In this document: positions 1 through 64,000 of the stretch, one piece after another
Layout: each line of letters begins with the position of its first letter
How positions within the stretch are numbered: the stretch's first letter is position 1
Source of the DNA: Butyricimonas faecihominis
GTDB lineage: Bacteria > Bacteroidota > Bacteroidia > Bacteroidales > Marinifilaceae
Reading direction: 5' to 3'
Length of the DNA stretch: 64,000 bases
NCBI RefSeq assembly: GCF_033096445.1
Contig: NZ_AP028155.1
Location: 2,547,880-2,611,879 of the forward strand
Program-made: the position numbers and the translations under genes
The notes under the pieces: generated by a model
Databases searched by the model: none
Told to the model about the DNA's origin: nothing
What the model saw: the letters and a program-made list of their open reading frames with translations, nothing else

Positions 1-2902
1 CTTCTTTGTTCACGTTTCCAGTCGTGGCTTGGGTCCAGTTCTTGTTGGACTCTAATTTACTCGTCACCTTATTATAGTTCTTGGAAGTATTCAACCCTAA
101 TGTCCAAATGAAATTATTCGTACGCACTGGAGCGAAACTAAAACTCAATTCCCATCCATAATTCTCCAACGAACCACCATTCATTGGCATACTCGTCACT
201 CCATTTTCCATTCCCACCTCCTTGTTAATAACTGCATCTGTAGTCTTTTTGTAATAATACTCAAATGATCCGTTAATCTTATTTTTCCAAAACACAAAAT
301 CAACCCCAGCATTCAATGTTGCCGTTTTTTCCCATTTTAATTTCGGATTAGGCAAGCTCTTAATATTCAATGCATATTCACCCATAACAATACCTCCCTC
401 ATTATCGCCTGCAATTCTAGCGATCAAATCGGGAGAGGCAGCCTCATTAGCATTCCCTTGGTATCCATAAGTCAATCGGAAACTACACTCGTTCAAGAAA
501 TCTTGTCCTTCTAAGAAATGTTCCCGTCCCATATTCCAACGCAACCCGAACGACCACACCGGTAAAAAGCGAGCGCTTTTATCTTGCCCGAAACGATTGG
601 ATGCATCTGATCGTATACTAGCGTTAAATACATAACGCTCATCGAAAGTGTACGTAAATGCACCATAAAAAGACAATTTATTCGCCTTGTTATTAATAAT
701 CGACTTCGAAGGCTGTGCGTAAGTTGTATTCGCTGAAAGATATCCATTATTTTCGGTATTCAATGGGGGATTTTTAATCGTATTTCCACGTTCCGGTAAA
801 TATCCCCAAAAAGTACCAGTAAAACCGTCATATTTAGAGCTACTGGCCTCCTGACCTACCGTGGCTGTCAACAAGTGTCTACCAAAATTTTTCACGTATG
901 ATAACTGGTTTCTCCAAGTATAATTCTCATTACGCGAATCCTGCATATTCAATTCACCTCCATGGGGCAACCCACTCTTTTTATATTCTGCATCATTCGC
1001 ACCATATTGCCCGAATTCGTAGCCACGTTTAGCCGTAATATAATAAGTTCTTTCTGTTGCCCAAGACTGTCCGTGAGAGGAAGTGTAGCTATAACCAATT
1101 GACATCTCATATTTCAAACCACGTAAAATATCCAAATTCAAACTAATATTCGCATTCAATGAATTGGAAGTGTTCTCATTTCCGGTGCCTGCCAACTCAT
1201 TTAATATATTGTATCTAAACTTATTAGCATTCTTGTAATAATATAAATCTCCATTATCATCAAAAGCCGAAATCACACGACTCGTAGTAGAAGCATAAGA
1301 ATAGGGTTGCACGCTACCATGAAATCCCTTTGTCTTAGCAACACTCCCGGCCACTTTAGCAGAAAAACGCAAACGGTCCCAAAATATCGTTGTCACGTTC
1401 ACACTTCCCTGATAATTCTTAGAATCATTTCCCTTAGCCGTACCATTATTATTTGACATACCAAAAGAGGCATAATACGTAGTCTTATCACTACCTCCGG
1501 ACACGCTGATACTATTAGAATAAGAGAATGGATTTTCAAACAACAGATCGAACCAGTCCGTGTTAACTGTCTCTAATCTCTTTACACTAGCATTAAATTG
1601 GTCATAGGAAATCTTATCCTGCAAATATTGCTGTAACACTTCTTGATACCCTACATCCTGCAACACGTTACCGTTAACCAAACCTCTCTCGTATATTTCC
1701 CGGGAAACATCCACGCGCTCTTTAGAGTTCATCAAATTCATCTTGTCGTAAGTTACCTTAGACCCTATTGAAAAACTGCCAGAATAGTTAATAGACATAC
1801 GTCCTTTTTCTCCTCTTTTTGTGTTGATCACGATAACCCCATTAGCCGCTTTCACGCCATAAATCGCTGTAGCAGAAGCATCTTTCAATACAGTAACATC
1901 TTTAATATCTGAAGGGTTTAACCAAGAGATTGCACTACCCACGAAATTACGGATCATATCAATATTGTCCGGATTCGTGTTAGACATAGACAAATCGGTT
2001 GCCTTAAAAGGAAGTGGGTCTTCTTGAATGATTCCATCGACTACCCATACAGGATCCTGACTACCTAACAAAGTTGAAGTTCCTCTCACCCGCACTTTTT
2101 GACGAGTACCAACCAAACCACTTTGATTCTGAATTGCCACTCCGGCTAACTTCCCTTGCAAAGCCTGTTCCAAAGATTGAGTACCTGTTAAAACCAAATC
2201 CTCGGCTTTCACCGTGCTGACAGAACCCGCCATATTTGATTTTTTCACGGTTTGGTAACCCGTTACGACAACTTCCTCAACCTCTTTCGTATCCTCTTCC
2301 AAGACAACATTCAACATCTTCTCTCCCTGCCACTTCACTTCCTTAGTCTTCATTCCAACAAAAGAAAATAATAGTACCACGCTATCTTGTTTCACGGTCG
2401 TAAAAGAAAACTCTCCATTTATTCCGGTAGCAACACCAACAGTCGTTCCTTTCCCTACAATTGTTACCCCCGGCAATGGTTCCCCCTTTTTATCTTTCAC
2501 CACTCCTTTAATCACGACCATTTTATTTTCAGGATTCTCATCCTTCACCCGGATAATTACCAAACGGCCATTGATCTCGTAAGTCAATTTTGTATTCGCC
2601 AAGCAAATGTCCAAAACTTCCTTTAAATCCGCTTGTTTCACATTCACGTTTACAGAAGAAATCTGATCCACGTCTTCAATAGAATACAAGAAGGTATATT
2701 CACCTTTCTGTTCAATCAACTTGAACACATTTTCTAACCTCCCGCTTGTCATCGAAATATCATACTTCGTTGTCTGGGAATACGCTCCTGCCATACTTTG
2801 CAGGACACACACTAAAAGTAGTAATGCCGTCACTTTCATCTTTAACAAACTAATTTGCAACTTTCTCCCCTTGAGAAAGTCAAATTCTCGTTTTTTTTTC
2901 AT
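1..2902 (-). CDS. SusC/RagA-family TonB-dependent outer-membrane transporter (C-terminus cut off by window edge)
   Basis: About 967 residues are present; the frame is open to the left edge, so the end of the beta-barrel is missing. The start at 2902 gives a signal sequence (hydrophobic LLLLVCVLQ) followed by an STN domain (about residues 50-115), the domain that talks to FecR-type anti-sigma factors, then a carboxypeptidase-regulatory-like domain (about 128-215), a plug beginning near EEVVVTGYQT and containing the family signature LKDASATAIYGVKAANGV, and then barrel strands. SusC proteins take up oligosaccharides or other large substrates with a SusD lipoprotein partner; a SusD gene would be expected further left. 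It directly follows a sigma factor and FecR gene on the same strand, so it is probably their target. The substrate cannot be told. Confidence 0.95.
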   Translation of the reverse strand, partial: MKKKREFDFLKGRKLQISLLKMKVTALLLLVCVLQSMAGAYSQTTKYDISMTSGRLENVFKLIEQKGEYTFLYSIEDVDQISSVNVNVKQADLKEVLDICLANTKLTYEINGRLVIIRVKDENPENKMVVIKGVVKDKKGEPLPGVTIVGKGTTVGVATGINGEFSFTTVKQDSVVLLFSFVGMKTKEVKWQGEKMLNVVLEEDTKEVEEVVVTGYQTVKKSNMAGSVSTVKAEDLVLTGTQSLEQALQGKLAGVAIQNQSGLVGTRQKVRVRGTSTLLGSQDPVWVVDGIIQEDPLPFKATDLSMSNTNPDNIDMIRNFVGSAISWLNPSDIKDVTVLKDASATAIYGVKAANGVIVINTKRGEKGRMSINYSGSFSIGSKVTYDKMNLMNSKERVDVSREIYERGLVNGNVLQDVGYQEVLQQYLQDKISYDQFNASVKRLETVNTDWFDLLFENPFSYSNSISVSGGSDKTTYYASFGMSNNNGTAKGNDSKNYQGSVNVTTIFWDRLRFSAKVAGSVAKTKGFHGSVQPYSYASTTSRVISAFDDNGDLYYYKNANKFRYNILNELAGTGNENTSNSLNANISLNLDILRGLKYEMSIGYSYTSSHGQSWATERTYYITAKRGYEFGQYGANDAEYKKSGLPHGGELNMQDSRNENYTWRNQLSYVKNFGRHLLTATVGQEASSSKYDGFTGTFWGYLPERGNTIKNPPLNTENNGYLSANTTYAQPSKSIINNKANKLSFYGAFTYTFDERYVFNASIRSDASNRFGQDKSARFLPVWSFGLRWNMGREHFLEGQDFLNECSFRLTYGYQGNANEAASPDLIARIAGDNEGGIVMGEYALNIKSLPNPKLKWEKTATLNAGVDFVFWKNKINGSFEYYYKKTTDAVINKEVGMENGVTSMPMNGGSLENYGWELSFSFAPVRTNNFIWTLGLNTSKNYNKVTSKLESNKNWTQATTGNVNKE

Positions 2903-3008
2903 AGTTTTGTTTAATTCTTTAAGGTTAAACTCTATTGCTAGTTTGTTGGAGCAAACTACCAATAATGAAACTTTAAGCAGGGAAGTGTTGGAGCACTTTC
3001 CTGTTTTT

Positions 3009-4172
3009 TTATTTGGCTCGCACTATAATTTTCTGTTCATCTACTATAAAATTCACTTTCCCTGTCTTTTCTAACATTTCCAACGTTTCGGATATATCTG
3101 CATATCGCTCCACGATTCCGGAGAAAAGTATATCCTTCACCCGACTTTGTTCATAAAATACCGTCACGTTATACCAACGAGACACATCATCCAGTATCGT
3201 CTCTAAACGTTCCCGACGAAACACAAACCTTCCTTTCGTCCAAGCACTGTAAGCAACTGCATCAACTTCACGCACAGCAAGTTTGTTTTCCCCTACCAAT
3301 AAATCCGCTTGTTGATTCGGTAAAAGTTCAATACGTTGCGTGGGAGTTTTCACCTCAATTTTACCACTCACCAAAGTTGCCGTCGAACGATTGTCTGCAG
3401 CAAAAGACCTCAAATTAAAGGATGTCCCCAGCACCTTCACCTCCATTCCATTTATTTCCACGATGAAAGGCTTGCTCTCATCCCGCTCAACTTCAAAATA
3501 ACCTTCACCATCCAAACGTACCCGCCGTTCTTTTCCCACGAAAGCAATCGGGTAAGTCAATCTAGTCCCCGCATTCAACCATACTCTCGACCCATCAGCT
3601 AATGTTACTTGAAATTCTCCCCCATTCGGAATTTCCAACACGTTAAGTCGTTCTTCCTTCACGGTGGATTCCGTTTGATACACTAACGTCTTATCCACTT
3701 GTTCTATTTTCCCTGAAAGGCTGTCTTCAACAATCACCGTGTTATTGTCTGCTAAAACGACTTGTTCCCCATTATCCAAATGCAATATCGCCTTTTGTGT
3801 CCCCGGTGTAATCCGGGCTACTTTTTTACCTTCCTGTACCGAATCCTTATTATCCGACATTTGGAAGGCAAACCATCCCGCCACCACCAATATCATCACG
3901 GATGCCGCATACCCGATCCATCGCAACGACAACCGAGACCTTTGCGGAGCTATCTGTTTTTCAATTTTATTCCACACCTGTTCCCGATGTACATTCCGGT
4001 ATTCAGCATAACTCCGACTTAATGAACTTCCTTTTGCTAATTCATCGAATATCTGCCTATTAAAATCAGATTCCTCCAACCAAGCAAGCAGTTCTTGCTT
4101 CTCCTGCCCGGTAAGTTCCCCGATTTTATCCTTATAGATCAATTCCGCTATTCGAATATATTTTCTAGTCAT
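3009..4172 (-). CDS. FecR-family anti-sigma factor
   Basis: A 387-residue inner-membrane regulator. The N-terminal cytoplasmic part (residues 1-85) would bind the ECF sigma factor. A single membrane segment lies near residues 86-106 (IGYAASVMILVVAGWFAF). The periplasmic FecR domain follows (about 125-300, with the typical GGEFQVTLADGSRVWLNAGT stretch), and a C-terminal DUF4974 region ends in KIIVRAK. It sits between the sigma factor upstream and the STN-bearing SusC downstream, the standard order for surface-signalled control in Bacteroidales. Expected role (family knowledge): relays occupancy of the transporter to the sigma factor. Confidence 0.95.
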   Translation of the reverse strand: MTRKYIRIAELIYKDKIGELTGQEKQELLAWLEESDFNRQIFDELAKGSSLSRSYAEYRNVHREQVWNKIEKQIAPQRSRLSLRWIGYAASVMILVVAGWFAFQMSDNKDSVQEGKKVARITPGTQKAILHLDNGEQVVLADNNTVIVEDSLSGKIEQVDKTLVYQTESTVKEERLNVLEIPNGGEFQVTLADGSRVWLNAGTRLTYPIAFVGKERRVRLDGEGYFEVERDESKPFIVEINGMEVKVLGTSFNLRSFAADNRSTATLVSGKIEVKTPTQRIELLPNQQADLLVGENKLAVREVDAVAYSAWTKGRFVFRRERLETILDDVSRWYNVTVFYEQSRVKDILFSGIVERYADISETLEMLEKTGKVNFIVDEQKIIVRAK

Positions 4173-4260
4173 ATCTATTCGTTTATATTCCTAGAACAAC
4201 TGAAATAAAAAAGCGGGTAGTGAAAAACTTAAAAAAATCGATCTTTTTAGTAAGGATGTT

Positions 4261-4815
4261 CTAAATAAGAAACAGAAGATAAAATTGATCTTTCAATTTA
4301 TCCCGTAATAGCTTGTAAGCATTCTTTTTATGAAATTTCACCGTGTTCAGGGAAATCCGCAACTCATCTGCAATTTCCTGATTATCCATTCCTTCGAGAT
4401 TCAACAGACACACCTTTCTGCAATGTTCCGGCAAAGAATCAATGGCCGTAAAAATTAACCGGCGTGTTTCTTCTTCAATCACCGACCTCATATAATAAAG
4501 CTCCGCATCCTCGTCCTGAAGAATTTCATTCATATAATGTTGCTCAATCTTACGATGTTTCAACACATTCAAAGCCTTATTCCGTACCGTAGAATATAAA
4601 TAAGCCTTCACGGAAAGTTCATCCGGAAACTCTAACCTGTTTTCCCACAGAGCAAGGAAAGTATCCTGCACAAGAGATTCACTCTCTTCTCGCTCTCCCA
4701 AATAACGATCAGCAAAAAGAACCAAGGAATTAAAATATTGATCGAACACTTGCTTGAAATCAAGCCGTGTACCATTAGTTAATGTAAAACAATAATTCCT
4801 GTTCATACCTATCAT
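4261..4815 (-). CDS. ECF-type RNA polymerase sigma factor (FecI-like)
   Basis: A 184-residue sigma-70 family protein. Region 2 covers about residues 20-90 (FKQVFDQYFNSLVLFADRYLG ... DTFLALWENR) and region 4 about 120-175 (LPEHCRKVCLLNLEGMDNQEIADEL, then the recognition helix NTVKFHKKNAYKLL). Regions 1 and 3 are absent, as in ECF factors. The gene lies 88 bp before the FecR gene and is likely released by it to transcribe the SusC locus. A second in-frame ATG three codons later (4806) is an equally plausible start. Confidence 0.93.
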   Translation of the reverse strand: MIGMNRNYCFTLTNGTRLDFKQVFDQYFNSLVLFADRYLGEREESESLVQDTFLALWENRLEFPDELSVKAYLYSTVRNKALNVLKHRKIEQHYMNEILQDEDAELYYMRSVIEEETRRLIFTAIDSLPEHCRKVCLLNLEGMDNQEIADELRISLNTVKFHKKNAYKLLRDKLKDQFYLLFLI

Positions 4816-4854
4816 CCATCTCTATGAATGGCAAATATGCAAATAAATTTTGAA

Positions 4855-7464
4855 TTATTTCAATATCAAGGGAACACGTTTCCGACAAATCACTCCTCTT
4901 GAAGTTATTCCTTCCACGATAACAGAATATTTTCCGTACGTATCTGCCGTGTAGAAAGACAATTTAGCCGAGGCATCTTTACTGATCTTGACAACCGGTT
5001 GCCAGTAAATTGTCGAGCGTTCGTCATAACGATTATCCCGACGCACGGAATCAATCTCGTATTTAGGCACGTAAAATTCGTCCGGGATCTGGTACCCCAT
5101 GATTTTAAAAGGTAACACATTGGGACGTCCCAAATCCTTCGGTGTCCACCCCGGTTCTGCGGAGATAATTAATACTCCGTTAGCCCCCCGATCTCCAAAA
5201 AAGATTTTTCCTTGCATCTGATCCAACAAAGATATATTCCGCAAAGCACCCGTCGGGATCAAACGAATCTGATCCATCGTTTCTTCAAAATCATTTACCA
5301 AAACGTACAATTTCCGTCCGAATTGCTTGAAACAATCTTCCCCATCATCATCTTTTTCAAAAGTCACACCCGGCAACTGTTGCACGATCCAAGTTATATC
5401 CAAAGCTGCATTTTCTGCAATCTGGGCTGAATCCAATTGATGATTAGCTATATTATCGTAAAAAGAATAGCTCTTTTTCTGTTTCCGACGAGACACGAGT
5501 ACTTCGTCTAGCACGTACACCTTCTCCCCGTTCTCGTAATAATAATCCTGCCCGAACTTTTTATAAAAATCGTCCTCTTTTTTCTTTGTCTCCAACGTGT
5601 TAGGCAACGTATAATGTGGAGGTAAAAATTCATCTTGATCTATATTCACAGTTACCCCCCGACGTCCTTTAGCGCTTAATGCCTGCACCAAAAATGAAGT
5701 ACTGTCATGGAAAGCCAGACCGTCAATCAAAAAATTCCCGGTCTCATCCGTTTCTGCCATCCGACACAATCCATAATTGGAAATCAATACGATATTAGCC
5801 CCCTTCGACTTCTTCCCCCAGAAATTATTCACTCTCCCGGAAATCACCTGCCCAATCTCCAACGGGTATTTTAAATCATCAAACTCCCCCCTAGCCAACT
5901 TGGATACGTCAAAACGAGTCCACCCGTGTGTCATCATCACCAAATCCAGATTATCCGCAATCTCTGGTGTCGTATCATTGAAATAATAAGCCGGGTTATC
6001 AATGTATCCCTTCAAATCCGAAGTCAACAATAAATTGGATAAAATATTGTCCTCCAAAGAATCCTGCACCACTTTTTGATCATCTGTCACAGATATTGAA
6101 AACGATCCGTCTAACAGGCCTTTATATGCCTCTTCGAAATCGATCTCCATTTCCACCAACTCTCGGGCAATATACGTCGGCTTATCTGTCGTAATTTTCA
6201 ACTCCGGACGCTGGTTACGTTTCACGAAGAATAATCGTTGACTATACACCTTTCCCGCAGCATCAAGCAACACGATATGTGAAATCCCTTCCGGCAAAAT
6301 ATTCAAATTCACACTTCCCCTTTGCAAGCCATTTACCCGATTTATCCCGACAACGATACCCCGACAATGCACTACCGTGTACAATTCCTCCGGCAATATA
6401 GCATTCTCCCCTTTGATCACCCGATAACTCAGAATTGAATCCTTCCGGCTAACCGAAAGTCCCCATCCCGTCTCCGAAACTTCGGGCAAATCAAATCGTT
6501 TTTCTACCCCTTCCTCCGTCTTCATCACGGCATAAAACTTCTTTCCCGGATTCACGGGCAAACGAAATTTTCCCATTCCGTCATGCTGGGTATGAACCGT
6601 AGCAATCACGATCGAATCTTGATACACTTCTCCCGAGGCCTCCACGGCTCTCCCGTCAGCCCCGATAGCCTTAAACGCCACTTGCTGAAAATTCCCCGAT
6701 AACAAATTTCCTCCTTCCGGGAAAAACTGCACGTCAAAATCCTTTAATTGTGAGGGGATATAAATATAGCGTTTAAACGGGAAAGGTTGTCCATCCCGAA
6801 ATTCCACTTCGATTGTTTTCATCGTGGTATCAATCTTCACTTCAAACTTCCCGTCTTTATCCGTCCGGGCTGGTTTCACCGAATACTGATCCTTCTTCAC
6901 CCCGGCAATATAAGTTACCGACGTCCGGCTATATGGTTCTCCCTGCCCGTCAGACAAACGAATCGTTGCCGTATAATTATTTTCCCGATTCTTCGTGTAA
7001 GTCACATCCGTCCATACCCTTGAATCTTTCGGGTTAATCACCCGGATCTTCTTTTTGAAAAAATAATCCTCCCCTCCATTCTGCATATAATAAGTAAAAG
7101 CCCGCAAAGCATAATCCCCTTGTTGTAAATCCTTGGGGATCTCGATCTGCCCGAAGAAACAAGAATCCCGTTCAGCAACTTTCACCCGCTGAATCACGGA
7201 ATCCCGTCGATCGATCAAATCGACATAGATATAGTGACTATAAACCATGGGAAACACCGCAGCCGCATGTACTTGGTAAGCCCGGAACCACAGCTTATCC
7301 CCCACCGTGTACACGCTTTTATCCGTGTGCAGGTACACTTTTTCCTGTTGCAACTCCCGGATCTGTGCCGTAAAATTAGTGATCAACTTCTTTTCAAAAG
7401 GAGAAAACTCGTTAAAAGCATATCCCAATAAAATAATACCCAAAAGAACGATCACTTTTTTCAT
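4855..7464 (-). CDS. MG2-like / TonB plug-domain surface protein
   Basis: An 869-residue exported protein of a family common in Bacteroidota but with no settled function. An N-terminal hydrophobic segment (VIVLLGIILLGYAF) is followed by an MG2-like beta-sandwich recognised by KVYLHTDKSVYTVGDKLWFRAY (about residues 40-65). Further repeats of beta-rich and carboxypeptidase-regulatory type follow, and a plug-like domain near residues 690-780 ends in FFGDRGANGVLIISAEPG. It has a plug-like domain but no obvious barrel, so it is not itself a transporter. It lies 39 bp upstream of the sigma factor and 17 bp downstream of the antiporter gene on the same strand, which suggests cotranscription. A role in the cell envelope is inference. 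Confidence 0.75.
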   Translation of the reverse strand: MKKVIVLLGIILLGYAFNEFSPFEKKLITNFTAQIRELQQEKVYLHTDKSVYTVGDKLWFRAYQVHAAAVFPMVYSHYIYVDLIDRRDSVIQRVKVAERDSCFFGQIEIPKDLQQGDYALRAFTYYMQNGGEDYFFKKKIRVINPKDSRVWTDVTYTKNRENNYTATIRLSDGQGEPYSRTSVTYIAGVKKDQYSVKPARTDKDGKFEVKIDTTMKTIEVEFRDGQPFPFKRYIYIPSQLKDFDVQFFPEGGNLLSGNFQQVAFKAIGADGRAVEASGEVYQDSIVIATVHTQHDGMGKFRLPVNPGKKFYAVMKTEEGVEKRFDLPEVSETGWGLSVSRKDSILSYRVIKGENAILPEELYTVVHCRGIVVGINRVNGLQRGSVNLNILPEGISHIVLLDAAGKVYSQRLFFVKRNQRPELKITTDKPTYIARELVEMEIDFEEAYKGLLDGSFSISVTDDQKVVQDSLEDNILSNLLLTSDLKGYIDNPAYYFNDTTPEIADNLDLVMMTHGWTRFDVSKLARGEFDDLKYPLEIGQVISGRVNNFWGKKSKGANIVLISNYGLCRMAETDETGNFLIDGLAFHDSTSFLVQALSAKGRRGVTVNIDQDEFLPPHYTLPNTLETKKKEDDFYKKFGQDYYYENGEKVYVLDEVLVSRRKQKKSYSFYDNIANHQLDSAQIAENAALDITWIVQQLPGVTFEKDDDGEDCFKQFGRKLYVLVNDFEETMDQIRLIPTGALRNISLLDQMQGKIFFGDRGANGVLIISAEPGWTPKDLGRPNVLPFKIMGYQIPDEFYVPKYEIDSVRRDNRYDERSTIYWQPVVKISKDASAKLSFYTADTYGKYSVIVEGITSRGVICRKRVPLILK

Positions 7465-7481
7465 ACGGCAAACGAATTAAA

Positions 7482-9635
7482 TCATTTATTTCTCTTGAAC
7501 AATCCTCTCAACACATCCGCCAGATCATCCAAGCTGTCATGAGAATCTGCATGAGGTATACTCTTTAACGCCCCTAATTCCTGTTCGCCAATACCTATCT
7601 GCATCGGATAAACCAAAATACAACTATTTTTACAGAAATACTTGTTCAAATAAGTCGGGATCATCGTCATATTTTTCAAATAAGAGGGATAATTCCTTCT
7701 ACTCATCACGATCATCAAAGCATCATTCTCCTTTACATCACGGGATATGATCAAAAAATCATCCCAATTATTGAATTCATTAAATTCCACCTCTATATGA
7801 TGCTTAGCCTGTATATCCTGCAATACATTCAACACGGCAGTATCGGCATAAAACACGATCTTACTGCTTGAATTTTTAGCCATATTCCATACACGAATTA
7901 CCCAGTAAGGGAAACCGATTTCTCGCTCTGCCCGAAACGGCACCACCACAATGTAACGTTTTATCGTGGACAAGGGTTGTGCGGGACGGTAAACCAACGT
8001 GGTCGTCGCACATTTTGACAACACCCGGTCTGTCAGATTCCCCAAAAAAGTATCAGAAATGACCCCTTCCTTACGAAGTCCCAGTACAATATCAGTTATC
8101 TTATGCTCTTTCGTGGCATTTTTGATTCCATTTACAATATCCTCATCATAACGCAGAGAAGTCACCAACTCATTGTCTGTTGCCGCAGCAGCTTTCGTTG
8201 CCTTTTCCAGTAACAGATTCGCCTTCTTCTCCGCCATACTGTCCCCCTCGTCCGCTTGAATCACGTTCAAAGCCGTCATCACGGCTTTCGCCTTTTTGGA
8301 TTTAATCGTTACAGCCAAACTGACCAACTCCTCCACATTCTCGATATTACTCAATGGAATCAAAATGCGATCTTCTACTTCTTCACTATCCACGCTCTCA
8401 TCTTCTGCAAACTCGGCCAAAGCCACCTCCTGCGCTCCTTTCTGCGTGGCAAAAGAGGCGATAATACAGGTCACCAAGATCATCACGACCGTACCGTTCA
8501 GCACGCTTTCATTCAGTAAACGAATCGGTTCTCCTTCCGGAGTTGTTCCCAAAATAACGTTATACCCCACCAAAACTGCCGCCAAAGTAGCCGCCGCCTG
8601 AGCGTTACTCAATCCAAAAATCAATGTCCTTTCAGAAGTCGTAAACCGGAAATTCTTCTGTGCCAACCAAGCCGGGATAAACTTCGATACGGTTGCCACC
8701 ACACACATGACAACAGCCACCCATATCGTGGTCAAATCATACAAAAACACGTGAAAATTTACCAACATTCCGACCCCGATCAGGAAAAACGGAATAAACA
8801 AAGCATTCCCCACGAACTCAATCCGGTTCATCAATGCCGACGTATTCGGAATCAAACGATTTAATGCCAATCCCGCCAAGAATGCCCCGATAATAGCCTC
8901 CAACCCTGCCGCCTCTGCCAAGAAAGAGGCAAAGAAAACAAGGCCCAGAACAAATATAAACTGACCCACGCGATCATCATATCGTTTGAAATACCAACGT
9001 CCGACAAAGGGAAATCCCCAAAGCACGATAAAAGCAAACACGAGCGTTGATACCCCCAACTGGATCCAAAATCCTTGGGTCAACTCTCCCGTGGACATTC
9101 CCACGATAACCGCCAACACGAGTAGTGCCAGCAAACAAGTCACCACGGTCCCGCCAATCGTCACGTTAACCGCCCGATTCTTCGTGATTCCATATTTACT
9201 CACGATCGGGTAAGTCACCAGCGTGTGGGAGGCAAACATACTCGCCAACAAAATGGAAGTAGGATAAGAAAAATCTAACAAATAAACCCCGGCAAACGTT
9301 CCCAGAATCATCGGGATAAAAAAAGTATAAAGACCAAATATCAAACTCCGTTTACTATTCTTTTTAAAATCCGCCATGTCGATTTCCAGCCCCGCCACGA
9401 ACATGATATACAATAAACCCACCGTCCCGAACAACACGATACTACTATCCCGATCCATGATATGCAAGCCGTAAGGCCCGATCAAAGCACCGGCAATAAT
9501 CAGACCGACAATATCCGGAATCTTAAAACGATGTAATACAAGTGGAGCAAACAGAATAATAAAAAGGATTACAGAAAAAATTAACACGGGATTCGTTAAT
9601 GGCATCGTAACACTTAATATATTCAGATTCAACAT
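7482..9635 (-). CDS. Kef/NhaP-type cation:proton antiporter with C-terminal universal-stress-like domain
   Basis: A 717-residue protein with about 12 predicted membrane helices in residues 10-410, starting with PVLIFSVILFIILFAPLV and including the family's GLIIAGALIGPYGL and EAIIGAFLAGLALNR motifs. A soluble C-terminal half (about 430-717) resembles paired universal-stress-protein folds (PLSNIENVEELVSLA; RYIVVVPFRAE). It probably exchanges Na+ or K+ for H+ across the inner membrane. The ion is not readable from sequence. No RCK/TrkA_N domain was recognised, so regulation may go through the stress-protein-like tail. An alternative start is the Met at 9605. Confidence 0.9.
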   Translation of the reverse strand: MLNLNILSVTMPLTNPVLIFSVILFIILFAPLVLHRFKIPDIVGLIIAGALIGPYGLHIMDRDSSIVLFGTVGLLYIMFVAGLEIDMADFKKNSKRSLIFGLYTFFIPMILGTFAGVYLLDFSYPTSILLASMFASHTLVTYPIVSKYGITKNRAVNVTIGGTVVTCLLALLVLAVIVGMSTGELTQGFWIQLGVSTLVFAFIVLWGFPFVGRWYFKRYDDRVGQFIFVLGLVFFASFLAEAAGLEAIIGAFLAGLALNRLIPNTSALMNRIEFVGNALFIPFFLIGVGMLVNFHVFLYDLTTIWVAVVMCVVATVSKFIPAWLAQKNFRFTTSERTLIFGLSNAQAAATLAAVLVGYNVILGTTPEGEPIRLLNESVLNGTVVMILVTCIIASFATQKGAQEVALAEFAEDESVDSEEVEDRILIPLSNIENVEELVSLAVTIKSKKAKAVMTALNVIQADEGDSMAEKKANLLLEKATKAAAATDNELVTSLRYDEDIVNGIKNATKEHKITDIVLGLRKEGVISDTFLGNLTDRVLSKCATTTLVYRPAQPLSTIKRYIVVVPFRAEREIGFPYWVIRVWNMAKNSSSKIVFYADTAVLNVLQDIQAKHHIEVEFNEFNNWDDFLIISRDVKENDALMIVMSRRNYPSYLKNMTMIPTYLNKYFCKNSCILVYPMQIGIGEQELGALKSIPHADSHDSLDDLADVLRGLFKRNK

Positions 9636-9715
9636 AGAAGAAATATTTTAGCCGGATTTTTACTCTTTACATTACAAATTTATTCTTTTTTAATGAATAA
9701 AGAAGTAAAAAAAGA

Positions 9716-9723
9716 TAAATTTG
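9716..9723 (+). promoter_or_regulatory. Candidate -7 promoter element before the GH92 gene
   Basis: The octamer TAAATTTG matches the Bacteroidota -7 consensus TAnnTTTG and lies 30 bp before the ATG. A T-rich stretch about 25 bp upstream could serve as a weak -33 element. Confidence 0.45.
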
Positions 9724-9753
9724 TCAGCAAAATCACCTTAACCTAAAAATAAG

Positions 9754-12126
9754 ATGCAAACTACAACCCGTCTCTTTAGCCTATGTTTACTGATTCTAGG
9801 TTTTTATTCATGCCAACCCACCCCGGAAAAGAAACAACCGGTAGATTGGGTTAATCCGCAAATCGGCTCGGTACATTGTCGTTGGTTCTTCTATACCCCG
9901 GCCGCACTCCCCATGGGAATGGCCAAACTCGCCCCGACCACGAATGCTTACGGAAGCTATGGAAGCTGGCTTCCTTGTGGATATGATGATCGACATACTT
10001 CCATTGAAGGATTCGCCCATTTTCACGAGTTCCAGATAGGCGGTGTAGTAACGATTCCTACCACCGGGGAATTAAAAACCTTACCGGGTACATTAGAAGA
10101 TCCGGATTCCGGATATCGTTCACGCATCGACAAGGCGACAGAAATATCCACTCCCGGTTATTACGCCGTAACTCTCACGGATTACAATATCAAAGCAGAA
10201 ATCACGGCAACCACCCGGACGGGTTTGCACCGCTATACCTTTCCCCAATCCGCCACGTCAAGAATACTGTTTGATATCGGGCATAAACAAGGAGAAAGTG
10301 CCACCATCACGGATGCGGAAGTCACGTACCATCCGGAAACCAACGAAGTGACCGGATGGGTGGAAAACTACCCGATTTATACCACATTCTGCCAGCCGGA
10401 CGGGAAAATAAAAATCTATTTTGCCGCCAAACTGGACAAGCAACCGCAAACAATCGGAACATTTATTGACGAGAAGGTACAAGAAAACTCCAACACGGTA
10501 AAAGGCCCCGGATGCGGGCTATATCTCACCTTCCCGACAAAAGCATATGAACAGGTACAAATGCAAGTCGGCCTATCCTATACCAGCATTGAAAACGCAC
10601 GTAACAACCGGGATACAGAAGTTGCCGGAAAAAGTTTCAATGACGTGAAAAATGCCGCCCGTCAAACCTGGAATGAAATGCTCGGTCGCATCCAAGTAGA
10701 AGGCGGAACCCCGGAAGATAAAACCAAATTCTATACCGGGCTCTACCATACCCTACTCGGCAGGGGAATTGCCAACGATATAAACGGACAGTACATTCAA
10801 CATGATAAAACAATTGGCCAGATCCCTTTGGACAAAAACGGAATTCCGCTCTATTCTCATCACAATACCGACGGGATGTGGGGCGGTTTCTGGAACCTCA
10901 CCCAAATATGGACGTTAGCCTATCCTGAAATATTTTCCAGCTACATAAAATCAAATCTGGACTTCTTCAAAAATTCCGGTTGGCTACACGACGGGGAAGC
11001 TGCCGGAGTATACACGAACGGGGTACAAACCAATTTCCAGGGATTAATCATATGTGCCGCCTATCAAGCCGGAATTCGTGATTTCAACATAGAATCAGCC
11101 TGGAGTGCCATCTGTAAAAACGAACTGGAATACAAAGGACGGGATATGGGGAACGGGAAATACGACAATGAATACTTTATCAAACAAGGTTTTGTTCCTT
11201 TGAAAGATTATCTGTATCCCAATAACTGGGTCTGCAACTTCGGGGCATCCCACACGCTGGAATACGCCTTCAGTTGTTACGCAGCGGCACAAATGGCCAG
11301 AGCTCTCGGGAAAACAGCCGCCTACGATACCCTCATACAATACTCGTACGCCTACAAAAATCTATTCGACCCGGAAACAAAATATATGCGTCCCCGTGAA
11401 ATGGATGGCAGTTTCATGAAAGACTTCGACCCTCTAAAAGGCTGGCAAGGATTCCAAGAAGGGAATGCCGCACAATACACCTGGTATGTTCCCCACGACA
11501 TCCAAGGTTTGATAAACCTCATGGGAACCGATCTCTTCAACGAAAGACTGGAAAATACGTTTGTCGAATCCCGGAAAACACAGTTCGGTGGGGGAAAAGA
11601 GATTGATAGTTTTTCCGGTGTCGAGAAACTATACAATCAAGGAAATCAACCCTGCCTGCACGATGCTTGGCTATTCAACTATTCCGGCAAACCGTGGTTG
11701 ACACAACTATACACCCGGTTAATCTGTGATGAGTTCTACGGTACCACACCGGAACACGGTTACGGTTACGGACAGGACGAAGATCAAGGACAATTGGGAG
11801 CCTGGTATGTCATGGCTGCCGTGGGTTTATTCGACGTACAGGGAGGAACCAACATCACCCCTTCTTACCAAATTGGCAGTCCTAAATTCCGCAAAATCAC
11901 GATTAAACTTGATCCCCGGTACTATTCCGGTAAAACACTCGTGATTGAAACAGAAAATAACGCTCCCGATCATTATTACGTGCAGTCCGCGACACTCAAC
12001 GGGCAACCGTTAGAAGATTGCTGGTTCTATCGTCGGGAAATTATAAACGGCGGACACTTGAAACTACAAATGGACTCTACCCCAAATACCCGTTGGGGGA
12101 TTGCATCCATGCCCCATTCCAAATAA
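9754..12126 (+). CDS. Glycoside hydrolase family 92 (alpha-mannosidase-like), predicted lipoprotein
   Basis: A 790-residue protein with a lipoprotein-type leader (LFSLCLLILGFYSC, Cys at residue 20). The GH92 layout is clear: an N-terminal beta-sandwich starting VDWVNPQIGS, then an (alpha/alpha)6 domain with NFGASHTLEYAF and the C-terminal GYGQDEDQGQLGAWYVMAAVG block, which holds the acidic residues expected of the catalytic region. The family cleaves alpha-mannosides, mostly from N-glycans or yeast mannan, by an inverting calcium-dependent mechanism. The usual HxSGTG-type segment is replaced here by HFHEFQIGG, so the linkage specificity may differ. It stands alone, ahead of a shared terminator with korB. 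Confidence 0.88.
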   Translation: MQTTTRLFSLCLLILGFYSCQPTPEKKQPVDWVNPQIGSVHCRWFFYTPAALPMGMAKLAPTTNAYGSYGSWLPCGYDDRHTSIEGFAHFHEFQIGGVVTIPTTGELKTLPGTLEDPDSGYRSRIDKATEISTPGYYAVTLTDYNIKAEITATTRTGLHRYTFPQSATSRILFDIGHKQGESATITDAEVTYHPETNEVTGWVENYPIYTTFCQPDGKIKIYFAAKLDKQPQTIGTFIDEKVQENSNTVKGPGCGLYLTFPTKAYEQVQMQVGLSYTSIENARNNRDTEVAGKSFNDVKNAARQTWNEMLGRIQVEGGTPEDKTKFYTGLYHTLLGRGIANDINGQYIQHDKTIGQIPLDKNGIPLYSHHNTDGMWGGFWNLTQIWTLAYPEIFSSYIKSNLDFFKNSGWLHDGEAAGVYTNGVQTNFQGLIICAAYQAGIRDFNIESAWSAICKNELEYKGRDMGNGKYDNEYFIKQGFVPLKDYLYPNNWVCNFGASHTLEYAFSCYAAAQMARALGKTAAYDTLIQYSYAYKNLFDPETKYMRPREMDGSFMKDFDPLKGWQGFQEGNAAQYTWYVPHDIQGLINLMGTDLFNERLENTFVESRKTQFGGGKEIDSFSGVEKLYNQGNQPCLHDAWLFNYSGKPWLTQLYTRLICDEFYGTTPEHGYGYGQDEDQGQLGAWYVMAAVGLFDVQGGTNITPSYQIGSPKFRKITIKLDPRYYSGKTLVIETENNAPDHYYVQSATLNGQPLEDCWFYRREIINGGHLKLQMDSTPNTRWGIASMPHSK

Positions 12127-12133
12127 CAAAACA

Positions 12134-12164
12134 AAAAAGTCCGAGCTTTAAACTCGGACTTTTC
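12134..12164. terminator. Bidirectional terminator between GH92 gene and korB
   Basis: A stem AAGTCCGAG / CTCGGACTT with a 7-base loop and A/T runs on both sides. It can stop transcription from both convergent genes. Confidence 0.85.
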
Positions 12165-12180
12165 TACATATTAAAAACCA

Positions 12181-13197
12181 TTATTTTACTTCCCAAACGT
12201 CTCCGCTGTTCAACAAATCTTCAACACAACGGATAGAAGACTTCGCCTTCACGTTCTCAATCTGGGCATCCAATGCATCATTATAAGTCGTACCTTCCAC
12301 GTCACGGATCACACCTAAAGCCACGGGATATTCCGGAGCTTTCATGTGTACCAGCATCCAATGCATAGAAGGATTTTCGCTGTGAGCATCATGTACCATA
12401 ATATCATCCAACGTGATACCATCCTTACCAATCTCAACAACTTTCAACTTACCGGCCTTCATATCAAACATGATACCCTTGTCCTTGTTCTTTCCGAAAA
12501 CCATCGGTTCGCCATGTCTTAAGATTAATTGACGCTCTTCCTTCATCTCTTTATCCGTGATAGCAGAGTGAACCCCGTCAGCAAAGATCACGCAGTTCTG
12601 AAGAATCTCCACAACAGCAGTACCTTTATGACGCACACCGGCCTCGATAACTTCTGCACTCAAGTTGATATTCATATCCAACGTACGAGCGAAGAATCTT
12701 CCTTGCGCACCGATTACCAACTCTCCCGGATTAAACGGAGTTTCGATTGTTCCGTAGGGAGAAGTTTTAGTTTTCGTACCCAACTTCGTGGTCGGAGAAT
12801 ATTGTCCTTTCGTCAACCCGTAAATCTCGTTATTGAACACCAAAGTGGTAATATCGATATTACGACGAATAGCATGAATAAAGTGGTTACCACCAATAGC
12901 CAAAGCATCTCCGTCACCGGAAACTTGAAGGATATTCAATTTCGGATTAGCACTTTTAGCTCCGGATGCGATAGCAGCAGCCCGTCCATGAATCGTATGA
13001 AAACCATAAGTATTCATGTAATAGGGGAAACGGGAAGAACATCCGATTCCGGAAATAACTGCCCACGATTCTTTCGGGTACCCCAATTCAGCCATGGCTT
13101 TCTGTACGGAGTTAATGATACCATGGTCACCGCAACCCGGACACCAACGAATCTCTTGGTTGCTCTTAAAATCTTTCGGTGTATATTGTTCTGCCAT
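12181..13197 (-). CDS. korB: 2-oxoacid:ferredoxin oxidoreductase, beta subunit
   Basis: A 338-residue thiamine-diphosphate-binding subunit. It shows RWCPGCGDHGI at residues 18-28 and the ThDP/Mg motif GDGDALAIGGNHF near residue 95. With the alpha-gamma subunit encoded just upstream it would convert 2-oxoglutarate to succinyl-CoA, or run in reverse, with ferredoxin as electron carrier. The two reading frames are only 2 bp apart. The small ferredoxin-like (delta) subunit seen in some relatives is not in this window. Distinguishing 2-oxoglutarate from pyruvate or other 2-oxoacids by eye is uncertain; the alpha/beta two-gene layout favours the KorAB type. Confidence 0.9.
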   Translation of the reverse strand: MAEQYTPKDFKSNQEIRWCPGCGDHGIINSVQKAMAELGYPKESWAVISGIGCSSRFPYYMNTYGFHTIHGRAAAIASGAKSANPKLNILQVSGDGDALAIGGNHFIHAIRRNIDITTLVFNNEIYGLTKGQYSPTTKLGTKTKTSPYGTIETPFNPGELVIGAQGRFFARTLDMNINLSAEVIEAGVRHKGTAVVEILQNCVIFADGVHSAITDKEMKEERQLILRHGEPMVFGKNKDKGIMFDMKAGKLKVVEIGKDGITLDDIMVHDAHSENPSMHWMLVHMKAPEYPVALGVIRDVEGTTYNDALDAQIENVKAKSSIRCVEDLLNSGDVWEVK

Positions 13198-13199
13198 GA

Positions 13200-15044
13200 T
13201 TATTTTCCTAATAATTCGGTTATTTTTTCTTTCAGCTCAACTACCGTGAAAGGTAATCCGGCTACTTTGTTATATTGATAATACGTGTAATGCGGGAATT
13301 TAGCTCTCAAATACTGTGCAAACTGTCCCAAGTTCAACTCGCAAACGATAATCTTCTTGAATTTACCAAGAACCTCACCCGTGTTCTTCGGGAGCGGGTT
13401 GATAAAGTTGAAATGAGCCAAGCTCACGTCTTTACCTTCTTCTCTCAATTCACGAACGACCGAGTACAAGTGACCGTAAGTACCACCCCATCCAACAACA
13501 AGAACATCGCCACCGTCTTGGTTTCCGAAAATCTCCTGTTGAGGAATGCTGTCAGCAATTTTAGCCACCTTAGCATCACGCAAATCAGTCATAATCTGGT
13601 GGTTTTCCGGCACGTAACTAATCTCTCCCGTTACATTTACCTTCTCCAAACCACCGATACGGTGTTCCAAACCTTTCGTTCCCGGCAAAGCCCACATTCT
13701 GGCCAAAGTCTCCGGATCACGAGCGTACGGTTTATAATCATCACCTTCTTTAGCCACTCTCGGAGTAATAGAAGGATAATCTTTCAATGAAGGAATCTTC
13801 CACGGTTGAGCGCCATTCCCCAAGAACCCGTCTGTCAACAGGACAACCGGAGTCATATGTTCTACAGCTATTTTAGCAGCCCAGAAAGCATAGTCGAAAC
13901 AGTTACCCGGGGTACTTGCAGCTACAACAGGCATAGGGCTTTCACCATTACGTCCGTAAAGAGCCTGCAACAAGTCGGATTGTTCCGTTTTCGTGGGAAG
14001 ACCGGTTGAAGGACCACCACGTTGTACGTCAACAATTACCAATGGTAACTCCGCCATTACGGCTAAACCGGCAGCCTCGCTCTTCAATGCTAAACCGGGA
14101 CCTGAAGTCGTCGTGATAGCCAGATTACCCACGTAACTTGCACCGATAGAAGTACAAATTCCGGCAATCTCGTCCTCTGCCTGATAAGTCTTCACACCCA
14201 AATCACGTCTCAACGCCAACTCTTGTAAAATATCTGTTGCCGGAGTGATAGGATAAGAACCGCAGAACAAAGGTAAATTCGCTTTTTCAGCAGCAGCCAA
14301 GAATCCCCATGCCGTAGCCTTATTACCGGTAATCGTCCGGTAACGTCCTTTCTCGATCTGAGCGGGAGCCACGTTGAAGTGTACAGCCAAAGCATGAACA
14401 TTAGCTGCATAATTGAAACCACTTTCCAACACTTTCACGTTAGCACTTGCAATTTCCGGCTTCTTGGCAAATTTCTGGTTAATAAAATCTCTCGTGTGAT
14501 CCACCGTACGGTCGAACATCCAGTAAATCATACCAAGAGCGAACATATTCTTACATTTAACGATAGACTTCTGATCCAGACCACTGTCTTTCAAAGCCTC
14601 TTCCGTTAAAGTCGTGATCTTCACGGGGACCACGTTATAATCTTGCAAGACTACATCTTCCAGCGGGTTTTCTTTATACCCGGCCTTTTCAATGTTCTTG
14701 TCGGTAAATGCATCCAAGTTCACGATAATCGTTGCACCTTTTTTTGCCCAACGCAAGTTAGCCTTCAAAGCGGCAGGATTCATCGCCACAAGCACATCTG
14801 CAAAATCTCCCGGAGTTTTAATGGGATCATTCCCAATATGTACTTGAAACCCGGAAACACCACCAACCGTACCTTGCGGGGCGCGTATTTCAGCAGGATA
14901 ATCCGGAAACGTTGATACACCGTTTCCAAATAAAGCAGCAGCATCCGAGAATTGCTGGCCGGTCAATTGCATTCCATCTCCCGAATCTCCCGAGAAACGA
15001 ATTACAATGTCTTTTTTGTCGATAACTTCTGTCTTTTCACTCAT
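13200..15044 (-). CDS. korA: 2-oxoacid:ferredoxin oxidoreductase, fused gamma-alpha subunit
   Basis: A 614-residue protein. Residues 1-190 form the gamma domain (FSGDSGDGMQLTGQQFS near the start) that binds CoA. Residues 215-610 form the alpha domain, with the pyrimidine-binding part (CGSYPITPATDILQEL, YQAEDEIAGICTSIGASYVG, TSGPGLALKSEAAG) and a transketolase-C-like end. The gamma-alpha fusion is the usual arrangement for KorA in Bacteroidota. It forms one operon with korB and would feed reduced ferredoxin to anaerobic metabolism. A candidate promoter lies about 80 bp upstream. Confidence 0.92.
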   Translation of the reverse strand: MSEKTEVIDKKDIVIRFSGDSGDGMQLTGQQFSDAAALFGNGVSTFPDYPAEIRAPQGTVGGVSGFQVHIGNDPIKTPGDFADVLVAMNPAALKANLRWAKKGATIIVNLDAFTDKNIEKAGYKENPLEDVVLQDYNVVPVKITTLTEEALKDSGLDQKSIVKCKNMFALGMIYWMFDRTVDHTRDFINQKFAKKPEIASANVKVLESGFNYAANVHALAVHFNVAPAQIEKGRYRTITGNKATAWGFLAAAEKANLPLFCGSYPITPATDILQELALRRDLGVKTYQAEDEIAGICTSIGASYVGNLAITTTSGPGLALKSEAAGLAVMAELPLVIVDVQRGGPSTGLPTKTEQSDLLQALYGRNGESPMPVVAASTPGNCFDYAFWAAKIAVEHMTPVVLLTDGFLGNGAQPWKIPSLKDYPSITPRVAKEGDDYKPYARDPETLARMWALPGTKGLEHRIGGLEKVNVTGEISYVPENHQIMTDLRDAKVAKIADSIPQQEIFGNQDGGDVLVVGWGGTYGHLYSVVRELREEGKDVSLAHFNFINPLPKNTGEVLGKFKKIIVCELNLGQFAQYLRAKFPHYTYYQYNKVAGLPFTVVELKEKITELLGK

Positions 15045-15438
15045 GACTTAGTTACTTGTTCTTAAATATTAAATTATAAATTATATTCTATAATATCACA
15101 CGAATTTTATGTTGTAAAACATGCGTAAAGGTAGCCAATAGAAATATCTAAACAAGTTTGTATCAGTATTTTTTTCTTTTCAGATATTGCCTTGACAATC
15201 AAGCCAGAGCATACCAAAAAACATATTTTTCAGCACAAATAAAATAAAACAATTCTAAACAACGAATCTTTTCCCGTCGTTTTTCGGTTACTTTTTTGTT
15301 ACGTTTGAAAATTCCGGTGATAAAATTCCTTTCAATATGGAACAAAATCAGTCTTTAAATTGTATAGATAATAAGTTTTGTATAATTTTATCAAGTAAAC
15401 ACCTGCACGGCTATAAAGTTATTTAAAATACACTTACC
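15045..15438. other. Divergent intergenic region korA / mscS-like gene
   Basis: 394 bp without a gene. It holds the candidate korAB promoter on the minus strand. I found no convincing -33/-7 pair for the plus-strand channel gene and no hairpin strong enough to call. Confidence 0.6.
15126..15156 (-). promoter_or_regulatory. Candidate korAB promoter
   Basis: Read on the minus strand: CTTG (15156-15153), a 19-bp spacer, then TACCTTTA (15133-15126). Each box has one mismatch to the TTTG / TAnnTTTG consensus. Confidence 0.5.
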
Positions 15439-16977
15439 ATGAAAAACTATTTAATTCTACTCTGTCTGATACTCACGATGATAAGTTGCGGGAAAAAATC
15501 ATCCATCCCGGAGTTGATGGGCATCCCGGATGATTCACAAAATCCCTACACCATAAGTTCTACCCATGTTGGCTCCATTACCAGAGGTACAAATATTCAT
15601 CAACTGTACTCCATATTCCCTGCGAAACAAATCAAGCTCATCAAAAACAAAGGTGGATTCTTCAATCAAGAATTTGATGATTACAATGTATATGACAATA
15701 ACGGCAAACTCCTTTTTATAGCCACCCCGGAAGTTGCCGGAGACACTAGTTCTTTTATTAATCGCATCATCATTCGGGACACCTCATTCAAAACCCCGGA
15801 AGGAATTGGGCTGAATTCCAATTTAGGACAAATACGGGATGCCTATCACAACATAAACTATCTCCCTTCCTCGGGAGAGATCGTCGTTTCCGTTCCGAAA
15901 GTCAGCACCAGTTTCTTAATCAACAAAGCAACTCTGGATGATTCTTGGTGGGATAACAATACAAACCAGATCATCGAAAAAAACATTCCTGACAGCGCCC
16001 AAATAGATGGGATTGTCGTGTTCTGGAACACGAAAGAAGCCCAACATATTCCGGCCGTCTTTACAGCGGCATTCTGGAATGAAATGCTTACAAAACTAAT
16101 TACATGGTGTGTCATCCAGCTCCCGTCAATCGCTATTCTCGTCATTTTATTCGTTTCATTACTCCGAGCCTTACGATTCACAACCCGAAAAATGAAAAAG
16201 CTCGCCATCAATAAAGCCCATAAGACTGAAAACATTGACAACAACGAGGCGGAAAAACGAATTAACACGCTCACGGGGATCATATACGGTATCGGAAGAA
16301 TCTTTCTTTGGGTGATCTTCCTACTGATCTTACTCGGAAAATTCAATATCAACATCGCCCCCATCCTCGCCAGTGCCGGAATTGTCGGATTAGCAGTCGG
16401 TTTCGGGGCTCAAGAATTAGTACGGGATTTCATATCCGGTTTCTTTATTCTCTTGGAAGATCAGCTACGCACCGGAGACTGGGCGGTAATTAACGGAACA
16501 GAAGGACTAGTTGAAAAAATTGAATTAAGAACCGTTACTCTACGGGATAGTTCAGGCACCGTACACATTTTCCAAAACGGGAAAATAGACACGCTCTCCA
16601 ACATGACCAAAGAATGGTCTGCCATTGTTCTGCAAATCGGGATCGGTTACAAGGAAGACACGGATAATGCCGTCATGCTCATGCAACAAGTCGGAGACGA
16701 AATGTTCAATGACCCTGTTTACAAAGAAATGATGCTCGAACCCGTGGCCATCAGCGGGGTAAACGACTTTGCCGATAGTGCCGTGGTCATTCGCCTTGTT
16801 ATCAAGACAAAACCCATGCAACAATGGGCCGTTGGCCGGGAATATCGCCGTCGTCTGAAAAAAGTATTTGATGCCAAGAACGTGGAATTCCCCTTCCCGT
16901 ATCGCACGCTAACTTGGGGAGATAGTTCTAACCCCATAAAACTGAAAATAGAACCGGCAGACTCAGACTCGAAATAA
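15439..16977 (+). CDS. MscS-family mechanosensitive channel with lipoprotein-like leader and periplasmic N-terminal domain
   Basis: 512 residues. The leader LILLCLILTMISCGKK resembles a lipoprotein signal (Cys at residue 17). It is followed by about 200 hydrophilic residues, then membrane segments near 218-238, 282-302 and 308-330. The pore helix and MscS beta domain are clear: ASAGIVGLAVGFGAQELVRDFISGFFILLEDQ, GTEGLVEKIELRTVTLRD. MscS channels release solutes on hypo-osmotic shock. The extra N-terminal periplasmic region makes it longer than E. coli MscS (about 286 residues). Whether the Cys is really lipidated in a protein with later membrane helices is uncertain. Confidence 0.88.
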   Translation: MKNYLILLCLILTMISCGKKSSIPELMGIPDDSQNPYTISSTHVGSITRGTNIHQLYSIFPAKQIKLIKNKGGFFNQEFDDYNVYDNNGKLLFIATPEVAGDTSSFINRIIIRDTSFKTPEGIGLNSNLGQIRDAYHNINYLPSSGEIVVSVPKVSTSFLINKATLDDSWWDNNTNQIIEKNIPDSAQIDGIVVFWNTKEAQHIPAVFTAAFWNEMLTKLITWCVIQLPSIAILVILFVSLLRALRFTTRKMKKLAINKAHKTENIDNNEAEKRINTLTGIIYGIGRIFLWVIFLLILLGKFNINIAPILASAGIVGLAVGFGAQELVRDFISGFFILLEDQLRTGDWAVINGTEGLVEKIELRTVTLRDSSGTVHIFQNGKIDTLSNMTKEWSAIVLQIGIGYKEDTDNAVMLMQQVGDEMFNDPVYKEMMLEPVAISGVNDFADSAVVIRLVIKTKPMQQWAVGREYRRRLKKVFDAKNVEFPFPYRTLTWGDSSNPIKLKIEPADSDSK

Positions 16978-17016
16978 CTTTTATCTTTTAGTTTTTAACT
17001 TTCAATTCGCACGCAC

Positions 17017-18078
17017 ATGGCCCGTTTTCTTAAAGACCGAACGAAATCAAAAGGAGCCGCACCCGGCTCCTTGATCTTCATCGGCAAACAAAAAATGACA
17101 AAAAACTCCATTCAGGTTATTCAATACACTTCAGAAGGCCTGAAAGAGTTCTTTCCCGAAACGATGGAAAACATTGTTGACATCGTGTCCAACGACCACA
17201 TGACTTGGATCAACATATCCGGCCTGCAAAATACCAAACTGATTGCCGATATGGGCAAGACCTTCGATGTATCTTCTCTATTTTTGGAAGACATTCTAAA
17301 CACGGACCAACGTCCGCGGTTCAGCGAAGAATCCGACCATTTATATATCATTGCCAAGTCCTTCTATTTCGGCAAGGACGACGGGATCGTACACATGGAA
17401 CAAATCTCTTTTATTGTCGGATCTCACTACCTGATTACCATTCAAGAAACAGATGCCGATTATTTTAAAGACGTGAAGAAACGCCTATACGACGGCAAAA
17501 CCCGCATCCGCTCTTTCGGGACGGATTACCTCTGTTACGCCCTACTGGACACCCTCGTTGACAACTATATCATTAACCTAGAAATATTAGGAGCCGCCAT
17601 CGAAGAACGCGGTAAAACCATTTTAGAGGCAGATGCCAAAGTGATCGAGGACCTTTATCATTACAAGACAGAACTTTCATACATCCGAAAAAACGTACGC
17701 CCGTTCAAAGAGGTCACCACCCGCTTCACCAATTGCGACTCCCCCCTCATTAATCAAAACACCTACACGTATTTACACGACTTGGATGATCTGGTTGTAC
17801 AGGCTCAAGAAGCCATCGAGATATATTATTCCATGATATCCGACCAAATCAATCTTTACCAAACCAACATCGGGAATCGACAAAACGATGTCATGAAAGT
17901 ACTAACCATCTTCTCCACGATCTTCATCCCTCTCACCTTTATCGCCGGAATCTACGGAATGAACTTCGAATATATCCCCGAATTAAAACACCACTACGCC
18001 TACTTCATCCTCTGGGGCATCATGGTCATCATCACCATCACCATGCTCCTTTACTTCAAAAGAAAAAAGTGGCTCTAA
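17017..18078 (+). CDS. corA: CorA-family magnesium/cobalt transporter
   Basis: 353 residues, close to the usual CorA length. A large cytoplasmic domain is followed by two C-terminal membrane helices (about 293-313 and 328-348). The signature GMN is present in FIAGIYGMNFEY just after the first helix, the selectivity loop of the pentameric Mg2+ channel. It starts 39 bp after the MscS-like gene, so the two may be cotranscribed, and it ends at an A/T palindrome shared with the convergent DUF3467 gene. Confidence 0.93.
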   Translation: MARFLKDRTKSKGAAPGSLIFIGKQKMTKNSIQVIQYTSEGLKEFFPETMENIVDIVSNDHMTWINISGLQNTKLIADMGKTFDVSSLFLEDILNTDQRPRFSEESDHLYIIAKSFYFGKDDGIVHMEQISFIVGSHYLITIQETDADYFKDVKKRLYDGKTRIRSFGTDYLCYALLDTLVDNYIINLEILGAAIEERGKTILEADAKVIEDLYHYKTELSYIRKNVRPFKEVTTRFTNCDSPLINQNTYTYLHDLDDLVVQAQEAIEIYYSMISDQINLYQTNIGNRQNDVMKVLTIFSTIFIPLTFIAGIYGMNFEYIPELKHHYAYFILWGIMVIITITMLLYFKRKKWL

Positions 18079-18095
18079 TAATTTCAGATTTCAAA

Positions 18096-18137
18096 TTTTA
18101 GATTTTAGATTTTTATCACACAATCTAAAATCTAAAA
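18096..18137. repeat. 16-bp perfect A/T-rich inverted repeat between convergent genes
   Basis: TTTTAGATTTTAGATT (18096-18111) and its exact complement (18122-18137) with a 10-base loop; more copies of the ATCTAAAAT unit flank it. It may serve as a bidirectional terminator. Related units occur at 29.8 and 52.5 kb. Confidence 0.85.
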
Positions 18138-18155
18138 TCATCAAATCTAAAATTA

Positions 18156-18470
18156 TCAAGCTTGTCCCTGCGGTTCCAAATCCATCGGGAACATGGGTGC
18201 AATAGGGCCGCCTTCCGGTAAATTAATCTTCCCGTAATCAATCTCAAATCTCCGAACATTATCCTGTAATGCCAGTAACAAGCGTTTTGCGTGTTCCGGG
18301 GTCAAAATAATACGGCTTTTCACTTCAGCCTTAGGCATCCCCGGCATAATACGGATAAAATCAATAATAAACTCGGAGGAAGAATGAGAAATAATTGACA
18401 GATTCGAATAAGTTCCCTGTGCAACATCCCGATCTAATTCAATATCACATTGTTGTTTTTTCTCTTCCAT
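18156..18470 (-). CDS. DUF3467-family protein
   Basis: A 104-residue protein matching the small DUF3467 family by its central block (SNLSIISHSSSEFIIDFIRIMPGMPKAEVKSRIILTPEHAKRLLLAL) and the DNVRRFEIDYG segment. No catalytic motif or membrane segment is seen and the function is unknown. It lies downstream of rpoC on the same strand, past a terminator, a position conserved in many Bacteroidota as far as I recall. Confidence 0.85.
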   Translation of the reverse strand: MEEKKQQCDIELDRDVAQGTYSNLSIISHSSSEFIIDFIRIMPGMPKAEVKSRIILTPEHAKRLLLALQDNVRRFEIDYGKINLPEGGPIAPMFPMDLEPQGQA

Positions 18471-18505
18471 AATAGTCCTTGGTTAATAGTTTATACAAAC
18501 AATAA

Positions 18506-18523
18506 AGGCGCCTTGCGGCGCCT
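18506..18523 (-). terminator. Terminator after rpoC
   Basis: Stem AGGCGCC / GGCGCCT with a 4-base loop, followed on the minus strand by TTATTG. It is 10 bp past the rpoC stop. The U-tract is short. Confidence 0.7.
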
Positions 18524-18533
18524 CTATCTATTT

Positions 18534-21500
18534 TTATTTTTCCATCCTTTCGAGATCCGCCTTAGAACCTACAATCAGACTTCTAAATTCTTTCATACCT
18601 GTACCCACCGGTATCAAGTGACCGCAAATCACGTTTTCTTTCAATCCTTCCAATGGATCGACTTTACCGTAAATTGCAGCTTCATTCAATACTTTCGTGG
18701 TTTCTTGGAATGATGCGGCAGAAATAAAGCTTGCCGTCTGCAATGCAGCACGGGTAATACCCTGTAATACCTGAGCTGAAGTTGCGGGCACAGCATCTCT
18801 AGCCTCTACCACCTTCAAGTCTCTACGTTTCAATTGTGAGTTAATATCTCTCAACATACGTACAGAGATAATCTGTCCCGGTTTCACCCGATCCGAATCC
18901 CCGGCTTCCAGTACCACTTTCTTTCCGTAGATTGCATCGTTTTCTTCCATGAACTCACTCTTATCCACCACCTGATTCTCTAAGAATCTCGTATCTCCGG
19001 CATCTTGGATCAATACCTTACGCATCATCTGGTGTACAATGATCTCGAAATGCTTATCATTGATCTTCACACCCTGCATCCGGTATACATCCTGTACCTC
19101 GTTCACGATATACTCCTGAACCTTGATCGGTCCCTCGATATTCAAAATATCAGTCGGGGTAATTGCACCGTCAGATAACGGGGTACCTGCACGTACATAA
19201 TCGTTCTCCTGCACCAAAATTTGTTTAGACAAAGAAACCAGATATTTCTTTACCTCTCCGGCTTTTGATGTCACGATAATTTCACGATTACCGCGTTTGA
19301 TCTTACCGTAAGTTACCTCACCGTCAATTTCCGATACAACGGCCGGATTCGACGGGTTACGAGCCTCGAACAACTCGGTAACACGCGGAAGACCTCCCGT
19401 GATATCGCCTGCTTTACCAACAGCTCTCGGAATCTTGGCAATGGTACTACCGGCAACAACCTCAGCTCCTTCCTTCACGACAATGTGGGCGCCTACCGGC
19501 AAGTTGTAACTCTTCACCGTGTTTCCTTCTGCATCATTGATACACAAAGCAGGCGCTTTCATCTTGTCACGGAACTCAATAATGATCATCTCCCTAAATC
19601 CGGTGGTTTCATCGGATTCTTCCTTATAGGTTTCACCCTCGATCAAGTTTTCCAACCCAACCGTACCGGAGAATTCGGTAATGATCAAAGCATTGAACGG
19701 GTCCCATTCACAAAGCAATTCACCCTTGCTGATCTCCTGTCCATCCTTCACGAACAACTTAGCACCGTAAGGGATAGCGTGAGAAATCAATATAATATTC
19801 GTGTTCTTATCCAATATACGCAACTCCGTCAAACGTCCTACAACCACGTCACAGGTCGTTCCGTTATCTTGCGTGTACTCAACAGAACGTAATTCTTCAT
19901 ACTCAACGTAACCATCATACTTCGCCTTCAAAGAGTTTTCGCTGGAAATATTTCCCGCAGTACCTCCCACGTGGAAGGTTCTCAATGTCAACTGAGTACC
20001 CGGCTCACCGATAGACTGTGCAGCGATAACCCCGACAGCCTCACCTTTCTCAACCATACGGCTGGTAGCCAAGTTACGTCCGTAACATTTAGCACAAACG
20101 CCCTTCTTCGCCTCGCAAGTCAATACAGAACGAACTTCAACACGCTCGATCGGGGAGTTCTCGATAATATCGGCAACTACCTCCGTGATCTCATCTCCAG
20201 AGGCCACGATCAATTCACCCGTATTCGGATGATAAATATCATGCACGGAAACACGTCCTAAAATTCTCTCTGACAAAGAAGACACGATCTCTTCGTTATT
20301 CTTGATAGCCGAAATGGTAATACCTCTCAACGTACCGCAATCTTCCTCGGTAATCGTGATATCGTTAGCCACGTCAACCAAACGACGAGTCAAATATCCG
20401 GCATCTGCAGTCTTCAACGCGGTATCGGCCAAACCCTTACGGGCACCGTGGGTTGAAATAAAGTACTCCAACACCGAAAGTCCCTCTTTAAAGTTTGCCA
20501 AGATCGGGTTCTCGATAATCTGTCCCCCGGTAGCACCTGATTTCTGCGGTTTTGCCATCAATCCACGCATACCTCCCAACTGACGAATCTGCTCACGAGA
20601 TCCACGGGCTCCGGAATCCAACATCATGTAGATAGAATTGAATCCTTGGTCATCCGCTGCCAATTGTTTCATCAACGTGGCGGTCAAGTTCGCGTTCACG
20701 TGTGTCCAAATATCAATAATCTGGTTATATCTTTCATTATTGGTAATGAATCCCATGTTATAGTTCGCCATTACCTCTTCAACCTGGTCATATCCTTCTT
20801 GTAACAAATCTTGTTTGTTCTCCGGAACGATAACGTCTCCCAAGTTGAAAGACAAACCTCCCTCAAATGCCTTACGATAACCCAAATCCTTAATATCATC
20901 CAAGAATTTAGCCGTCACGTCCACACCGCAACGTTTGAACACGTCACCGATAATGTCACGCAACGCTTTTTTCGTAATCAACGTATTGATATAAGGATAG
21001 TTTTTCGGGGTGAACTGGTTCAAAATCACACGACCAACCGTTGTTTTGATCATATGCCTAATCGGTTGACCGTCCTTGTCCACGTTATCAATCTTCACCT
21101 CGATTTCAGCATGCAAGTCTACGGCTCTCTCGTTGAAAGCGATAATCACTTCCTCCGGAGAATAGAACTTCAAGCCTTCACCCCTCACACCCTTCCTCGG
21201 TTTCGTGATATAGTACAAACCGAGCACCATATCCTGAGAAGGCACCGTGATAGGCGCACCGTTAGCCGGGTTCAAAATGTTATGAGAACACAACATTAAA
21301 ATCTGAGCTTCCAATACAGCTTCGTTACCTAATGGCAAGTGTACAGCCATCTGGTCACCGTCGAAGTCAGCGTTGAATCCGGTACAAGCTAACGGGTGCA
21401 AACGGATTGCTTTACCCTCGATCAATTTCGGCTGGAATGCCTGAATACCCAAACGGTGCAGGGTCGGGGCTCGGTTTAACAATACCGGATGACCTTTCAA

Positions 21501-22778
21501 CACGTTTTCAAGAATATCCCAAACGATCGGATCACGACGATCCACGATCTTCTTGGCACTCTTCACCGTCTTCACGATACCGCGCTCGATCAGTTTACGG
21601 ATAATAAACGGCATATACAATTCAGCCGCCATGTCTTTCGGAAGACCACACTCGTGCATCTTCAAGTCCGGACCTACAACGATTACCGAACGTGCAGAGT
21701 AGTCAACACGCTTACCCAACAAGTTCTGACGGAAACGTCCTTGTTTACCTTTCAAACTGTCGGAAAGAGACTTTAATGGTCTGTTATTTTCAATCTTAAC
21801 CGCATTGGATTTACGAGAGTTATCGAACAACGAATCTACGGCCTCCTGTAACATACGTTTTTCATTACGCAAGATTACATCCGGAGCCTTGATCTCGATC
21901 AATCTCTTCAAACGATTATTACGGATAATCACCCGTCTGTACAAATCATTCAAATCGGAAGTAGCAAAACGACCTCCGTCCAACGGAACCAACGGACGCA
22001 ATTCAGGCGGTATCACAGACAACACCTTCACGATCATCCATTCCGGCTTATTAATTTCTTTACTTTCACGGAAAGCCTCTACGACCTGAAGACGTTTCAA
22101 CGCCTCGTTCTTTCTCTGTTGAGAAGTCTCCGTATTTGCTTTATTTCTTAAATCGTATGAAAGATCATCCAAGTTCAGACGTTCCAACAACATGGAAATA
22201 GCTTCCGCACCCATCTTTGCAATGAACTTGTTTGGATCATCATCATCCAAATATTGATTATCTGTTGGAAGTTTATCCAGAATATCCAAATACTCTTCTT
22301 CCGTCAGGAAATCCATTGTTTTGATACCGGAATCCCCCATGATACCCGGGTTTACAACCACGTATCTCTCGTAGTAAATAACGGTATCCAGTTTCTTGGA
22401 AGGTAACCCTAACAAGTAACCGATTTTATTTGGCAACGACTTGAAATACCAGATATGAGCCACCGGAACCACCAACTGGATATGTCCCATACGCTCACGT
22501 CTAACCTTCTTCTCCGTAACCTCAACACCACAACGGTCACAAACGATACCCTTGTATCGAATACGTTTATATTTACCGCAATGACATTCGTAATCCTTCA
22601 CCGGACCGAAGATACGTTCGCAGAACAAACCGTCGCGTTCGGGTTTGTAAGTACGATAGTTAATCGTCTCCGGTTTTAATACAGCACCACTGGACCGTTC
22701 CAGAATTTCTTCCGGGGAAGCCAATCCAATAGCGATCTTAGTAAAATTTTTTACTTTATTGTCTTTTCTGAAGGCCAT
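18534..22778 (-). CDS. rpoC: DNA-directed RNA polymerase, beta' subunit
   Basis: 1414 residues, the size usual in Bacteroidota. Visible landmarks: the N-terminal zinc finger ([20 protein letters not shown]), the catalytic magnesium loop NADFDGDQ near residue 470, the bridge-helix/trigger-loop region ([23 protein letters not shown]), and the second zinc site ([15 protein letters not shown]). The protein forms the catalytic cleft of RNA polymerase together with RpoB, encoded just upstream. The two genes are separated by a 90-bp palindromic A/T repeat rather than being tightly coupled. Confidence 0.99.
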
Positions 22779-22790
22779 ATTTTATCTGTT

Positions 22791-22870
22791 AATTGAAAAT
22801 TGAAAATTGAGAATTGAAAATTAATTCTTCCGGTTCTCCATTTTCAATTTTCCATTTTCAATTTTCCATT
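22791..22870. repeat. Palindromic array of AATTGAAA-type units between rpoB and rpoC
   Basis: The left arm (22791-22822) holds repeats of AATTGAAAATTGA; the right arm (22839-22870) holds the complementary TTTTCAATTTTCCA repeats, abutting the rpoB stop codon. The mRNA between the two genes would fold into a long imperfect A-U hairpin. Confidence 0.85.
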
Positions 22871-25800
22871 ATATAAGATTAACGCTCAATCCCAACCCGC
22901 GAAGTTCATGCAACAATACGTTGAATGATTCCGGAATTCCGGGTGTCGGAAGAGGTTCACCTTTCACGATATGCTCGTAAGTTTTGGTTCTACCCATCAC
23001 GTCGTCAGACTTCACGGTCAAGATTTCCTGCAAGATGTGTGATGCTCCGAAAGCCTCAAGAGCCCAAACCTCCATCTCTCCGAAACGCTGACCTCCGAAC
23101 TGAGCCTTACCTCCAAGAGGTTGCTGCGTGATCAACGAGTAAGGTCCGATAGAACGAGCGTGCATCTTGTCATCAACCATGTGTCCCAGTTTCAGCATAT
23201 AGATCACGCCCACGGTTGCCGGCTGGTCGAAACGTTCTCCCGTTCCCCCGTCATACAGATAGGTGGTTCCGAATCTAGGCACACCTGCCTCGTCCGTGTA
23301 TTTGTTGATATCGTCCAAAGAGGCTCCATCGAAAATAGGAGTTGCAAACTTCAATCCCAAATTCTTTCCGGCCCAACCCAACACGGTTTCGAATACCTGT
23401 CCCAAGTTCATACGGGAAGGTACACCCAGCGGGTTCAAACAAATATCAACCGGAGTTCCGTCGGACAAGAACGGCATATCCTCTACCCTTACTACGCGGG
23501 ATACAATACCCTTGTTACCGTGACGTCCTGCCATCTTATCACCGATTTGCAATTTACGTTTCTTAGCCACGTAAACCTTAGCCATCTTGATAATTCCAGA
23601 AGGAAGCTCGTCACCGACGGTAGCGTTATACTTCTTACGTTTAATCTGACCTTCGATCTCCTTGTACTTGATGATATAATTATGCAACAAGTCACGAATC
23701 ATATCGTTTCTCTGCTTATCGGTCGTCCATTTGTTCGGGTTGATTTGCAAGAAGTCCATGTTCTGCAACATCTTGTAAGAGAACTTCACTCCCTTCGGAA
23801 CAATATCCTCGTTCAAGTAATTCTTCACGCCTTGCGAAGTCTTACCATTTACCAACTCGAATAATTTGTCGATCAATAAAGTAGTCAAATCTCCGACTTT
23901 ACGTTGGAATTGTTCATCCAGTTCGGCCAAAATGTTCTTACCGGCAGCTTTCGTTTTCCGATCACTTACCGTACGTTGGAACAACTTCTTATCAATAATA
24001 ACACCTTTCAATGAAGGAGAAGCTTTCAATGAAGCATCTTTCACATCACCGGCTTTATCACCGAAGATTGCTCTCAACAATTTTTCCTCCGGACTAGGAT
24101 CGGACTCTCCTTTCGGGGTAATCTTACCAATCAGGATATCTCCCGGTTGAACACGAGCCCCCACGCGAATGATTCCGTTTTCATCCAAATCCTTCGTGGC
24201 CTCCTCACTTACGTTCGGAATATCAGCCGTCAACTCTTCCAATCCACGTTTCGTTTCACGAACTTCCAGAGAATACTCGTCCACGTGAACAGATGTAAAG
24301 ACATCATTCCGCACGATATTCTCGGAGATCACGATAGCATCCTCGTAGTTGTATCCTTTCCACGGCATGAATGCCACTTTCAAGTTCCGTCCGAGTGCCA
24401 ATTCTCCCTTTTCTGAAGAGTATCCTTCCGTCAATATCTGACCTTCTTCCACACGTTGACCTTTTCTCACAATCGGTTTCAACGTGATCGTCGTACTCTG
24501 GTTTGTACGTTGGTATTTCGGCAGGTAATATTCTTTCGTATCAGGTTCAAAGCTTACAAAAGCCTCTTCCTCCGTACGGTCATATTTAACAACAATCTTG
24601 CGTCCGTCAACAAAAGAGATCACTCCCGGTCCCTCTGCGACAACCTGCGTTCTGGAATCCTTAATCAGATTAGCCTCCAAACCGGTTCCCACGATCGGGG
24701 ATTGCGGGGAAATAATCGGAACTGCCTGACGCATCATGTTCGATCCCATCAACGCTCGGTTGGCATCATCATGCTCCAAGAACGGGATCAAAGACGCCGC
24801 GATAGATGCAATCTGATTCGGGGCAACATCGATCAAATCGACATCCTCTCCGGCTGCCAACGGGAAGTCCGCATCTTTTCTGGCTTTTACCCATTTATTC
24901 GTAAACTTGCCATCTTCATCGATAGCAGAACTTGCCTGAGCAATTACCAACTCCTCCTCTTCCTCTGCCGAATAGTAGCGTACCCCTTCCTCGGAAAGAT
25001 CCACGATACCATTATTCACCTTACGGTAAGGAGTTTCGATAAATCCTAGATCGTTGATCTTAGCGTACACGCAAAGAGAAGAAATCAAACCGATATTCGG
25101 TCCCTCCGGCGTCTCGATCGGACACAAACGACCATAGTGAGTATAGTGTACGTCACGCACCTCGAATCCGGCACGATCTCTGGAAAGACCTCCGGGACCC
25201 AAGGCCGACATACGTCTCTTGTGAGTGATCTCGGCCAATGGATTCGTCTGATCCATGAACTGAGATAACGCATTCGTTCCGAAGAACGAGTTGATCACGG
25301 AAGACAAAATCTTCGAGTTGATCAAATCAACCGGGGTGAATACCTCGTTGTCACGCACGTTCATTCTTTCACGAATCGTACGGGCCATACGGGCCAATCC
25401 CACGCCGAATTGATTATATAATTGTTCGCCGACAGTACGTACACGACGATTACTCAAGTGGTCAATATCGTCCACGTCGGTCTTAGCGTTCAATAAACGA
25501 ATCAAATATTTGATGATCTCGATAATATCCTCTTTCGTCAAAACACGGATATCCGGATCTGTTGCAAGTCCCAATTTCTTGTTTAACTTGTAACGTCCCA
25601 CGTCACCCAAATCGTAACGTTTATCAGAGAAGAACAACTTGTCGATCACATCGCGGGCAGTAGCCTCGTCAGGCGGCTCCGAACTACGCAACTGCCTGTA
25701 AATATGTAATACGGCCTCTTTCTCCGAGTTACAGGGGTCTTTTTGTAACGTGTTATATATAATGGCATAATCTGCCAGATTTTGCATCTCCTTGTGAAGA

Positions 25801-26681
25801 AGGATCGTCTTCGCACCTGACTCGACAATCGCATCAATATGCTCAGGCTCCAGCACTGTTTCACGGTCAACGATAATCTCGTTACGCTCGATAGAAACAA
25901 CTTCACCGGTATCTTCATCAACGAAATCTTCAATCCAAGATTTCAAAACACGAGCAGCCAACCGTCTGCCAACGACTTTCTTCAACCCCGTACGGGAAAC
26001 ATTCACTTCATCAGCCAGACCAAATATTTCAAGAATATCCTTATCCGTTTCAAAACCGATAGCTCGTAAAAGAGTGGTTACCGGCAATTTTTTCTTCCGG
26101 TCGATATACGCGTACATCACGTTATTGATGTCCGTGGCAAACTCGATCCAGGAACCCTTGAACGGAATAATTCTAGCGGAATAAAGCTTCGTACCATTCG
26201 CATGAATACTCTGCCCGAAGAAAACACCGGGAGACCTGTGTAACTGAGAAACGACCACTCGCTCTGCTCCATTGATCACGAAAGTACCTTTCGGGGTCAT
26301 GTAAGGAACATTTCCTAAATATACATCCTCGATAACGGTATCAAAATCTTCATGTTCCGGATCTGTACAGTACAACTTCAATTTCGCCTTCAAGGGTGCG
26401 CCATAAGTCAATCCCTGACCCAGACACTCCTCGATCGTGTAGCGAGGCGGATCTATAAAATAGTCCAAAAATTCCAAAACAAAGTTGTTCCGAGTATCAG
26501 TAATAGGAAAATTCTCCTTGAAAACCGTGTAAAGGCCTTCATTCTTTCTGTTCTCAGGCGTGGTACCTAATTGAAAAAAGTCCTTGAAAGACTTTAATTG
26601 CACTTCAAGAAAATCAGGGTATTCCAACTGATTCTTTATCGATGCAAAGCTTATTCTATTGTTTGAATTATATGAAGACAT
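22869..26681 (-). CDS. rpoB: DNA-directed RNA polymerase, beta subunit
   Basis: 1270 residues. The rifampicin-pocket region ([27 protein letters not shown]), the [12 protein letters not shown] stretch, the [20 protein letters not shown] active-site segment and the C-terminal clamp [19 protein letters not shown] are all present. It lies 93 bp after rplL in the ribosomal-protein/polymerase operon. Rif-region residues look wild-type (D in MDQ, H in THKRR, S in MSALG). Confidence 0.99.
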
Positions 26682-26774
26682 CTATTATTTTTTTTGAACC
26701 TAAACAATCATAACAACAAAATGGTTTAGAGTCCACATGAGACTCTAAACCTGGAAAAACCAACCGGTTTTATT

Positions 26775-27152
26775 TTATTTAAGTTCAACTTCAGCTCCTG
26801 CCTCTTCTAATTGAGTCTTCAGCGTGTTAGCCTCTTCTTTAGAAACTTTTTCTTTCAATGGAGCCGGAGCCTTGTCAACTATTTCTTTAGCCTCTTTCAA
26901 TCCAAGACCGGTCAATTCTTTCACTAACTTAACAACAGCTAATTTAGCAGCACCAGCTGACTTAAGAATTACATCGAATTCTGTTTGCTCTGCTTCAGCG
27001 GCAGCAGCACCACCAGCTGCAGGAGCAGCAACAGCTACAGCAGCTGCTGCAGGTTCGATTCCGTACTCTTCTTTTAAAATATCAGCTAATTCTTTTACGT
27101 CTTTTACGGTAAGGTTTACTAGCTCTTCTGCAAGTTTTTTCAAATCTGCCAT
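26775..27152 (-). CDS. rplL: Ribosomal protein bL12 (L7/L12)
   Basis: 125 residues. An N-terminal dimerisation helix pair is followed by an Ala-rich hinge (residues 36-54) and the conserved C-terminal factor-binding domain ([24 protein letters not shown]). It recruits translation factors to the ribosome stalk. It follows rplJ, whose product anchors it. Confidence 0.98.
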
Positions 27153-27194
27153 TTCTATACTATTTAAAATTGTTTGTTTACTAAACTATAAAAA

Positions 27195-27713
27195 TTATTC
27201 TTTTTCAGAAAGTGTTTTAACAACACCAGCGATAGTATTTTGTCCGGATTGCAATGCGGAAATAACATTCTGCATCGGAGCCTGCAACATTGCGATAATG
27301 TCTGCAAGCAACTCCTCTTTAGACTTGATACTGATCAACGATTCAAGCTGATCCTCGCCAACATAAGCACATTCTTCTACGAATGCGGCCTTGAATACCG
27401 GTTTGTCTTTAGTCTTACGGAATTCTTTAATCAGTTTTGCAGGACCGTTTCCGGTGTCGCACAACATGATTGCGCTATCGCCTTTCAACGCAGAAAAAAT
27501 TTCCTCGTAGTTGTTGGTAGCGTTTTCCAAAGCCTTTTTCAACAATGTGTTCTTCACTTGCACCAGTTTGATGTTAGCATCAAAGCAAGCCCGACGCAAA
27601 GCCTGAGTGTCTACAGCGTCAAGACCGGAAATGTCACTAACATACAAGTGCTTGTAAGAATTCACTTGCTCCGTCAAGGTTTCTATTACGACTTTTTTAT
27701 CTTCTTTTTTCAT
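27195..27713 (-). CDS. rplJ: Ribosomal protein uL10
   Basis: 172 residues with the uL10 N-terminal rRNA-binding domain (DISGLDAVDTQALRRACFDANIKLVQVKNTLLKKAL) and a C-terminal helix for bL12 dimers. It is the third gene of rplK-rplA-rplJ-rplL. In other bacteria L10 represses its own operon through a leader RNA; I could not identify such a leader in the 29 bp before this gene. Confidence 0.98.
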   Translation of the reverse strand: MKKEDKKVVIETLTEQVNSYKHLYVSDISGLDAVDTQALRRACFDANIKLVQVKNTLLKKALENATNNYEEIFSALKGDSAIMLCDTGNGPAKLIKEFRKTKDKPVFKAAFVEECAYVGEDQLESLISIKSKEELLADIIAMLQAPMQNVISALQSGQNTIAGVVKTLSEKE

Positions 27714-27742
27714 ACTACTGAAGTCCTTTTTAGATTACTACA

Positions 27743-28438
27743 TTAATCAAGTAAAGTCTTTTGGTCTACTTGAATACCGGGACTCATCGTACTTGACAGA
27801 TACACGCTCTTGATATAAGTACCTTTAGCGGCAGCCGGTTTCAATTTATTGATCACGTTCAAGAATTCTCTAGCGTTCTCCATAATCTTGTTCGGCTCGA
27901 ATGTAACTTTACCAATAGAAGCGTGAATAATACCGAATTTGTCAACTTTAAAGTCGATCTTACCAGCCTTCACCTCGGTTACTGCTTTCCCGATTTCCGG
28001 GGTTACAGTACCACTCTTCGGGTTTGGCATCAATCCACGAGGACCCAAAATTCTACCAAGAGCACCTACTTTACCCATTACAGAAGGCATCGTGATGATA
28101 ATATCGATGTCGGTCCAGCCGCCTTTCAATTTTTCGATATATTCATCCAATCCAACGTAATCGGCTCCGGCAGCCTTAGCTTCTTCCACCTTATCAGGCG
28201 TACACAAAACCAAAACTCTTACTTGTTTACCGGTTCCATGAGGTAAAGTACATACACCGCGCACCATTTGATTGGCTTTACGCGGGTCTACACCCAGTCG
28301 AACGTCCATGTCAACTGACGCATCAAACTTCGTGAAAGTGATTTCCTTCACAAGCTGTGCGGCCTCGTCGATAGAATATACTTTTCCACCTTCGATCTTC
28401 GCTAAAGCTAACTTCTTATTTTTTGTCAGTTTACTCAT
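27743..28438 (-). CDS. rplA: Ribosomal protein uL1
   Basis: 231 residues, standard length. It has the conserved [19 protein letters not shown] segment and a [20 protein letters not shown] start. It forms the L1 stalk at the E site. The gene is 24 bp downstream of rplK. Confidence 0.99.
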
Positions 28439-28462
28439 TACGTTTGAAGTGTTACAAGTTCA

Positions 28463-28900
28463 TTAAAAAGGTCTGTCACCGGTTACGGTTATACCCATAC
28501 TTCTGGCGGTACCAGCTACCATACTCATTGCTTTCTCAATTTCAAAAGCGTTCAAATCTTTCATCTTGTCCGTAGCGATTGCTCTCACTTGATCCCAAGT
28601 GATAGAGGCCACTTTCTTACGATTAGGCTCTGCGGAACCGGATTTGATTTTAGCAACTTCCAAAAGTTGAATAGCAACAGGAGGTTGTTTTGTAATAAAA
28701 TCAAACGATTTATCACCATACACCTGTATAATTACCGGGATGATCTTTCCTGCCTGCTCTTGAGTTCTAGCGTTAAATTGCTTACAGAAGTCCATGATAT
28801 TGACTCCCTTAGAACCTAACGCCGGTCCTACTGGAGGCGAAGGATTAGCAGCTCCGGCTTTAATTTGCAGCTTGATAATAGCTTCAACTTGTTTTGCCAT
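28463..28900 (-). CDS. rplK: Ribosomal protein uL11
   Basis: 145 residues. The N-terminal motif [27 protein letters not shown] and the C-terminal RNA-binding domain with [10 protein letters not shown] are diagnostic. It is part of the GTPase-associated centre. It lies 23 bp after nusG. Confidence 0.99.
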
Positions 28901-28923
28901 GATTGTTTTTAATCAAATAATTG

Positions 28924-29472
28924 TTATTCTTTTTCTACCTGCATGAAACTTAATTCAAGTGGTGTTTTCCGTCCGAAAATCTTGACAATTACCTTCAAGC
29001 GTTTCTTGTCCGTATTCACCTCCTCTATCACACCGGTAAAACCATTAAACGGTCCGTCAGTCACTTTAACTGACTCGCCAACGAAATAAGGGATACTTAT
29101 TTCTTCTGGTTGTTCCGCAAGTTCATCTACAGTACCCAAGATCCGGTTTACCTCTGCTTGACGCATCGGTACAGGGTCTCCTCCTTTGGTTTCCCCCAGG
29201 AAGCCGATCACATTCGTGATGTCACGAAGTATGTGAGGGATTTCTCCAACGAGTGCGGCCTCGATCAACACGTAACCCGGATAAAGATTTCGCTCACTGC
29301 TATACTTTTTCCCGTTACGCACCTGATACACCTTCTCTGCAGGTACTAAAACCTGTGAAACGTAATCCTGAAGCCCTAAACTGGCGATTTCGTTCTCGAT
29401 GTACTCCTTTACCTTCTTCTCTTTTCCTCCAATGGTCCGAAGTACATACCATCTTTTTTTCATTTCAGCCAT
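28924..29472 (-). CDS. nusG: Transcription termination/antitermination factor NusG
   Basis: 182 residues. An NGN domain (KRWYVLRTIGGKEKKVKEYI ... NLYPGYVLIEA) is followed by a KOW domain (GESVKVTDGPFNGFTGVIEEV). NusG binds RNA polymerase and couples transcription to translation or Rho. The secE-nusG-rplK order is the ancestral bacterial one. Confidence 0.98.
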   Translation of the reverse strand: MAEMKKRWYVLRTIGGKEKKVKEYIENEIASLGLQDYVSQVLVPAEKVYQVRNGKKYSSERNLYPGYVLIEAALVGEIPHILRDITNVIGFLGETKGGDPVPMRQAEVNRILGTVDELAEQPEEISIPYFVGESVKVTDGPFNGFTGVIEEVNTDKKRLKVIVKIFGRKTPLELSFMQVEKE

Positions 29473-29490
29473 GTTAGACCTCCAAGATTT

Positions 29491-29682
29491 TTAGTAAAAC
29501 AAATTATATATACCGGTCACGATATGTCTGAACGAAAAATCCATTGCAAAAATGCACAACGCTATGATAACGGAAGCAATCATCACAATTGTTGCACTAC
29601 TCTGGAGCTCAGACCACGTGGGCCAAGTTACTTTATTCACCAGCTCGTTATAAACATCTGATATATAACTTTTAATCTTCAT
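29491..29682 (-). CDS. secE: Preprotein translocase subunit SecE
   Basis: 63 residues with one membrane segment (ATIVMIASVIIALCIFAMDF) preceded by the conserved amphipathic helix containing ELVNKVTWPTWSEL. It is the short, single-span SecE form. Its position just before nusG supports the call. Confidence 0.96.
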   Translation of the reverse strand: MKIKSYISDVYNELVNKVTWPTWSELQSSATIVMIASVIIALCIFAMDFSFRHIVTGIYNLFY

Positions 29683-29701
29683 TTGTTCTATATTTAATTT
29701 G

Positions 29702-29774
29702 CACGGGAGGAGAGGTTCGAACTCCCGACCCTCGGTTTTGGAGACCGATGCTCTACCAACTGAGCCACTCCCGT
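29702..29774 (-). tRNA. tRNA-Trp (anticodon CCA)
   Basis: 73 nt. Acceptor stem ACGGGAG / CTCCCGT, D-arm with AGTTGGTAGA, anticodon stem TCGGT / ACCGA around loop CTCCAAA, T-arm with TTCGAAC, and discriminator G. The 3' CCA is not encoded. It lies between tuf and secE, as in many bacteria. Confidence 0.97.
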
Positions 29775-29800
29775 GTGTAAGCCGACCGAAGCCGGCTCAT

Positions 29801-29862
29801 TATTTTAAATTTCAAATTTTAATTGCGAATCTACAATCTAAAATCATTAAATCTAAAATTGT
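29801..29862. repeat. A/T-rich intergenic repeat with ATCTAAAAT units after tuf
   Basis: An imperfect array of TTTAAATTT and ATCTAAAAT units directly after the tuf stop codon (minus strand), of the same family as the palindromes at 18.1 and 52.5 kb. Confidence 0.6.
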
Positions 29863-29863
29863 A

Positions 29864-31051
29864 TTAGTCTAAGATCTCAGTGATCTGACCAGCACCTACG
29901 GTTCTACCACCTTCACGGATAGCGAAACGCAAACCTACGTTACAAGCAACCGGAGTGATCAACTCAACAGTGATTGTCAAGTTATCACCAGGCATTACCA
30001 TCTCGCGTCCTTCCGGAAGAGTGATCTCACCGGTAACGTCCAAGGTACGGATATAGAATTGAGGTCTGTATCTGTTGTGGAACGGAGTGTGACGACCACC
30101 TTCTTCTTTCTTCAAGATATAAACCTCAGCTTTGAATTTATCGTGCGGTTTAACAGAACCCGGTTTTGCCAATACCATACCACGTTTGATCTCGTCTTTG
30201 TCGATACCACGAAGTAACAAACCAACGTTATCACCAGCTTGACCTTCGTCAAGAATCTTACGGAACATCTCAACTCCGGTACATACGGTTTTCTTACCAT
30301 CAGCACCCAAACCGATAATTTCCAACTCATCACCCGTGTGAACGATACCAGTTTCGATACGACCGGTAGCAACAGTTCCACGACCAGTGATAGAGAACAC
30401 GTCCTCAACAGGCATCAAGAACGGTTTATCAACGGCACGTTGCGGCAACTCAATCCAGTTGTCAACTGCATCCATCAACTCCATTACTTTCTCTTCCCAT
30501 TTTGCTTCTCCGTTCAATGCTCCAAGAGCAGAACCTAAGATAACCGGAGTATTATCTCCGTCATATTGATAGAATGATAACAACTCACGAACTTCCATCT
30601 CAACCAACTCCAACATTTCCGGGTCGTCCACCATATCCACCTTGTTCAAGAATACAACGATTCTCGGAACGTTTACCTGACGAGCCAAAAGGATGTGCTC
30701 ACGAGTCTGAGGCATCGGACCATCAGTAGCGGCACAAACTAAGATAGCACCGTCCATCTGAGCAGCACCAGTTACCATGTTCTTTACATAGTCGGCGTGT
30801 CCCGGACAGTCAACGTGTGCATAGTGACGATTTGCAGTCTGGTATTCAACGTGAGAAGTGTTAATGGTGATACCTCTCTCTTTTTCTTCCGGTGCGTTAT
30901 CGATAGAATCGAATGAACGTAATTCAGAAAGACCTTTTTTTGCCAATACCGTAGTGATAGCAGCCGTCAAAGTAGTTTTACCGTGGTCAACGTGACCGAT
31001 AGTACCAATATTTACGTGTGGTTTGGACCTGTCAAAATGTTCTTTAGCCAT
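29864..31051 (-). CDS. tuf: Elongation factor Tu
   Basis: 395 residues from the ATG at 31051 ([16 protein letters not shown]). An upstream in-frame ATG would add ten unconserved residues and is rejected. The GTP-binding motifs [18 protein letters not shown] and NKVDM are intact, followed by beta-barrel domains 2 and 3. It delivers aminoacyl-tRNA to the ribosome. It heads the transcription unit tuf-tRNA-Trp-secE-nusG-ribosomal proteins-rpoBC. Confidence 0.99.
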
Positions 31052-31173
31052 AACTCTAAAACAATTTTTATTATTAAACAATTTATCTCAATAACTCAAT
31101 TTCATGCAAGCAACTCGCTGTTTACCTGGAAATTACCCAGACAAGTGCGAGAAAACCCATTTAATTTGGCTTG

Positions 31174-31206
31174 CAAATGTACAAATTAAAAATCATATCT
31201 CACAAT
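31174..31206 (-). promoter_or_regulatory. Candidate tuf promoter
   Basis: On the minus strand ATTG (31206-31203), a 21-bp spacer and TACATTTG (31181-31174), a perfect TAnnTTTG box, about 120 bp before the tuf ATG. Confidence 0.65.
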
Positions 31207-31223
31207 AAATGAGATCATTTTTC

Positions 31224-31520
31224 TTAATTTTCTCTTTTTTCTTTCGCTTTAACAAGTTGTCTCTTCAATACATCGTACAACTCGTCCACTGTTTCTTCAA
31301 AAGTTTTCGCGTTCTTTTTAGCGAACACGTCTTGCCCTTTGACATCAACATGCACCTCGGTTAACTTATTTTCCAGATGATCGTCTTTTTCCAATTTCAA
31401 CGTAACATCTATACTCATAATTCCGTCGTGATACTTCTCCAATTTCGAGAACTTCTTGTTAATGAACTCCTCCAGCACTGGATTTACTGAAAAACCTACA
31501 GGATTAATTCTAATGTCCAT
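31224..31520 (-). CDS. hpf: Ribosome hibernation-promoting factor, short form
   Basis: 98 residues with the HPF/YfiA fold: an N-terminal beta strand (MDIRINPVGFSVNPVLEEFINKK), a KLEKYHDGIMSIDVTLKLEKD region and a C-terminal helix. No long-form C-terminal dimerisation domain is present. It binds the decoding site of idle ribosomes. It is next to the XerC-like gene and rpsU, a grouping typical for the phylum. Confidence 0.92.
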   Translation of the reverse strand: MDIRINPVGFSVNPVLEEFINKKFSKLEKYHDGIMSIDVTLKLEKDDHLENKLTEVHVDVKGQDVFAKKNAKTFEETVDELYDVLKRQLVKAKEKREN

Positions 31521-31538
31521 ATCGTTTCCTCCTATAAT

Positions 31539-32450
31539 TTATGCTCGCGGGTGAGCTTGTTTAAAAATCTTCAACATTTTCTCCACAGAATTATGAGTGT
31601 ACACCTGAGTAGCTGCCAAGTTGGAATGCCCCAGCAATTCTTTAATTCCTTGAATCGGCGCACCGTTATCCAACAGGTGCGTGGCAAAAGAATGTCGCAA
31701 CACGTGCGGGCTGCGTTTTGCTAAAGAAGTATGTGATTCCAGTTCTTTCGTCACCAAACGATAAACGAAATTAGCGTAAAGCGGCTTTCCCTTATCGGTC
31801 ACGAAAAACATGCCATGCTCCCCTTCCACCACGCGGCTCCGGGCATCCAAATAACATTCGATGTCCTGCACCAACTCGGTCATGATTGGGATTTCTCGCC
31901 ATTTTCCACCTTTCCCGAAAACACGAATACAACGCCGTGAAAGATCAACATTCCCCACCTTTAATCCAATAATTTCAGAACGCCTCATTCCCGTATCATA
32001 AGCCATCAACAAGATCAAGAAATCTCTCAATCCGGAAAAACCTTTCTTTTTTTCCGCGTCATCCAGCGTACATTCCATCTCCTCTTCCCTCACGAAAACC
32101 GGTAATCGTTTCGGCAATTTCGGCCCGCTGATATTCTCGGCGGGATTCACCTCTATCACTTTCTCTTTTACTAGGAAACGAAAAAACGCCTTTACACTGC
32201 TCAACTTACGCTTACCGGAAGCGGCACTTAACTTTCCTCTGGCACCGTTACCCCTCAGGTCTCCCCTCATCTCTGCCACGACCCATTCTCTGACGAGCTT
32301 GGTCGTCACTCGAGAAAAATCCTCATTACTCCTTTCCAATCCACAAAATTCGTAGAACTGATACAAATCCGCCTTATACGCGATGATCGTATTTTCCGAA
32401 TAACGTTTCACGCTACTCAAATACTTCAAGAACAATTCTATCTGCATCAT
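31539..32450 (-). CDS. xerC: Tyrosine recombinase, XerC/XerD type
   Basis: 303 residues. A SAM-like core-binding domain (residues 5-95) is followed by a catalytic domain with the complete set of residues: Arg in GMRRSEIIGL, Lys in GKGGKWREIPI, HVLRHSFATHLL, GHSNLAATQVY and the Tyr nucleophile in QVYTHNS. It most likely resolves chromosome dimers at dif. Its location among housekeeping genes argues against a mobile-element integrase. XerC versus XerD cannot be settled without comparison. Confidence 0.9.
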   Translation of the reverse strand: MMQIELFLKYLSSVKRYSENTIIAYKADLYQFYEFCGLERSNEDFSRVTTKLVREWVVAEMRGDLRGNGARGKLSAASGKRKLSSVKAFFRFLVKEKVIEVNPAENISGPKLPKRLPVFVREEEMECTLDDAEKKKGFSGLRDFLILLMAYDTGMRRSEIIGLKVGNVDLSRRCIRVFGKGGKWREIPIMTELVQDIECYLDARSRVVEGEHGMFFVTDKGKPLYANFVYRLVTKELESHTSLAKRSPHVLRHSFATHLLDNGAPIQGIKELLGHSNLAATQVYTHNSVEKMLKIFKQAHPRA

Positions 32451-32516
32451 TTCTACTATTTTAATAACGTAAGCAAGTTACGTTTTTTGTTTGGAAAAAC
32501 AAAGAAAGTGATCGAT

Positions 32517-32708
32517 TTATTCTTCCGCTTGTTGCAAAGATTGACGATAGGCGGCCTTCATCCGGGCCATTCTATTTCTAATAGACGGTTTGGTGAAAGC
32601 CTGACGATCTCTCAGCTCTTTAATCACGCCGGTTTTTTCGAATTTTCTTTTGAATTTCTTCAGTGCTCTCTCGATATTTTCGCCTTCTTTTAATGGTACA
32701 ATTATCAT
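32517..32708 (-). CDS. rpsU: Ribosomal protein bS21
   Basis: 63 residues: MIIVPLKEGENIERALKKFKRKFEKTG with a basic helical tail. In Bacteroidia bS21 helps hide the anti-Shine-Dalgarno of 16S rRNA (published for Flavobacterium). The ATG here has no purine-rich Shine-Dalgarno in the 20 bases before it. The mRNA leader is about 165 nt and contains a terminator-like hairpin at 32747-32777. Confidence 0.97.
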   Translation of the reverse strand: MIIVPLKEGENIERALKKFKRKFEKTGVIKELRDRQAFTKPSIRNRMARMKAAYRQSLQQAEE

Positions 32709-32746
32709 GATTTATAATTTAAAAAAATGAATACTTATTTTATAAT

Positions 32747-32777
32747 AAAAAAATCCGGCAACACCATAATGTGCTGC
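32747..32777 (-). terminator. Terminator-like hairpin in the rpsU leader
   Basis: On the minus strand, GCAGCAC (32777-32771) pairs with GTGTTGC (32764-32758) around a 6-base loop. CGGA and seven U residues follow, about 40 nt before the rpsU start. It could act as an attenuator or mark the end of an upstream RNA. Confidence 0.5.
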
Positions 32778-32879
32778 TTACTAATTAAATATATGTATAT
32801 TTTTTACTATCTCAAAAATAATTGACCACCCCCTTTCAAGCGGATTGAAGTTCATATTTAACAATTCGAAAACTGGGCG

Positions 32880-32911
32880 CAAAGATAAATCAATTAATCG
32901 AGATATAAAAA
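32880..32911 (-). promoter_or_regulatory. Candidate promoter for rpsU-xerC-hpf
   Basis: On the minus strand TTTT (32911-32908), a 20-bp spacer and TATCTTTG (32887-32880), a perfect -7 element. Confidence 0.65.
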
Positions 32912-32955
32912 TAAAATTTCGTTTTTAGCGTTCTGAAGTACAAGCGGGAAGAAAT

Positions 32956-32985
32956 GAAACCGCCTCAAGGAAAAGAGGCGGTTTC
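32956..32985 (-). terminator. 11-bp perfect hairpin, probable terminator
   Basis: GAAACCGCCTC (32956-32966) pairs with GAGGCGGTTTC (32975-32985) across an 8-base loop. On the minus strand it is followed by ATTTCTT, a weak U-tract. On the plus strand no U-tract follows. Confidence 0.55.
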
Positions 32986-33063
32986 AGGGATGGACTTAAA
33001 ACGAGAAGGAGTTAACAGATTCTCTCGCCGTTAAGTATCCAACCTATCAATTCTATTTTTAAA

Positions 33064-33137
33064 GGAAACAGCCGGGTGGGATTCAAACTACTAACGTGAG
33101 AAGATGAACGTGGCTCCCCTGTGCGTTTCCGGCTGCT
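33064..33137 (-). ncRNA. Structured segment with two mutually exclusive helices
   Basis: Helix A pairs 33064-33070 with 33124-33130 (GGAAACG / TGTTTCC on the minus strand, 7 bp including one G-U). Helix B pairs 33067-33075 with 33129-33137 (AGCAGCCGG / CCGGCTGTT, 9 bp including one G-U). They share bases and cannot form together. No open reading frame explains the segment. Strand is assigned from the neighbouring minus-strand promoter and is not certain. Confidence 0.35.
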
Positions 33138-33157
33138 TTCTTGTTAGCACCGGAATT

Positions 33158-33404
33158 AAAAAAATCCGGCGCTATATTTTAGCAATCCGGAAGATTTAAA
33201 AATCGGACCGGGCTGCTCTTCGTAACGGAGGTCTAGCAAACCTATAGAGACGAAAAGCAAGCCTCGACCCGACTATATATATTACTATACGTAATCGAGT
33301 ACGAAGGCGTTGCAATCACCGTGCTCTATATAGAAGTTGCTAGTTTCCGTTCACAGTGCATAATTGCACGCTATCAATAAAAACCGAACGTGTTGCGTTC
33401 TGTT
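33158..33404 (-). ncRNA. Candidate structured non-coding RNA of unknown class (about 247 nt)
   Basis: No reading frame fits here, but the minus strand has a promoter just upstream and a terminator at the end. The terminator is TCCGG / CCGGA plus GCTA / TAGC, then seven U (33191-33158). Between them the RNA can fold into CGCTA / TAGCG enclosing GAACG / CGTTC, then hairpin GTGCA-ATTA-TGCAC, then a rod spanning 33224-33351 built from AACGGA / TCCGTT, CTAGCAA / TTGCTAG, TATAGAG / CTCTATA, GCAA / TTGC, GCC / GGC and ACTCGA / TCGGGT. I could not match it to RNase P RNA, tmRNA or SRP RNA. 6S RNA is encoded elsewhere in the window. Confidence 0.6.
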
Positions 33405-33408
33405 AGCG

Positions 33409-33440
33409 CAAAGATGATAAATAATTATCTCATAAACAAA
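33409..33440 (-). promoter_or_regulatory. Promoter of the candidate RNA
   Basis: On the minus strand TTTG (33440-33437), a 20-bp spacer and CATCTTTG (33416-33409). The -33 box is perfect and the -7 box has one mismatch. Predicted start is near 33403. Confidence 0.65.
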
Positions 33441-33618
33441 AAAGCACTAAACTATTTTTCAAGTTTTCGACAAAATAGTACAATCTTCACTTATTACTTT
33501 ATAATAACAGTGAAAGCTGGATCAATTATATAACCATAATCTTTATTCTCAACTTTCACTAATTCAAATTACAAGGCAAAAATAAAGCTATCAAGGATAT
33601 TTTTCACCACAAATAAAT

Positions 33619-33626
33619 TATCTTTG
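33619..33626 (+). promoter_or_regulatory. Candidate -7 element before the alpha-CTD-like gene
   Basis: TATCTTTG, a perfect TAnnTTTG match, 22 bp before the ATG. No clear -33 TTTG at the expected distance. Confidence 0.5.
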
Positions 33627-33648
33627 CATCCAATAAATACACAACATC

Positions 33649-33975
33649 ATGGAAAAGGATAAAATCAACAGACTTATCAAGATTCTAAACGAGGCTAAAG
33701 AAATAATTGCAGAATTGGAAGGATACGCAACCAAAAAGGAGAAACAAGCCAAAACAATAGAACAAATACTGGCAACAAACATTCGGGAGTTTGGATTTAG
33801 CACAAGGGCTATGAGTGTTTTATTGATGGCAGAGATAAAAACAGTGAAAGACATAACAAAATACACCAAATACGAAATACAAAACTTACGCTCCTGCGGG
33901 CGTGTATCAGCAAACGAGATTGAAGCGAAGCTAAACGCAGTAGGAATAAAATTGGCACAAGAAGAAGAGGATTAA
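33649..33975 (+). CDS. Small protein with an RNA polymerase alpha-CTD-like domain
   Basis: 108 residues. The first 45 are rich in Lys/Glu and look like a coiled coil (INRLIKILNEAKEIIAELEG). Residues 45-103 resemble the alpha subunit C-terminal domain: IREFGFSTRAMSVLLMAEIKTVKDI corresponds to the alpha-CTD N-terminal helix region, and LRSCGRVSANEIEAKLNAVGI to its helix-hairpin-helix. The alpha-CTD binds promoter DNA and activators. A free-standing copy could act as a DNA-binding or polymerase-modulating protein, but that is inference. It lies alone between the candidate RNA and an empty stretch. Confidence 0.7.
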   Translation: MEKDKINRLIKILNEAKEIIAELEGYATKKEKQAKTIEQILATNIREFGFSTRAMSVLLMAEIKTVKDITKYTKYEIQNLRSCGRVSANEIEAKLNAVGIKLAQEEED

Positions 33976-34414
33976 TCCAATCTATACCATCACAAGATGG
34001 GAGAGGGAACTCGCTCGCCGCTGCCCCCCCTTCTCATAGACTTCGCTTTCCTTACCTGCCCAACAAGTCTATTTTTCCAGATAGCTAATATACTACACCA
34101 CACACTCAAATTACAAATACAATCGTCTCAAAAATCAATTTTATCGAAGATGAATGCAAGAAGAATGCAGGATGAATGCTCCGTGGTCTAAATGAACTAT
34201 CAGCAAACAATCAAGAGAAGCATAGATTGACATAGTTTAAAGACAGTGTAATACCAGACTTTTACCAAAGTAATAATCTCCTCACGCCCTTCCAACTCCC
34301 TTCCATCGCCCTTTCATAACCCATTCCCAATAAGCGAGCAACGAAGTGAAGAGCTGGATGAAAGAATCACGCAAGATTATTACTCCGGTACTTCAAGAGA
34401 ATTACGGTGATAAA
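33976..34414. other. Gene-free stretch with 11-bp-spaced GAATGC repeats
   Basis: 439 bp without a believable gene. Three copies of GAATGC begin at 34152, 34163 and 34174, an exact 11-bp period. The only short reading frame here (33997-34191) has no family resemblance and low-complexity sequence. Confidence 0.5.
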
Positions 34415-34690
34415 TCAGGGATTCAGCAAATCCTTACAATAATAATTCAAAATTCCGTTAATCATATCCAAATAAGCCTTCGCCTTTGTATTTTCGGGAT
34501 TTATACGCATCACCTCATTCAGATGGTTTATCGCTTGCGTTGTCTCCCCCATGGCATTATACACCACTCCCAGTTCCAGCAGCACGAGTTCCCGTTCTCC
34601 TTCATTCTGTTCCAACATTTGCCGGAGCATGGCAATTGCACCTTCCCGATCGCCTTGTTTTGCCAGTTGTTTTGCTTCTTCTATATTCAT
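34415..34690 (-). CDS. Small tetratricopeptide-repeat protein
   Basis: 91 residues. Two TPR-like helix pairs are visible (EEAKQLAKQGDREGAIAMLRQML and LLELGVVYNAMGETTQAINHLNEVMRINPENTKA), a scaffold for protein contacts. It has no signal peptide. It lies 8 bp after the M23 peptidase gene on the same strand, so the two are probably cotranscribed. The function is unknown. Confidence 0.8.
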   Translation of the reverse strand: MNIEEAKQLAKQGDREGAIAMLRQMLEQNEGERELVLLELGVVYNAMGETTQAINHLNEVMRINPENTKAKAYLDMINGILNYYCKDLLNP

Positions 34691-34698
34691 TGTTATTT

Positions 34699-36372
34699 CT
34701 ACTTTTTATAAATATCCGTCTCAAAGGTAGCAATATTTTTCACGGCATCCTCCACCTTCAAGACAAGCCTGTTTTTTCCTTTCACGAAAACGGGTTCATT
34801 TATGTTACCTTCCAGCAGGCGATTTTTCGCGTCATACGTGAACAAACACCATTTTCCATTTACCTCAACCCGATAAGAAGAGATGCCCGACAAATCATCA
34901 ACCATCTTGAACCGGATCTTCTGCCCGGCCCTCCCCGTGTAAAGAACAACCGGGGCAATCGTGTCCTGACGAACCGTGTATTCACCCAACACCCGGGGAA
35001 ATGCCTCAAGCCCCTCTTTCGTCCATCGGGTCTTCAAGGCAGCAAAACGATTACTTTTCTCCAGCAAACAGATCACGGACTTTTCCGGGAACTTCCCGCC
35101 AACCACCAACCGGGCATTTTTCATCAACGGGTATATTTGTTTCCCGGTAGAAAACACCTCGATCGTCTCGACACTATCTCTCAAGCGGGAAGACACCTCC
35201 GGCTTGCACACGATCGGATAGGATAAAGCATCCGCCTCCAACCACAGGGTATATATTCCTTGTTTCAAGCTATCGTTTTGATGATTCATCAATAATTTTT
35301 CCTCGTCCGTCAATACCAATTCCCGCGAGGGAGATTTACCCCATAACTGGAACATGATACTGGAACGATTCCCATTAATGTCCGATAAATCAACTGTAAC
35401 ATCCACCACGCTATCTTTCTCAACCGGGATAAATCCCCCGTTCTGATTACGAACGGACAACAATTGCTCCTGATAGTTCCCGAAAGTCAAGTAAACCAAA
35501 CGGTTTTCCCTGTAATGATGAAAATCCTTCAACTCGTTAACCAAAAACGTCTCGTCAAAAGAAAGCTCGTTCATGGTCATTTTAAAGACCTCCTGTCCGT
35601 TAGCACTCACGCTCAAGTCATACACGCCCAACTTGTTCCAAGAATCTTTCATATAGTCATCAGATTGTATCCCGATCCCGACCATCCCGGCGGGTACCCC
35701 GACCTTTCCTCCCCGGAACACCCGGTTACCCGTGTTTTTCACTTCCACCCGACGAGTTGCATTCCGCACCCCCTCGTTTGAAATCGGATACACGTAAACC
35801 CCTCGCACGCTCGGTCCCGTTTGATCCTTCACCGAAAGAAAACGTAAAGGATTTAAAGCACGCTCGCTTTTCGTGTCACGCACCTCGAAATGCAAATGAG
35901 GACCACCCGAAGAGCCGGTATTCCCACTATAAGCAATCGTGTCACCCGCACGAAAACGGAGTTCATAGCCCGACATATTCTCGTCCACCTCGAATGACTC
36001 CTTATTATATTGTATATTTCTCACGACTTTCGCAATTCGGGGTACAAAACGGCTTAAATGACCATACACCGTGGTTATTCCCCCCTCGTGTTCCAAGTAC
36101 AGGGCATTCCCGTACCCCGTGGCAGACACCTTTACACGTGCCACGACACCGTCTTTCACGCAAATCACCGGTAGACCTTCCCGCCCTCCGGTTTTAAAAT
36201 CCAGCCCGGAGTGCAGGTGTGTCGCTCTCAATTCTCCGAAATTTCCACTCAATAGCGGAACATTTTTCAACGGGTAAAGCAACGTGTCTGTTTGTGCGCA
36301 AACATTTGATGATAAAAGAAGTAACATCAACAACAATGCTCCAATCCCCCTCCACATTATCTTGTTTGTCAT
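34699..36372 (-). CDS. M23-family metallopeptidase (exported)
   Basis: 557 residues with a signal peptide (LLLMLLLLSSNVCAQ). The LytM/M23 domain occupies about residues 30-180, with the zinc ligands in THLHSGLDF (His and Asp) and HLHFEVRD, and the typical GYGNALYLEHEGGITTVYGHLS stretch. It is expected to cut peptidoglycan cross-bridges in the periplasm or serve as a non-catalytic activator; both zinc motifs look complete, so activity is likely. The long C-terminal part (about 200-557) is beta-rich and unassigned. It is divergent from the zapB/zapA pair. Confidence 0.88.
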   Translation of the reverse strand: MTNKIMWRGIGALLLMLLLLSSNVCAQTDTLLYPLKNVPLLSGNFGELRATHLHSGLDFKTGGREGLPVICVKDGVVARVKVSATGYGNALYLEHEGGITTVYGHLSRFVPRIAKVVRNIQYNKESFEVDENMSGYELRFRAGDTIAYSGNTGSSGGPHLHFEVRDTKSERALNPLRFLSVKDQTGPSVRGVYVYPISNEGVRNATRRVEVKNTGNRVFRGGKVGVPAGMVGIGIQSDDYMKDSWNKLGVYDLSVSANGQEVFKMTMNELSFDETFLVNELKDFHHYRENRLVYLTFGNYQEQLLSVRNQNGGFIPVEKDSVVDVTVDLSDINGNRSSIMFQLWGKSPSRELVLTDEEKLLMNHQNDSLKQGIYTLWLEADALSYPIVCKPEVSSRLRDSVETIEVFSTGKQIYPLMKNARLVVGGKFPEKSVICLLEKSNRFAALKTRWTKEGLEAFPRVLGEYTVRQDTIAPVVLYTGRAGQKIRFKMVDDLSGISSYRVEVNGKWCLFTYDAKNRLLEGNINEPVFVKGKNRLVLKVEDAVKNIATFETDIYKK

Positions 36373-36410
36373 AAAAAAACCATTAAATCCATCGCAAAAT
36401 TAATAACACT

Positions 36411-36442
36411 ATTGATATTTAAAAGAAATTATTCTATCTTTG
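36411..36442 (+). promoter_or_regulatory. Promoter of the zapA operon
   Basis: ATTG (36411-36414), a 20-bp spacer and TATCTTTG (36435-36442), a perfect -7 element. It rules out the in-frame ATG at 36440 and fixes the start of the next gene at 36461. Confidence 0.75.
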
Positions 36443-36460
36443 TGGTGTAAAGATTATGTT

Positions 36461-36751
36461 ATGACAGCAAAACAAGATGCCGTTATTAACGAGCTAAACA
36501 CAAAAGTTGAACGACTGATAAAACTATATATATCCTCACTGGACAAAAACAGAGAGATGGATTCAGAGATGAAAGAACTCAGGATTCAAATCGAGCGAAT
36601 GAAAAGTGAGAACATGAAATTACATGAAGAAATCAAGACATTGAAGGTGGCTGCCGCTATCTCGACCGGAGAGGGAAGTTCCGAGGCCAAAAATAGAATA
36701 AGCCAACTTGTGCGGGAGATTGATAAATGTATTGCTCTTTTGAATAATTAA
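36461..36751 (+). CDS. Coiled-coil protein upstream of ZapA (ZapB-like)
   Basis: 96 residues, almost entirely helical with heptad spacing (MKELRIQIERMKSENMKLHEEIKTLKVA). No signal peptide. The start at 36461 follows from the promoter overlapping the earlier ATG. It is 2 bp before zapA, so the two are translationally adjacent and probably act together at the FtsZ ring. Naming it ZapB is an inference from size, coiled coil and context. Confidence 0.75.
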   Translation: MTAKQDAVINELNTKVERLIKLYISSLDKNREMDSEMKELRIQIERMKSENMKLHEEIKTLKVAAAISTGEGSSEAKNRISQLVREIDKCIALLNN

Positions 36752-36753
36752 AT

Positions 36754-37041
36754 ATGAATGATAAACTTACTATTACGCTAAATATAGCCGGTAGGCCCTG
36801 CGTTCTGACCATAGAGAGAGAGGAAGAAGAGGAGATCAGAAAAGCTGCACAGCTGATTAATAGTAAGATTGCAAAATATAGGGAAAAGTACGCAACTGCT
36901 GATCCCGTTGATTTTCTAGCTGTTACTGCGTTACAATTCACGGTAAAGATGCTGGAGGCTGAAAGGCGAAACGACGTGGAGCCGGTATTGGACGAGGTGA
37001 AGAAGATTAATAGCAGGCTCGATGAAGTTGTGAAAGAGTAA
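36754..37041 (+). CDS. zapA: Cell division protein ZapA
   Basis: 95 residues with the ZapA pattern: an N-terminal beta region (KLTITLNIAGRPCVLTIEREEEEEIRKAAQLINSKI) followed by a long C-terminal helix. It bundles FtsZ filaments at midcell. It is followed directly by 6S RNA, as in Escherichia coli. Confidence 0.88.
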   Translation: MNDKLTITLNIAGRPCVLTIEREEEEEIRKAAQLINSKIAKYREKYATADPVDFLAVTALQFTVKMLEAERRNDVEPVLDEVKKINSRLDEVVKE

Positions 37042-37072
37042 AAAAGAAAGAGTTCTTTGAAAAGGAAATAGA

Positions 37073-37258
37073 TATACCCGCATTATTTCGTATTTAACTG
37101 GAAAACTCAACACTTAACCAATTAGAGTGAAGCTTAGTTAGCCAAAGACAGGCCTCAACCCTTCGGGGTTCCTTCGGGACGGTGGAAGTTTGAATCTGAC
37201 GGCAGCTCTACCCGTGTCTAACAGGGGTTTTTTAAAGAAGAAATGATGCGGGTTTTTT
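37073..37258 (+). ncRNA. ssrS: 6S RNA
   Basis: The end sequences 37076-37089 and 37240-37253 form a 14-bp helix with one G-U pair, followed by six U, which serves as both closing stem and terminator. The enclosed about 150 nt can form an interrupted rod with AACCC-TTCG-GGGTT near the middle. Length (about 180 nt), rod shape and location between zapA and rny fit 6S RNA, which binds housekeeping RNA polymerase as a promoter mimic. Exact 5' and 3' ends are estimates. Confidence 0.78.
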
Positions 37259-37313
37259 GTATAAACAAAAAACACCAAAATATATTATATAACTATAAAT
37301 TCAAGTTACGAAT

Positions 37314-38849
37314 ATGATAACAATAATAATTACCGGTGTTATTGCTCTGATAGTGGGATTCGTTCTCGGATACCTGCTAATCAACATGACCTTGAAATAC
37401 AGGAGCAAAAACATCATCAAGGAAGCGGAAGCAGAGGCGGAAGTAATTAAAAAAGACAAGATTTTGCAAGCAAAGGAGAAATTCCTGCAGATAAAGGCCG
37501 AACACGAAAAACAAGTGAATGCCCGTAATAGCAAAATCCTTCTCGCGGAAAACAAGCTAAAACAAAAAGATGCCGAATTGGCTCGTAAAATGGAAGAATG
37601 TCAACGCAAGATCAAAGACGCAGAGACACAACAGGAGACGCTAGAGGCCCAAAAAGAATTACTGGAAAAGAAACACGCCGAACTGGATAAATTCAAAAAA
37701 CAACAGATCGAGCAACTGGAAGCCATTTCCGGAATGTCTGCCGATCAGGCAAAGGAAAAACTCATCAGTTCTTTGAAAGACGAGGCCGAAACCGAAGCGA
37801 TGTCATACGTGAACGAGATTATGGAAGAGGCAAAAATGACGGCAAACATGGAGGCGAAAAAGATCGTGGTAAAAACCATCCAGCGGGTGGCCACGGAAAC
37901 CGCTACCGAAAATGCCGTATCTATATTCCATATTGATTCGGATGAAATCAAGGGACGTATCATCGGACGGGAAGGACGTAACATCCGGGCGCTGGAAGCA
38001 GCCACCGGTGTTGAAATCATCGTGGACGACACCCCGGAGGCAATTGTACTTTCCGGATTTGACCCGGTAAGACGCGAAATCGCTCGCCTTTCACTCCACC
38101 AATTAGTTACCGACGGACGTATTCACCCGGCACGGATTGAGGAAGTAGTAAACAAGGTGAAAAAACAAATCGAGGAAGAGATCGTCGAGACAGGAAAACG
38201 CACCACCATCGACTTGGGTATTCACGGGTTGCACCCGGAATTAATTCGGTTAGTCGGCAAAATGAAATATCGTTCTTCTTACGGGCAGAACTTGTTACAA
38301 CACGCTCGCGAAACAGCCAACCTCTGTGCCATCATGGCCGCAGAATTGGGCTTGAACGTGAAGAAAGCAAAACGTGCCGGATTATTGCATGATATTGGAA
38401 AAGTGCCCGATGACGAGCCGGAATTACCGCACGCAATTCTCGGTATGCGCCTAGCTGAAAAGTACAAGGAAAAACCGGATATTTGCAACGCTATCGGAGC
38501 CCACCACGAAGAGATTGAAATGACAACGATGATCGCCCCGATCGTTCAGGCTTGTGACGCCATCTCAGGCGCACGTCCGGGAGCAAGACGGGAAGTGGTT
38601 GAGTCATACATCAAGCGCCTGAAAGAGATGGAAGACCTGGCACTTTCTTATAATGGAGTGGTCAAGACCTACGCCATCCAAGCCGGCCGCGAATTGCGGG
38701 TAGTCGTTGGTAGTGAAAAGGTATCTGACACGGAAGCAGAGAAGATTTCATACGAGATCGCTAAAAAGATTCAGGATGAAATGACCTATCCCGGTCAGGT
38801 GAAAGTCACGGTGATTCGAGAAACACGCGCTATAAATTACGCGAAATAG
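37314..38849 (+). CDS. rny: Ribonuclease Y
   Basis: 511 residues. An N-terminal membrane anchor ([20 protein letters not shown]) is followed by a long coiled coil (about 35-190), a KH domain ([40 protein letters not shown]) and an HD domain ([15 protein letters not shown] ... AGLLHDIGK) with its metal-binding His-Asp pair. It is an endonuclease that starts mRNA decay at the membrane. It ends at a strong terminator. Confidence 0.97.
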
Positions 38850-38851
38850 AT

Positions 38852-38880
38852 AAAAGTCCGGCCATTTTTGCCGGACTTTT
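38852..38880 (+). terminator. Terminator after rny
   Basis: Stem AAAAGTCCGGC / GCCGGACTTTT with a 7-base loop. Confidence 0.92.
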
Positions 38881-38885
38881 AAGTT

Positions 38886-38950
38886 ATAGGTTATAAGTTG
38901 CAGGTTACAGGTTTAAAGTCGAAGACTTAACTTGTAACCTGTAACTTTTT
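38886..38950. repeat. Imperfect palindrome of GTTACAGG-type units
   Basis: The left arm contains AAGTTGCAGGTTACAGG; the right arm contains CTTGTAACCTGTAACTT. It is the same family as the palindrome between pstS and pstC (50.66-50.73 kb). Confidence 0.8.
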
Positions 38951-38988
38951 AATCCAGCCGGAGCGACAAGATTAAAAACCCCCAAACA

Positions 38989-39020
38989 TTTGTCCGGTAT
39001 TATTTGTTTTACTAAATTTG
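38989..39020 (+). promoter_or_regulatory. Promoter of the nucleoside phosphorylase gene
   Basis: TTTG (38989-38992), a 20-bp spacer and TAAATTTG (39013-39020), both perfect. Transcription should begin near 39027, which excludes the ATG at 38990 and sets the start at 39044. Confidence 0.8.
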
Positions 39021-39043
39021 GTTGCTCAAAAAGTAAACAGTAT

Positions 39044-39922
39044 ATGGAGCCAATAAAATCATCAGAATTAATCACGAACGATGACGGGAGTGTCTTTCAC
39101 CTCCACCTTCATCCCGAAGATCTGGCAGAACAAGTGATCCTCGTGGGTGACCCTTCCCGAGTAGAAATGATTGCCTCGTATTTCGAGAAAATAGACGTCA
39201 GGAAAAGCGATCGGGAGTTCTGTACCATCACCGGATATTACAAGGGACACCGCCTGTCAGTTATCTCTACCGGAATCGGTGCGGATAACATCGACATCGT
39301 GATGAATGAACTGGATGCTTTGGCCAATATCAACTTGCACACCAAAGAAATAAACGCGGAAAAGAAAACATTAAATATAGTACGAATCGGGACTTCCGGT
39401 TCCGTGCAGGCAGATGTACCCGTACATTCATTCGTGATCTCGGAAATGAGCCTCGGCATAGACGGGGTATTGCGTTTCTACCGGGATAACGAAATGGTAT
39501 GTGATGCCGCTTTCGAGGAGGCCTTTATCAAGGAGTGTCACTGGACACCCTTAGCAGCCCGCCCGTACGCGGTAAAAGCATCTGACGAACTGGTGGACAA
39601 ATTACACACGGAAGGCGTTACCGTGAAAGGCGTCACGTTGACAGCAAACGGATTCTACGGGCCACAGGGACGAGTGCTTCGCTTACCGATCGAGATGCCG
39701 ACAGTGAATGACGAGATTGCCCGTTTCAGATTCGGGAATTACAAGATCGTCAATTACGAGATGGAAAGTGCCGCCATTGCCGGCCTAGCCGCTCTTATGG
39801 GCCACCGGGCCACCACGATTTGCCTGATCATTGCCAACCGGGCAACCGGGGATGCCTCGGCCGATTACAAACCGCACATGAAGAAACTTATTGAATATAC
39901 ATTAAATTCTCTCATACGTTAA
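39044..39922 (+). CDS. Nucleoside phosphorylase (uridine phosphorylase-like)
   Basis: 292 residues of the PNP/UDP family. Phosphate-binding segment VILVGDPSRVEMIA (residues 28-41), STGIGADNIDIVMNEL, TSGSVQADVP and the substrate-pocket stretch NYEMESAAIAGLAALMGHRA are visible. It would cleave nucleosides with phosphate to a base and ribose-1-phosphate in salvage. Uridine as substrate is the best guess. The start is fixed by a clear promoter. Confidence 0.85.
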   Translation: MEPIKSSELITNDDGSVFHLHLHPEDLAEQVILVGDPSRVEMIASYFEKIDVRKSDREFCTITGYYKGHRLSVISTGIGADNIDIVMNELDALANINLHTKEINAEKKTLNIVRIGTSGSVQADVPVHSFVISEMSLGIDGVLRFYRDNEMVCDAAFEEAFIKECHWTPLAARPYAVKASDELVDKLHTEGVTVKGVTLTANGFYGPQGRVLRLPIEMPTVNDEIARFRFGNYKIVNYEMESAAIAGLAALMGHRATTICLIIANRATGDASADYKPHMKKLIEYTLNSLIR

Positions 39923-39935
39923 TCACTTATTAATT

Positions 39936-40397
39936 ATGATTCAAAGGATTCAAACTATTTACTTGCTCGTGGTAGCAATCATCATGACGATTCCATTGTA
40001 CGTGCCGATCGCCCAATTGCTTATCCCGAATGATGCGAGCTATAACTTTTTTACTTATGGAGTGGTTCTCATTGGAGAAAACAGCGTGCTACAAGCCCAC
40101 TACTGGGCCTTGTTAATCATGAATATTTTCACGATCGGGGTTCCCTTAGTGAACGTGTTCCTGTTCAAAAAACGTTTCCTCCAGTTGCGCTTATGTATCG
40201 TGGAGATCATCCTATTGATCGGTGCCATTATCTTGATGTGGTATCACATCAATCAATTCGCGGACAAAATGAACGCCGAGATTCTTTATAAATTCAGCCT
40301 TATATTACCCGTGATCTGTATTATTTTCACATACATGGCCATAAGGGGAATACTTAAAGACATCAAATTGCTCAAATCTTTTGACAGAATTCGATAA
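39936..40397 (+). CDS. DUF4293-family membrane protein
   Basis: 153 residues with four predicted membrane helices. The start MIQRIQTIYLLVVAIIMTI is the hallmark of this Bacteroidota family of unknown function. It begins 14 bp after the phosphorylase gene, so the two are probably cotranscribed. Confidence 0.85.
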   Translation: MIQRIQTIYLLVVAIIMTIPLYVPIAQLLIPNDASYNFFTYGVVLIGENSVLQAHYWALLIMNIFTIGVPLVNVFLFKKRFLQLRLCIVEIILLIGAIILMWYHINQFADKMNAEILYKFSLILPVICIIFTYMAIRGILKDIKLLKSFDRIR

Positions 40398-40429
40398 TTA
40401 TCAAAATAATCATAAACCAATAACTAAAA

Positions 40430-42127
40430 ATGAGAAAAGCACATTTACTGGTTACACTAGCGTTAGTTTGCTGCACCACGTACACGATGGCCTGCACGAA
40501 CTTTTTATTCACGAAAGGAGCAACGAAAGACGGGTCGACAATGGTCACTTATTCTGCCGACTCCCACGTTTTATACGGAGAATTGTATCACTGGCCCGCA
40601 CAAGACTGGCCTGCCGGAAGTATGCTCGATGTCTACGAGTGGGACACCGGTAAATTTATGGGTAAAATCCCGCAAGTAGCCCACACGTACAACGTGGTAG
40701 GAAACATGAACGAGCATCAGCTCGCTATTTCCGAAACCACTTTCGGGGGACGTAAAGAACTGGAATCCCAAACGGGAGCTATTATAGATTATGGTAGTGC
40801 TATATATATCACGTTACAACGTGCGAAAAATGCCCGTGAGGCCATTGTAATAATGACCGACTTGATTGAAAAATACGGTTGGGCAAGTAGTGGAGAGTCT
40901 ATCTCCATCATTGACCCGAACGAAGTATGGATTATCGAAATCATCGGTAAGGGAGAAGGAGAAAAAGGAGCTGTTTGGGTTGCACGCATGGTACCGGACG
41001 GGTATGTTTCCGCCCACGCGAACCAAGCTCGTATCACAACTTTCCCGCTAGAAGGTAAAACTTCTATCTCTTCTGACAAAATGAATAAGATTTACGATCC
41101 GAATATCACCACCGTGTATTCCAAGGACGTGATCTCTTTCGCGAAAGAAAAAGGATTCTATCCTCAAGACGGGAAAAATAAAGATTTCAGTTTCTCTGAT
41201 ACTTACGCTCCAGTTGACTTCAGCGGGGCTCGTGCCTGTGAAATCCGTGTTTGGGCATTCTTTAATGCCGTGAACCCGGACATGGCTCAATACTGGGATT
41301 ATGCCACGGGAAGAAATATTCAACGGGATAGCAAAGGTTACGCGACCAACCGTATGCCGTTATGGATTAAACCCAGCGAGAAAGTAGACGTGATGCAAGT
41401 GATGGATTTCATGCGCGATCACCTGGAAGGAACAGAACTGGATATGAGCAAGGATATGGGAGCCGGTCCGTACGAATGTCCGTACAGATGGCGTCCGATG
41501 AGCTTCAAAGTAGACGGGAAGGAATATGTTCACGAAAGAGCAACAGCAACCCAACAAACCGGATTCACATTTGTAGCACAATGTAGAAGTTGGTTACCCG
41601 ATGAAATCGGAGGAATCCTTTGGTTTGGTGTTGATGATGCAGCCAGTTCCGTGTATTTCCCGATGTATTCAGCAGCCACGGAAGTACCTTTCGCTTTCGC
41701 AGTTGGTAACGGCAGCATGATGGAATTCACCAATAAAGCAGCCTTCTGGGTATTCAACCAAGTAACGAACTTCGCGTACACACGCTATAACTTGATTCAC
41801 CCGGAAATTCGTGCAAAACAAGTTGCGCTGGAACAACAATACGTGAATTTCGTCCAAATGATCGATGCCGGAGCAAAAGAGATGTTAGCTCAAGACAAAG
41901 AATCAGCGATTAAATTTATCACGGACTTTTCCTGTCGCACGGGAAATCATCTGGTGGACACGTGGAGAGATTTCTACGGCTACCTGTTCTGTAAATTCAT
42001 GGATGGTAACGTGAAAACCGCAATCCCAGGAGAGAAAAACCCGAAAGTGGAGCAGCCTGCTTTACCGGAATGGTATCTCCGAATGATTATCGAACAGACG
42101 GGTAAAAAACTTGAGGTGGTAGAATAA
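40430..42127 (+). CDS. C69-family dipeptidase (exported)
   Basis: 565 residues. A signal peptide (LLVTLALVCCTTYTMA) is cut just before Cys, giving the N-terminal nucleophile of the family: CTNFLFTKGATKDGSTMVTYSADS. Later blocks NEHQLAISETTFGGR, WASSGESISIIDPNEVWIIEIIG and AHANQARI fit the Ntn-hydrolase fold. It probably hydrolyses dipeptides in the periplasm. It follows DUF4293 by 32 bp and ends at a strong terminator. Confidence 0.93.
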   Translation: MRKAHLLVTLALVCCTTYTMACTNFLFTKGATKDGSTMVTYSADSHVLYGELYHWPAQDWPAGSMLDVYEWDTGKFMGKIPQVAHTYNVVGNMNEHQLAISETTFGGRKELESQTGAIIDYGSAIYITLQRAKNAREAIVIMTDLIEKYGWASSGESISIIDPNEVWIIEIIGKGEGEKGAVWVARMVPDGYVSAHANQARITTFPLEGKTSISSDKMNKIYDPNITTVYSKDVISFAKEKGFYPQDGKNKDFSFSDTYAPVDFSGARACEIRVWAFFNAVNPDMAQYWDYATGRNIQRDSKGYATNRMPLWIKPSEKVDVMQVMDFMRDHLEGTELDMSKDMGAGPYECPYRWRPMSFKVDGKEYVHERATATQQTGFTFVAQCRSWLPDEIGGILWFGVDDAASSVYFPMYSAATEVPFAFAVGNGSMMEFTNKAAFWVFNQVTNFAYTRYNLIHPEIRAKQVALEQQYVNFVQMIDAGAKEMLAQDKESAIKFITDFSCRTGNHLVDTWRDFYGYLFCKFMDGNVKTAIPGEKNPKVEQPALPEWYLRMIIEQTGKKLEVVE

Positions 42128-42139
42128 ACACTACAAAAT

Positions 42140-42169
42140 AAATATTCCGATGCTTGCATCGGAATATTT
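42140..42169 (+). terminator. Terminator after the dipeptidase gene
   Basis: 14-bp perfect stem AAATATTCCGATGC with its complement, a 2-base gap, then ATTTTT. The -33 box of the rplS promoter lies inside this hairpin. Confidence 0.9.
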
Positions 42170-42184
42170 ATTTTTCTACCTTTG
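42153..42184 (+). promoter_or_regulatory. Candidate rplS promoter
   Basis: CTTG (42153-42156), a 20-bp spacer and TACCTTTG (42177-42184). The -7 box is perfect. Confidence 0.65.
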
Positions 42185-42275
42185 CCACTCGATTTTGAAA
42201 CGTACGTAGTCTCTTACATAAAAGACAAAAGTCGTAATACTGCGTTCGATAAATAAACTTTTTAAAATAAAGACA

Positions 42276-42629
42276 ATGGACTTAATTAAAATTGCGGAAC
42301 AGGCTTTTGCTCAAGAAAACGCTATCGAAATTCCTTCATTCAACACGGGTGATACCATTAGCGTACACTACAAAATTAAAGAAGGAAACAAAGAACGTAT
42401 TCAGATTTTCAAAGGTGTTGTTATCCAAATTAAGGGAACAGGAACTACCAAGACTTTTACAGTTAGAAAAATGTCTGGTAACGTGGGCGTAGAACGTATC
42501 ATTCCTTTCAATTCTCCTTACATTCATGCAATCGAGGTGAACAAGAGAGGTGTTGTTCGTAGATCCAGAATTTTCTACTTCCGTGAGCTTACCGGAAAGA
42601 AAGCAAAAATTAAAGAGAAGAAATTTTAA
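42276..42629 (+). CDS. rplS: Ribosomal protein bL19
   Basis: 117 residues. It has PSFNTGDTISVHYKIKEGNKERIQIFKGVVIQIKG and the conserved GVERIIPFNSPYIHAIEV and RRSRIFYFREL segments. It sits at the interface between ribosomal subunits. It is monocistronic here, with its own promoter and terminator; it is not next to trmD or rimM as in many bacteria. Confidence 0.99.
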   Translation: MDLIKIAEQAFAQENAIEIPSFNTGDTISVHYKIKEGNKERIQIFKGVVIQIKGTGTTKTFTVRKMSGNVGVERIIPFNSPYIHAIEVNKRGVVRRSRIFYFRELTGKKAKIKEKKF

Positions 42630-42647
42630 TTTAAGCTTTAGCCATAT

Positions 42648-42678
42648 AAAAAAGCCTCGTTTGAAACGAGGCTTTTTT
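42648..42678 (+). terminator. Terminator after rplS
   Basis: AAAAAAGCCTCGTTT and its complement with essentially no loop spacer, ending in six T. Confidence 0.9.
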
Positions 42679-42759
42679 ATTTAAACATTTTCTCAAAATT
42701 TCTTCGTTGAAACGTAACAATTTAATTCCAAAATCCATACTATTCATTTAAGAAAATCC

Positions 42760-42767
42760 TAACTTTG
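42760..42767 (+). promoter_or_regulatory. Candidate -7 element of the phosphohexomutase gene
   Basis: TAACTTTG, a perfect match, 27 bp before the ATG. No clear -33 box. Confidence 0.5.
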
Positions 42768-42793
42768 CAAGAAGGTAAATAAAATGAGTACTT

Positions 42794-44536
42794 ATGGAAA
42801 ATAATGACATCATAAAAATAGCCCGAGCCAAAGCCGAAAAATGGTTGGACAAGGCATACGATGAAAAAACACGCGAAGAAGTAAAACGCATGTTGGAAAA
42901 CACGGACACGACAGAATTGATTGAATCGTTTTACAACGATCTGGAATTCGGAACCGGCGGTTTACGGGGAATCATGGGAGTGGGAACCAACCGCATGAAC
43001 ATTTACACGGTAGGCGCTGCCACGCAAGGTTTTTCAAACTACATCAACAAGATGTTCCCGAATGAAAAAAAAGCCGTATGTATCGGTCATGACTGCCGTC
43101 ATAACTCCCGGCTCTTTTCAGAAACAGCCGCCAATATTTTCTCGGCCAACGGAATACACGTTTACCTGTTCGAAGACTTGCGCCCCACGCCCGAAATGTC
43201 ATTTGCTATCCGGGACTTAGGCTGTAAAGGTGGTGTTATTCTTACCGCCTCTCACAACCCGAAAGAATATAACGGTTATAAAGCATACTGGGATGACGGA
43301 TCGCAACTCGTTCCCCCGCATGATAAAAACGTGATCGATGAAGTAAAAAAAGTACAAGTCTCGGATATTAAATTCGAAGGAGTACCGGAAATGATCACCA
43401 TTTTAGGAAAAGATTTTGACAAAAAATACTTGGATAAAGTGAAAACATTAAGTCTTTCACCGGAAGCCATACAAAAAGAACACGATTTAAAAATCGTCTT
43501 TACCCCACTACATGGAACTACCTACGAACTTGTTCCTGCCTCTTTACATAACTGGGGATTCACGAACATTCATACCGTACCGGAGCAAAGTATTCCCGAC
43601 GGGGATTTCCCGACCGTGGCATCTGCAAACCCGGAGGAACCGGCAGCTTTCAAAATGGCTCTAGACTTGGCTCGCAAAATTGATGCAGATTTGGCTATGG
43701 CTTGTGACCCGGATGGGGACCGTATTGGTATCGCCGTAAAAAATGACGCGGGAGAATGGACGCTATTGAACGGAAACCAGACCAATATTATTTTCACGGA
43801 ATACATCATCCGCAGAAAAAAAGAACTGAACCAACTTAAAGGTGGTGAATACACGGTAAAAACCATAGTCACTACCGAGTTGATTAAAGACATTGCAGAA
43901 AAGAATCATATCATCTGTTATGACGTGTACACCGGATTCAAATGGATTGCCGACGTGATCCGCAAAGAAGGCGGGGAGAAATTCATCGGTGGCGGGGAAG
44001 AATCTTTTGGCTACATGCCGGGAGCATTTACCCGGGACAAAGACGGGGTTTCTGCCACGTCATTAATGGCCGAAATCGCCGCTTGGGTAAAGATGCAAAA
44101 TAAAACACTGTACTCTTTCCTCAAGGAAATCTATGCCAAATACGGATTCTCGCAAGAGAGAATGATTTATATCGTGCGCAAAGGTTTAAGCGGGGCGCAA
44201 GAGATCAAAGCCATGATGGAAGAGTTCCGCCACAACACCCCGAAAGAGATTAATCATAGTCCGGTTGTGTTGAAAAAAGACTACCTCTCTTTGGAAGCAA
44301 CAAACCTACAAACGGGAGAAAAAACGCACCTCAATTTCGAGACGAAAAGTGACGTTTTGCAATTCTTCTTGGCCGATGGTAGTAAGATTTCCGTTCGTCC
44401 TTCCGGTACTGAACCTAAGATTAAATTTTACTTTGAAGCCCGGGCCCAGATGAAAGATATGAATGACTATGAACGGGTGCAGCAGGATGCGAACGCCCGT
44501 ATTGATGCTATTATCAAGGATTTGAAGCTTCAATAA
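42794..44536 (+). CDS. Phosphoglucomutase/phosphomannomutase family protein
   Basis: 580 residues, typical of the long bacterial phospho-sugar mutases. The catalytic phosphoserine loop is TASHNPKEYNGYK (about residue 154), the metal loop is DPDGDRIGIAV, the sugar-binding loop is GGGEESFGY and the phosphate-binding loop is VRPSGTEPKIKFY. It interconverts hexose 1- and 6-phosphates (glucose or mannose). Its N-terminal segment ETRE(E)VKRMLENTDTTEL is usual for this subfamily. Confidence 0.95.
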   Translation: MENNDIIKIARAKAEKWLDKAYDEKTREEVKRMLENTDTTELIESFYNDLEFGTGGLRGIMGVGTNRMNIYTVGAATQGFSNYINKMFPNEKKAVCIGHDCRHNSRLFSETAANIFSANGIHVYLFEDLRPTPEMSFAIRDLGCKGGVILTASHNPKEYNGYKAYWDDGSQLVPPHDKNVIDEVKKVQVSDIKFEGVPEMITILGKDFDKKYLDKVKTLSLSPEAIQKEHDLKIVFTPLHGTTYELVPASLHNWGFTNIHTVPEQSIPDGDFPTVASANPEEPAAFKMALDLARKIDADLAMACDPDGDRIGIAVKNDAGEWTLLNGNQTNIIFTEYIIRRKKELNQLKGGEYTVKTIVTTELIKDIAEKNHIICYDVYTGFKWIADVIRKEGGEKFIGGGEESFGYMPGAFTRDKDGVSATSLMAEIAAWVKMQNKTLYSFLKEIYAKYGFSQERMIYIVRKGLSGAQEIKAMMEEFRHNTPKEINHSPVVLKKDYLSLEATNLQTGEKTHLNFETKSDVLQFFLADGSKISVRPSGTEPKIKFYFEARAQMKDMNDYERVQQDANARIDAIIKDLKLQ

Positions 44537-44545
44537 AAAGCATAA

Positions 44546-44739
44546 AGGTGTCAAAAGTCATTTTTCAAACTCCCTCCCCCCTTCGGGGTACTCCCTCTAT
44601 AAACAGAGGGAGAGCTGAAATACTCTCTATTTTCGGGAAAATACTCTCTATTTTCGGGAAAAATCACCAGCACCTCCTCTGTTTATAGAGGAGGTGGCAC
44701 GAAGTGACGGAGGAGTTTAATAAATGACTTTTGACACCT
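44546..44739. repeat. Palindromic intergenic element with 18-bp terminal inverted repeats
   Basis: The ends are perfect inverted repeats AGGTGTCAAAAGTCATTT (44546-44563) and its complement (44722-44739). Inside are AAACTCC / GGAGTTT arms, two smaller hairpins (CTCCCTCT-ATAAAC-AGAGGGAG and CACCTCCTCT-GTTTAT-AGAGGAGGTG) whose loops are complementary, and a 21-bp tandem duplication (44618-44638, 44639-44659). No reading frame. A 16-bp piece recurs at 53333. It resembles a REP/MITE-type non-autonomous element. Confidence 0.85.
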
Positions 44740-44744
44740 CTCTT

Positions 44745-46166
44745 TTATCCCTCCATCTCGATCATCTCATCCTTGAAATTAATCAGGTATAATTTTTTGC
44801 GGGCCCGGGTAAATGCCGTGTATAGCCAACGCCAATACTCATCGTCATAAGAATCCTCTCCCAGCCATCCCGGATCAACAAATACCGCATCCCATTGTCC
44901 CCCTTGGGCTTTATGACACGTGACTGCATAGGCAAATTTAATTTGCAGGGCATTATAATATTCGTTCTCTTGAATTTTCTTAAACCGTTTTTGCTTGGAA
45001 GCAATATCTGTATAATCCTCTTCCACGGCCATATACAACCGCCGATAATCTTCATAACTCAATGCAGGTTGTTCCGTGGTCAAGGTATCCAACATGACCC
45101 ATGCCGTGATCTCTTCCTCGTAACCGTAAATACTTAGACGAGTATTGACAAAATGGAATCCGTATAAATCCTTATATTTCCCGACCTTCTCCACAGTAGC
45201 AATATCCCCGTTCGCAATAAAATCCACCTTATCGTACTCCGCTCCCCAGAAATAATTATTCTTCACGATCATAACTTTATCCCCACTACTGAAAGCATCT
45301 TCCCGGTAAAGGATTCTGGCCCGTATCCCCTCGTTAAAACGATTGGCCCGTTTATTCGACCGACAAATCACCATCGTTTCGTCCATCCCAAAAGAGCTAT
45401 AACATTGATCTAACTCTTCCAGTAGTTCACTCCCACTTACCCGTACAATATCCGGAAAACCCGCTACCCGAAGCAAGAGTTTGGCAAAAGGTCCCGCCCC
45501 GATCATTTCCCGTACCCGAGTAGCATTATACAGAATCCCGGATTGTTCCGACTGCCGCATAATATCGGTCAAGTTTGCCTCATATATCTCCATTCCGTAA
45601 CTCACCTGCAAGAAATCAGCCTCCAAGGCCGGGCTGACATCCACGCCAATCGGGGGTAACTGGGCTGTATCCCCGATTAACACCAAGCGGTTATTCCTCC
45701 CGTTGTACACGAACTCAATCAGGTCATCCAGCAAAGACCCCGTCCCAAAATTCGAATCCTGAGAACCCATTGAGATCATGGATGCCTCATCCACGAAAAA
45801 AAGCGTGTTGGCATTCCCGTTAAATCCCAAGTTGAATATTCCGACTCCCTCCTGTGCATTTTTCTGCCGGTAAATCTTTTTATGTATCGTAAAAGCAGGC
45901 TGATGAGAATAACCGGAAAACACTTTCGCCGCTCTTCCCGTCGGAGCCAATAAAACAACCTGTTGTTCAAATTGCAGTAATGTATTCACGATGGCCGCCA
46001 CCAAAGAAGTTTTCCCCGTTCCGGCATATCCTTTCAATAAAAACAAACTTTCAGGATGACGATCAAAGAGAAAAGCTAAAAAATTCTTCATTGCCGCCTG
46101 TTGCGTGGGCGAAAAATCGAATCCAAACTTCTCTTTTACAATACGTTCAAAATGTTCATTTATCAT
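44745..46166 (-). CDS. RecD/Dda-like ATP-dependent DNA helicase
   Basis: 473 residues from the ATG at 46166 (MINEHFERIVKEKFGFDF); an ATG upstream would add 23 atypical residues. SF1 motifs in order: Walker A GYAGTGKTSL (about 41-50), DEASMIS (motif II), LIGDTAQLPPIG (III), VTCHKAQGGQWDAVFVDPGW (V) and YTAFTRARKKLYLI (VI). It would unwind DNA 5' to 3' by analogy with RecD2/Dda. It stands alone and is convergent with the phosphohexomutase gene across the palindromic element. Confidence 0.9.
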   Translation of the reverse strand: MINEHFERIVKEKFGFDFSPTQQAAMKNFLAFLFDRHPESLFLLKGYAGTGKTSLVAAIVNTLLQFEQQVVLLAPTGRAAKVFSGYSHQPAFTIHKKIYRQKNAQEGVGIFNLGFNGNANTLFFVDEASMISMGSQDSNFGTGSLLDDLIEFVYNGRNNRLVLIGDTAQLPPIGVDVSPALEADFLQVSYGMEIYEANLTDIMRQSEQSGILYNATRVREMIGAGPFAKLLLRVAGFPDIVRVSGSELLEELDQCYSSFGMDETMVICRSNKRANRFNEGIRARILYREDAFSSGDKVMIVKNNYFWGAEYDKVDFIANGDIATVEKVGKYKDLYGFHFVNTRLSIYGYEEEITAWVMLDTLTTEQPALSYEDYRRLYMAVEEDYTDIASKQKRFKKIQENEYYNALQIKFAYAVTCHKAQGGQWDAVFVDPGWLGEDSYDDEYWRWLYTAFTRARKKLYLINFKDEMIEMEG

Positions 46167-46210
46167 CACTAAATTTAATAGACAAAAGTGTGCTGTGATC
46201 TTTTTTTTTT

Positions 46211-46218
46211 TATATTTG
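46211..46218 (+). promoter_or_regulatory. Candidate -7 element of the 46.3-48.4 kb operon
   Basis: TATATTTG, perfect TAnnTTTG match, 132 bp before the first ATG. No clear -33 box. If used, the leader is about 120 nt. Confidence 0.4.
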
Positions 46219-46349
46219 CCGACACGACAATCCATTAAGGATTTGTTCTCGGTATCGTCAAAAAATACCGTGTAAAGATAGGAAAAAACAGCTTAAATAA
46301 TAACGAGAACTAACTTGTTTAATACATAATAAATATACTGACGAAAAAG

Positions 46350-46994
46350 ATGAAAAAAATTATTATTCAAATTCTTTTAGCAGCTGCCGCTCTCTATCTG
46401 GGATATATGTGCTACGAAAGCGTGCAGAATCCTATTCAATTTCAGAAATTGAAAAAACAGAGATATGATAGGGTTATCCAAAAATTGAAAGATATCAGAA
46501 CAGCTCAAGATGCTTTCAAGAGTATCCATGGAACATACACTAGTAGTTTCGATTCATTAATCAATTTCGTGAAATACGATTCATTGAAAACCGTACGTTC
46601 TATCGGAGAACTTACCGATGATCAACTTGAAGAAGGTATGACGGAACAAGACGCTTTGAAAAAAGGGTTGATTATCCGTGACACGATCAGAGTTGCCGCT
46701 TTAGAACAATTATTCGGTAAAAACTATCCGATTGATGATCTTCGGTATGTTCCTTTTACCAAAAAGAAACATGAATTCTTGATGGGGACCAACATGATCT
46801 GGACGGATTCCGGTATTGAAGTACCTGTTTTCGAGGCTCGTATTTCAAACATGGTCATTTTTGAAGACTTGTTCGATGAATACGAAGATGCCATTTTGGA
46901 GGAAAACGGTGAAAGAATAAGATTAAACAAATACCCGGGATTAAAAGTGGGTAGCGTACAAGAGGCAAACAATAACGTGGGTAACTGGGAGTAA
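46350..46994 (+). CDS. Conserved hypothetical protein with N-terminal membrane segment
   Basis: 214 residues. One N-terminal hydrophobic helix (IIIQILLAAAALYLGYMCYE) is followed by a soluble, charged domain (KLKDIRTAQDAFKSIHGTYTSSFDSLINFV) whose helix-then-strand pattern recalls pseudopilins. That likeness is weak and no prepilin cleavage site is seen. It begins a three-gene run with DUF3822 and rsmD. Function unknown. Confidence 0.75.
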   Translation: MKKIIIQILLAAAALYLGYMCYESVQNPIQFQKLKKQRYDRVIQKLKDIRTAQDAFKSIHGTYTSSFDSLINFVKYDSLKTVRSIGELTDDQLEEGMTEQDALKKGLIIRDTIRVAALEQLFGKNYPIDDLRYVPFTKKKHEFLMGTNMIWTDSGIEVPVFEARISNMVIFEDLFDEYEDAILEENGERIRLNKYPGLKVGSVQEANNNVGNWE

Positions 46995-47020
46995 TTTCCG
47001 GTTCGTAAACGAATAAATAC

Positions 47021-47863
47021 ATGCAGAGCATTTATTTTGTTGACTCCAATTTTACTTACGAATCATCTAAGAAATCGATATTATCCATCCGTTATGCAAC
47101 GGATGGATTTTCATTTTGCGTGCATGATGAAACGGAAAAGCTAGTCGTGTTTGTACACGAACCCTATGCAGCGGATTCCAGAGAGGCCGTCGTGGCCAGG
47201 TTAAAAAATTACGTGGTGAATGATGCGATCTTGAACCTCCGTTTCAAGAAAGTATATATCATGCCGTGTTTCAAGGAAAAACTACTGGTTCCGGGAGCCT
47301 TTTTCGACAAGGCCAATATTGCCACCCTCTACACGGTCAACCAAGAAGTATCACCGGATGACACGATCCTCTATCACCACATAGAGGGGATAGAAGCCTA
47401 TCTCGTGGAGACGGTTATTTCATCGTTTCATGATTTTGTACGGGAACATTTTCCCGTGGTTCAAATCGTAAATGGGGCATACCCTTTTATACTAGGTGCC
47501 ATGAGCAAGGCGCTACGAGACACGGAGCAGATCTTCCTAGACATTCAGGACAACTATTTTGATCTGTTATTTATCCGAGACTCCGGTATTCAGCTATTTA
47601 ACACGTTTAGCTACAAAGCGATGACTGACATCGTGTACTTTTTATTAAATTGTATCAAAGAGTGCGGAATCAACCAAGAGAAAGCGCATCTTTCGATATG
47701 CGGCCCGGCACTCAAAGATAATAAACTGAAAGAGTTACTCTCGCTCTATCTCCCGAATCCCTATTTTGCTAAAGAACCCCTGTTAAACGGTATTCTTCAC
47801 GATAAAGAATTCAACAGTTCTCATTTTACTCACTTGTTAAATCTTCATCGATGCGGATTATAA
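47021..47863 (+). CDS. DUF3822-family protein
   Basis: 280 residues. The pattern fits DUF3822, a Bacteroidota family with an actin/ASKHA-like layout usually found just before rsmD. There is no signal peptide. The last 13 bp overlap the start of rsmD, so the two are translationally coupled. Function unknown. Confidence 0.8.
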   Translation: MQSIYFVDSNFTYESSKKSILSIRYATDGFSFCVHDETEKLVVFVHEPYAADSREAVVARLKNYVVNDAILNLRFKKVYIMPCFKEKLLVPGAFFDKANIATLYTVNQEVSPDDTILYHHIEGIEAYLVETVISSFHDFVREHFPVVQIVNGAYPFILGAMSKALRDTEQIFLDIQDNYFDLLFIRDSGIQLFNTFSYKAMTDIVYFLLNCIKECGINQEKAHLSICGPALKDNKLKELLSLYLPNPYFAKEPLLNGILHDKEFNSSHFTHLLNLHRCGL

Positions 47864-48390
47864 GCGGTACACACAAAGGTAAAATCATCACACCCGACAA
47901 AAATTTCAAAGCACGTCCGACAACGGATTTTGCCAAAGAGAATTTATTTAATGTCCTCAACAATTATATAGATATTGAGGATGCCTCCGTACTGGATCTT
48001 TTTGCAGGAACGGGAAGTATCAGTTACGAATTCGCATCCCGGGGGGCAGGGAAAATAGTTTCTATCGAACTCAACTATAACCATTACGCCTTTATAAAAA
48101 AGACGGCCGCCCAATTGGGATTCAAGAATATGACCATTTTCAAAACAGACGTGTTTATCGCCTGCAAAAAACTGAACGGAACGACCTTTGACATCATTTT
48201 CGCAGACCCTCCTTACAACCTAGAAAAAATCAACGAGATTCCGGCTGCCATTTTCAATAACGATCTACTGGCCCCGGACGGAATCGCCATTATCGAACAT
48301 CCCGGCACCGTGGACTTCTCCTCGGAACCCAACTTTTTCGAACATCGCCGGTACGGTAGTGTTAACTTCTCGATCTTCAAAAGACAATAA
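47851..48390 (+). CDS. rsmD: 16S rRNA (guanine-N2)-methyltransferase RsmD
   Basis: 179 residues. It starts MRIISGTHKGKII, has the SAM-binding stretch VLDLFAGTGSISYEFASRGA and the catalytic DPPYN motif (FADPPYNL). The enzyme methylates G966 (E. coli numbering) of 16S rRNA. It overlaps the DUF3822 gene. Confidence 0.95.
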   Translation: MRIISGTHKGKIITPDKNFKARPTTDFAKENLFNVLNNYIDIEDASVLDLFAGTGSISYEFASRGAGKIVSIELNYNHYAFIKKTAAQLGFKNMTIFKTDVFIACKKLNGTTFDIIFADPPYNLEKINEIPAAIFNNDLLAPDGIAIIEHPGTVDFSSEPNFFEHRRYGSVNFSIFKRQ

Positions 48391-48404
48391 ACAAACCTAA
48401 TAAA

Positions 48405-48461
48405 TGTAACATTGATGTAACGGAATCGTATTATTTAGGAAACCTTTTCAGTCTACTTTAG
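48405..48461 (+). promoter_or_regulatory. Candidate Pho box and promoter of the porin gene
   Basis: TGTAAC at 48405-48410 and 48416-48421 (11-bp period), then 32 bp, then the -7-like TACTTTAG (48454-48461, one mismatch). It has the same geometry as the pstS upstream region. Confidence 0.65.
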
Positions 48462-48512
48462 CTGCCGAAAACAAGAGGTATTTAATTTTAATATTAACTA
48501 AAAGTTTGACAA

Positions 48513-49499
48513 ATGAAAAGGATTTTAATTAGTGTGGTTTTAGCTGCTATTTGTTTAAGTAGTTTCGGTCAGAAACAAGAAGAAAAGAAGAAATTCCAAA
48601 TCAAGGGACAACCGATTGTTACTGTTTTCGCGAACTATCATGCCGGGATTGGAAACGCAAATAAAGAATCCGGATTCGCACTTGATCGTGCTTACCTTGG
48701 GTATCAATTCTCCTTGACAGAAAAATTAAGCGGAAAAGTTGTGTTTGACATGGGTTCCACCAAAGTTTCAGGTTCCGACCTCGAAAGAGTGGCGTATATA
48801 AAGAATGCCATGTTAAGCTGGAAGACGGGTAATTTCACGCTGGACTTCGGTTTGATCGGTTTGGAACAATTCAACGTACAGGAAAAATTCTGGGGATATC
48901 GTTATATCATGAAATCCTTCCAAGACGAGTATAAATTCGGTTCCAGCGCAGATATGGGAATCTTGGGTAAATACAAATTTACAAAATGGCTCTCTGCCGA
49001 CATCACGATTAGTAACGGGGAAGGTTACAAAAAATTGAACGGTGACAACAAATACAGGTATGCCGTGGGAGCAACAATTCTTCCCGTTAAGAATTTGACT
49101 CTGCGCGCTTATTACGATCTTGCCAGTAAGAACATCGAAGAAGACGAGACTAAAGATCAACAGAATTTAGCCTTCTTCGCTGGTTACAAACACGAGTTAT
49201 TCTCCATCGGAGCTGAATATAACCAAATGTATAACACCAAGTTCAAGGAAGACAACGATCAATCCGGATTCTCCGTTTATTCTACTATCAAGCTGGAAGA
49301 TCAATTCAATCTCTTCGGAAGATATGATAACCTAGGTTCCAAAGATGATTGGAGCAGTGCTGACGGACAACGAATCTTAGTAGGTGTTCAATATGCCCCG
49401 ATCAAACAACTAAAAATCGCCCCGAATTTCTCCACTTGGAACCCAAGAGACGGTAAATCAAGCTCTTTCGTCTATCTGAACATCGAATTCAAGTTGTAA
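48513..49499 (+). CDS. Outer-membrane porin, probably phosphate-inducible (OprP/OprO-like)
   Basis: 328 residues. A signal peptide (ILISVVLAAICLSSFGQ) is followed by alternating beta strands consistent with a 16- to 18-strand barrel (LDRAYLGYQFSLTEKLSGKVVFDMG, LDFGLIGLEQFNVQEKFWGYRY). It ends in FVYLNIEFKL, with an aromatic/hydrophobic C-terminal strand. Position ahead of pstS, and a shared regulatory repeat, suggest it admits phosphate across the outer membrane. The family call rests on barrel pattern and context. Confidence 0.75.
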   Translation: MKRILISVVLAAICLSSFGQKQEEKKKFQIKGQPIVTVFANYHAGIGNANKESGFALDRAYLGYQFSLTEKLSGKVVFDMGSTKVSGSDLERVAYIKNAMLSWKTGNFTLDFGLIGLEQFNVQEKFWGYRYIMKSFQDEYKFGSSADMGILGKYKFTKWLSADITISNGEGYKKLNGDNKYRYAVGATILPVKNLTLRAYYDLASKNIEEDETKDQQNLAFFAGYKHELFSIGAEYNQMYNTKFKEDNDQSGFSVYSTIKLEDQFNLFGRYDNLGSKDDWSSADGQRILVGVQYAPIKQLKIAPNFSTWNPRDGKSSSFVYLNIEFKL

Positions 49500-49551
49500 C
49501 ATTAATGTAACAAATGCGCAACATTCGTGTAACAAGATTCATCTAAACTTG
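49495..49551 (+). promoter_or_regulatory. Candidate Pho box and promoter of pstS
   Basis: Half-sites TGTAAC (49495), TGTAAC (49506), CGCAAC (49517) and TGTAAC (49528), each 11 bp apart. TAAACTTG (49544-49551, one mismatch) is the -7 element, 32 bp after the second half-site. The first half-site overlaps the porin stop codon. Confidence 0.7.
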
Positions 49552-49598
49552 CAGTGTAATAAATGAATCAGAAGACGTTGAAATTAATACTATCAGAA

Positions 49599-50657
49599 AT
49601 GAAAAATTTATTGATCCTTATTTTAGCTATCGCTATTGCATCTTGCGGGAACTCGAAGAAGAACAAAGAGTCCGAGAGCAAAAAAATGAACATCGCTGCA
49701 GCCGGAGCTACTTTCCCCTTACCATTCTACAACTTGGCATTCAAGACCTACCAAGAGAAAACGGGTAACGCCGTGACTTACGGGGGTATTGGTAGTGGCG
49801 GTGGTATCAGAAGCCTGAAAGACAAGATTGTTGATTTCGGGGGATCGGATGCCTACCTGTCTGACGCGGAGATGCAAGAGATGCCCTACGCAACGGTACA
49901 CATCCCGACTTGTATGGGAGCCGTGGTTATGGCTTACAATTTACCGGAAGTGAAAGAATTAAAACTTTCCGGAGAGGTGGTTGCCGACATCTATCTGGGC
50001 AAAATCACCAAATGGAATGATGCTAAAATTCAGGAATTAAATCCCGGAGTAACTCTTCCGGACAAAGAATTAACCCCGGTATACCGTTCAGATGGTAGCG
50101 GTACCACCTTCGTTTTCAGTGATTACTTGACGAAAGTAAGCAATGATTGGAAAGAAAACGTGGGTACAGGTAAATCATTGAAATGGCCGGCAGGCTTGGC
50201 AGCTAAAGGTAATCCCGGTGTAGCCGGAACAATCAGCCAAACCCCCGGAGCGATCGGATACGTGGGATCAGAGTACGCTTTCTCCTTGAATATTCCGATG
50301 GCCCAAATGAAAAACGCTTCCGGCAACTTCATCATGCCGAATACAGAAAGTATTTCCGCAGCAGCAAAAGGCGAAATGCCGGCAGATACCCGTACCATGA
50401 TCACGAACTCTTCCGCACCGGACGCTTACCCCATCAGTTGTTTCACATGGATTATCCTTTACAAGGAACAAGCCTATGCAAACAGAAGCCTAGCACAAGC
50501 ACAGGCAACCGTGAAATTACTCGATTGGATGTTAAGCCCGGAAGCACAAGCATTGACTACAAAAGTTCATTACTCTCCCCTTCCCCAATCAGCCGTGGCT
50601 AACGCCAAAACACTATTAAACTCTATAAGTTTCGAGGGCAAAAAAGTCCTGAATTAA
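49599..50657 (+). CDS. pstS: Phosphate ABC transporter, substrate-binding lipoprotein PstS
   Basis: 352 residues from the ATG at 49599, which gives a clean lipoprotein signal (LLILILAIAIASC). The alternative ATG at 49563 lies about where transcription should start and is rejected. Phosphate-binding loops are visible: AGATFPLPFYN (residues 32-42), GSGGGIRSL, DFGGSDAYLSD and RSDGSGTTFVFSDYL. It captures phosphate and hands it to PstCAB, encoded next. Confidence 0.95.
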   Translation: MKNLLILILAIAIASCGNSKKNKESESKKMNIAAAGATFPLPFYNLAFKTYQEKTGNAVTYGGIGSGGGIRSLKDKIVDFGGSDAYLSDAEMQEMPYATVHIPTCMGAVVMAYNLPEVKELKLSGEVVADIYLGKITKWNDAKIQELNPGVTLPDKELTPVYRSDGSGTTFVFSDYLTKVSNDWKENVGTGKSLKWPAGLAAKGNPGVAGTISQTPGAIGYVGSEYAFSLNIPMAQMKNASGNFIMPNTESISAAAKGEMPADTRTMITNSSAPDAYPISCFTWIILYKEQAYANRSLAQAQATVKLLDWMLSPEAQALTTKVHYSPLPQSAVANAKTLLNSISFEGKKVLN

Positions 50658-50660
50658 TAA

Positions 50661-50731
50661 AGTTACAAGTTTACAGGTTGCAAGTTGAATCTTGCCAACC
50701 TGTAACTTGTAACCTGTAACTTGTAACTAAC
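50661..50731. repeat. Palindrome of GTTACAAG-type units between pstS and pstC
   Basis: The left arm GTTACAAGTTTACAGGTTG and a right arm carrying CAACCTGTAACTTGTAAC pair across a short loop. Extra TGTAAC units at 7-bp spacing follow, up to the pstC start. The mRNA would form a stable hairpin between the two genes. Confidence 0.82.
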
Positions 50732-50732
50732 T

Positions 50733-51584
50733 ATGCGTGATCTTATTTTTAAACGGCTACTCTCTATTTGTTGTATCCTGATTCTACTGATTAGTGCCGG
50801 CATGATTTATTCACTGGTCAGCGGCTCGATCCCGGCTCTCAGCCATTACGGATTCTTCCAGTTTATCGGGTCAACAGAATGGGATCCCCATCCGGACAGA
50901 GAAACTTATGGAGCCCTTTCCTTTATCGTGGGAACCCTCCTAACCTCTTTTCTGGCACTTATATTCTGTATCCCATTTTCTCTGCCCGTGGCACTTTTCA
51001 CGGGTGAATTCTTTCGAGGTAAAAAGATTGCCACGTTCATCAGTTCCATTATAGATTTACTCGCGGGAATTCCCTCGATCGTGTACGGATTATGGGGATT
51101 TTATACCTTCCGCCCGATTATCATCGAGATGGGAGTCAATTCACAAGGATTCGGAGTATTGACCTCATCCATTATTCTGGCAATCATGATCATCCCCTAT
51201 GCATCCTCCCTCAGTGGCGAGTTCATATCCATGGTTCCCAACGAACTGAAAGAGGCTGCATATAGTTTGGGAGCCACCCGCTACGAGGTGATCAGAACAG
51301 TCACTTTTCCCTCTGCCGGTTCCGGAGTATTTGCCAGCTATATCCTAGCTCTGGGACGGGCTCTTGGAGAAACCATGGCAGTAACCATGCTTATCGGCAA
51401 CACGAATAACTTGCCCACCTCACTGGCAGACACGGGTAACACGATGGCCAGTATCATCGCAAACCAGTTCGGAGAGGCAGACGGGTTAAAATTAAGCTCC
51501 TTGATTGCCATCGGGTTACTATTATTCCTGATCACGGCAATCATCAATCTAGTGGCAAAACTCATCATCAAGAAACTTAATTGA
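50733..51584 (+). CDS. pstC: Phosphate ABC transporter permease PstC
   Basis: 283 residues with about six membrane helices. The permease coupling loop is NELKEAAYSLGATRYEVIRTVTFPSAGSG, followed by ALGRALGETMAVTMLIGN, both typical of PstC. It pairs with PstA in the inner membrane. It overlaps or abuts the following gene. Confidence 0.95.
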   Translation: MRDLIFKRLLSICCILILLISAGMIYSLVSGSIPALSHYGFFQFIGSTEWDPHPDRETYGALSFIVGTLLTSFLALIFCIPFSLPVALFTGEFFRGKKIATFISSIIDLLAGIPSIVYGLWGFYTFRPIIIEMGVNSQGFGVLTSSIILAIMIIPYASSLSGEFISMVPNELKEAAYSLGATRYEVIRTVTFPSAGSGVFASYILALGRALGETMAVTMLIGNTNNLPTSLADTGNTMASIIANQFGEADGLKLSSLIAIGLLLFLITAIINLVAKLIIKKLN

Positions 51585-51592
51585 TTGCAACA

Positions 51593-52456
51593 ATGAGTAG
51601 TTTAAGATATAGAACGATAAAAAACAAGGTCTTTTTCTACACGACCTGTTTTCTGGCCTCTCTGACGGTAATCCCGTTATTCGCCATCATCTGGGAATTA
51701 ATCAAAAAAGGCTACAAACAGATTAATTGGAACTTTTTCACGGAGAGCGCTCCAAGTACCTTGGACGCCATGCTGGCCAGAGGTACGGGAGACATTATTC
51801 CGGGCGGAATTGCAAACGGGATTACCGGTACGTTACTCATGGTTGTCCTAGCCGCAATTATTGCTATCCCTATCGGAATCATGGTCGGCATTCATCTCTC
51901 GGAACACCCGAAGACCAAATTTTCGAACATCACTCGTTTCTTGACAGATCTGATTCAAGGTAGCCCTTCCATCGTAATCGGTATTATCGCTTATGCATGG
52001 GTCGTGAAACCCCTAGGTAGTTATTCCGCCCTCGCGGGAAGTGTCGCCCTTAGTATCATGATGCTCCCGTTAATCGTGCGTTCCACGGAAGAGACGTTAA
52101 AGATGCTCCCGGGAAGTTTGAAAGAGGCCGGACTTGCATTAGGAGCCTCCTACACCAGTGTCATTCTAAAAGTATTGTTACCCGCAGCCTTCGGGGGATT
52201 GTTCACGGGTATCTTGCTGGCTATCTCCCGGGTTATGGGCGAAACCGCACCCCTGATGTTAACAGCCTTGGGTAGCACCGCTATCAACTGGGACGTGTTG
52301 AAACCCACGAGCGCGGTTCCCTTGTTGATCTGGGAGTTTTACAATGACCCGAACCTGATCGACATGATCTGGAGTTCCTCCCTCTTCCTGTTAATGTTAA
52401 TTCTGACCCTCAATATTATAGCAAAACAAATTGCAAAAAAATGGAGAGTTCAATAA
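51593..52456 (+). CDS. pstA: Phosphate ABC transporter permease PstA
   Basis: 287 residues from the ATG at 51593; a TTG twelve bases earlier, overlapping the pstC stop, is the alternative. Six membrane helices and the PstA coupling loop GSLKEAGLALGASYTSVILKVLLPAAFGG are present, then AISRVMGETAPLMLTALG. It is immediately downstream of pstC. Confidence 0.95.
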   Translation: MSSLRYRTIKNKVFFYTTCFLASLTVIPLFAIIWELIKKGYKQINWNFFTESAPSTLDAMLARGTGDIIPGGIANGITGTLLMVVLAAIIAIPIGIMVGIHLSEHPKTKFSNITRFLTDLIQGSPSIVIGIIAYAWVVKPLGSYSALAGSVALSIMMLPLIVRSTEETLKMLPGSLKEAGLALGASYTSVILKVLLPAAFGGLFTGILLAISRVMGETAPLMLTALGSTAINWDVLKPTSAVPLLIWEFYNDPNLIDMIWSSSLFLLMLILTLNIIAKQIAKKWRVQ

Positions 52457-52533
52457 TTGTAAATTTTAAATTTTAAATTGCATTACAAACAGGCTTTCAA
52501 TCTAAAATTTAAAATCTAAAATCTAAAATTAAT
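52457..52533. repeat. A/T-rich palindromic array between pstA and pstB
   Basis: TTTTAAATTTTAAATT on the left and TCTAAAATTTAAAATCTAAAATC on the right, in an imperfect inverted arrangement ending right before the pstB ATG. Confidence 0.75.
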
Positions 52534-52534
52534 C

Positions 52535-53302
52535 ATGGTTATCACAAATCCTATATTACAACTTAAAAAAGTTTCCATTTCGTACACCCCGGGAAAAAAC
52601 GCGGTAGAAGAAGTTAGCGCGGATATTGCAGAAAAGAAAATCACGGCTATCATGGGCCCCTCCGGATGTGGAAAGAGTACCTTGTTACGGGCGATCAACC
52701 GGATGCACGAATTGTACCCGGACATCAAGACCACGGGAGAGATTCTCCTGAACGGAAAAAATATATTAAAGACAAACCCCATGGAAGTACGACGCATGGC
52801 GGGAATGGTATTCCAACGCCCGAACCCGTTCCCCACGATGAGCATTTATGACAACGTGATCGCCGGGTATAAATTGAACGGGATTTCTCTTCCCAAGCAG
52901 GAAAAAGACCAGTTAGTAGAGGAAAGCCTTAAAAACGTGGGATTATGGGACGAAGTGAAAGACTCCCTATTCAAGAAAGGGACCTTCCTTTCCGGTGGTC
53001 AGCAGCAACGGTTATGCATTGCCCGGGCTCTTTCACTAAAACCGAAAGTTTTGCTAATGGATGAGCCGACCTCAGCCTTGGACCCGATTGCCACCAATCG
53101 AATCGAAGAGTTGTTGCTGGATCTGAAAAACGAATTCACAATCTTGATTGTCACACATAATATGTCACAGGCAGCTCGTATATCGGATTACTCGATGTTC
53201 ATGTACCTCGGTCATTTAATCGAATATGACGAAACCCAGAAAATGTTCACAAACCCAAGTGACAAACGCACGGAAGAGTACTTGACGGGACAATTCGGAT
53301 AA
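52535..53302 (+). CDS. pstB: Phosphate ABC transporter ATPase PstB
   Basis: 255 residues. Walker A GPSGCGKST (about 41-49), Q-loop in MVFQRPNPFPTMSIYDNV, signature LSGGQQQRLCIARAL, Walker B VLLMDEPTSALDP and the switch His in IVTHNM. It powers PstCA. Standard length for PstB. Confidence 0.97.
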   Translation: MVITNPILQLKKVSISYTPGKNAVEEVSADIAEKKITAIMGPSGCGKSTLLRAINRMHELYPDIKTTGEILLNGKNILKTNPMEVRRMAGMVFQRPNPFPTMSIYDNVIAGYKLNGISLPKQEKDQLVEESLKNVGLWDEVKDSLFKKGTFLSGGQQQRLCIARALSLKPKVLLMDEPTSALDPIATNRIEELLLDLKNEFTILIVTHNMSQAARISDYSMFMYLGHLIEYDETQKMFTNPSDKRTEEYLTGQFG

Positions 53303-53332
53303 AACAATTTTTGATTTATGAGTTTAGATCGA

Positions 53333-53348
53333 ACTCCCTCTATAAACA
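53333..53348. repeat. 16-bp remnant of the 44.6-kb palindromic element
   Basis: ACTCCCTCTATAAACA is identical to 44590-44605. It lies in the pstB-phoU gap, followed by a tandem pair of ACTTTTAGCTTA units. Confidence 0.7.
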
Positions 53349-53392
53349 CATTCCTTATTAACTTTTAGCTTATAACTTTTAGCTTACACCAC

Positions 53393-54070
53393 ATGACTAC
53401 CATAAGAGAAAAATACCTAGAAAAGATTAAAGAAGACTTTGAAGTCTTATCCACCATCGTACTACAACAGATGGAACTCGTTATCACCGCAACCCACGAC
53501 AACAAAGACGGTGAATTATACACGAAGATCGAACATAATGAAGTTATCATTGACGGTCTGGAAGTAAAAATCAGGGATGAAGTCATCAACTCCATCGTAC
53601 TTTACTGCCCCAGAGCCAGTGATTGCCGAAAGATCATGTCCTATCATGATATGACGGCCTACTTGGAACGTATCGGTGACCTCTTGCTCAATATTGCCGA
53701 CTTCCTCCGGGAAGTTGAATTACAGGGTTCTCTTTACGCATCTTTCCACCCGACCATTTTATTACAATTGGAAACGGTAAAAAAAATGACACAAAATGCT
53801 ATCTTTGCCTTTACGTGTGAAGACGAGAATTTGGCAAAAGAGATTATCCGGACGGATGACCTCGTGGACAACAACCACAAAGAAATCATTCACGGGATAC
53901 CTCTTCACTTTGTCGGCAAAACGATCAAAGATCAAGATATGCTGGATGCCCTTTCCCTTAGTGGAATGTCATACAACATTGAACGAATCGGGGACAACGC
54001 CACAAACATTGCTGAAGCGGCCATTTATCTGATGGAAGGGAAAAACGCGAAACATATTCATAACAACTAA
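53393..54070 (+). CDS. phoU: Phosphate signalling regulator PhoU
   Basis: 225 residues, all helical, with two copies of the PhoU three-helix motif. The metal-binding E/D motifs are in YLERIGDLLLNIADF (first repeat) and YNIERIGDNATNIAEAAIYL (second repeat). It links the state of the Pst transporter to the PhoR-type kinase, shutting off signalling when phosphate is ample. Confidence 0.95.
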   Translation: MTTIREKYLEKIKEDFEVLSTIVLQQMELVITATHDNKDGELYTKIEHNEVIIDGLEVKIRDEVINSIVLYCPRASDCRKIMSYHDMTAYLERIGDLLLNIADFLREVELQGSLYASFHPTILLQLETVKKMTQNAIFAFTCEDENLAKEIIRTDDLVDNNHKEIIHGIPLHFVGKTIKDQDMLDALSLSGMSYNIERIGDNATNIAEAAIYLMEGKNAKHIHNN

Positions 54071-54081
54071 ATTTTAGAGCA

Positions 54082-54765
54082 ATGGATAAACAACGGATAT
54101 TAGTGGTTGACGATGAAGAGGACCTGAGAGAAATTTTAAAATTCAACTTGGAGAGCGAAGGTTACCTAGTTGACACCGCACCCTCCGCGGAAGAGGCTCT
54201 AAAGATGCTGACCGAGGAATATGATCTAATCCTGCTGGACGTGATGATGGGAGGAATGTCAGGGTTCAAGATGGCGGAGAAACTTCGGAAAGATCTTCAC
54301 AACTCAACCCCGATCATCTTTCTGACGGCCAAAGACACGGAAAATGACATGCTCACCGGTTTCAATATCGGGGGCGACGACTATATATCCAAACCTTTCT
54401 CGATCAAGGAAGTTTCGGCAAGAGTGAAAGCCGTCTTGAAAAGAGCAGGTTCGTTGAATGCTGCCAATAAAAAACAGGTGATCGATATAGGTGAGATGCA
54501 CATCGATTTAAGTACAAAATGTGTCTCCATCCACGATCGGCTCATCCCGATTACCAAAAAGGAATTTGAAATATTAAACATGCTGGCACAATCTCCCGGA
54601 AAAATATTCTCCCGCGAAGACATTCTCAATAAGGTATGGAGTGACGACAGCTACGTGCTTGAACGCACCGTCGACGTACACATCACCCGACTGAGAAAAA
54701 AACTGGGCGAACAGGGAAAACATATCGCAAATCGTTCCGGGTACGGCTATTGCGTGGAACTTTAA
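54082..54765 (+). CDS. phoB: PhoB/OmpR-type response regulator
   Basis: 227 residues. A receiver domain (VVDDEEDLREIL at the start, phospho-acceptor Asp53 in LILLDVMMGG, Thr in IFLTAKD, Lys in ISKPFS) is joined to an OmpR-type winged helix (ITKKEFEILNMLAQSPGKIFSREDIL, LERTVDVHITRLRKKLG). OmpR-type regulators bind direct repeats with an 11-bp period, matching the TGTAAC repeats upstream of the porin and pstS. It is 11 bp after phoU. Confidence 0.92.
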   Translation: MDKQRILVVDDEEDLREILKFNLESEGYLVDTAPSAEEALKMLTEEYDLILLDVMMGGMSGFKMAEKLRKDLHNSTPIIFLTAKDTENDMLTGFNIGGDDYISKPFSIKEVSARVKAVLKRAGSLNAANKKQVIDIGEMHIDLSTKCVSIHDRLIPITKKEFEILNMLAQSPGKIFSREDILNKVWSDDSYVLERTVDVHITRLRKKLGEQGKHIANRSGYGYCVEL

Positions 54766-54789
54766 ACGTTAATACAAAAACTATTTCCA

Positions 54790-56550
54790 ATGAAATTATC
54801 CTATAAACAGAAGTTGTTCATTTACTTCTTCATTGTATTCGCCGTCTTCACGGTTGTCATTACCTTTTTCCAACAGAACCGGGAAAAAGCCTATAAAACG
54901 GAGACCTTGCGTACCACGCTGGACGATTATTCCGACATCATCGCCCGTTACGTTCAACAACATCATCTGATAAACAACGGGCAAATGGATTCTTTAAAGA
55001 ATGTACTCGTACTTATGCCCTCCAACTTACGATTAACAATAGTGGATCATGATGGTAAAGTTCTTTATGACAATAGTCTCGACAAGGAACAAGAGATCGA
55101 AAACCACTTGCAGCGTCCGGAAATCCAAACGGCATTAATCCAAAAAACAGGAACCGCCATCCGGCTTTCTAAAAGTACCGGGGTCGAGTACTATTATTTT
55201 GCCAAAGACTACATGAATTATTTTATCCGGGTGGCTCTCCCTTACGACATCGAGATCCAGAACTTTTTAAAGACGGACAACATATTCCTGTATTTTATCA
55301 CGCTACTATTCTTTATCACGCTGATCTCGCTGATTTATATCTCCGATCGTTTCGGGAAAGCAATTTCCGGACTGAAAGATTTTATCGTTTCGGCCGACAA
55401 TCACAACATTAATTACAACAATATTCATTTCCCGAATACGGAACTGGGAGAGATCGGTGAAAAGATCATTCATAACTATCAACTTTTAGAAGAGAGCAAC
55501 AAGCAGATCAACGTGGAACAGGAGAAACTTCTCCGTCACTTCCACTACTCCGACGAGGGAATTGCCATCTTCTCCGCTAACCGGGAAAAGATATATGCCA
55601 ACACGCATTTTATCCAGTACTTGAACATTATCCTAGACGAACCGACATTCAAAGTCGAAAAACTTCTGGAACAACCGGATTTCAAAGAACTAAACGAATT
55701 CTTGCAAAAGAACACCCCGGTAAACCCAAATACCACCAATATCCCCGTGTACCAGAACAAGATCAGCAAGGCTGGCAAACATTTTGCCGTAAAACTATTG
55801 ATTTTCACGGATAACAGTTTCGAAATCACCCTAAACAACATCTCTGATAACGAGAAAAACAGGCTCCTAAAACAGGAGATGACGAATAATATCGCCCACG
55901 AGCTAAGAACTCCGGTAAGCAGTATTCGCGGTTATATCGAGACCCTTTTGGAACAACCCCATATTACCCCGGACAAGCAACATTTCTTTTTGGAACGTAC
56001 GCATTCACAAATCGTTCGCCTATCCGACTTAATCCGGGATATTGCCTTGATCACCAAGACGGAAGAGGCATCCGAACTTTTTGACAAGGAACAAGTGAAT
56101 GTTCACAACACCTTGCAGGAGGTCATTAATGACCTGCATTCCCCGATCGTAGCACACGGGATCAACGTGAAGAACGAGATAAATCCCCAGACGGTTATCG
56201 AGGGAAATAAAACGCTGGTTTATGCTATATTCCGGAATCTCATTGAAAATTCCATCAATTATGCCGGAGATCATATTTCGATCGGGGTAAACAACTACAT
56301 GGAAGACAAGGAATTTTATTATTTCTCCTACTATGACACGGGGCAAGGAATAGAAGAAAATCACTTGAACCGGATTTTCGAACGTTTCTATCGTGTATGC
56401 GAAGGACGCAGCAGGCAAAACGGTGGTTCCGGCCTAGGACTCTCCATCGTGAAGAACGCCGTTCTTTTCCATAAAGGAGACATTTCGGCAAAAAATAGAA
56501 AAGACGGGGGATTGGAATTCCTGTTCTCCCTGAAAAAAACTCTTTTCTAA
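54790..56550 (+). CDS. phoR: PhoR-type sensor histidine kinase
   Basis: 586 residues. Two membrane helices (about 9-25 and 164-184) flank a periplasmic domain of about 135 residues, larger than in E. coli PhoR. A HAMP- or PAS-like linker follows, then HisKA with the H-box HELRTP near residue 370 and HATPase with N box NLIENSINYA, DTGQGI and GGSGLGLSIVK. It should phosphorylate the regulator encoded 24 bp upstream. The sizeable periplasmic domain leaves room for direct ligand sensing; that is inference. Confidence 0.9.
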   Translation: MKLSYKQKLFIYFFIVFAVFTVVITFFQQNREKAYKTETLRTTLDDYSDIIARYVQQHHLINNGQMDSLKNVLVLMPSNLRLTIVDHDGKVLYDNSLDKEQEIENHLQRPEIQTALIQKTGTAIRLSKSTGVEYYYFAKDYMNYFIRVALPYDIEIQNFLKTDNIFLYFITLLFFITLISLIYISDRFGKAISGLKDFIVSADNHNINYNNIHFPNTELGEIGEKIIHNYQLLEESNKQINVEQEKLLRHFHYSDEGIAIFSANREKIYANTHFIQYLNIILDEPTFKVEKLLEQPDFKELNEFLQKNTPVNPNTTNIPVYQNKISKAGKHFAVKLLIFTDNSFEITLNNISDNEKNRLLKQEMTNNIAHELRTPVSSIRGYIETLLEQPHITPDKQHFFLERTHSQIVRLSDLIRDIALITKTEEASELFDKEQVNVHNTLQEVINDLHSPIVAHGINVKNEINPQTVIEGNKTLVYAIFRNLIENSINYAGDHISIGVNNYMEDKEFYYFSYYDTGQGIEENHLNRIFERFYRVCEGRSRQNGGSGLGLSIVKNAVLFHKGDISAKNRKDGGLEFLFSLKKTLF

Positions 56551-56580
56551 ATTCATAAATCCCGGCAAAAACAAGGGATC

Positions 56581-56612
56581 AAGGCTATCATACGATGTAT
56601 GATAGCCTTTTT
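56581..56612 (+). terminator. Terminator of the phosphate locus
   Basis: AAGGCTATCATAC / GTATGATAGCCTT with a 3-base loop, followed by TTT. 13-bp perfect stem. Confidence 0.92.
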
Positions 56613-56708
56613 CCATTGATTTTAACATTATTAGACGCAACCATTCACGCAATTATCCATCTAAGTAATGAAAACTAAAAAACAACGAGTAATAAAAAGG
56701 GATTTAAA

Positions 56709-57386
56709 ATGAAGTATCAAAAAGTAGTGACACTAATTATTCTTTTGCTCTCGGCAACATTCGCCTTCACATCTTGTAATGATGACGGGTATAGCTTGGA
56801 CAAATTCTGGTTAGAAGTCGGTACGATTGAAAAAACAAGTGATCAGGATTACAGAATTATACTGGACAAAGGTCCTGTATTGTACCCATCCGTTTCAAAT
56901 GTACCGGTACGTTACTTAGAAAATAATATGCGTGTGTACGCGGATTTTACCATCTTGCAAGATGCAAATCCGGGAAGTAGTGTAGATCATTACGTGCGAG
57001 TAAACGACCTGCAAAAGCTTCTTACCAAACCTATTGTACCCTATACCGAAGCCATTAGTGACAGCTTGGGTATGGATCCGATTGAATTACCGGAATACTG
57101 GATTGCCAACGACTTTATCACCTTCCGATTCTTTTATGCCGGAGGCGCTAAAGAACACATGGTCAACCTGACAAAGCATGAAGAATTAACAGCGGACGGG
57201 AAAACCCTGTTAGAATTCAGACATAATGCATACGGAGATCCGGAAAACAAAAGTCTTTACGGTTATGTCAGTTTCCCGCTAAAAGAATTATTTAACGAGG
57301 TAAGAGATTCCGTACAGTTACACATCAAGTACAAAGGTTTCGAGGAAGAAAGAACCATTGACATTACTTATCGTCCTCGTAAATAG
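56709..57386 (+). CDS. NigD-like lipoprotein
   Basis: 225 residues. The lipoprotein signal (LIILLLSATFAFTSC) is followed by a beta-rich domain starting FWLEVGTIEKTSDQDYRIILDKGPVLYP, matching the NigD-like N-terminal OB-type domain, and a C-terminal beta domain. The family is widespread in gut Bacteroidota; apart from a link to nigrescin production in one species, its function is unknown. It is monocistronic between terminators. Confidence 0.82.
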   Translation: MKYQKVVTLIILLLSATFAFTSCNDDGYSLDKFWLEVGTIEKTSDQDYRIILDKGPVLYPSVSNVPVRYLENNMRVYADFTILQDANPGSSVDHYVRVNDLQKLLTKPIVPYTEAISDSLGMDPIELPEYWIANDFITFRFFYAGGAKEHMVNLTKHEELTADGKTLLEFRHNAYGDPENKSLYGYVSFPLKELFNEVRDSVQLHIKYKGFEEERTIDITYRPRK

Positions 57387-57410
57387 GTCTCATAGTGACG
57401 ATAAGATGTA

Positions 57411-57442
57411 ACGAGGAGTTTTCGGTACCGAAAGCTCCTCGT
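57411..57442 (+). terminator. Terminator after the NigD-like gene
   Basis: ACGAGGAG / CTCCTCGT arms with an inner TTTCGGTACCGAAA stem, followed by ATTCTTTT. Confidence 0.88.
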
Positions 57443-57491
57443 ATTCTTTTATCCACGAAATACATTTTTTTCAAGATTTTTCCACGTAATA

Positions 57492-57522
57492 TTTGGTAAT
57501 TCCGCAAAACTACCTATCTTTG
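57492..57522 (+). promoter_or_regulatory. Promoter of the tRNA-Tyr/tRNA-Gly unit
   Basis: TTTG (57492-57495), a 19-bp spacer and TATCTTTG (57515-57522). Both boxes are perfect. Confidence 0.85.
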
Positions 57523-57558
57523 TACCCGCTTAAAACAAGCAACTGTTCTTTGAACAAA

Positions 57559-57640
57559 GGGGAGATACCAAAGTGGCCAACTGGGGCTGACTGTAACTCA
57601 GCTGACATCGTCTTCGTAGGTTCGAATCCTGCTCTCCCCA
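57559..57640 (+). tRNA. tRNA-Tyr (anticodon GTA)
   Basis: 82 nt, class II with a long variable arm. Acceptor GGGGAGA / TCTCCCC, anticodon stem GCTGA / TCAGC with loop CTGTAAC, T-arm GTAGG-TTCGAAT-CCTGC, discriminator A. CCA not encoded. Confidence 0.97.
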
Positions 57641-57647
57641 CTTATTC

Positions 57648-57720
57648 GCGGAAATAGCTCAGTCGATAGAGCACTAGCCTTCCAAGCTGGGGGTCGCGGG
57701 TTTGAGTCCCGTTTTCCGCT
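57648..57720 (+). tRNA. tRNA-Gly (anticodon TCC), probable integration target
   Basis: 73 nt. Acceptor GCGGAAA / TTTCCGC, anticodon loop CTTCCAA, T-arm GCGGG-TTTGAGT-CCCGT, discriminator T. An integrase gene starts about 100 bp downstream, so the 3' half of this tRNA is the likely attachment site. The gene itself is intact. Confidence 0.96.
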
Positions 57721-57728
57721 CTCATTTT

Positions 57729-57757
57729 AAAGCACTTACGATTGTAGGTGCTTTTTT
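57729..57757 (+). terminator. Terminator after the tRNAs
   Basis: AAAGCACTTAC / GTAGGTGCTTT with a 4-base loop and one G-U pair, ending in six T. Confidence 0.85.
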
Positions 57758-57827
57758 CATTTCAGGCCATTTTCATGGTTTTTACCCCCTCATGTAAACC
57801 AAGATGTAAACCAGAAATGCAAACTAA

Positions 57828-59051
57828 ATGCCTATGAATGCAATAGTTAGCATCATCTGTTATAAACAGAAAACATTAAAAGACAACAAACATCCATTAA
57901 TGCTTAGAATTACCAAAGATGGTAAAAGGAAATATCATAGTTTAGGAATAGCAGTACATCCCCAACACTGGGACTTTCAAAAGAACAAACCAAAACCCAA
58001 TTGTCCAGATAGAGATTTAATTAACAAGCTCATTTTAGCGAAAGAAACAGAATACCAGCAACAGATTTTAGAACTAGCTGCAACACAAAAACAATATACT
58101 GCGGCATCATTGGTAGAAAACAAGCAAAAGAAGTTTCAACTAAAAACTGTGAAGGAGTTTTATCAACAACTGATCAAGGAGTTTGAAGAAAACAATAAAG
58201 TTGGCAATCGACTTATTTACAAAACATCATTCAACTCTTTAAAAGCTTTCACTCAAAGTGAGCTTAATTTCTATTTCAGTGATATTGATAAAAATTGGTT
58301 ACAGGCTTATGAAAAATGGCAAAGGAATAAAGGTAATAAAGAGACAACAATCAGCTTGCAATTCAGAACTCTCAGGAGTGCATATAATAAAGCTATTGAG
58401 GAGAAGGCTGCAAGTAAAAATGATTATCCTTTTGATGATTTCAAGATCGGAAAATTTAAAACAAAAACAAGGAAGAGAGCCATATCCAAGGATGATGTGA
58501 AACAAATTATCACAACAGAATCTAATAAGGATACCCCTTTGCGGAAACTTGCAAAAGATATATTCACATTCTCCTACTTATGCGGTGGGATTCCTTTTGT
58601 TGATATATCTAATCTAACGATGAAAAATATCCAGAGAGGAAGGCTTTTATATACCCGCCAGAAAACACATGGAGATATAAACCTCCAATTGTGTGATCAA
58701 GCTAGGGAGATTATAAAAAGATATTCCTCACACCAAAAGAATGCGATTTATCTCTTCCCCATCTTGAATGCTAATATTCATAAAACTGAACTACAAAAGC
58801 AGAACAGGAGGCATAAAGTGTTGGCACAAATTAATAAAGAACTGAAAGAACTAGCCTCTGAACTTGGAATTGAATCAAAAGTGACAACCTATGTTGCGAG
58901 ACATTCATTTGCAAGTGTTTTAAAGAAATCTGGAGTTAATGTAGCCTTGATTAGCGAGGCGTTGGGGCATACAGATTTAAAAACAACTCAAATTTATTTG
59001 GATAGCTTTGAGAACACCCAGATTGATGCAGCAATGCAAAACCTTTTATAG
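57828..59051 (+). CDS. Tyrosine-type site-specific integrase
   Basis: 407 residues. An arm-binding domain (LMLRITKDGKRKYHSLGIAVHPQHWDF) is followed by a SAM-like core-binding domain (about 105-200) and the catalytic domain. Conserved parts: RQKTHGDINLQL (Lys region), TYVARHSFASVLKKSGVNVALISEALGHTDLKTTQIYLDSF with Arg, His and the Tyr nucleophile. The first catalytic Arg is not obvious: the box reads LCGGIPFVDIS where relatives have LRGIPFVDI. A similar loss of Arg I is known in IntDOT. A second ATG at 57834 is an alternative start. It is the first gene after tRNA-Gly. Confidence 0.92.
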   Translation: MPMNAIVSIICYKQKTLKDNKHPLMLRITKDGKRKYHSLGIAVHPQHWDFQKNKPKPNCPDRDLINKLILAKETEYQQQILELAATQKQYTAASLVENKQKKFQLKTVKEFYQQLIKEFEENNKVGNRLIYKTSFNSLKAFTQSELNFYFSDIDKNWLQAYEKWQRNKGNKETTISLQFRTLRSAYNKAIEEKAASKNDYPFDDFKIGKFKTKTRKRAISKDDVKQIITTESNKDTPLRKLAKDIFTFSYLCGGIPFVDISNLTMKNIQRGRLLYTRQKTHGDINLQLCDQAREIIKRYSSHQKNAIYLFPILNANIHKTELQKQNRRHKVLAQINKELKELASELGIESKVTTYVARHSFASVLKKSGVNVALISEALGHTDLKTTQIYLDSFENTQIDAAMQNLL

Positions 59052-59127
59052 TCACAAAGTCCTGTTTCCAGCTTGGATTCAGGACTTTTTTTTCTCTTTT
59101 CTTATATAATTAATCAAATTCTGTCCC

Positions 59128-59135
59128 TATCTTTG
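59128..59135 (+). promoter_or_regulatory. Candidate -7 element of the 59.2-kb gene
   Basis: TATCTTTG, perfect, 15 bp before the ATG at 59151. It argues against the longer frame that begins at 59073. No clear -33 box. Confidence 0.55.
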
Positions 59136-59150
59136 AAAACAAAAAGCATC

Positions 59151-60260
59151 ATGGAAAGCGTGGATCAAAAAGATGAGCAATATCTAGGCTATCAATTTAA
59201 CGGTGGGGATTTAAAAGAGATACTCCCAGTAATGCAAGAACATTTTTCATTCACTCTCTTTGAAATAAATGGTATGCTGGACTGGTGCAACAAGAAACTA
59301 TATAACAATCAAGCCACAGAAACCACCGTTGATGAAAAAGGAATGCATCATTCACGTTTCAATCCAAAGAAATTTTTCATTGAAGAGAACCATCCAATCA
59401 CTATTGTCTACCCAGAATCACTGGCTAAAAAGATACAGGAATTTTTTGATGATGAATCCAATTTAATCAAGGATGAGAAACAGAAGATCATCCTGTGGAT
59501 AATGTTTTACGTTTACAGTGAATCTATCATTGAACCAGATTATTCAGAATGCTGGGACTACAATTACAGGATTTTCTATGAATTTGTGAGACCAGATATG
59601 CTGGCACTATATAAATTCCTGCATGATAATCATAAAAACTTCTCTTCCGATCAACAAGAGTACAAAGACTCTCCAAAATATAGAATGGAAGGGGCATGGT
59701 CTGATCCATATAAAAATATAACACTTTCTTATGGAAAACATTCCCTGACATTGAACAACATGAATAACTGGTTTCTCACCCATCTCACAGAATACCTTTG
59801 CCAGTATTTAAAAGAAGATGATATTAAAGAGGTGGAGTTTGAATTGAAGGAATATAAAAATAGAGTGGGAGCGAAACCAGATCATGACTTCCACAGGATT
59901 GTAACCCAGTTGTACCACTTCTTGCAGGATGAAACACCCTACCATGACCCAGAAATGAAAACAACTGATAAAATCTGCACCTTCATCACCAAATTTTTGG
60001 AGGTTCTGGGATTCCTTACCATAGTCCCGGATGATGATGAATTTAATATTAAAAAAGAAGAGAAGAAAAGGAGCAAGATTCTCTCCACTTGGGTCAACAA
60101 CATTCGCACTAACATCAAGTACAATCTAGAGAGAGAGAAAGAAAGAGGGGCATATAAAAGCAAGAAACAAGAATTTTTTGAGAAAGCCTCTATTCAACCA
60201 GAATCTAATGAAGAAGAAGGGAAGACATTAATGGAGATATGGAATCCCAAGTACTGGTAA
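59151..60260 (+). CDS. Unknown protein of the integrative element
   Basis: 369 residues, not recognised. It is acidic and rich in aromatic residues, with no signal peptide or membrane helix. Notable stretches: LFEINGMLDWCNKKLYN near residue 40, a Trp-containing WIMFYVYSESIIEPDYSECWDYNYRIFYEF around 130-160, and a charged, probably coiled C-terminal part (EEKKRSKILSTWVNNIRTNIKYNLEREKERG). I see no nuclease, primase or methylase motif. The start is set by the promoter-like box at 59128. It may be a replication or regulatory protein, but nothing in the sequence proves that. Confidence 0.75.
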   Translation: MESVDQKDEQYLGYQFNGGDLKEILPVMQEHFSFTLFEINGMLDWCNKKLYNNQATETTVDEKGMHHSRFNPKKFFIEENHPITIVYPESLAKKIQEFFDDESNLIKDEKQKIILWIMFYVYSESIIEPDYSECWDYNYRIFYEFVRPDMLALYKFLHDNHKNFSSDQQEYKDSPKYRMEGAWSDPYKNITLSYGKHSLTLNNMNNWFLTHLTEYLCQYLKEDDIKEVEFELKEYKNRVGAKPDHDFHRIVTQLYHFLQDETPYHDPEMKTTDKICTFITKFLEVLGFLTIVPDDDEFNIKKEEKKRSKILSTWVNNIRTNIKYNLEREKERGAYKSKKQEFFEKASIQPESNEEEGKTLMEIWNPKYW

Positions 60261-60599
60261 AAATTTATGCCATGAAACACCCTTAACTCTCTGGTTCTTA
60301 TCACATAGAAAATTCACCCTTATCTTCTGGAATTACATTTTTTCCTGCCAAAATCCATTGCCATACCTTTGCATTGTAATCAACATCATAAAGTTGGTTA
60401 CGGTGTTCTTTAGCTATTGAACAAAATGATGAATGTAAGGTTGAGAGGATTCCAGTCTCACAAGGTGGGACACTCCAAGGTAAAAGAAAAAATGGAGAGT
60501 TTGGAAACTTCACCCCCGAAACTCGTCACCCCCAGAAAGGATGAAATGGCCAATTATTCGGAATGGGGTTTTAAGTTAAATTTTTTTAATATAAAAATT
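60261..60599. other. Leader region with a promoter before the 60.6-kb gene
   Basis: 339 bp. TTTC (60341-60344), a 19-bp spacer and TACCTTTG (60364-60371) form a good promoter, giving a leader of about 220 nt. An in-frame extension back to 60417 exists but is low-quality. A minus-strand frame (60301-60513) overlaps the promoter and is not called. Confidence 0.55.
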
Positions 60600-61265
60600 A
60601 TGAACGAAAAGATTCAAGAAGAGATTGGTGCAGAACAAATAGTAGAGCGTGCAGAACAAGTGGCTAAAGTTGAAACTAAAGAAGAGGTTATGGAAAATCC
60701 AGATAAAAAAGAGGAAGTAGCTCAAGAGCAGGTTGAAGAAACAACAGCAGAGCAGTCTCCTGCACCTGTAACTGGTATGGATAGAATCAAAGAGGCTATT
60801 GCTAGGATGACCAAAATTGAGATCAAACCTTTTTACAATATTAATTACTCCAAAAAATACGAGCAATTGAAAAGACATTGCGCATACAAACCAGTGCTGA
60901 GAATAACTACAGCCAAGGATGCCGGGGAGAATAGCCTATTTTGGATAGGGATTGGAGAAGCAGAAACAATAAAGTTGCCATTAAAGGCTAACAGTGAAAG
61001 CTTCTTGAGTTTATTGAGGTACATTCAAGAGGGGGTTCTTGATGATGAAGTTGACTTCAATAACAGCGACTTTGACGGGATGGAAGAAGACTGGGAAATA
61101 ATGTACCTCAAGTCTTTGGGGAGCAAGAAATGTGATTTCACAATTTACTACGGGAACAAGCAGAATGTCTACTTATCCTATAAAAGCCAGTTCGGGGTGT
61201 TGACCTTCAATCTAAAAGAAGAAGGTGAAACTAAATACCTACTTTCCCAACTTTTGAGCAAGTAA
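60600..61265 (+). CDS. Unknown protein of the integrative element
   Basis: 221 residues, not recognised. Residues 1-60 are highly acidic and Glu/Gln/Val-rich (EEVMENPDKKEEVAQEQVEETTAEQSPAPV) and probably disordered. Residues 60-221 look like a compact domain (IKPFYNINYSKKYEQLKRHCAYKPVLRIT ... FWIGIGEAETIKLPLKAN ... CDFTIYYGNKQNVYLSYKSQFGVLTFNLKEEGETKYLLSQLL). An alternative start at 60417 would add 61 residues with little sign of selection. It precedes the helicase-like gene by 55 bp and may work with it. Confidence 0.72.
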   Translation: MNEKIQEEIGAEQIVERAEQVAKVETKEEVMENPDKKEEVAQEQVEETTAEQSPAPVTGMDRIKEAIARMTKIEIKPFYNINYSKKYEQLKRHCAYKPVLRITTAKDAGENSLFWIGIGEAETIKLPLKANSESFLSLLRYIQEGVLDDEVDFNNSDFDGMEEDWEIMYLKSLGSKKCDFTIYYGNKQNVYLSYKSQFGVLTFNLKEEGETKYLLSQLLSK

Positions 61266-61320
61266 ATGTTTAACCTCTAGGAGGGGGGGAATCCCCTCTC
61301 CTGTCAAATATCTAATTCAC

Positions 61321-63168
61321 ATGAAAGCTAAATTACAATTTAACAAGGAAGGTTATATCACCGCCATACCAGTCAATTGCATCATTAACAAGGCAAGACC
61401 CAACTGCGGGGCTACCACCTGTGAAATTAATTCCCCCAGAAACTCCATCATCATTGAACCCAACCTGCCAGTTATCGAGGGGAAAGAAATATCCATGCAA
61501 GGGAAATTTTTCCCTGTCAAAAACGGGGTTAAGGTAAAAGAGATTAAAGACTACTTGAAGACAACGGTTGGATATAAAAAATTCATGACCACCCCGGAAT
61601 CATTTCACAAGTTAAGAGAAGCCTTCAATGCCACTGGAGAAGATTTACATTCTTACTTCATGCTGTTTGATGAATCTCACAAGATAATCAATGATGCCCG
61701 TTTTAGGGTGGCTATCACCGCCATACTGGAAGACTTCTTCAAGTGCAAGGAGAGATCGCTAATATCTGCCTCCCCTTTCTCCAAGGAAGATGTTGAGCTG
61801 TTTAAACAGGAGGGGCTATACACCTGTGATATTAAACTGGAGAAGAGATACAAAAAAGATATAACAGTGATCAGCACCAACAACACCATCCAGACATTGA
61901 AGGATATATTATCCAGAAACACTTCAAGACAATACTTCATCTTTTTAAATTCAATTGATACCAGCTTGCAACTGGTGGAGAAGCTGGAGATTAAAGAGGA
62001 GAGTAATATCTATTGTAGTGGTGATGAGCATAACAAGAATAAACTCTACAGGAATGGTTACCATCAATTCCATCACCAGATAGGGAATTTCAATAAATAT
62101 AATTTCCTTACAAGCAGGTTTTTCTCTGCCTTAGATATAGAACTGGATTACAAGCCAGAAGTGATCATATTCTCCGATTATAGCGTTGCCAGAAATTCTG
62201 TGATCTCCCCCCTTGATGATACTTGGCAAATTATAGGGAGGTTCAGAAATGGTGTGGCTTCCACCACTCACTTGGCCTTGACCACTCCAGAAGCTGTACC
62301 GGAATCTAAAGAATTAATCCTGCAAAAAATAATGGAAGAATATAATGCGTACAAGCTGGTGAAGGGATATAAAGAGTTACTCCCCCACTCTTTCCAAAGT
62401 CCATTGCAAGAATTTCTAGAGCATCTTCCCATCCATGAATATATAATGCCAAACGGGGAGTTGAACCGTTACAGGATTCATAACAGGTTAAATCATGAAG
62501 AGGTGGTGGGGATATACCAGACCCCGGAAACATTGAGGGAAGCGTACCTGCAATGCAATGATTACTTCAATCTCACTTTTGCAGAAGAATATCACGGGAA
62601 TAAAGAGATGAGATTGGGTAAAAGGACATATAACAAATTCATGAAGAACATGAAATTCATGGAAGAATTCTATTACTTCAAATTGAATGAACCACTTGTA
62701 AACCAGCAGCAAAAGATGATTTTCAACTCTCTAAAAAAAGAAGATCCCCTGTTACTAGAGGCCTGCCAGCTCCTAACTAGGGAATTTATTGAAGAGGTGA
62801 GGTTTGATCGACAAACCTTATCCAGAGAGATCATCAAGGAGAGGTTCAATAGAGGGATAACCCGGCTTCCTGTCATTGATCTTGTTTTGAACACCTTTCA
62901 TGAAAACAGGTTATACACTGAATCATATATAAAACAGGAATTGAATAATATATACAAGATTGCCCAACTGGAAAGGGAGGCTAAAGCCACTGATATTTCC
63001 CGCTTCTTTGAAACCTCTAAAAGGAGAACAGTGAACAAGCAAGGAGAGAAAGGATATTTACTATTGAATGCTAGATACTCCCTTTCCGGGAATAACCCCC
63101 GGCCAGAATTTAAAGAAACTAACACCGGGATATTGCTTGAGGTTGGTAGACAATTCATCGCTTCATGA
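61321..63168 (+). CDS. SF2-helicase-like protein with a lysine-less P-loop
   Basis: 615 residues. Superfamily-2 motifs appear in order: motif I position PNCGATTCEI (27-36) but without the GKT lysine, motif Ia IIIEPNLPV, TTP at 90-92, motif II DESH (117-120), motif III SASP (149-152), motif IV FIFLNSID (206-213), motif V FLTSRFFSALDIEL (262-275) and motif VI QIIGRFRNG (303-311). The C-terminal 280 residues are unassigned and mostly helical. ATP-dependent DNA unwinding at the element's replication origin is a reasonable guess; the altered P-loop makes activity uncertain. It is the last large gene before the AT-rich tail. Confidence 0.7.
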   Translation: MKAKLQFNKEGYITAIPVNCIINKARPNCGATTCEINSPRNSIIIEPNLPVIEGKEISMQGKFFPVKNGVKVKEIKDYLKTTVGYKKFMTTPESFHKLREAFNATGEDLHSYFMLFDESHKIINDARFRVAITAILEDFFKCKERSLISASPFSKEDVELFKQEGLYTCDIKLEKRYKKDITVISTNNTIQTLKDILSRNTSRQYFIFLNSIDTSLQLVEKLEIKEESNIYCSGDEHNKNKLYRNGYHQFHHQIGNFNKYNFLTSRFFSALDIELDYKPEVIIFSDYSVARNSVISPLDDTWQIIGRFRNGVASTTHLALTTPEAVPESKELILQKIMEEYNAYKLVKGYKELLPHSFQSPLQEFLEHLPIHEYIMPNGELNRYRIHNRLNHEEVVGIYQTPETLREAYLQCNDYFNLTFAEEYHGNKEMRLGKRTYNKFMKNMKFMEEFYYFKLNEPLVNQQQKMIFNSLKKEDPLLLEACQLLTREFIEEVRFDRQTLSREIIKERFNRGITRLPVIDLVLNTFHENRLYTESYIKQELNNIYKIAQLEREAKATDISRFFETSKRRTVNKQGEKGYLLLNARYSLSGNNPRPEFKETNTGILLEVGRQFIAS

Positions 63169-63415
63169 AGAGATTCTATATAAAAGGACAAAACTGGATC
63201 TATCATATATAAATAAACAATTATTGTCCTTCATCCCCTGTCATCAATAGTTTTTAACCAGCATGTAAAAACAGCCCAAGGCTTGTTTTATGGCTATACT
63301 TTATCCATGCAAAAAATGAGAAACAGAATATAAACATATATATATCAATAGATTAATATTCAAACATGATGATATTTTCATAGTTTCCCGTGCCGGATTT
63401 TCTTATCTTTATATC

Positions 63416-63556
63416 ATGAAATTGAATCAAGCTCGACTTCATTTCTCCCTGGAGATAAAAACAAGGAAAGGTGAAATAATCACTTTCTCACACCTTGAAT
63501 ATTCAATCCATGGCACTCTATTGGAAAAGCCATGTAAATTATCCATGTTTAAATAA
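63416..63556 (+). CDS. Possible 46-residue small protein
   Basis: MKLNQARLHFSLEIKTRKGE and on to LSMFK, then TAA. A near-consensus -7 box TATCTTTA ends 6 bp before the ATG. The composition looks protein-like but there is no recognised family. It could be chance. Confidence 0.35.
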   Translation: MKLNQARLHFSLEIKTRKGEIITFSHLEYSIHGTLLEKPCKLSMFK

Positions 63557-63722
63557 CACCCCCTGGAAATCAATATTTAAAATTGGAGGGGAGAAACACA
63601 TCATATATAAATCCTCCCCCTGTTAAACGGGATATTATCAATCAAAACAATGATATAAACTGGATAAAAAGATAACATACATCAATCAATCTAGAAATCA
63701 GTCAATCTAAAAATAATATAAC

Positions 63723-63869
63723 ATGATAAATGAACAATCTAGCATCAATAAAGAAAACACCAATAAAATGGACATCAAGCAAAAAAGTGAAAAAGAAATA
63801 TTCTATTTAAAAAGAATACCTGTTTATTATCTCTATATAAATAATCATTTCCACCTCGATTCCGGTTGA
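63723..63869 (+). CDS. Possible 48-residue small protein
   Basis: Starts MINEQSSINKENTNKMDIKQ, ends FHLDSG then TGA. Asn/Lys-rich start and an aromatic C-terminal half (PVYYLYINNHFHL). No recognised family and no clear promoter. Confidence 0.25.
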   Translation: MINEQSSINKENTNKMDIKQKSEKEIFYLKRIPVYYLYINNHFHLDSG

Positions 63870-64000
63870 AATTTTTAAATATACCTTTATTATAACAAGC
63901 AATTTTATATCACTCTAAAAATCCGGGATGGTACAGGAATTAATTATTTATACCCCGTATATAAAGAGTTTTGAAAGGAAATGAAGAGAATGATGATCTA

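Follow-up and report, generated by a model that had tools for sequence, protein, structure and literature searches.

An RNA beside rpsU in Butyricimonas faecihominis belongs to a multi-copy Bacteroidota RNA family of probable leader type

Introduction

What is the RNA that the minus strand next to rpsU appears to encode in Butyricimonas faecihominis, and do its neighbours reveal what it does? The window, that is, the whole stretch of 64,000 nucleotides analysed here, comes from a genome consisting of a single 4.85-Mb contig and contains a gap of 940 bp between rpsU (start at 32708) and the next ORF (at 33649). A first-pass annotation of this DNA had rightly noted the gap, had placed in it an unassigned structured RNA with promoter-like and terminator-like ends, and had proposed, given the neighbouring rpsU and alpha-CTD-like genes, that it might be a polymerase- or ribosome-related RNA. 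Judged from comparisons of sequence, the RNA (hereafter the window copy) is a member of a Bacteroidota-wide RNA family whose typical members have their own TAnnTTTG promoter.

Results

The RNA in the rpsU gap and its parts

As the annotation described, the minus strand carries TTTG (33440-33437), N20 and then CATCTTTG (33416-33409). The strict TAnnTTTG is absent from the window copy; CATCTTTG has 5/6 of its set letters and lies 37-44 nt upstream of the family core, with the TTTG 20 nt upstream of it. The 256 nt at 33405-33150 have a predicted fold of -87.4 kcal/mol, against a mean of -61.0 in 200 shuffles (z -5.66), none of which was equally good. The rod helices that the annotation had named are present in the predicted folds, the minimum-energy fold leaving one A of AACGGA unpaired, and the strands of two of them, GCAA/TTGC and ACTCGA/TCGGGT, are alternatively able to pair in the helices P1 and P4. 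The two-part stem with seven U (33191-33158) could be recognised by reading, and one compensatory change in a second copy of the RNA (copy 2) was read in it; a simple terminator scan of 2 kb listed five other sites and not this one. The parts of the window copy are as follows.

33437..33440, minus strand: TTTG at -33, Bacteroidetes-type promoter (sequence)
33409..33416, minus strand: -7 box CATCTTTG, 5/6 set letters of TAnnTTTG (sequence)
33386..33400, minus strand: terminator-like 5' hairpin GAACG-CAACA-CGTTC (terminator scan; kept in copy 2 and G003)
33365..33372, minus strand: P1 5' strand AGCGTGCA, pairing with TTGCAACGC (one bulge) or in a hairpin GTGCA/TGCAC (by reading)
33307..33315, minus strand: P1 3' strand TTGCAACGC (by reading; P1 shown in the wider family)
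33346..33351, minus strand: P2 outer 5' strand AACGGA, rod (compensatory changes)
33224..33229, minus strand: P2 outer 3' strand TCCGTT, rod (compensatory changes)
33337..33343, minus strand: P2 inner 5' strand CTAGCAA, rod (compensatory changes)
33233..33239, minus strand: P2 inner 3' strand TTGCTAG, rod (compensatory changes)
33324..33330, minus strand: P2 innermost 5' strand TATAGAG (compensatory changes)
33243..33249, minus strand: P2 innermost 3' strand CTCTATA (compensatory changes)
33267..33300, minus strand: P3 apical hairpin (compensatory changes)
33262..33272, minus strand: P4 5' strand TCGGGTCGAGG (by reading, in the register of G001/G002; P4 shown in the wider family)
33198..33212, minus strand: P4 3' strand CCCGGTCCGA and U5 (by reading; U-tract shown in the wider family)
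33158..33191, minus strand: second terminator, TCCGG/CCGGA around GCTA/TAGC, U7 (by reading)
33220..33372, minus strand: family core, 105.9 bits (covariance model R3)
33510..33559, minus strand: relic of the lipoprotein frame found before copy 2, 3' end (sequence match)
32935..34054, no strand: segment between rpsU and the TPR gene without a counterpart in genome G004, which has 71 bp (blastn)

In the window copy, the P4 pairing reads TCGGGTCGaGG/CCcGGTCCGA followed by U5, in the same register as the longer P4 of G001 and G002; its P1 strands are complementary by reading, and P1 is invariant among its four nearest copies. Further hairpins lie 3' of the RNA (33060-33140 and 32955-32986), one of them a CCGG stem with a large loop, and large-loop CCGG hairpins of a similar kind occur at the G001, G002, G003 and L058 loci. 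Elsewhere in the window, a 96-bp stretch (34114-34209) recurs, inverted and 85% identical, at L005 7563-7658; it is probably an interspersed repeat, because a similar stretch is also found in the corresponding gap of G004.

The RNA is unassigned in Rfam as well. Covariance searches against Rfam 15, including Bacteroidales-1, placed no family at gathering score on the element, either in the window or at two sets of 20 further family loci, and when 8 of the first 20 loci and 6 of the second 20 were scanned at E up to 1, the matches lay beside the element and none on it. When 1.6 kb of the gap region was scanned at E up to 10, 12 sub-threshold matches were obtained; the best of them, an rnk-leader match at 32949-33052, downstream of the RNA, reached 32 bits against a cut-off of 55 and was judged to be due to chance. 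In the window as a whole the scan yielded three tRNAs at cut-off and nothing else, so that no Rfam family reaches its gathering score at 37042-37313, the stretch that the annotation had called 6S RNA.

A second copy, close relatives and the origin of the window copy

Copy 2 is located in the same genome (443553-444078); its identity to the window copy is 88% across 526 bases, rising to 91% in the central 401. Among the 61 predicted pairs of the rod, six are changed on both sides in copy 2, three are changed on one side and still paired, and none is broken. A model of these two copies (R1), searched in 56 genomes of the taxonomic family, found matches in two further genomes, the congeners G001 (E 6.5e-4) and G002 (0.04), whose copies have an extra side arm. 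In the alignment of the four Butyricimonas copies, from which this arm and some apical-loop bases were trimmed, 191 of 192 cells are paired (slid controls, 31-44%), nine pairs are changed two-sided, and two-sided cells number 15 against 5.9 in shuffles. Because compensatory changes appear both in the comparison with copy 2 and in this alignment, the helices named by the annotation are supported beyond chance, through copies located elsewhere. The reading of the minus strand is borne out likewise, 26 of the 192 cells being G-U and none A-C. Furthermore, the two-sided change in column 27 is confined to copy 2 and that in column 49 to the window copy, and these copy-specific changes suggest that each of the two copies kept the fold after their separation.

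In copy 2, G001 and G002 the RNA follows a small lipoprotein-like frame. Genome G003 has the same frame and site, and there the rod is absent. An insertion of the rod, which this absence might have indicated, was dropped as an explanation, since G001, G002 and the wider family carry the rod; loss in G003 is likelier than insertion elsewhere. In G002 the frame closes a series encoding TonB/SusC-like, SusD, fasciclin and lipoprotein products (Pfam), and the series in G001 and G003 are alike by sequence. The frame preceding copy 2 is fused to an ORF6N domain; the copies in G001 and G002 adjoin an ORF6N gene, with a tyrosine recombinase gene beside it in G002. At L005 6014-6616, the C-terminal part of the lipoprotein carries an in-frame ORF6N fusion, which has the family RNA L143 before it and copy 2 behind. 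G003 also has a family member (C1:1753983-1754111) upstream of the SusC-like operon that bears the rod-less copy at its 3' end, no more than about 1 kb away.

The interval from rpsU to the TPR gene includes, in the window, 1,120 bp in place of which G004 has 71 bp. No copy of the RNA was found in the rpsU gap of five congeners, either by blastn or among the model R3 matches of their genomes; conservation in homologous gaps, on which the annotation had made its reading depend, is thus lacking for the position, and it is at other sites that the RNA is conserved. The relic at 33510-33559, together with these RNA-free gaps, leads us to conclude that the window copy probably came to the rpsU gap from another site, bringing part of its former surroundings along. 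If so, the neighbouring genes are no guide to its function, and it seems to be by accident that it lies next to rpsU and the alpha-CTD gene. The proposal of a polymerase- or ribosome-related RNA is therefore not supported: five congeners have no RNA in the gap from which it was drawn, the 1,120 bp are extra relative to G004, and about 15 other members in the window's genome are next to unrelated genes. The alpha-CTD-like gene itself (33649-33975, 108 aa, Pfam PF03118) is inside the segment missing from G004. In 21 genomes its other matches are only weak (21-31% identity) and fall inside frames of 331-357 aa, which we take as rpoA, and the idea that RNA and gene form one unit was dropped on these grounds.

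Models and spread of the family

Model R2, made from the four copies including the window copy, gave 17 further matches (E < 0.03) in six Butyricimonas genomes and matches at E up to 0.1 in five other genomes among 393, and these can be aligned from the promoter through the start codon. Model R3 was made from 21 R2 matches with the window copy excluded from training, and it recovers the window copy at 105.9 bits (E 7.8e-22); since its training rows were found by R2, which contains the window copy, this is a reciprocal and not a fully independent test of membership. At E up to 0.001, the six Butyricimonas genomes have at least 15, 13, 10, 10, 10 and 14 copies, lower bounds obtained with 150 candidates scored per genome. 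Within the order, 139 of 393 genomes had matches at E up to 0.01, no more than seven being scored per genome. In a sample of 395 genomes from the whole phylum, 26 had matches at E up to 0.001, and 22 of the 26 lie outside the order.

DNA similarity was also detected in plasmid records of Bacteroides ovatus, Parabacteroides distasonis, Phocaeicola massiliensis (two) and B. finegoldii, and the three of these that were compared with R3 all match it at 60-68 bits; an unannotated 6.1-kb record labelled as phage matches at 79 bits. Searches of plasmids and phages with the window RNA gave no match, nor did two sequence patterns run against viral contigs, and a pattern scan of genome contigs had its sole match in B. 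synergistica, in a scan that may leave out records near the window's genome.

For comparisons across the family we used 99 loci. This set excludes L107, L108, L128 and L129 (cut at a contig end or with an irregular flank), the weak L100, L135 (identical to L134), L145 (the opposite strand of L137) and many matches whose DNA was not included. L134 and L135 (G000 154297 and 2615659) are identical in RNA and flanking frames and 2.5 Mb apart, one of the two lying 3.8 kb past the right end of the window, and in G032 two members (C8:72528-72690 and 72897-73054) are on one strand about 200 nt apart.

A pseudoknotted fold

The alignment A7 comprises 33 sequences selected from the 99 as alignable long forms. 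Its 54 pairs in nine helices are 90.6% paired (79.1% in shuffles), and 219 cells, in 32 of the 54 pairs, are changed two-sided, against 67.7 in shuffles, none of 500 shuffles being as good. The long loops of two hairpins, P1 and P4, pair with each other and form P2, the rod, with a small hairpin, P3 (82.9% paired), between them. The fold of the family is pseudoknotted, because P2 crosses P1 and P4. The counts for P2 and P3 are favoured by the way in which the rows were found, the search models having held both as pairs. Additional support comes from P1 and P4, because they were absent as pairs from these models: they are 97.4 and 88.3% (P1) and 94.3 and 93.4% (P4) paired, and both sides are changed in 4 of the 14 pairs of P1 and 7 of the 14 of P4. 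Across the family, G-U cells outnumber A-C cells by 119 to 31.

P4 is followed by a U-tract of 7-10 T in 12, against a background of 30% T. The strand just before the 3' arm of P4 is complementary to a stretch past the U-tract, and this helix, P5, has at least six of seven pairs in 32 of the 33 sequences (shuffled mean 6.9, maximum 16). When the P5 strands are dealt among the sequences, 22.8 of 33 still have six or more pairs, and covariation is mixed, two measures falling within the shuffles (139 and 67 of 500). With weaker support, the P5 stretch past the U-tract may lie within the loop of a final hairpin, P6, which has five or more pairs around the P5 3' strand in 25 of 33 sequences against 15.7 in shuffles; dealt arms give 21.4 (maximum 27), and there was no clear covariation among these 33 sequences.

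Promoter, spacing and neighbouring genes

TAnnTTTG is located 40-100 nt upstream of the core in 70 of the 99 loci. Ten control windows, most of which fall within upstream genes, contain it at 1-6 of 96-99 loci each, and shuffles of the same stretches have a mean of 5.0 (maximum 11). On the other side, counting same-strand ATG frames of at least 60 codons, which are frames and not annotated genes, an ORF starts 30-200 nt behind the core in 77 of 99 loci, against 17 of 99 on the mirror side. Random same-strand positions in these loci often meet an ORF start (550 of 1332 tries), so that the telling result is the tight peak, with the start codon lying 70-89 nt past the core at 59 of the 99 loci. 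Three plasmid records with annotation agree, their same-strand CDS beginning 82, 86 and 69 nt behind the core. At the other 22 loci, to which all four of the window subfamily belong, the expected place lacks an ORF; for the window copy (L087) no same-strand ORF start was found within 200 nt behind the core.

The genes behind the RNA are a mixed set, often encoding exported proteins and some of them in mobile elements. Pfam was run on 61 of 76 downstream proteins, the 15 omitted being mostly short or doubtful frames, and returned eight RibD_C, three LRR_5 and two each of BACON, beta-barrel, lipocalin-like and Bor, with no shared pathway apparent among the 61. By a crude test, 44 of the 76 have an export-type N-terminus, against 49 of 214 other frames. 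Upstream, a protein of 349-351 aa occurs in eight loci (DUF3871 in the one scanned) and a RadC-like protein at several (one scanned). In two annotated records RteC, primase/helicase and topoisomerase flank the element, surroundings that we take to be those of CTnDOT-type elements. DUF805-type cis-regulatory RNAs lie near two members (L182 2289-2354; L101 295-329, below the cut-off).

Discussion

In the parts of the open literature that we consulted, including PMC2864571, PMC8040213, PMC11109978, PMC7366714 and PMC10994844, no description of this family was found, and it is apparently a new, unnamed class among structured leader RNAs. A set of 3161 candidate structured RNAs has been reported (PMC8040213), among which an earlier anonymous listing is possible. 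The family resembles riboswitches and terminator-type attenuators in its conserved fold, its terminator-like helix with a U-tract, the gene at a fixed distance and the many copies before unrelated genes; it differs from riboswitches in that no ligand is known, no Rfam match reaches gathering score on the element at the loci scanned and no shared downstream pathway is apparent. The phylum has further candidate structured RNAs, Bacteroidales-1 (RF01693) and other Bacteroidetes motifs (Weinberg et al. 2010, PMC2864571), but none of those with an Rfam number, a group to which Bacteroides-2 does not belong, falls on the element at the loci scanned. At L093, L187, L188 and L190, the family member is followed by a dihydrofolate reductase-family (RibD_C) gene and, directly after this, by the small RNA RteR (RF04181), known from CTnDOT (PMC7366714); RteR is nevertheless a distinct RNA, with a model of 84 positions, on the opposite strand and without overlap.

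Based on the fold, the spacing and the strand, all of which were established by comparison, a typical member is probably a 5' leader, an attenuator; termination, and switching in response to a signal, are inferred. The leader would fold during its synthesis, P2 and P4 setting up an intrinsic terminator at the U-tract of P4, and P5, which would compete for part of a P4 strand, would belong to the read-through form, so that the RNA would gate read-through into the gene behind. The mutual exclusivity of P4 and P5 is partial, and P5 is not a classical upstream antiterminator, because it extends beyond the U-tract. We consider it rather probable that the window copy is a paralogue within such a family of pseudoknotted, gene-gating leaders, namely a moved orphan that keeps the fold, and that with its three nearest relatives it forms an orphan subfamily without a gene behind. 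This subfamily may have a role in trans or a residual function. A bolder version, in which the leaders, with their paired hairpin loops and a pairing that extends past the terminator, form a phylum-wide class that senses signals and gates accessory and surface-protein genes, among them cargo of mobile elements, and in which gene-less members may act in trans, for instance as decoys for what the leaders bind, is tentative and would on present evidence more probably be wrong than right.

The gene-less copies also lend themselves to a different explanation, that the window RNA is a stand-alone small RNA that ends at its own terminators and acts in trans on other RNAs or a protein, the position of other members before genes being secondary. 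The window copy, copy 2 and the copies in G001 and G002 lack an ORF start within 200 nt, and these orphans have, by reading, an extra terminator and yet show compensatory changes (columns 27 and 49). However, 77 of 99 family loci do have an ORF behind the RNA, 59 of them at the tight distance, and we regard this explanation as unlikely, if by no means far-fetched. Much less credit can be given to a leader-peptide attenuator, in which ribosomes on a short ORF at CATGCTT would choose between P4 and P5. By a simple pattern, the joint of P1 and P3 has CATG at 38 of the 99 loci, and at several of these the reading is MLA(I/V)Y, but 17 have CACG and 44 do not match the pattern, the reading lacks a shared end and varies in length from four codons up to 40, the limit of the test, and the window copy has no ATG at this joint; with neither start nor length conserved across the 99 loci, this mechanism is not supported.

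The diversity of the genes behind a conserved element, as well as the ORF6N gene adjoining the copies in G001 and G002, which in G002 has a tyrosine recombinase gene as its neighbour, would also fit a DNA element, folded as a single strand for a recombinase (attC-like or a transposon end) and spreading cargo genes. This is slightly less probable still, as the strand-specific G-U pairs, the fixed spacing of promoter and start codon and the interlocked helices argue against it. Least probable of all is a second RNA-polymerase-binding RNA of the 6S type. A long imperfect rod with a promoter-like box recalls 6S RNA, including 6S-flavo (RF01685), which has a rod-like stem and likewise comes from Bacteroidetes; but no 6S family was matched at cut-off in the window, nor in the gap even when E values as high as 10 were admitted, and the topology, with its pseudoknotted core, the copy number and the leader position are different.

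Under the leader reading, members of the family usually stand directly in front of accessory genes of gut bacteria and may govern whether these are expressed. If this is true, a common phylum of gut bacteria would use a large, multi-copy and so far unnamed leader RNA before genes for exported proteins and genes of mobile elements, and the family would be a strong candidate for an orphan riboswitch or attenuator, which the many paralogues per genome make testable through leader swaps in reporters.
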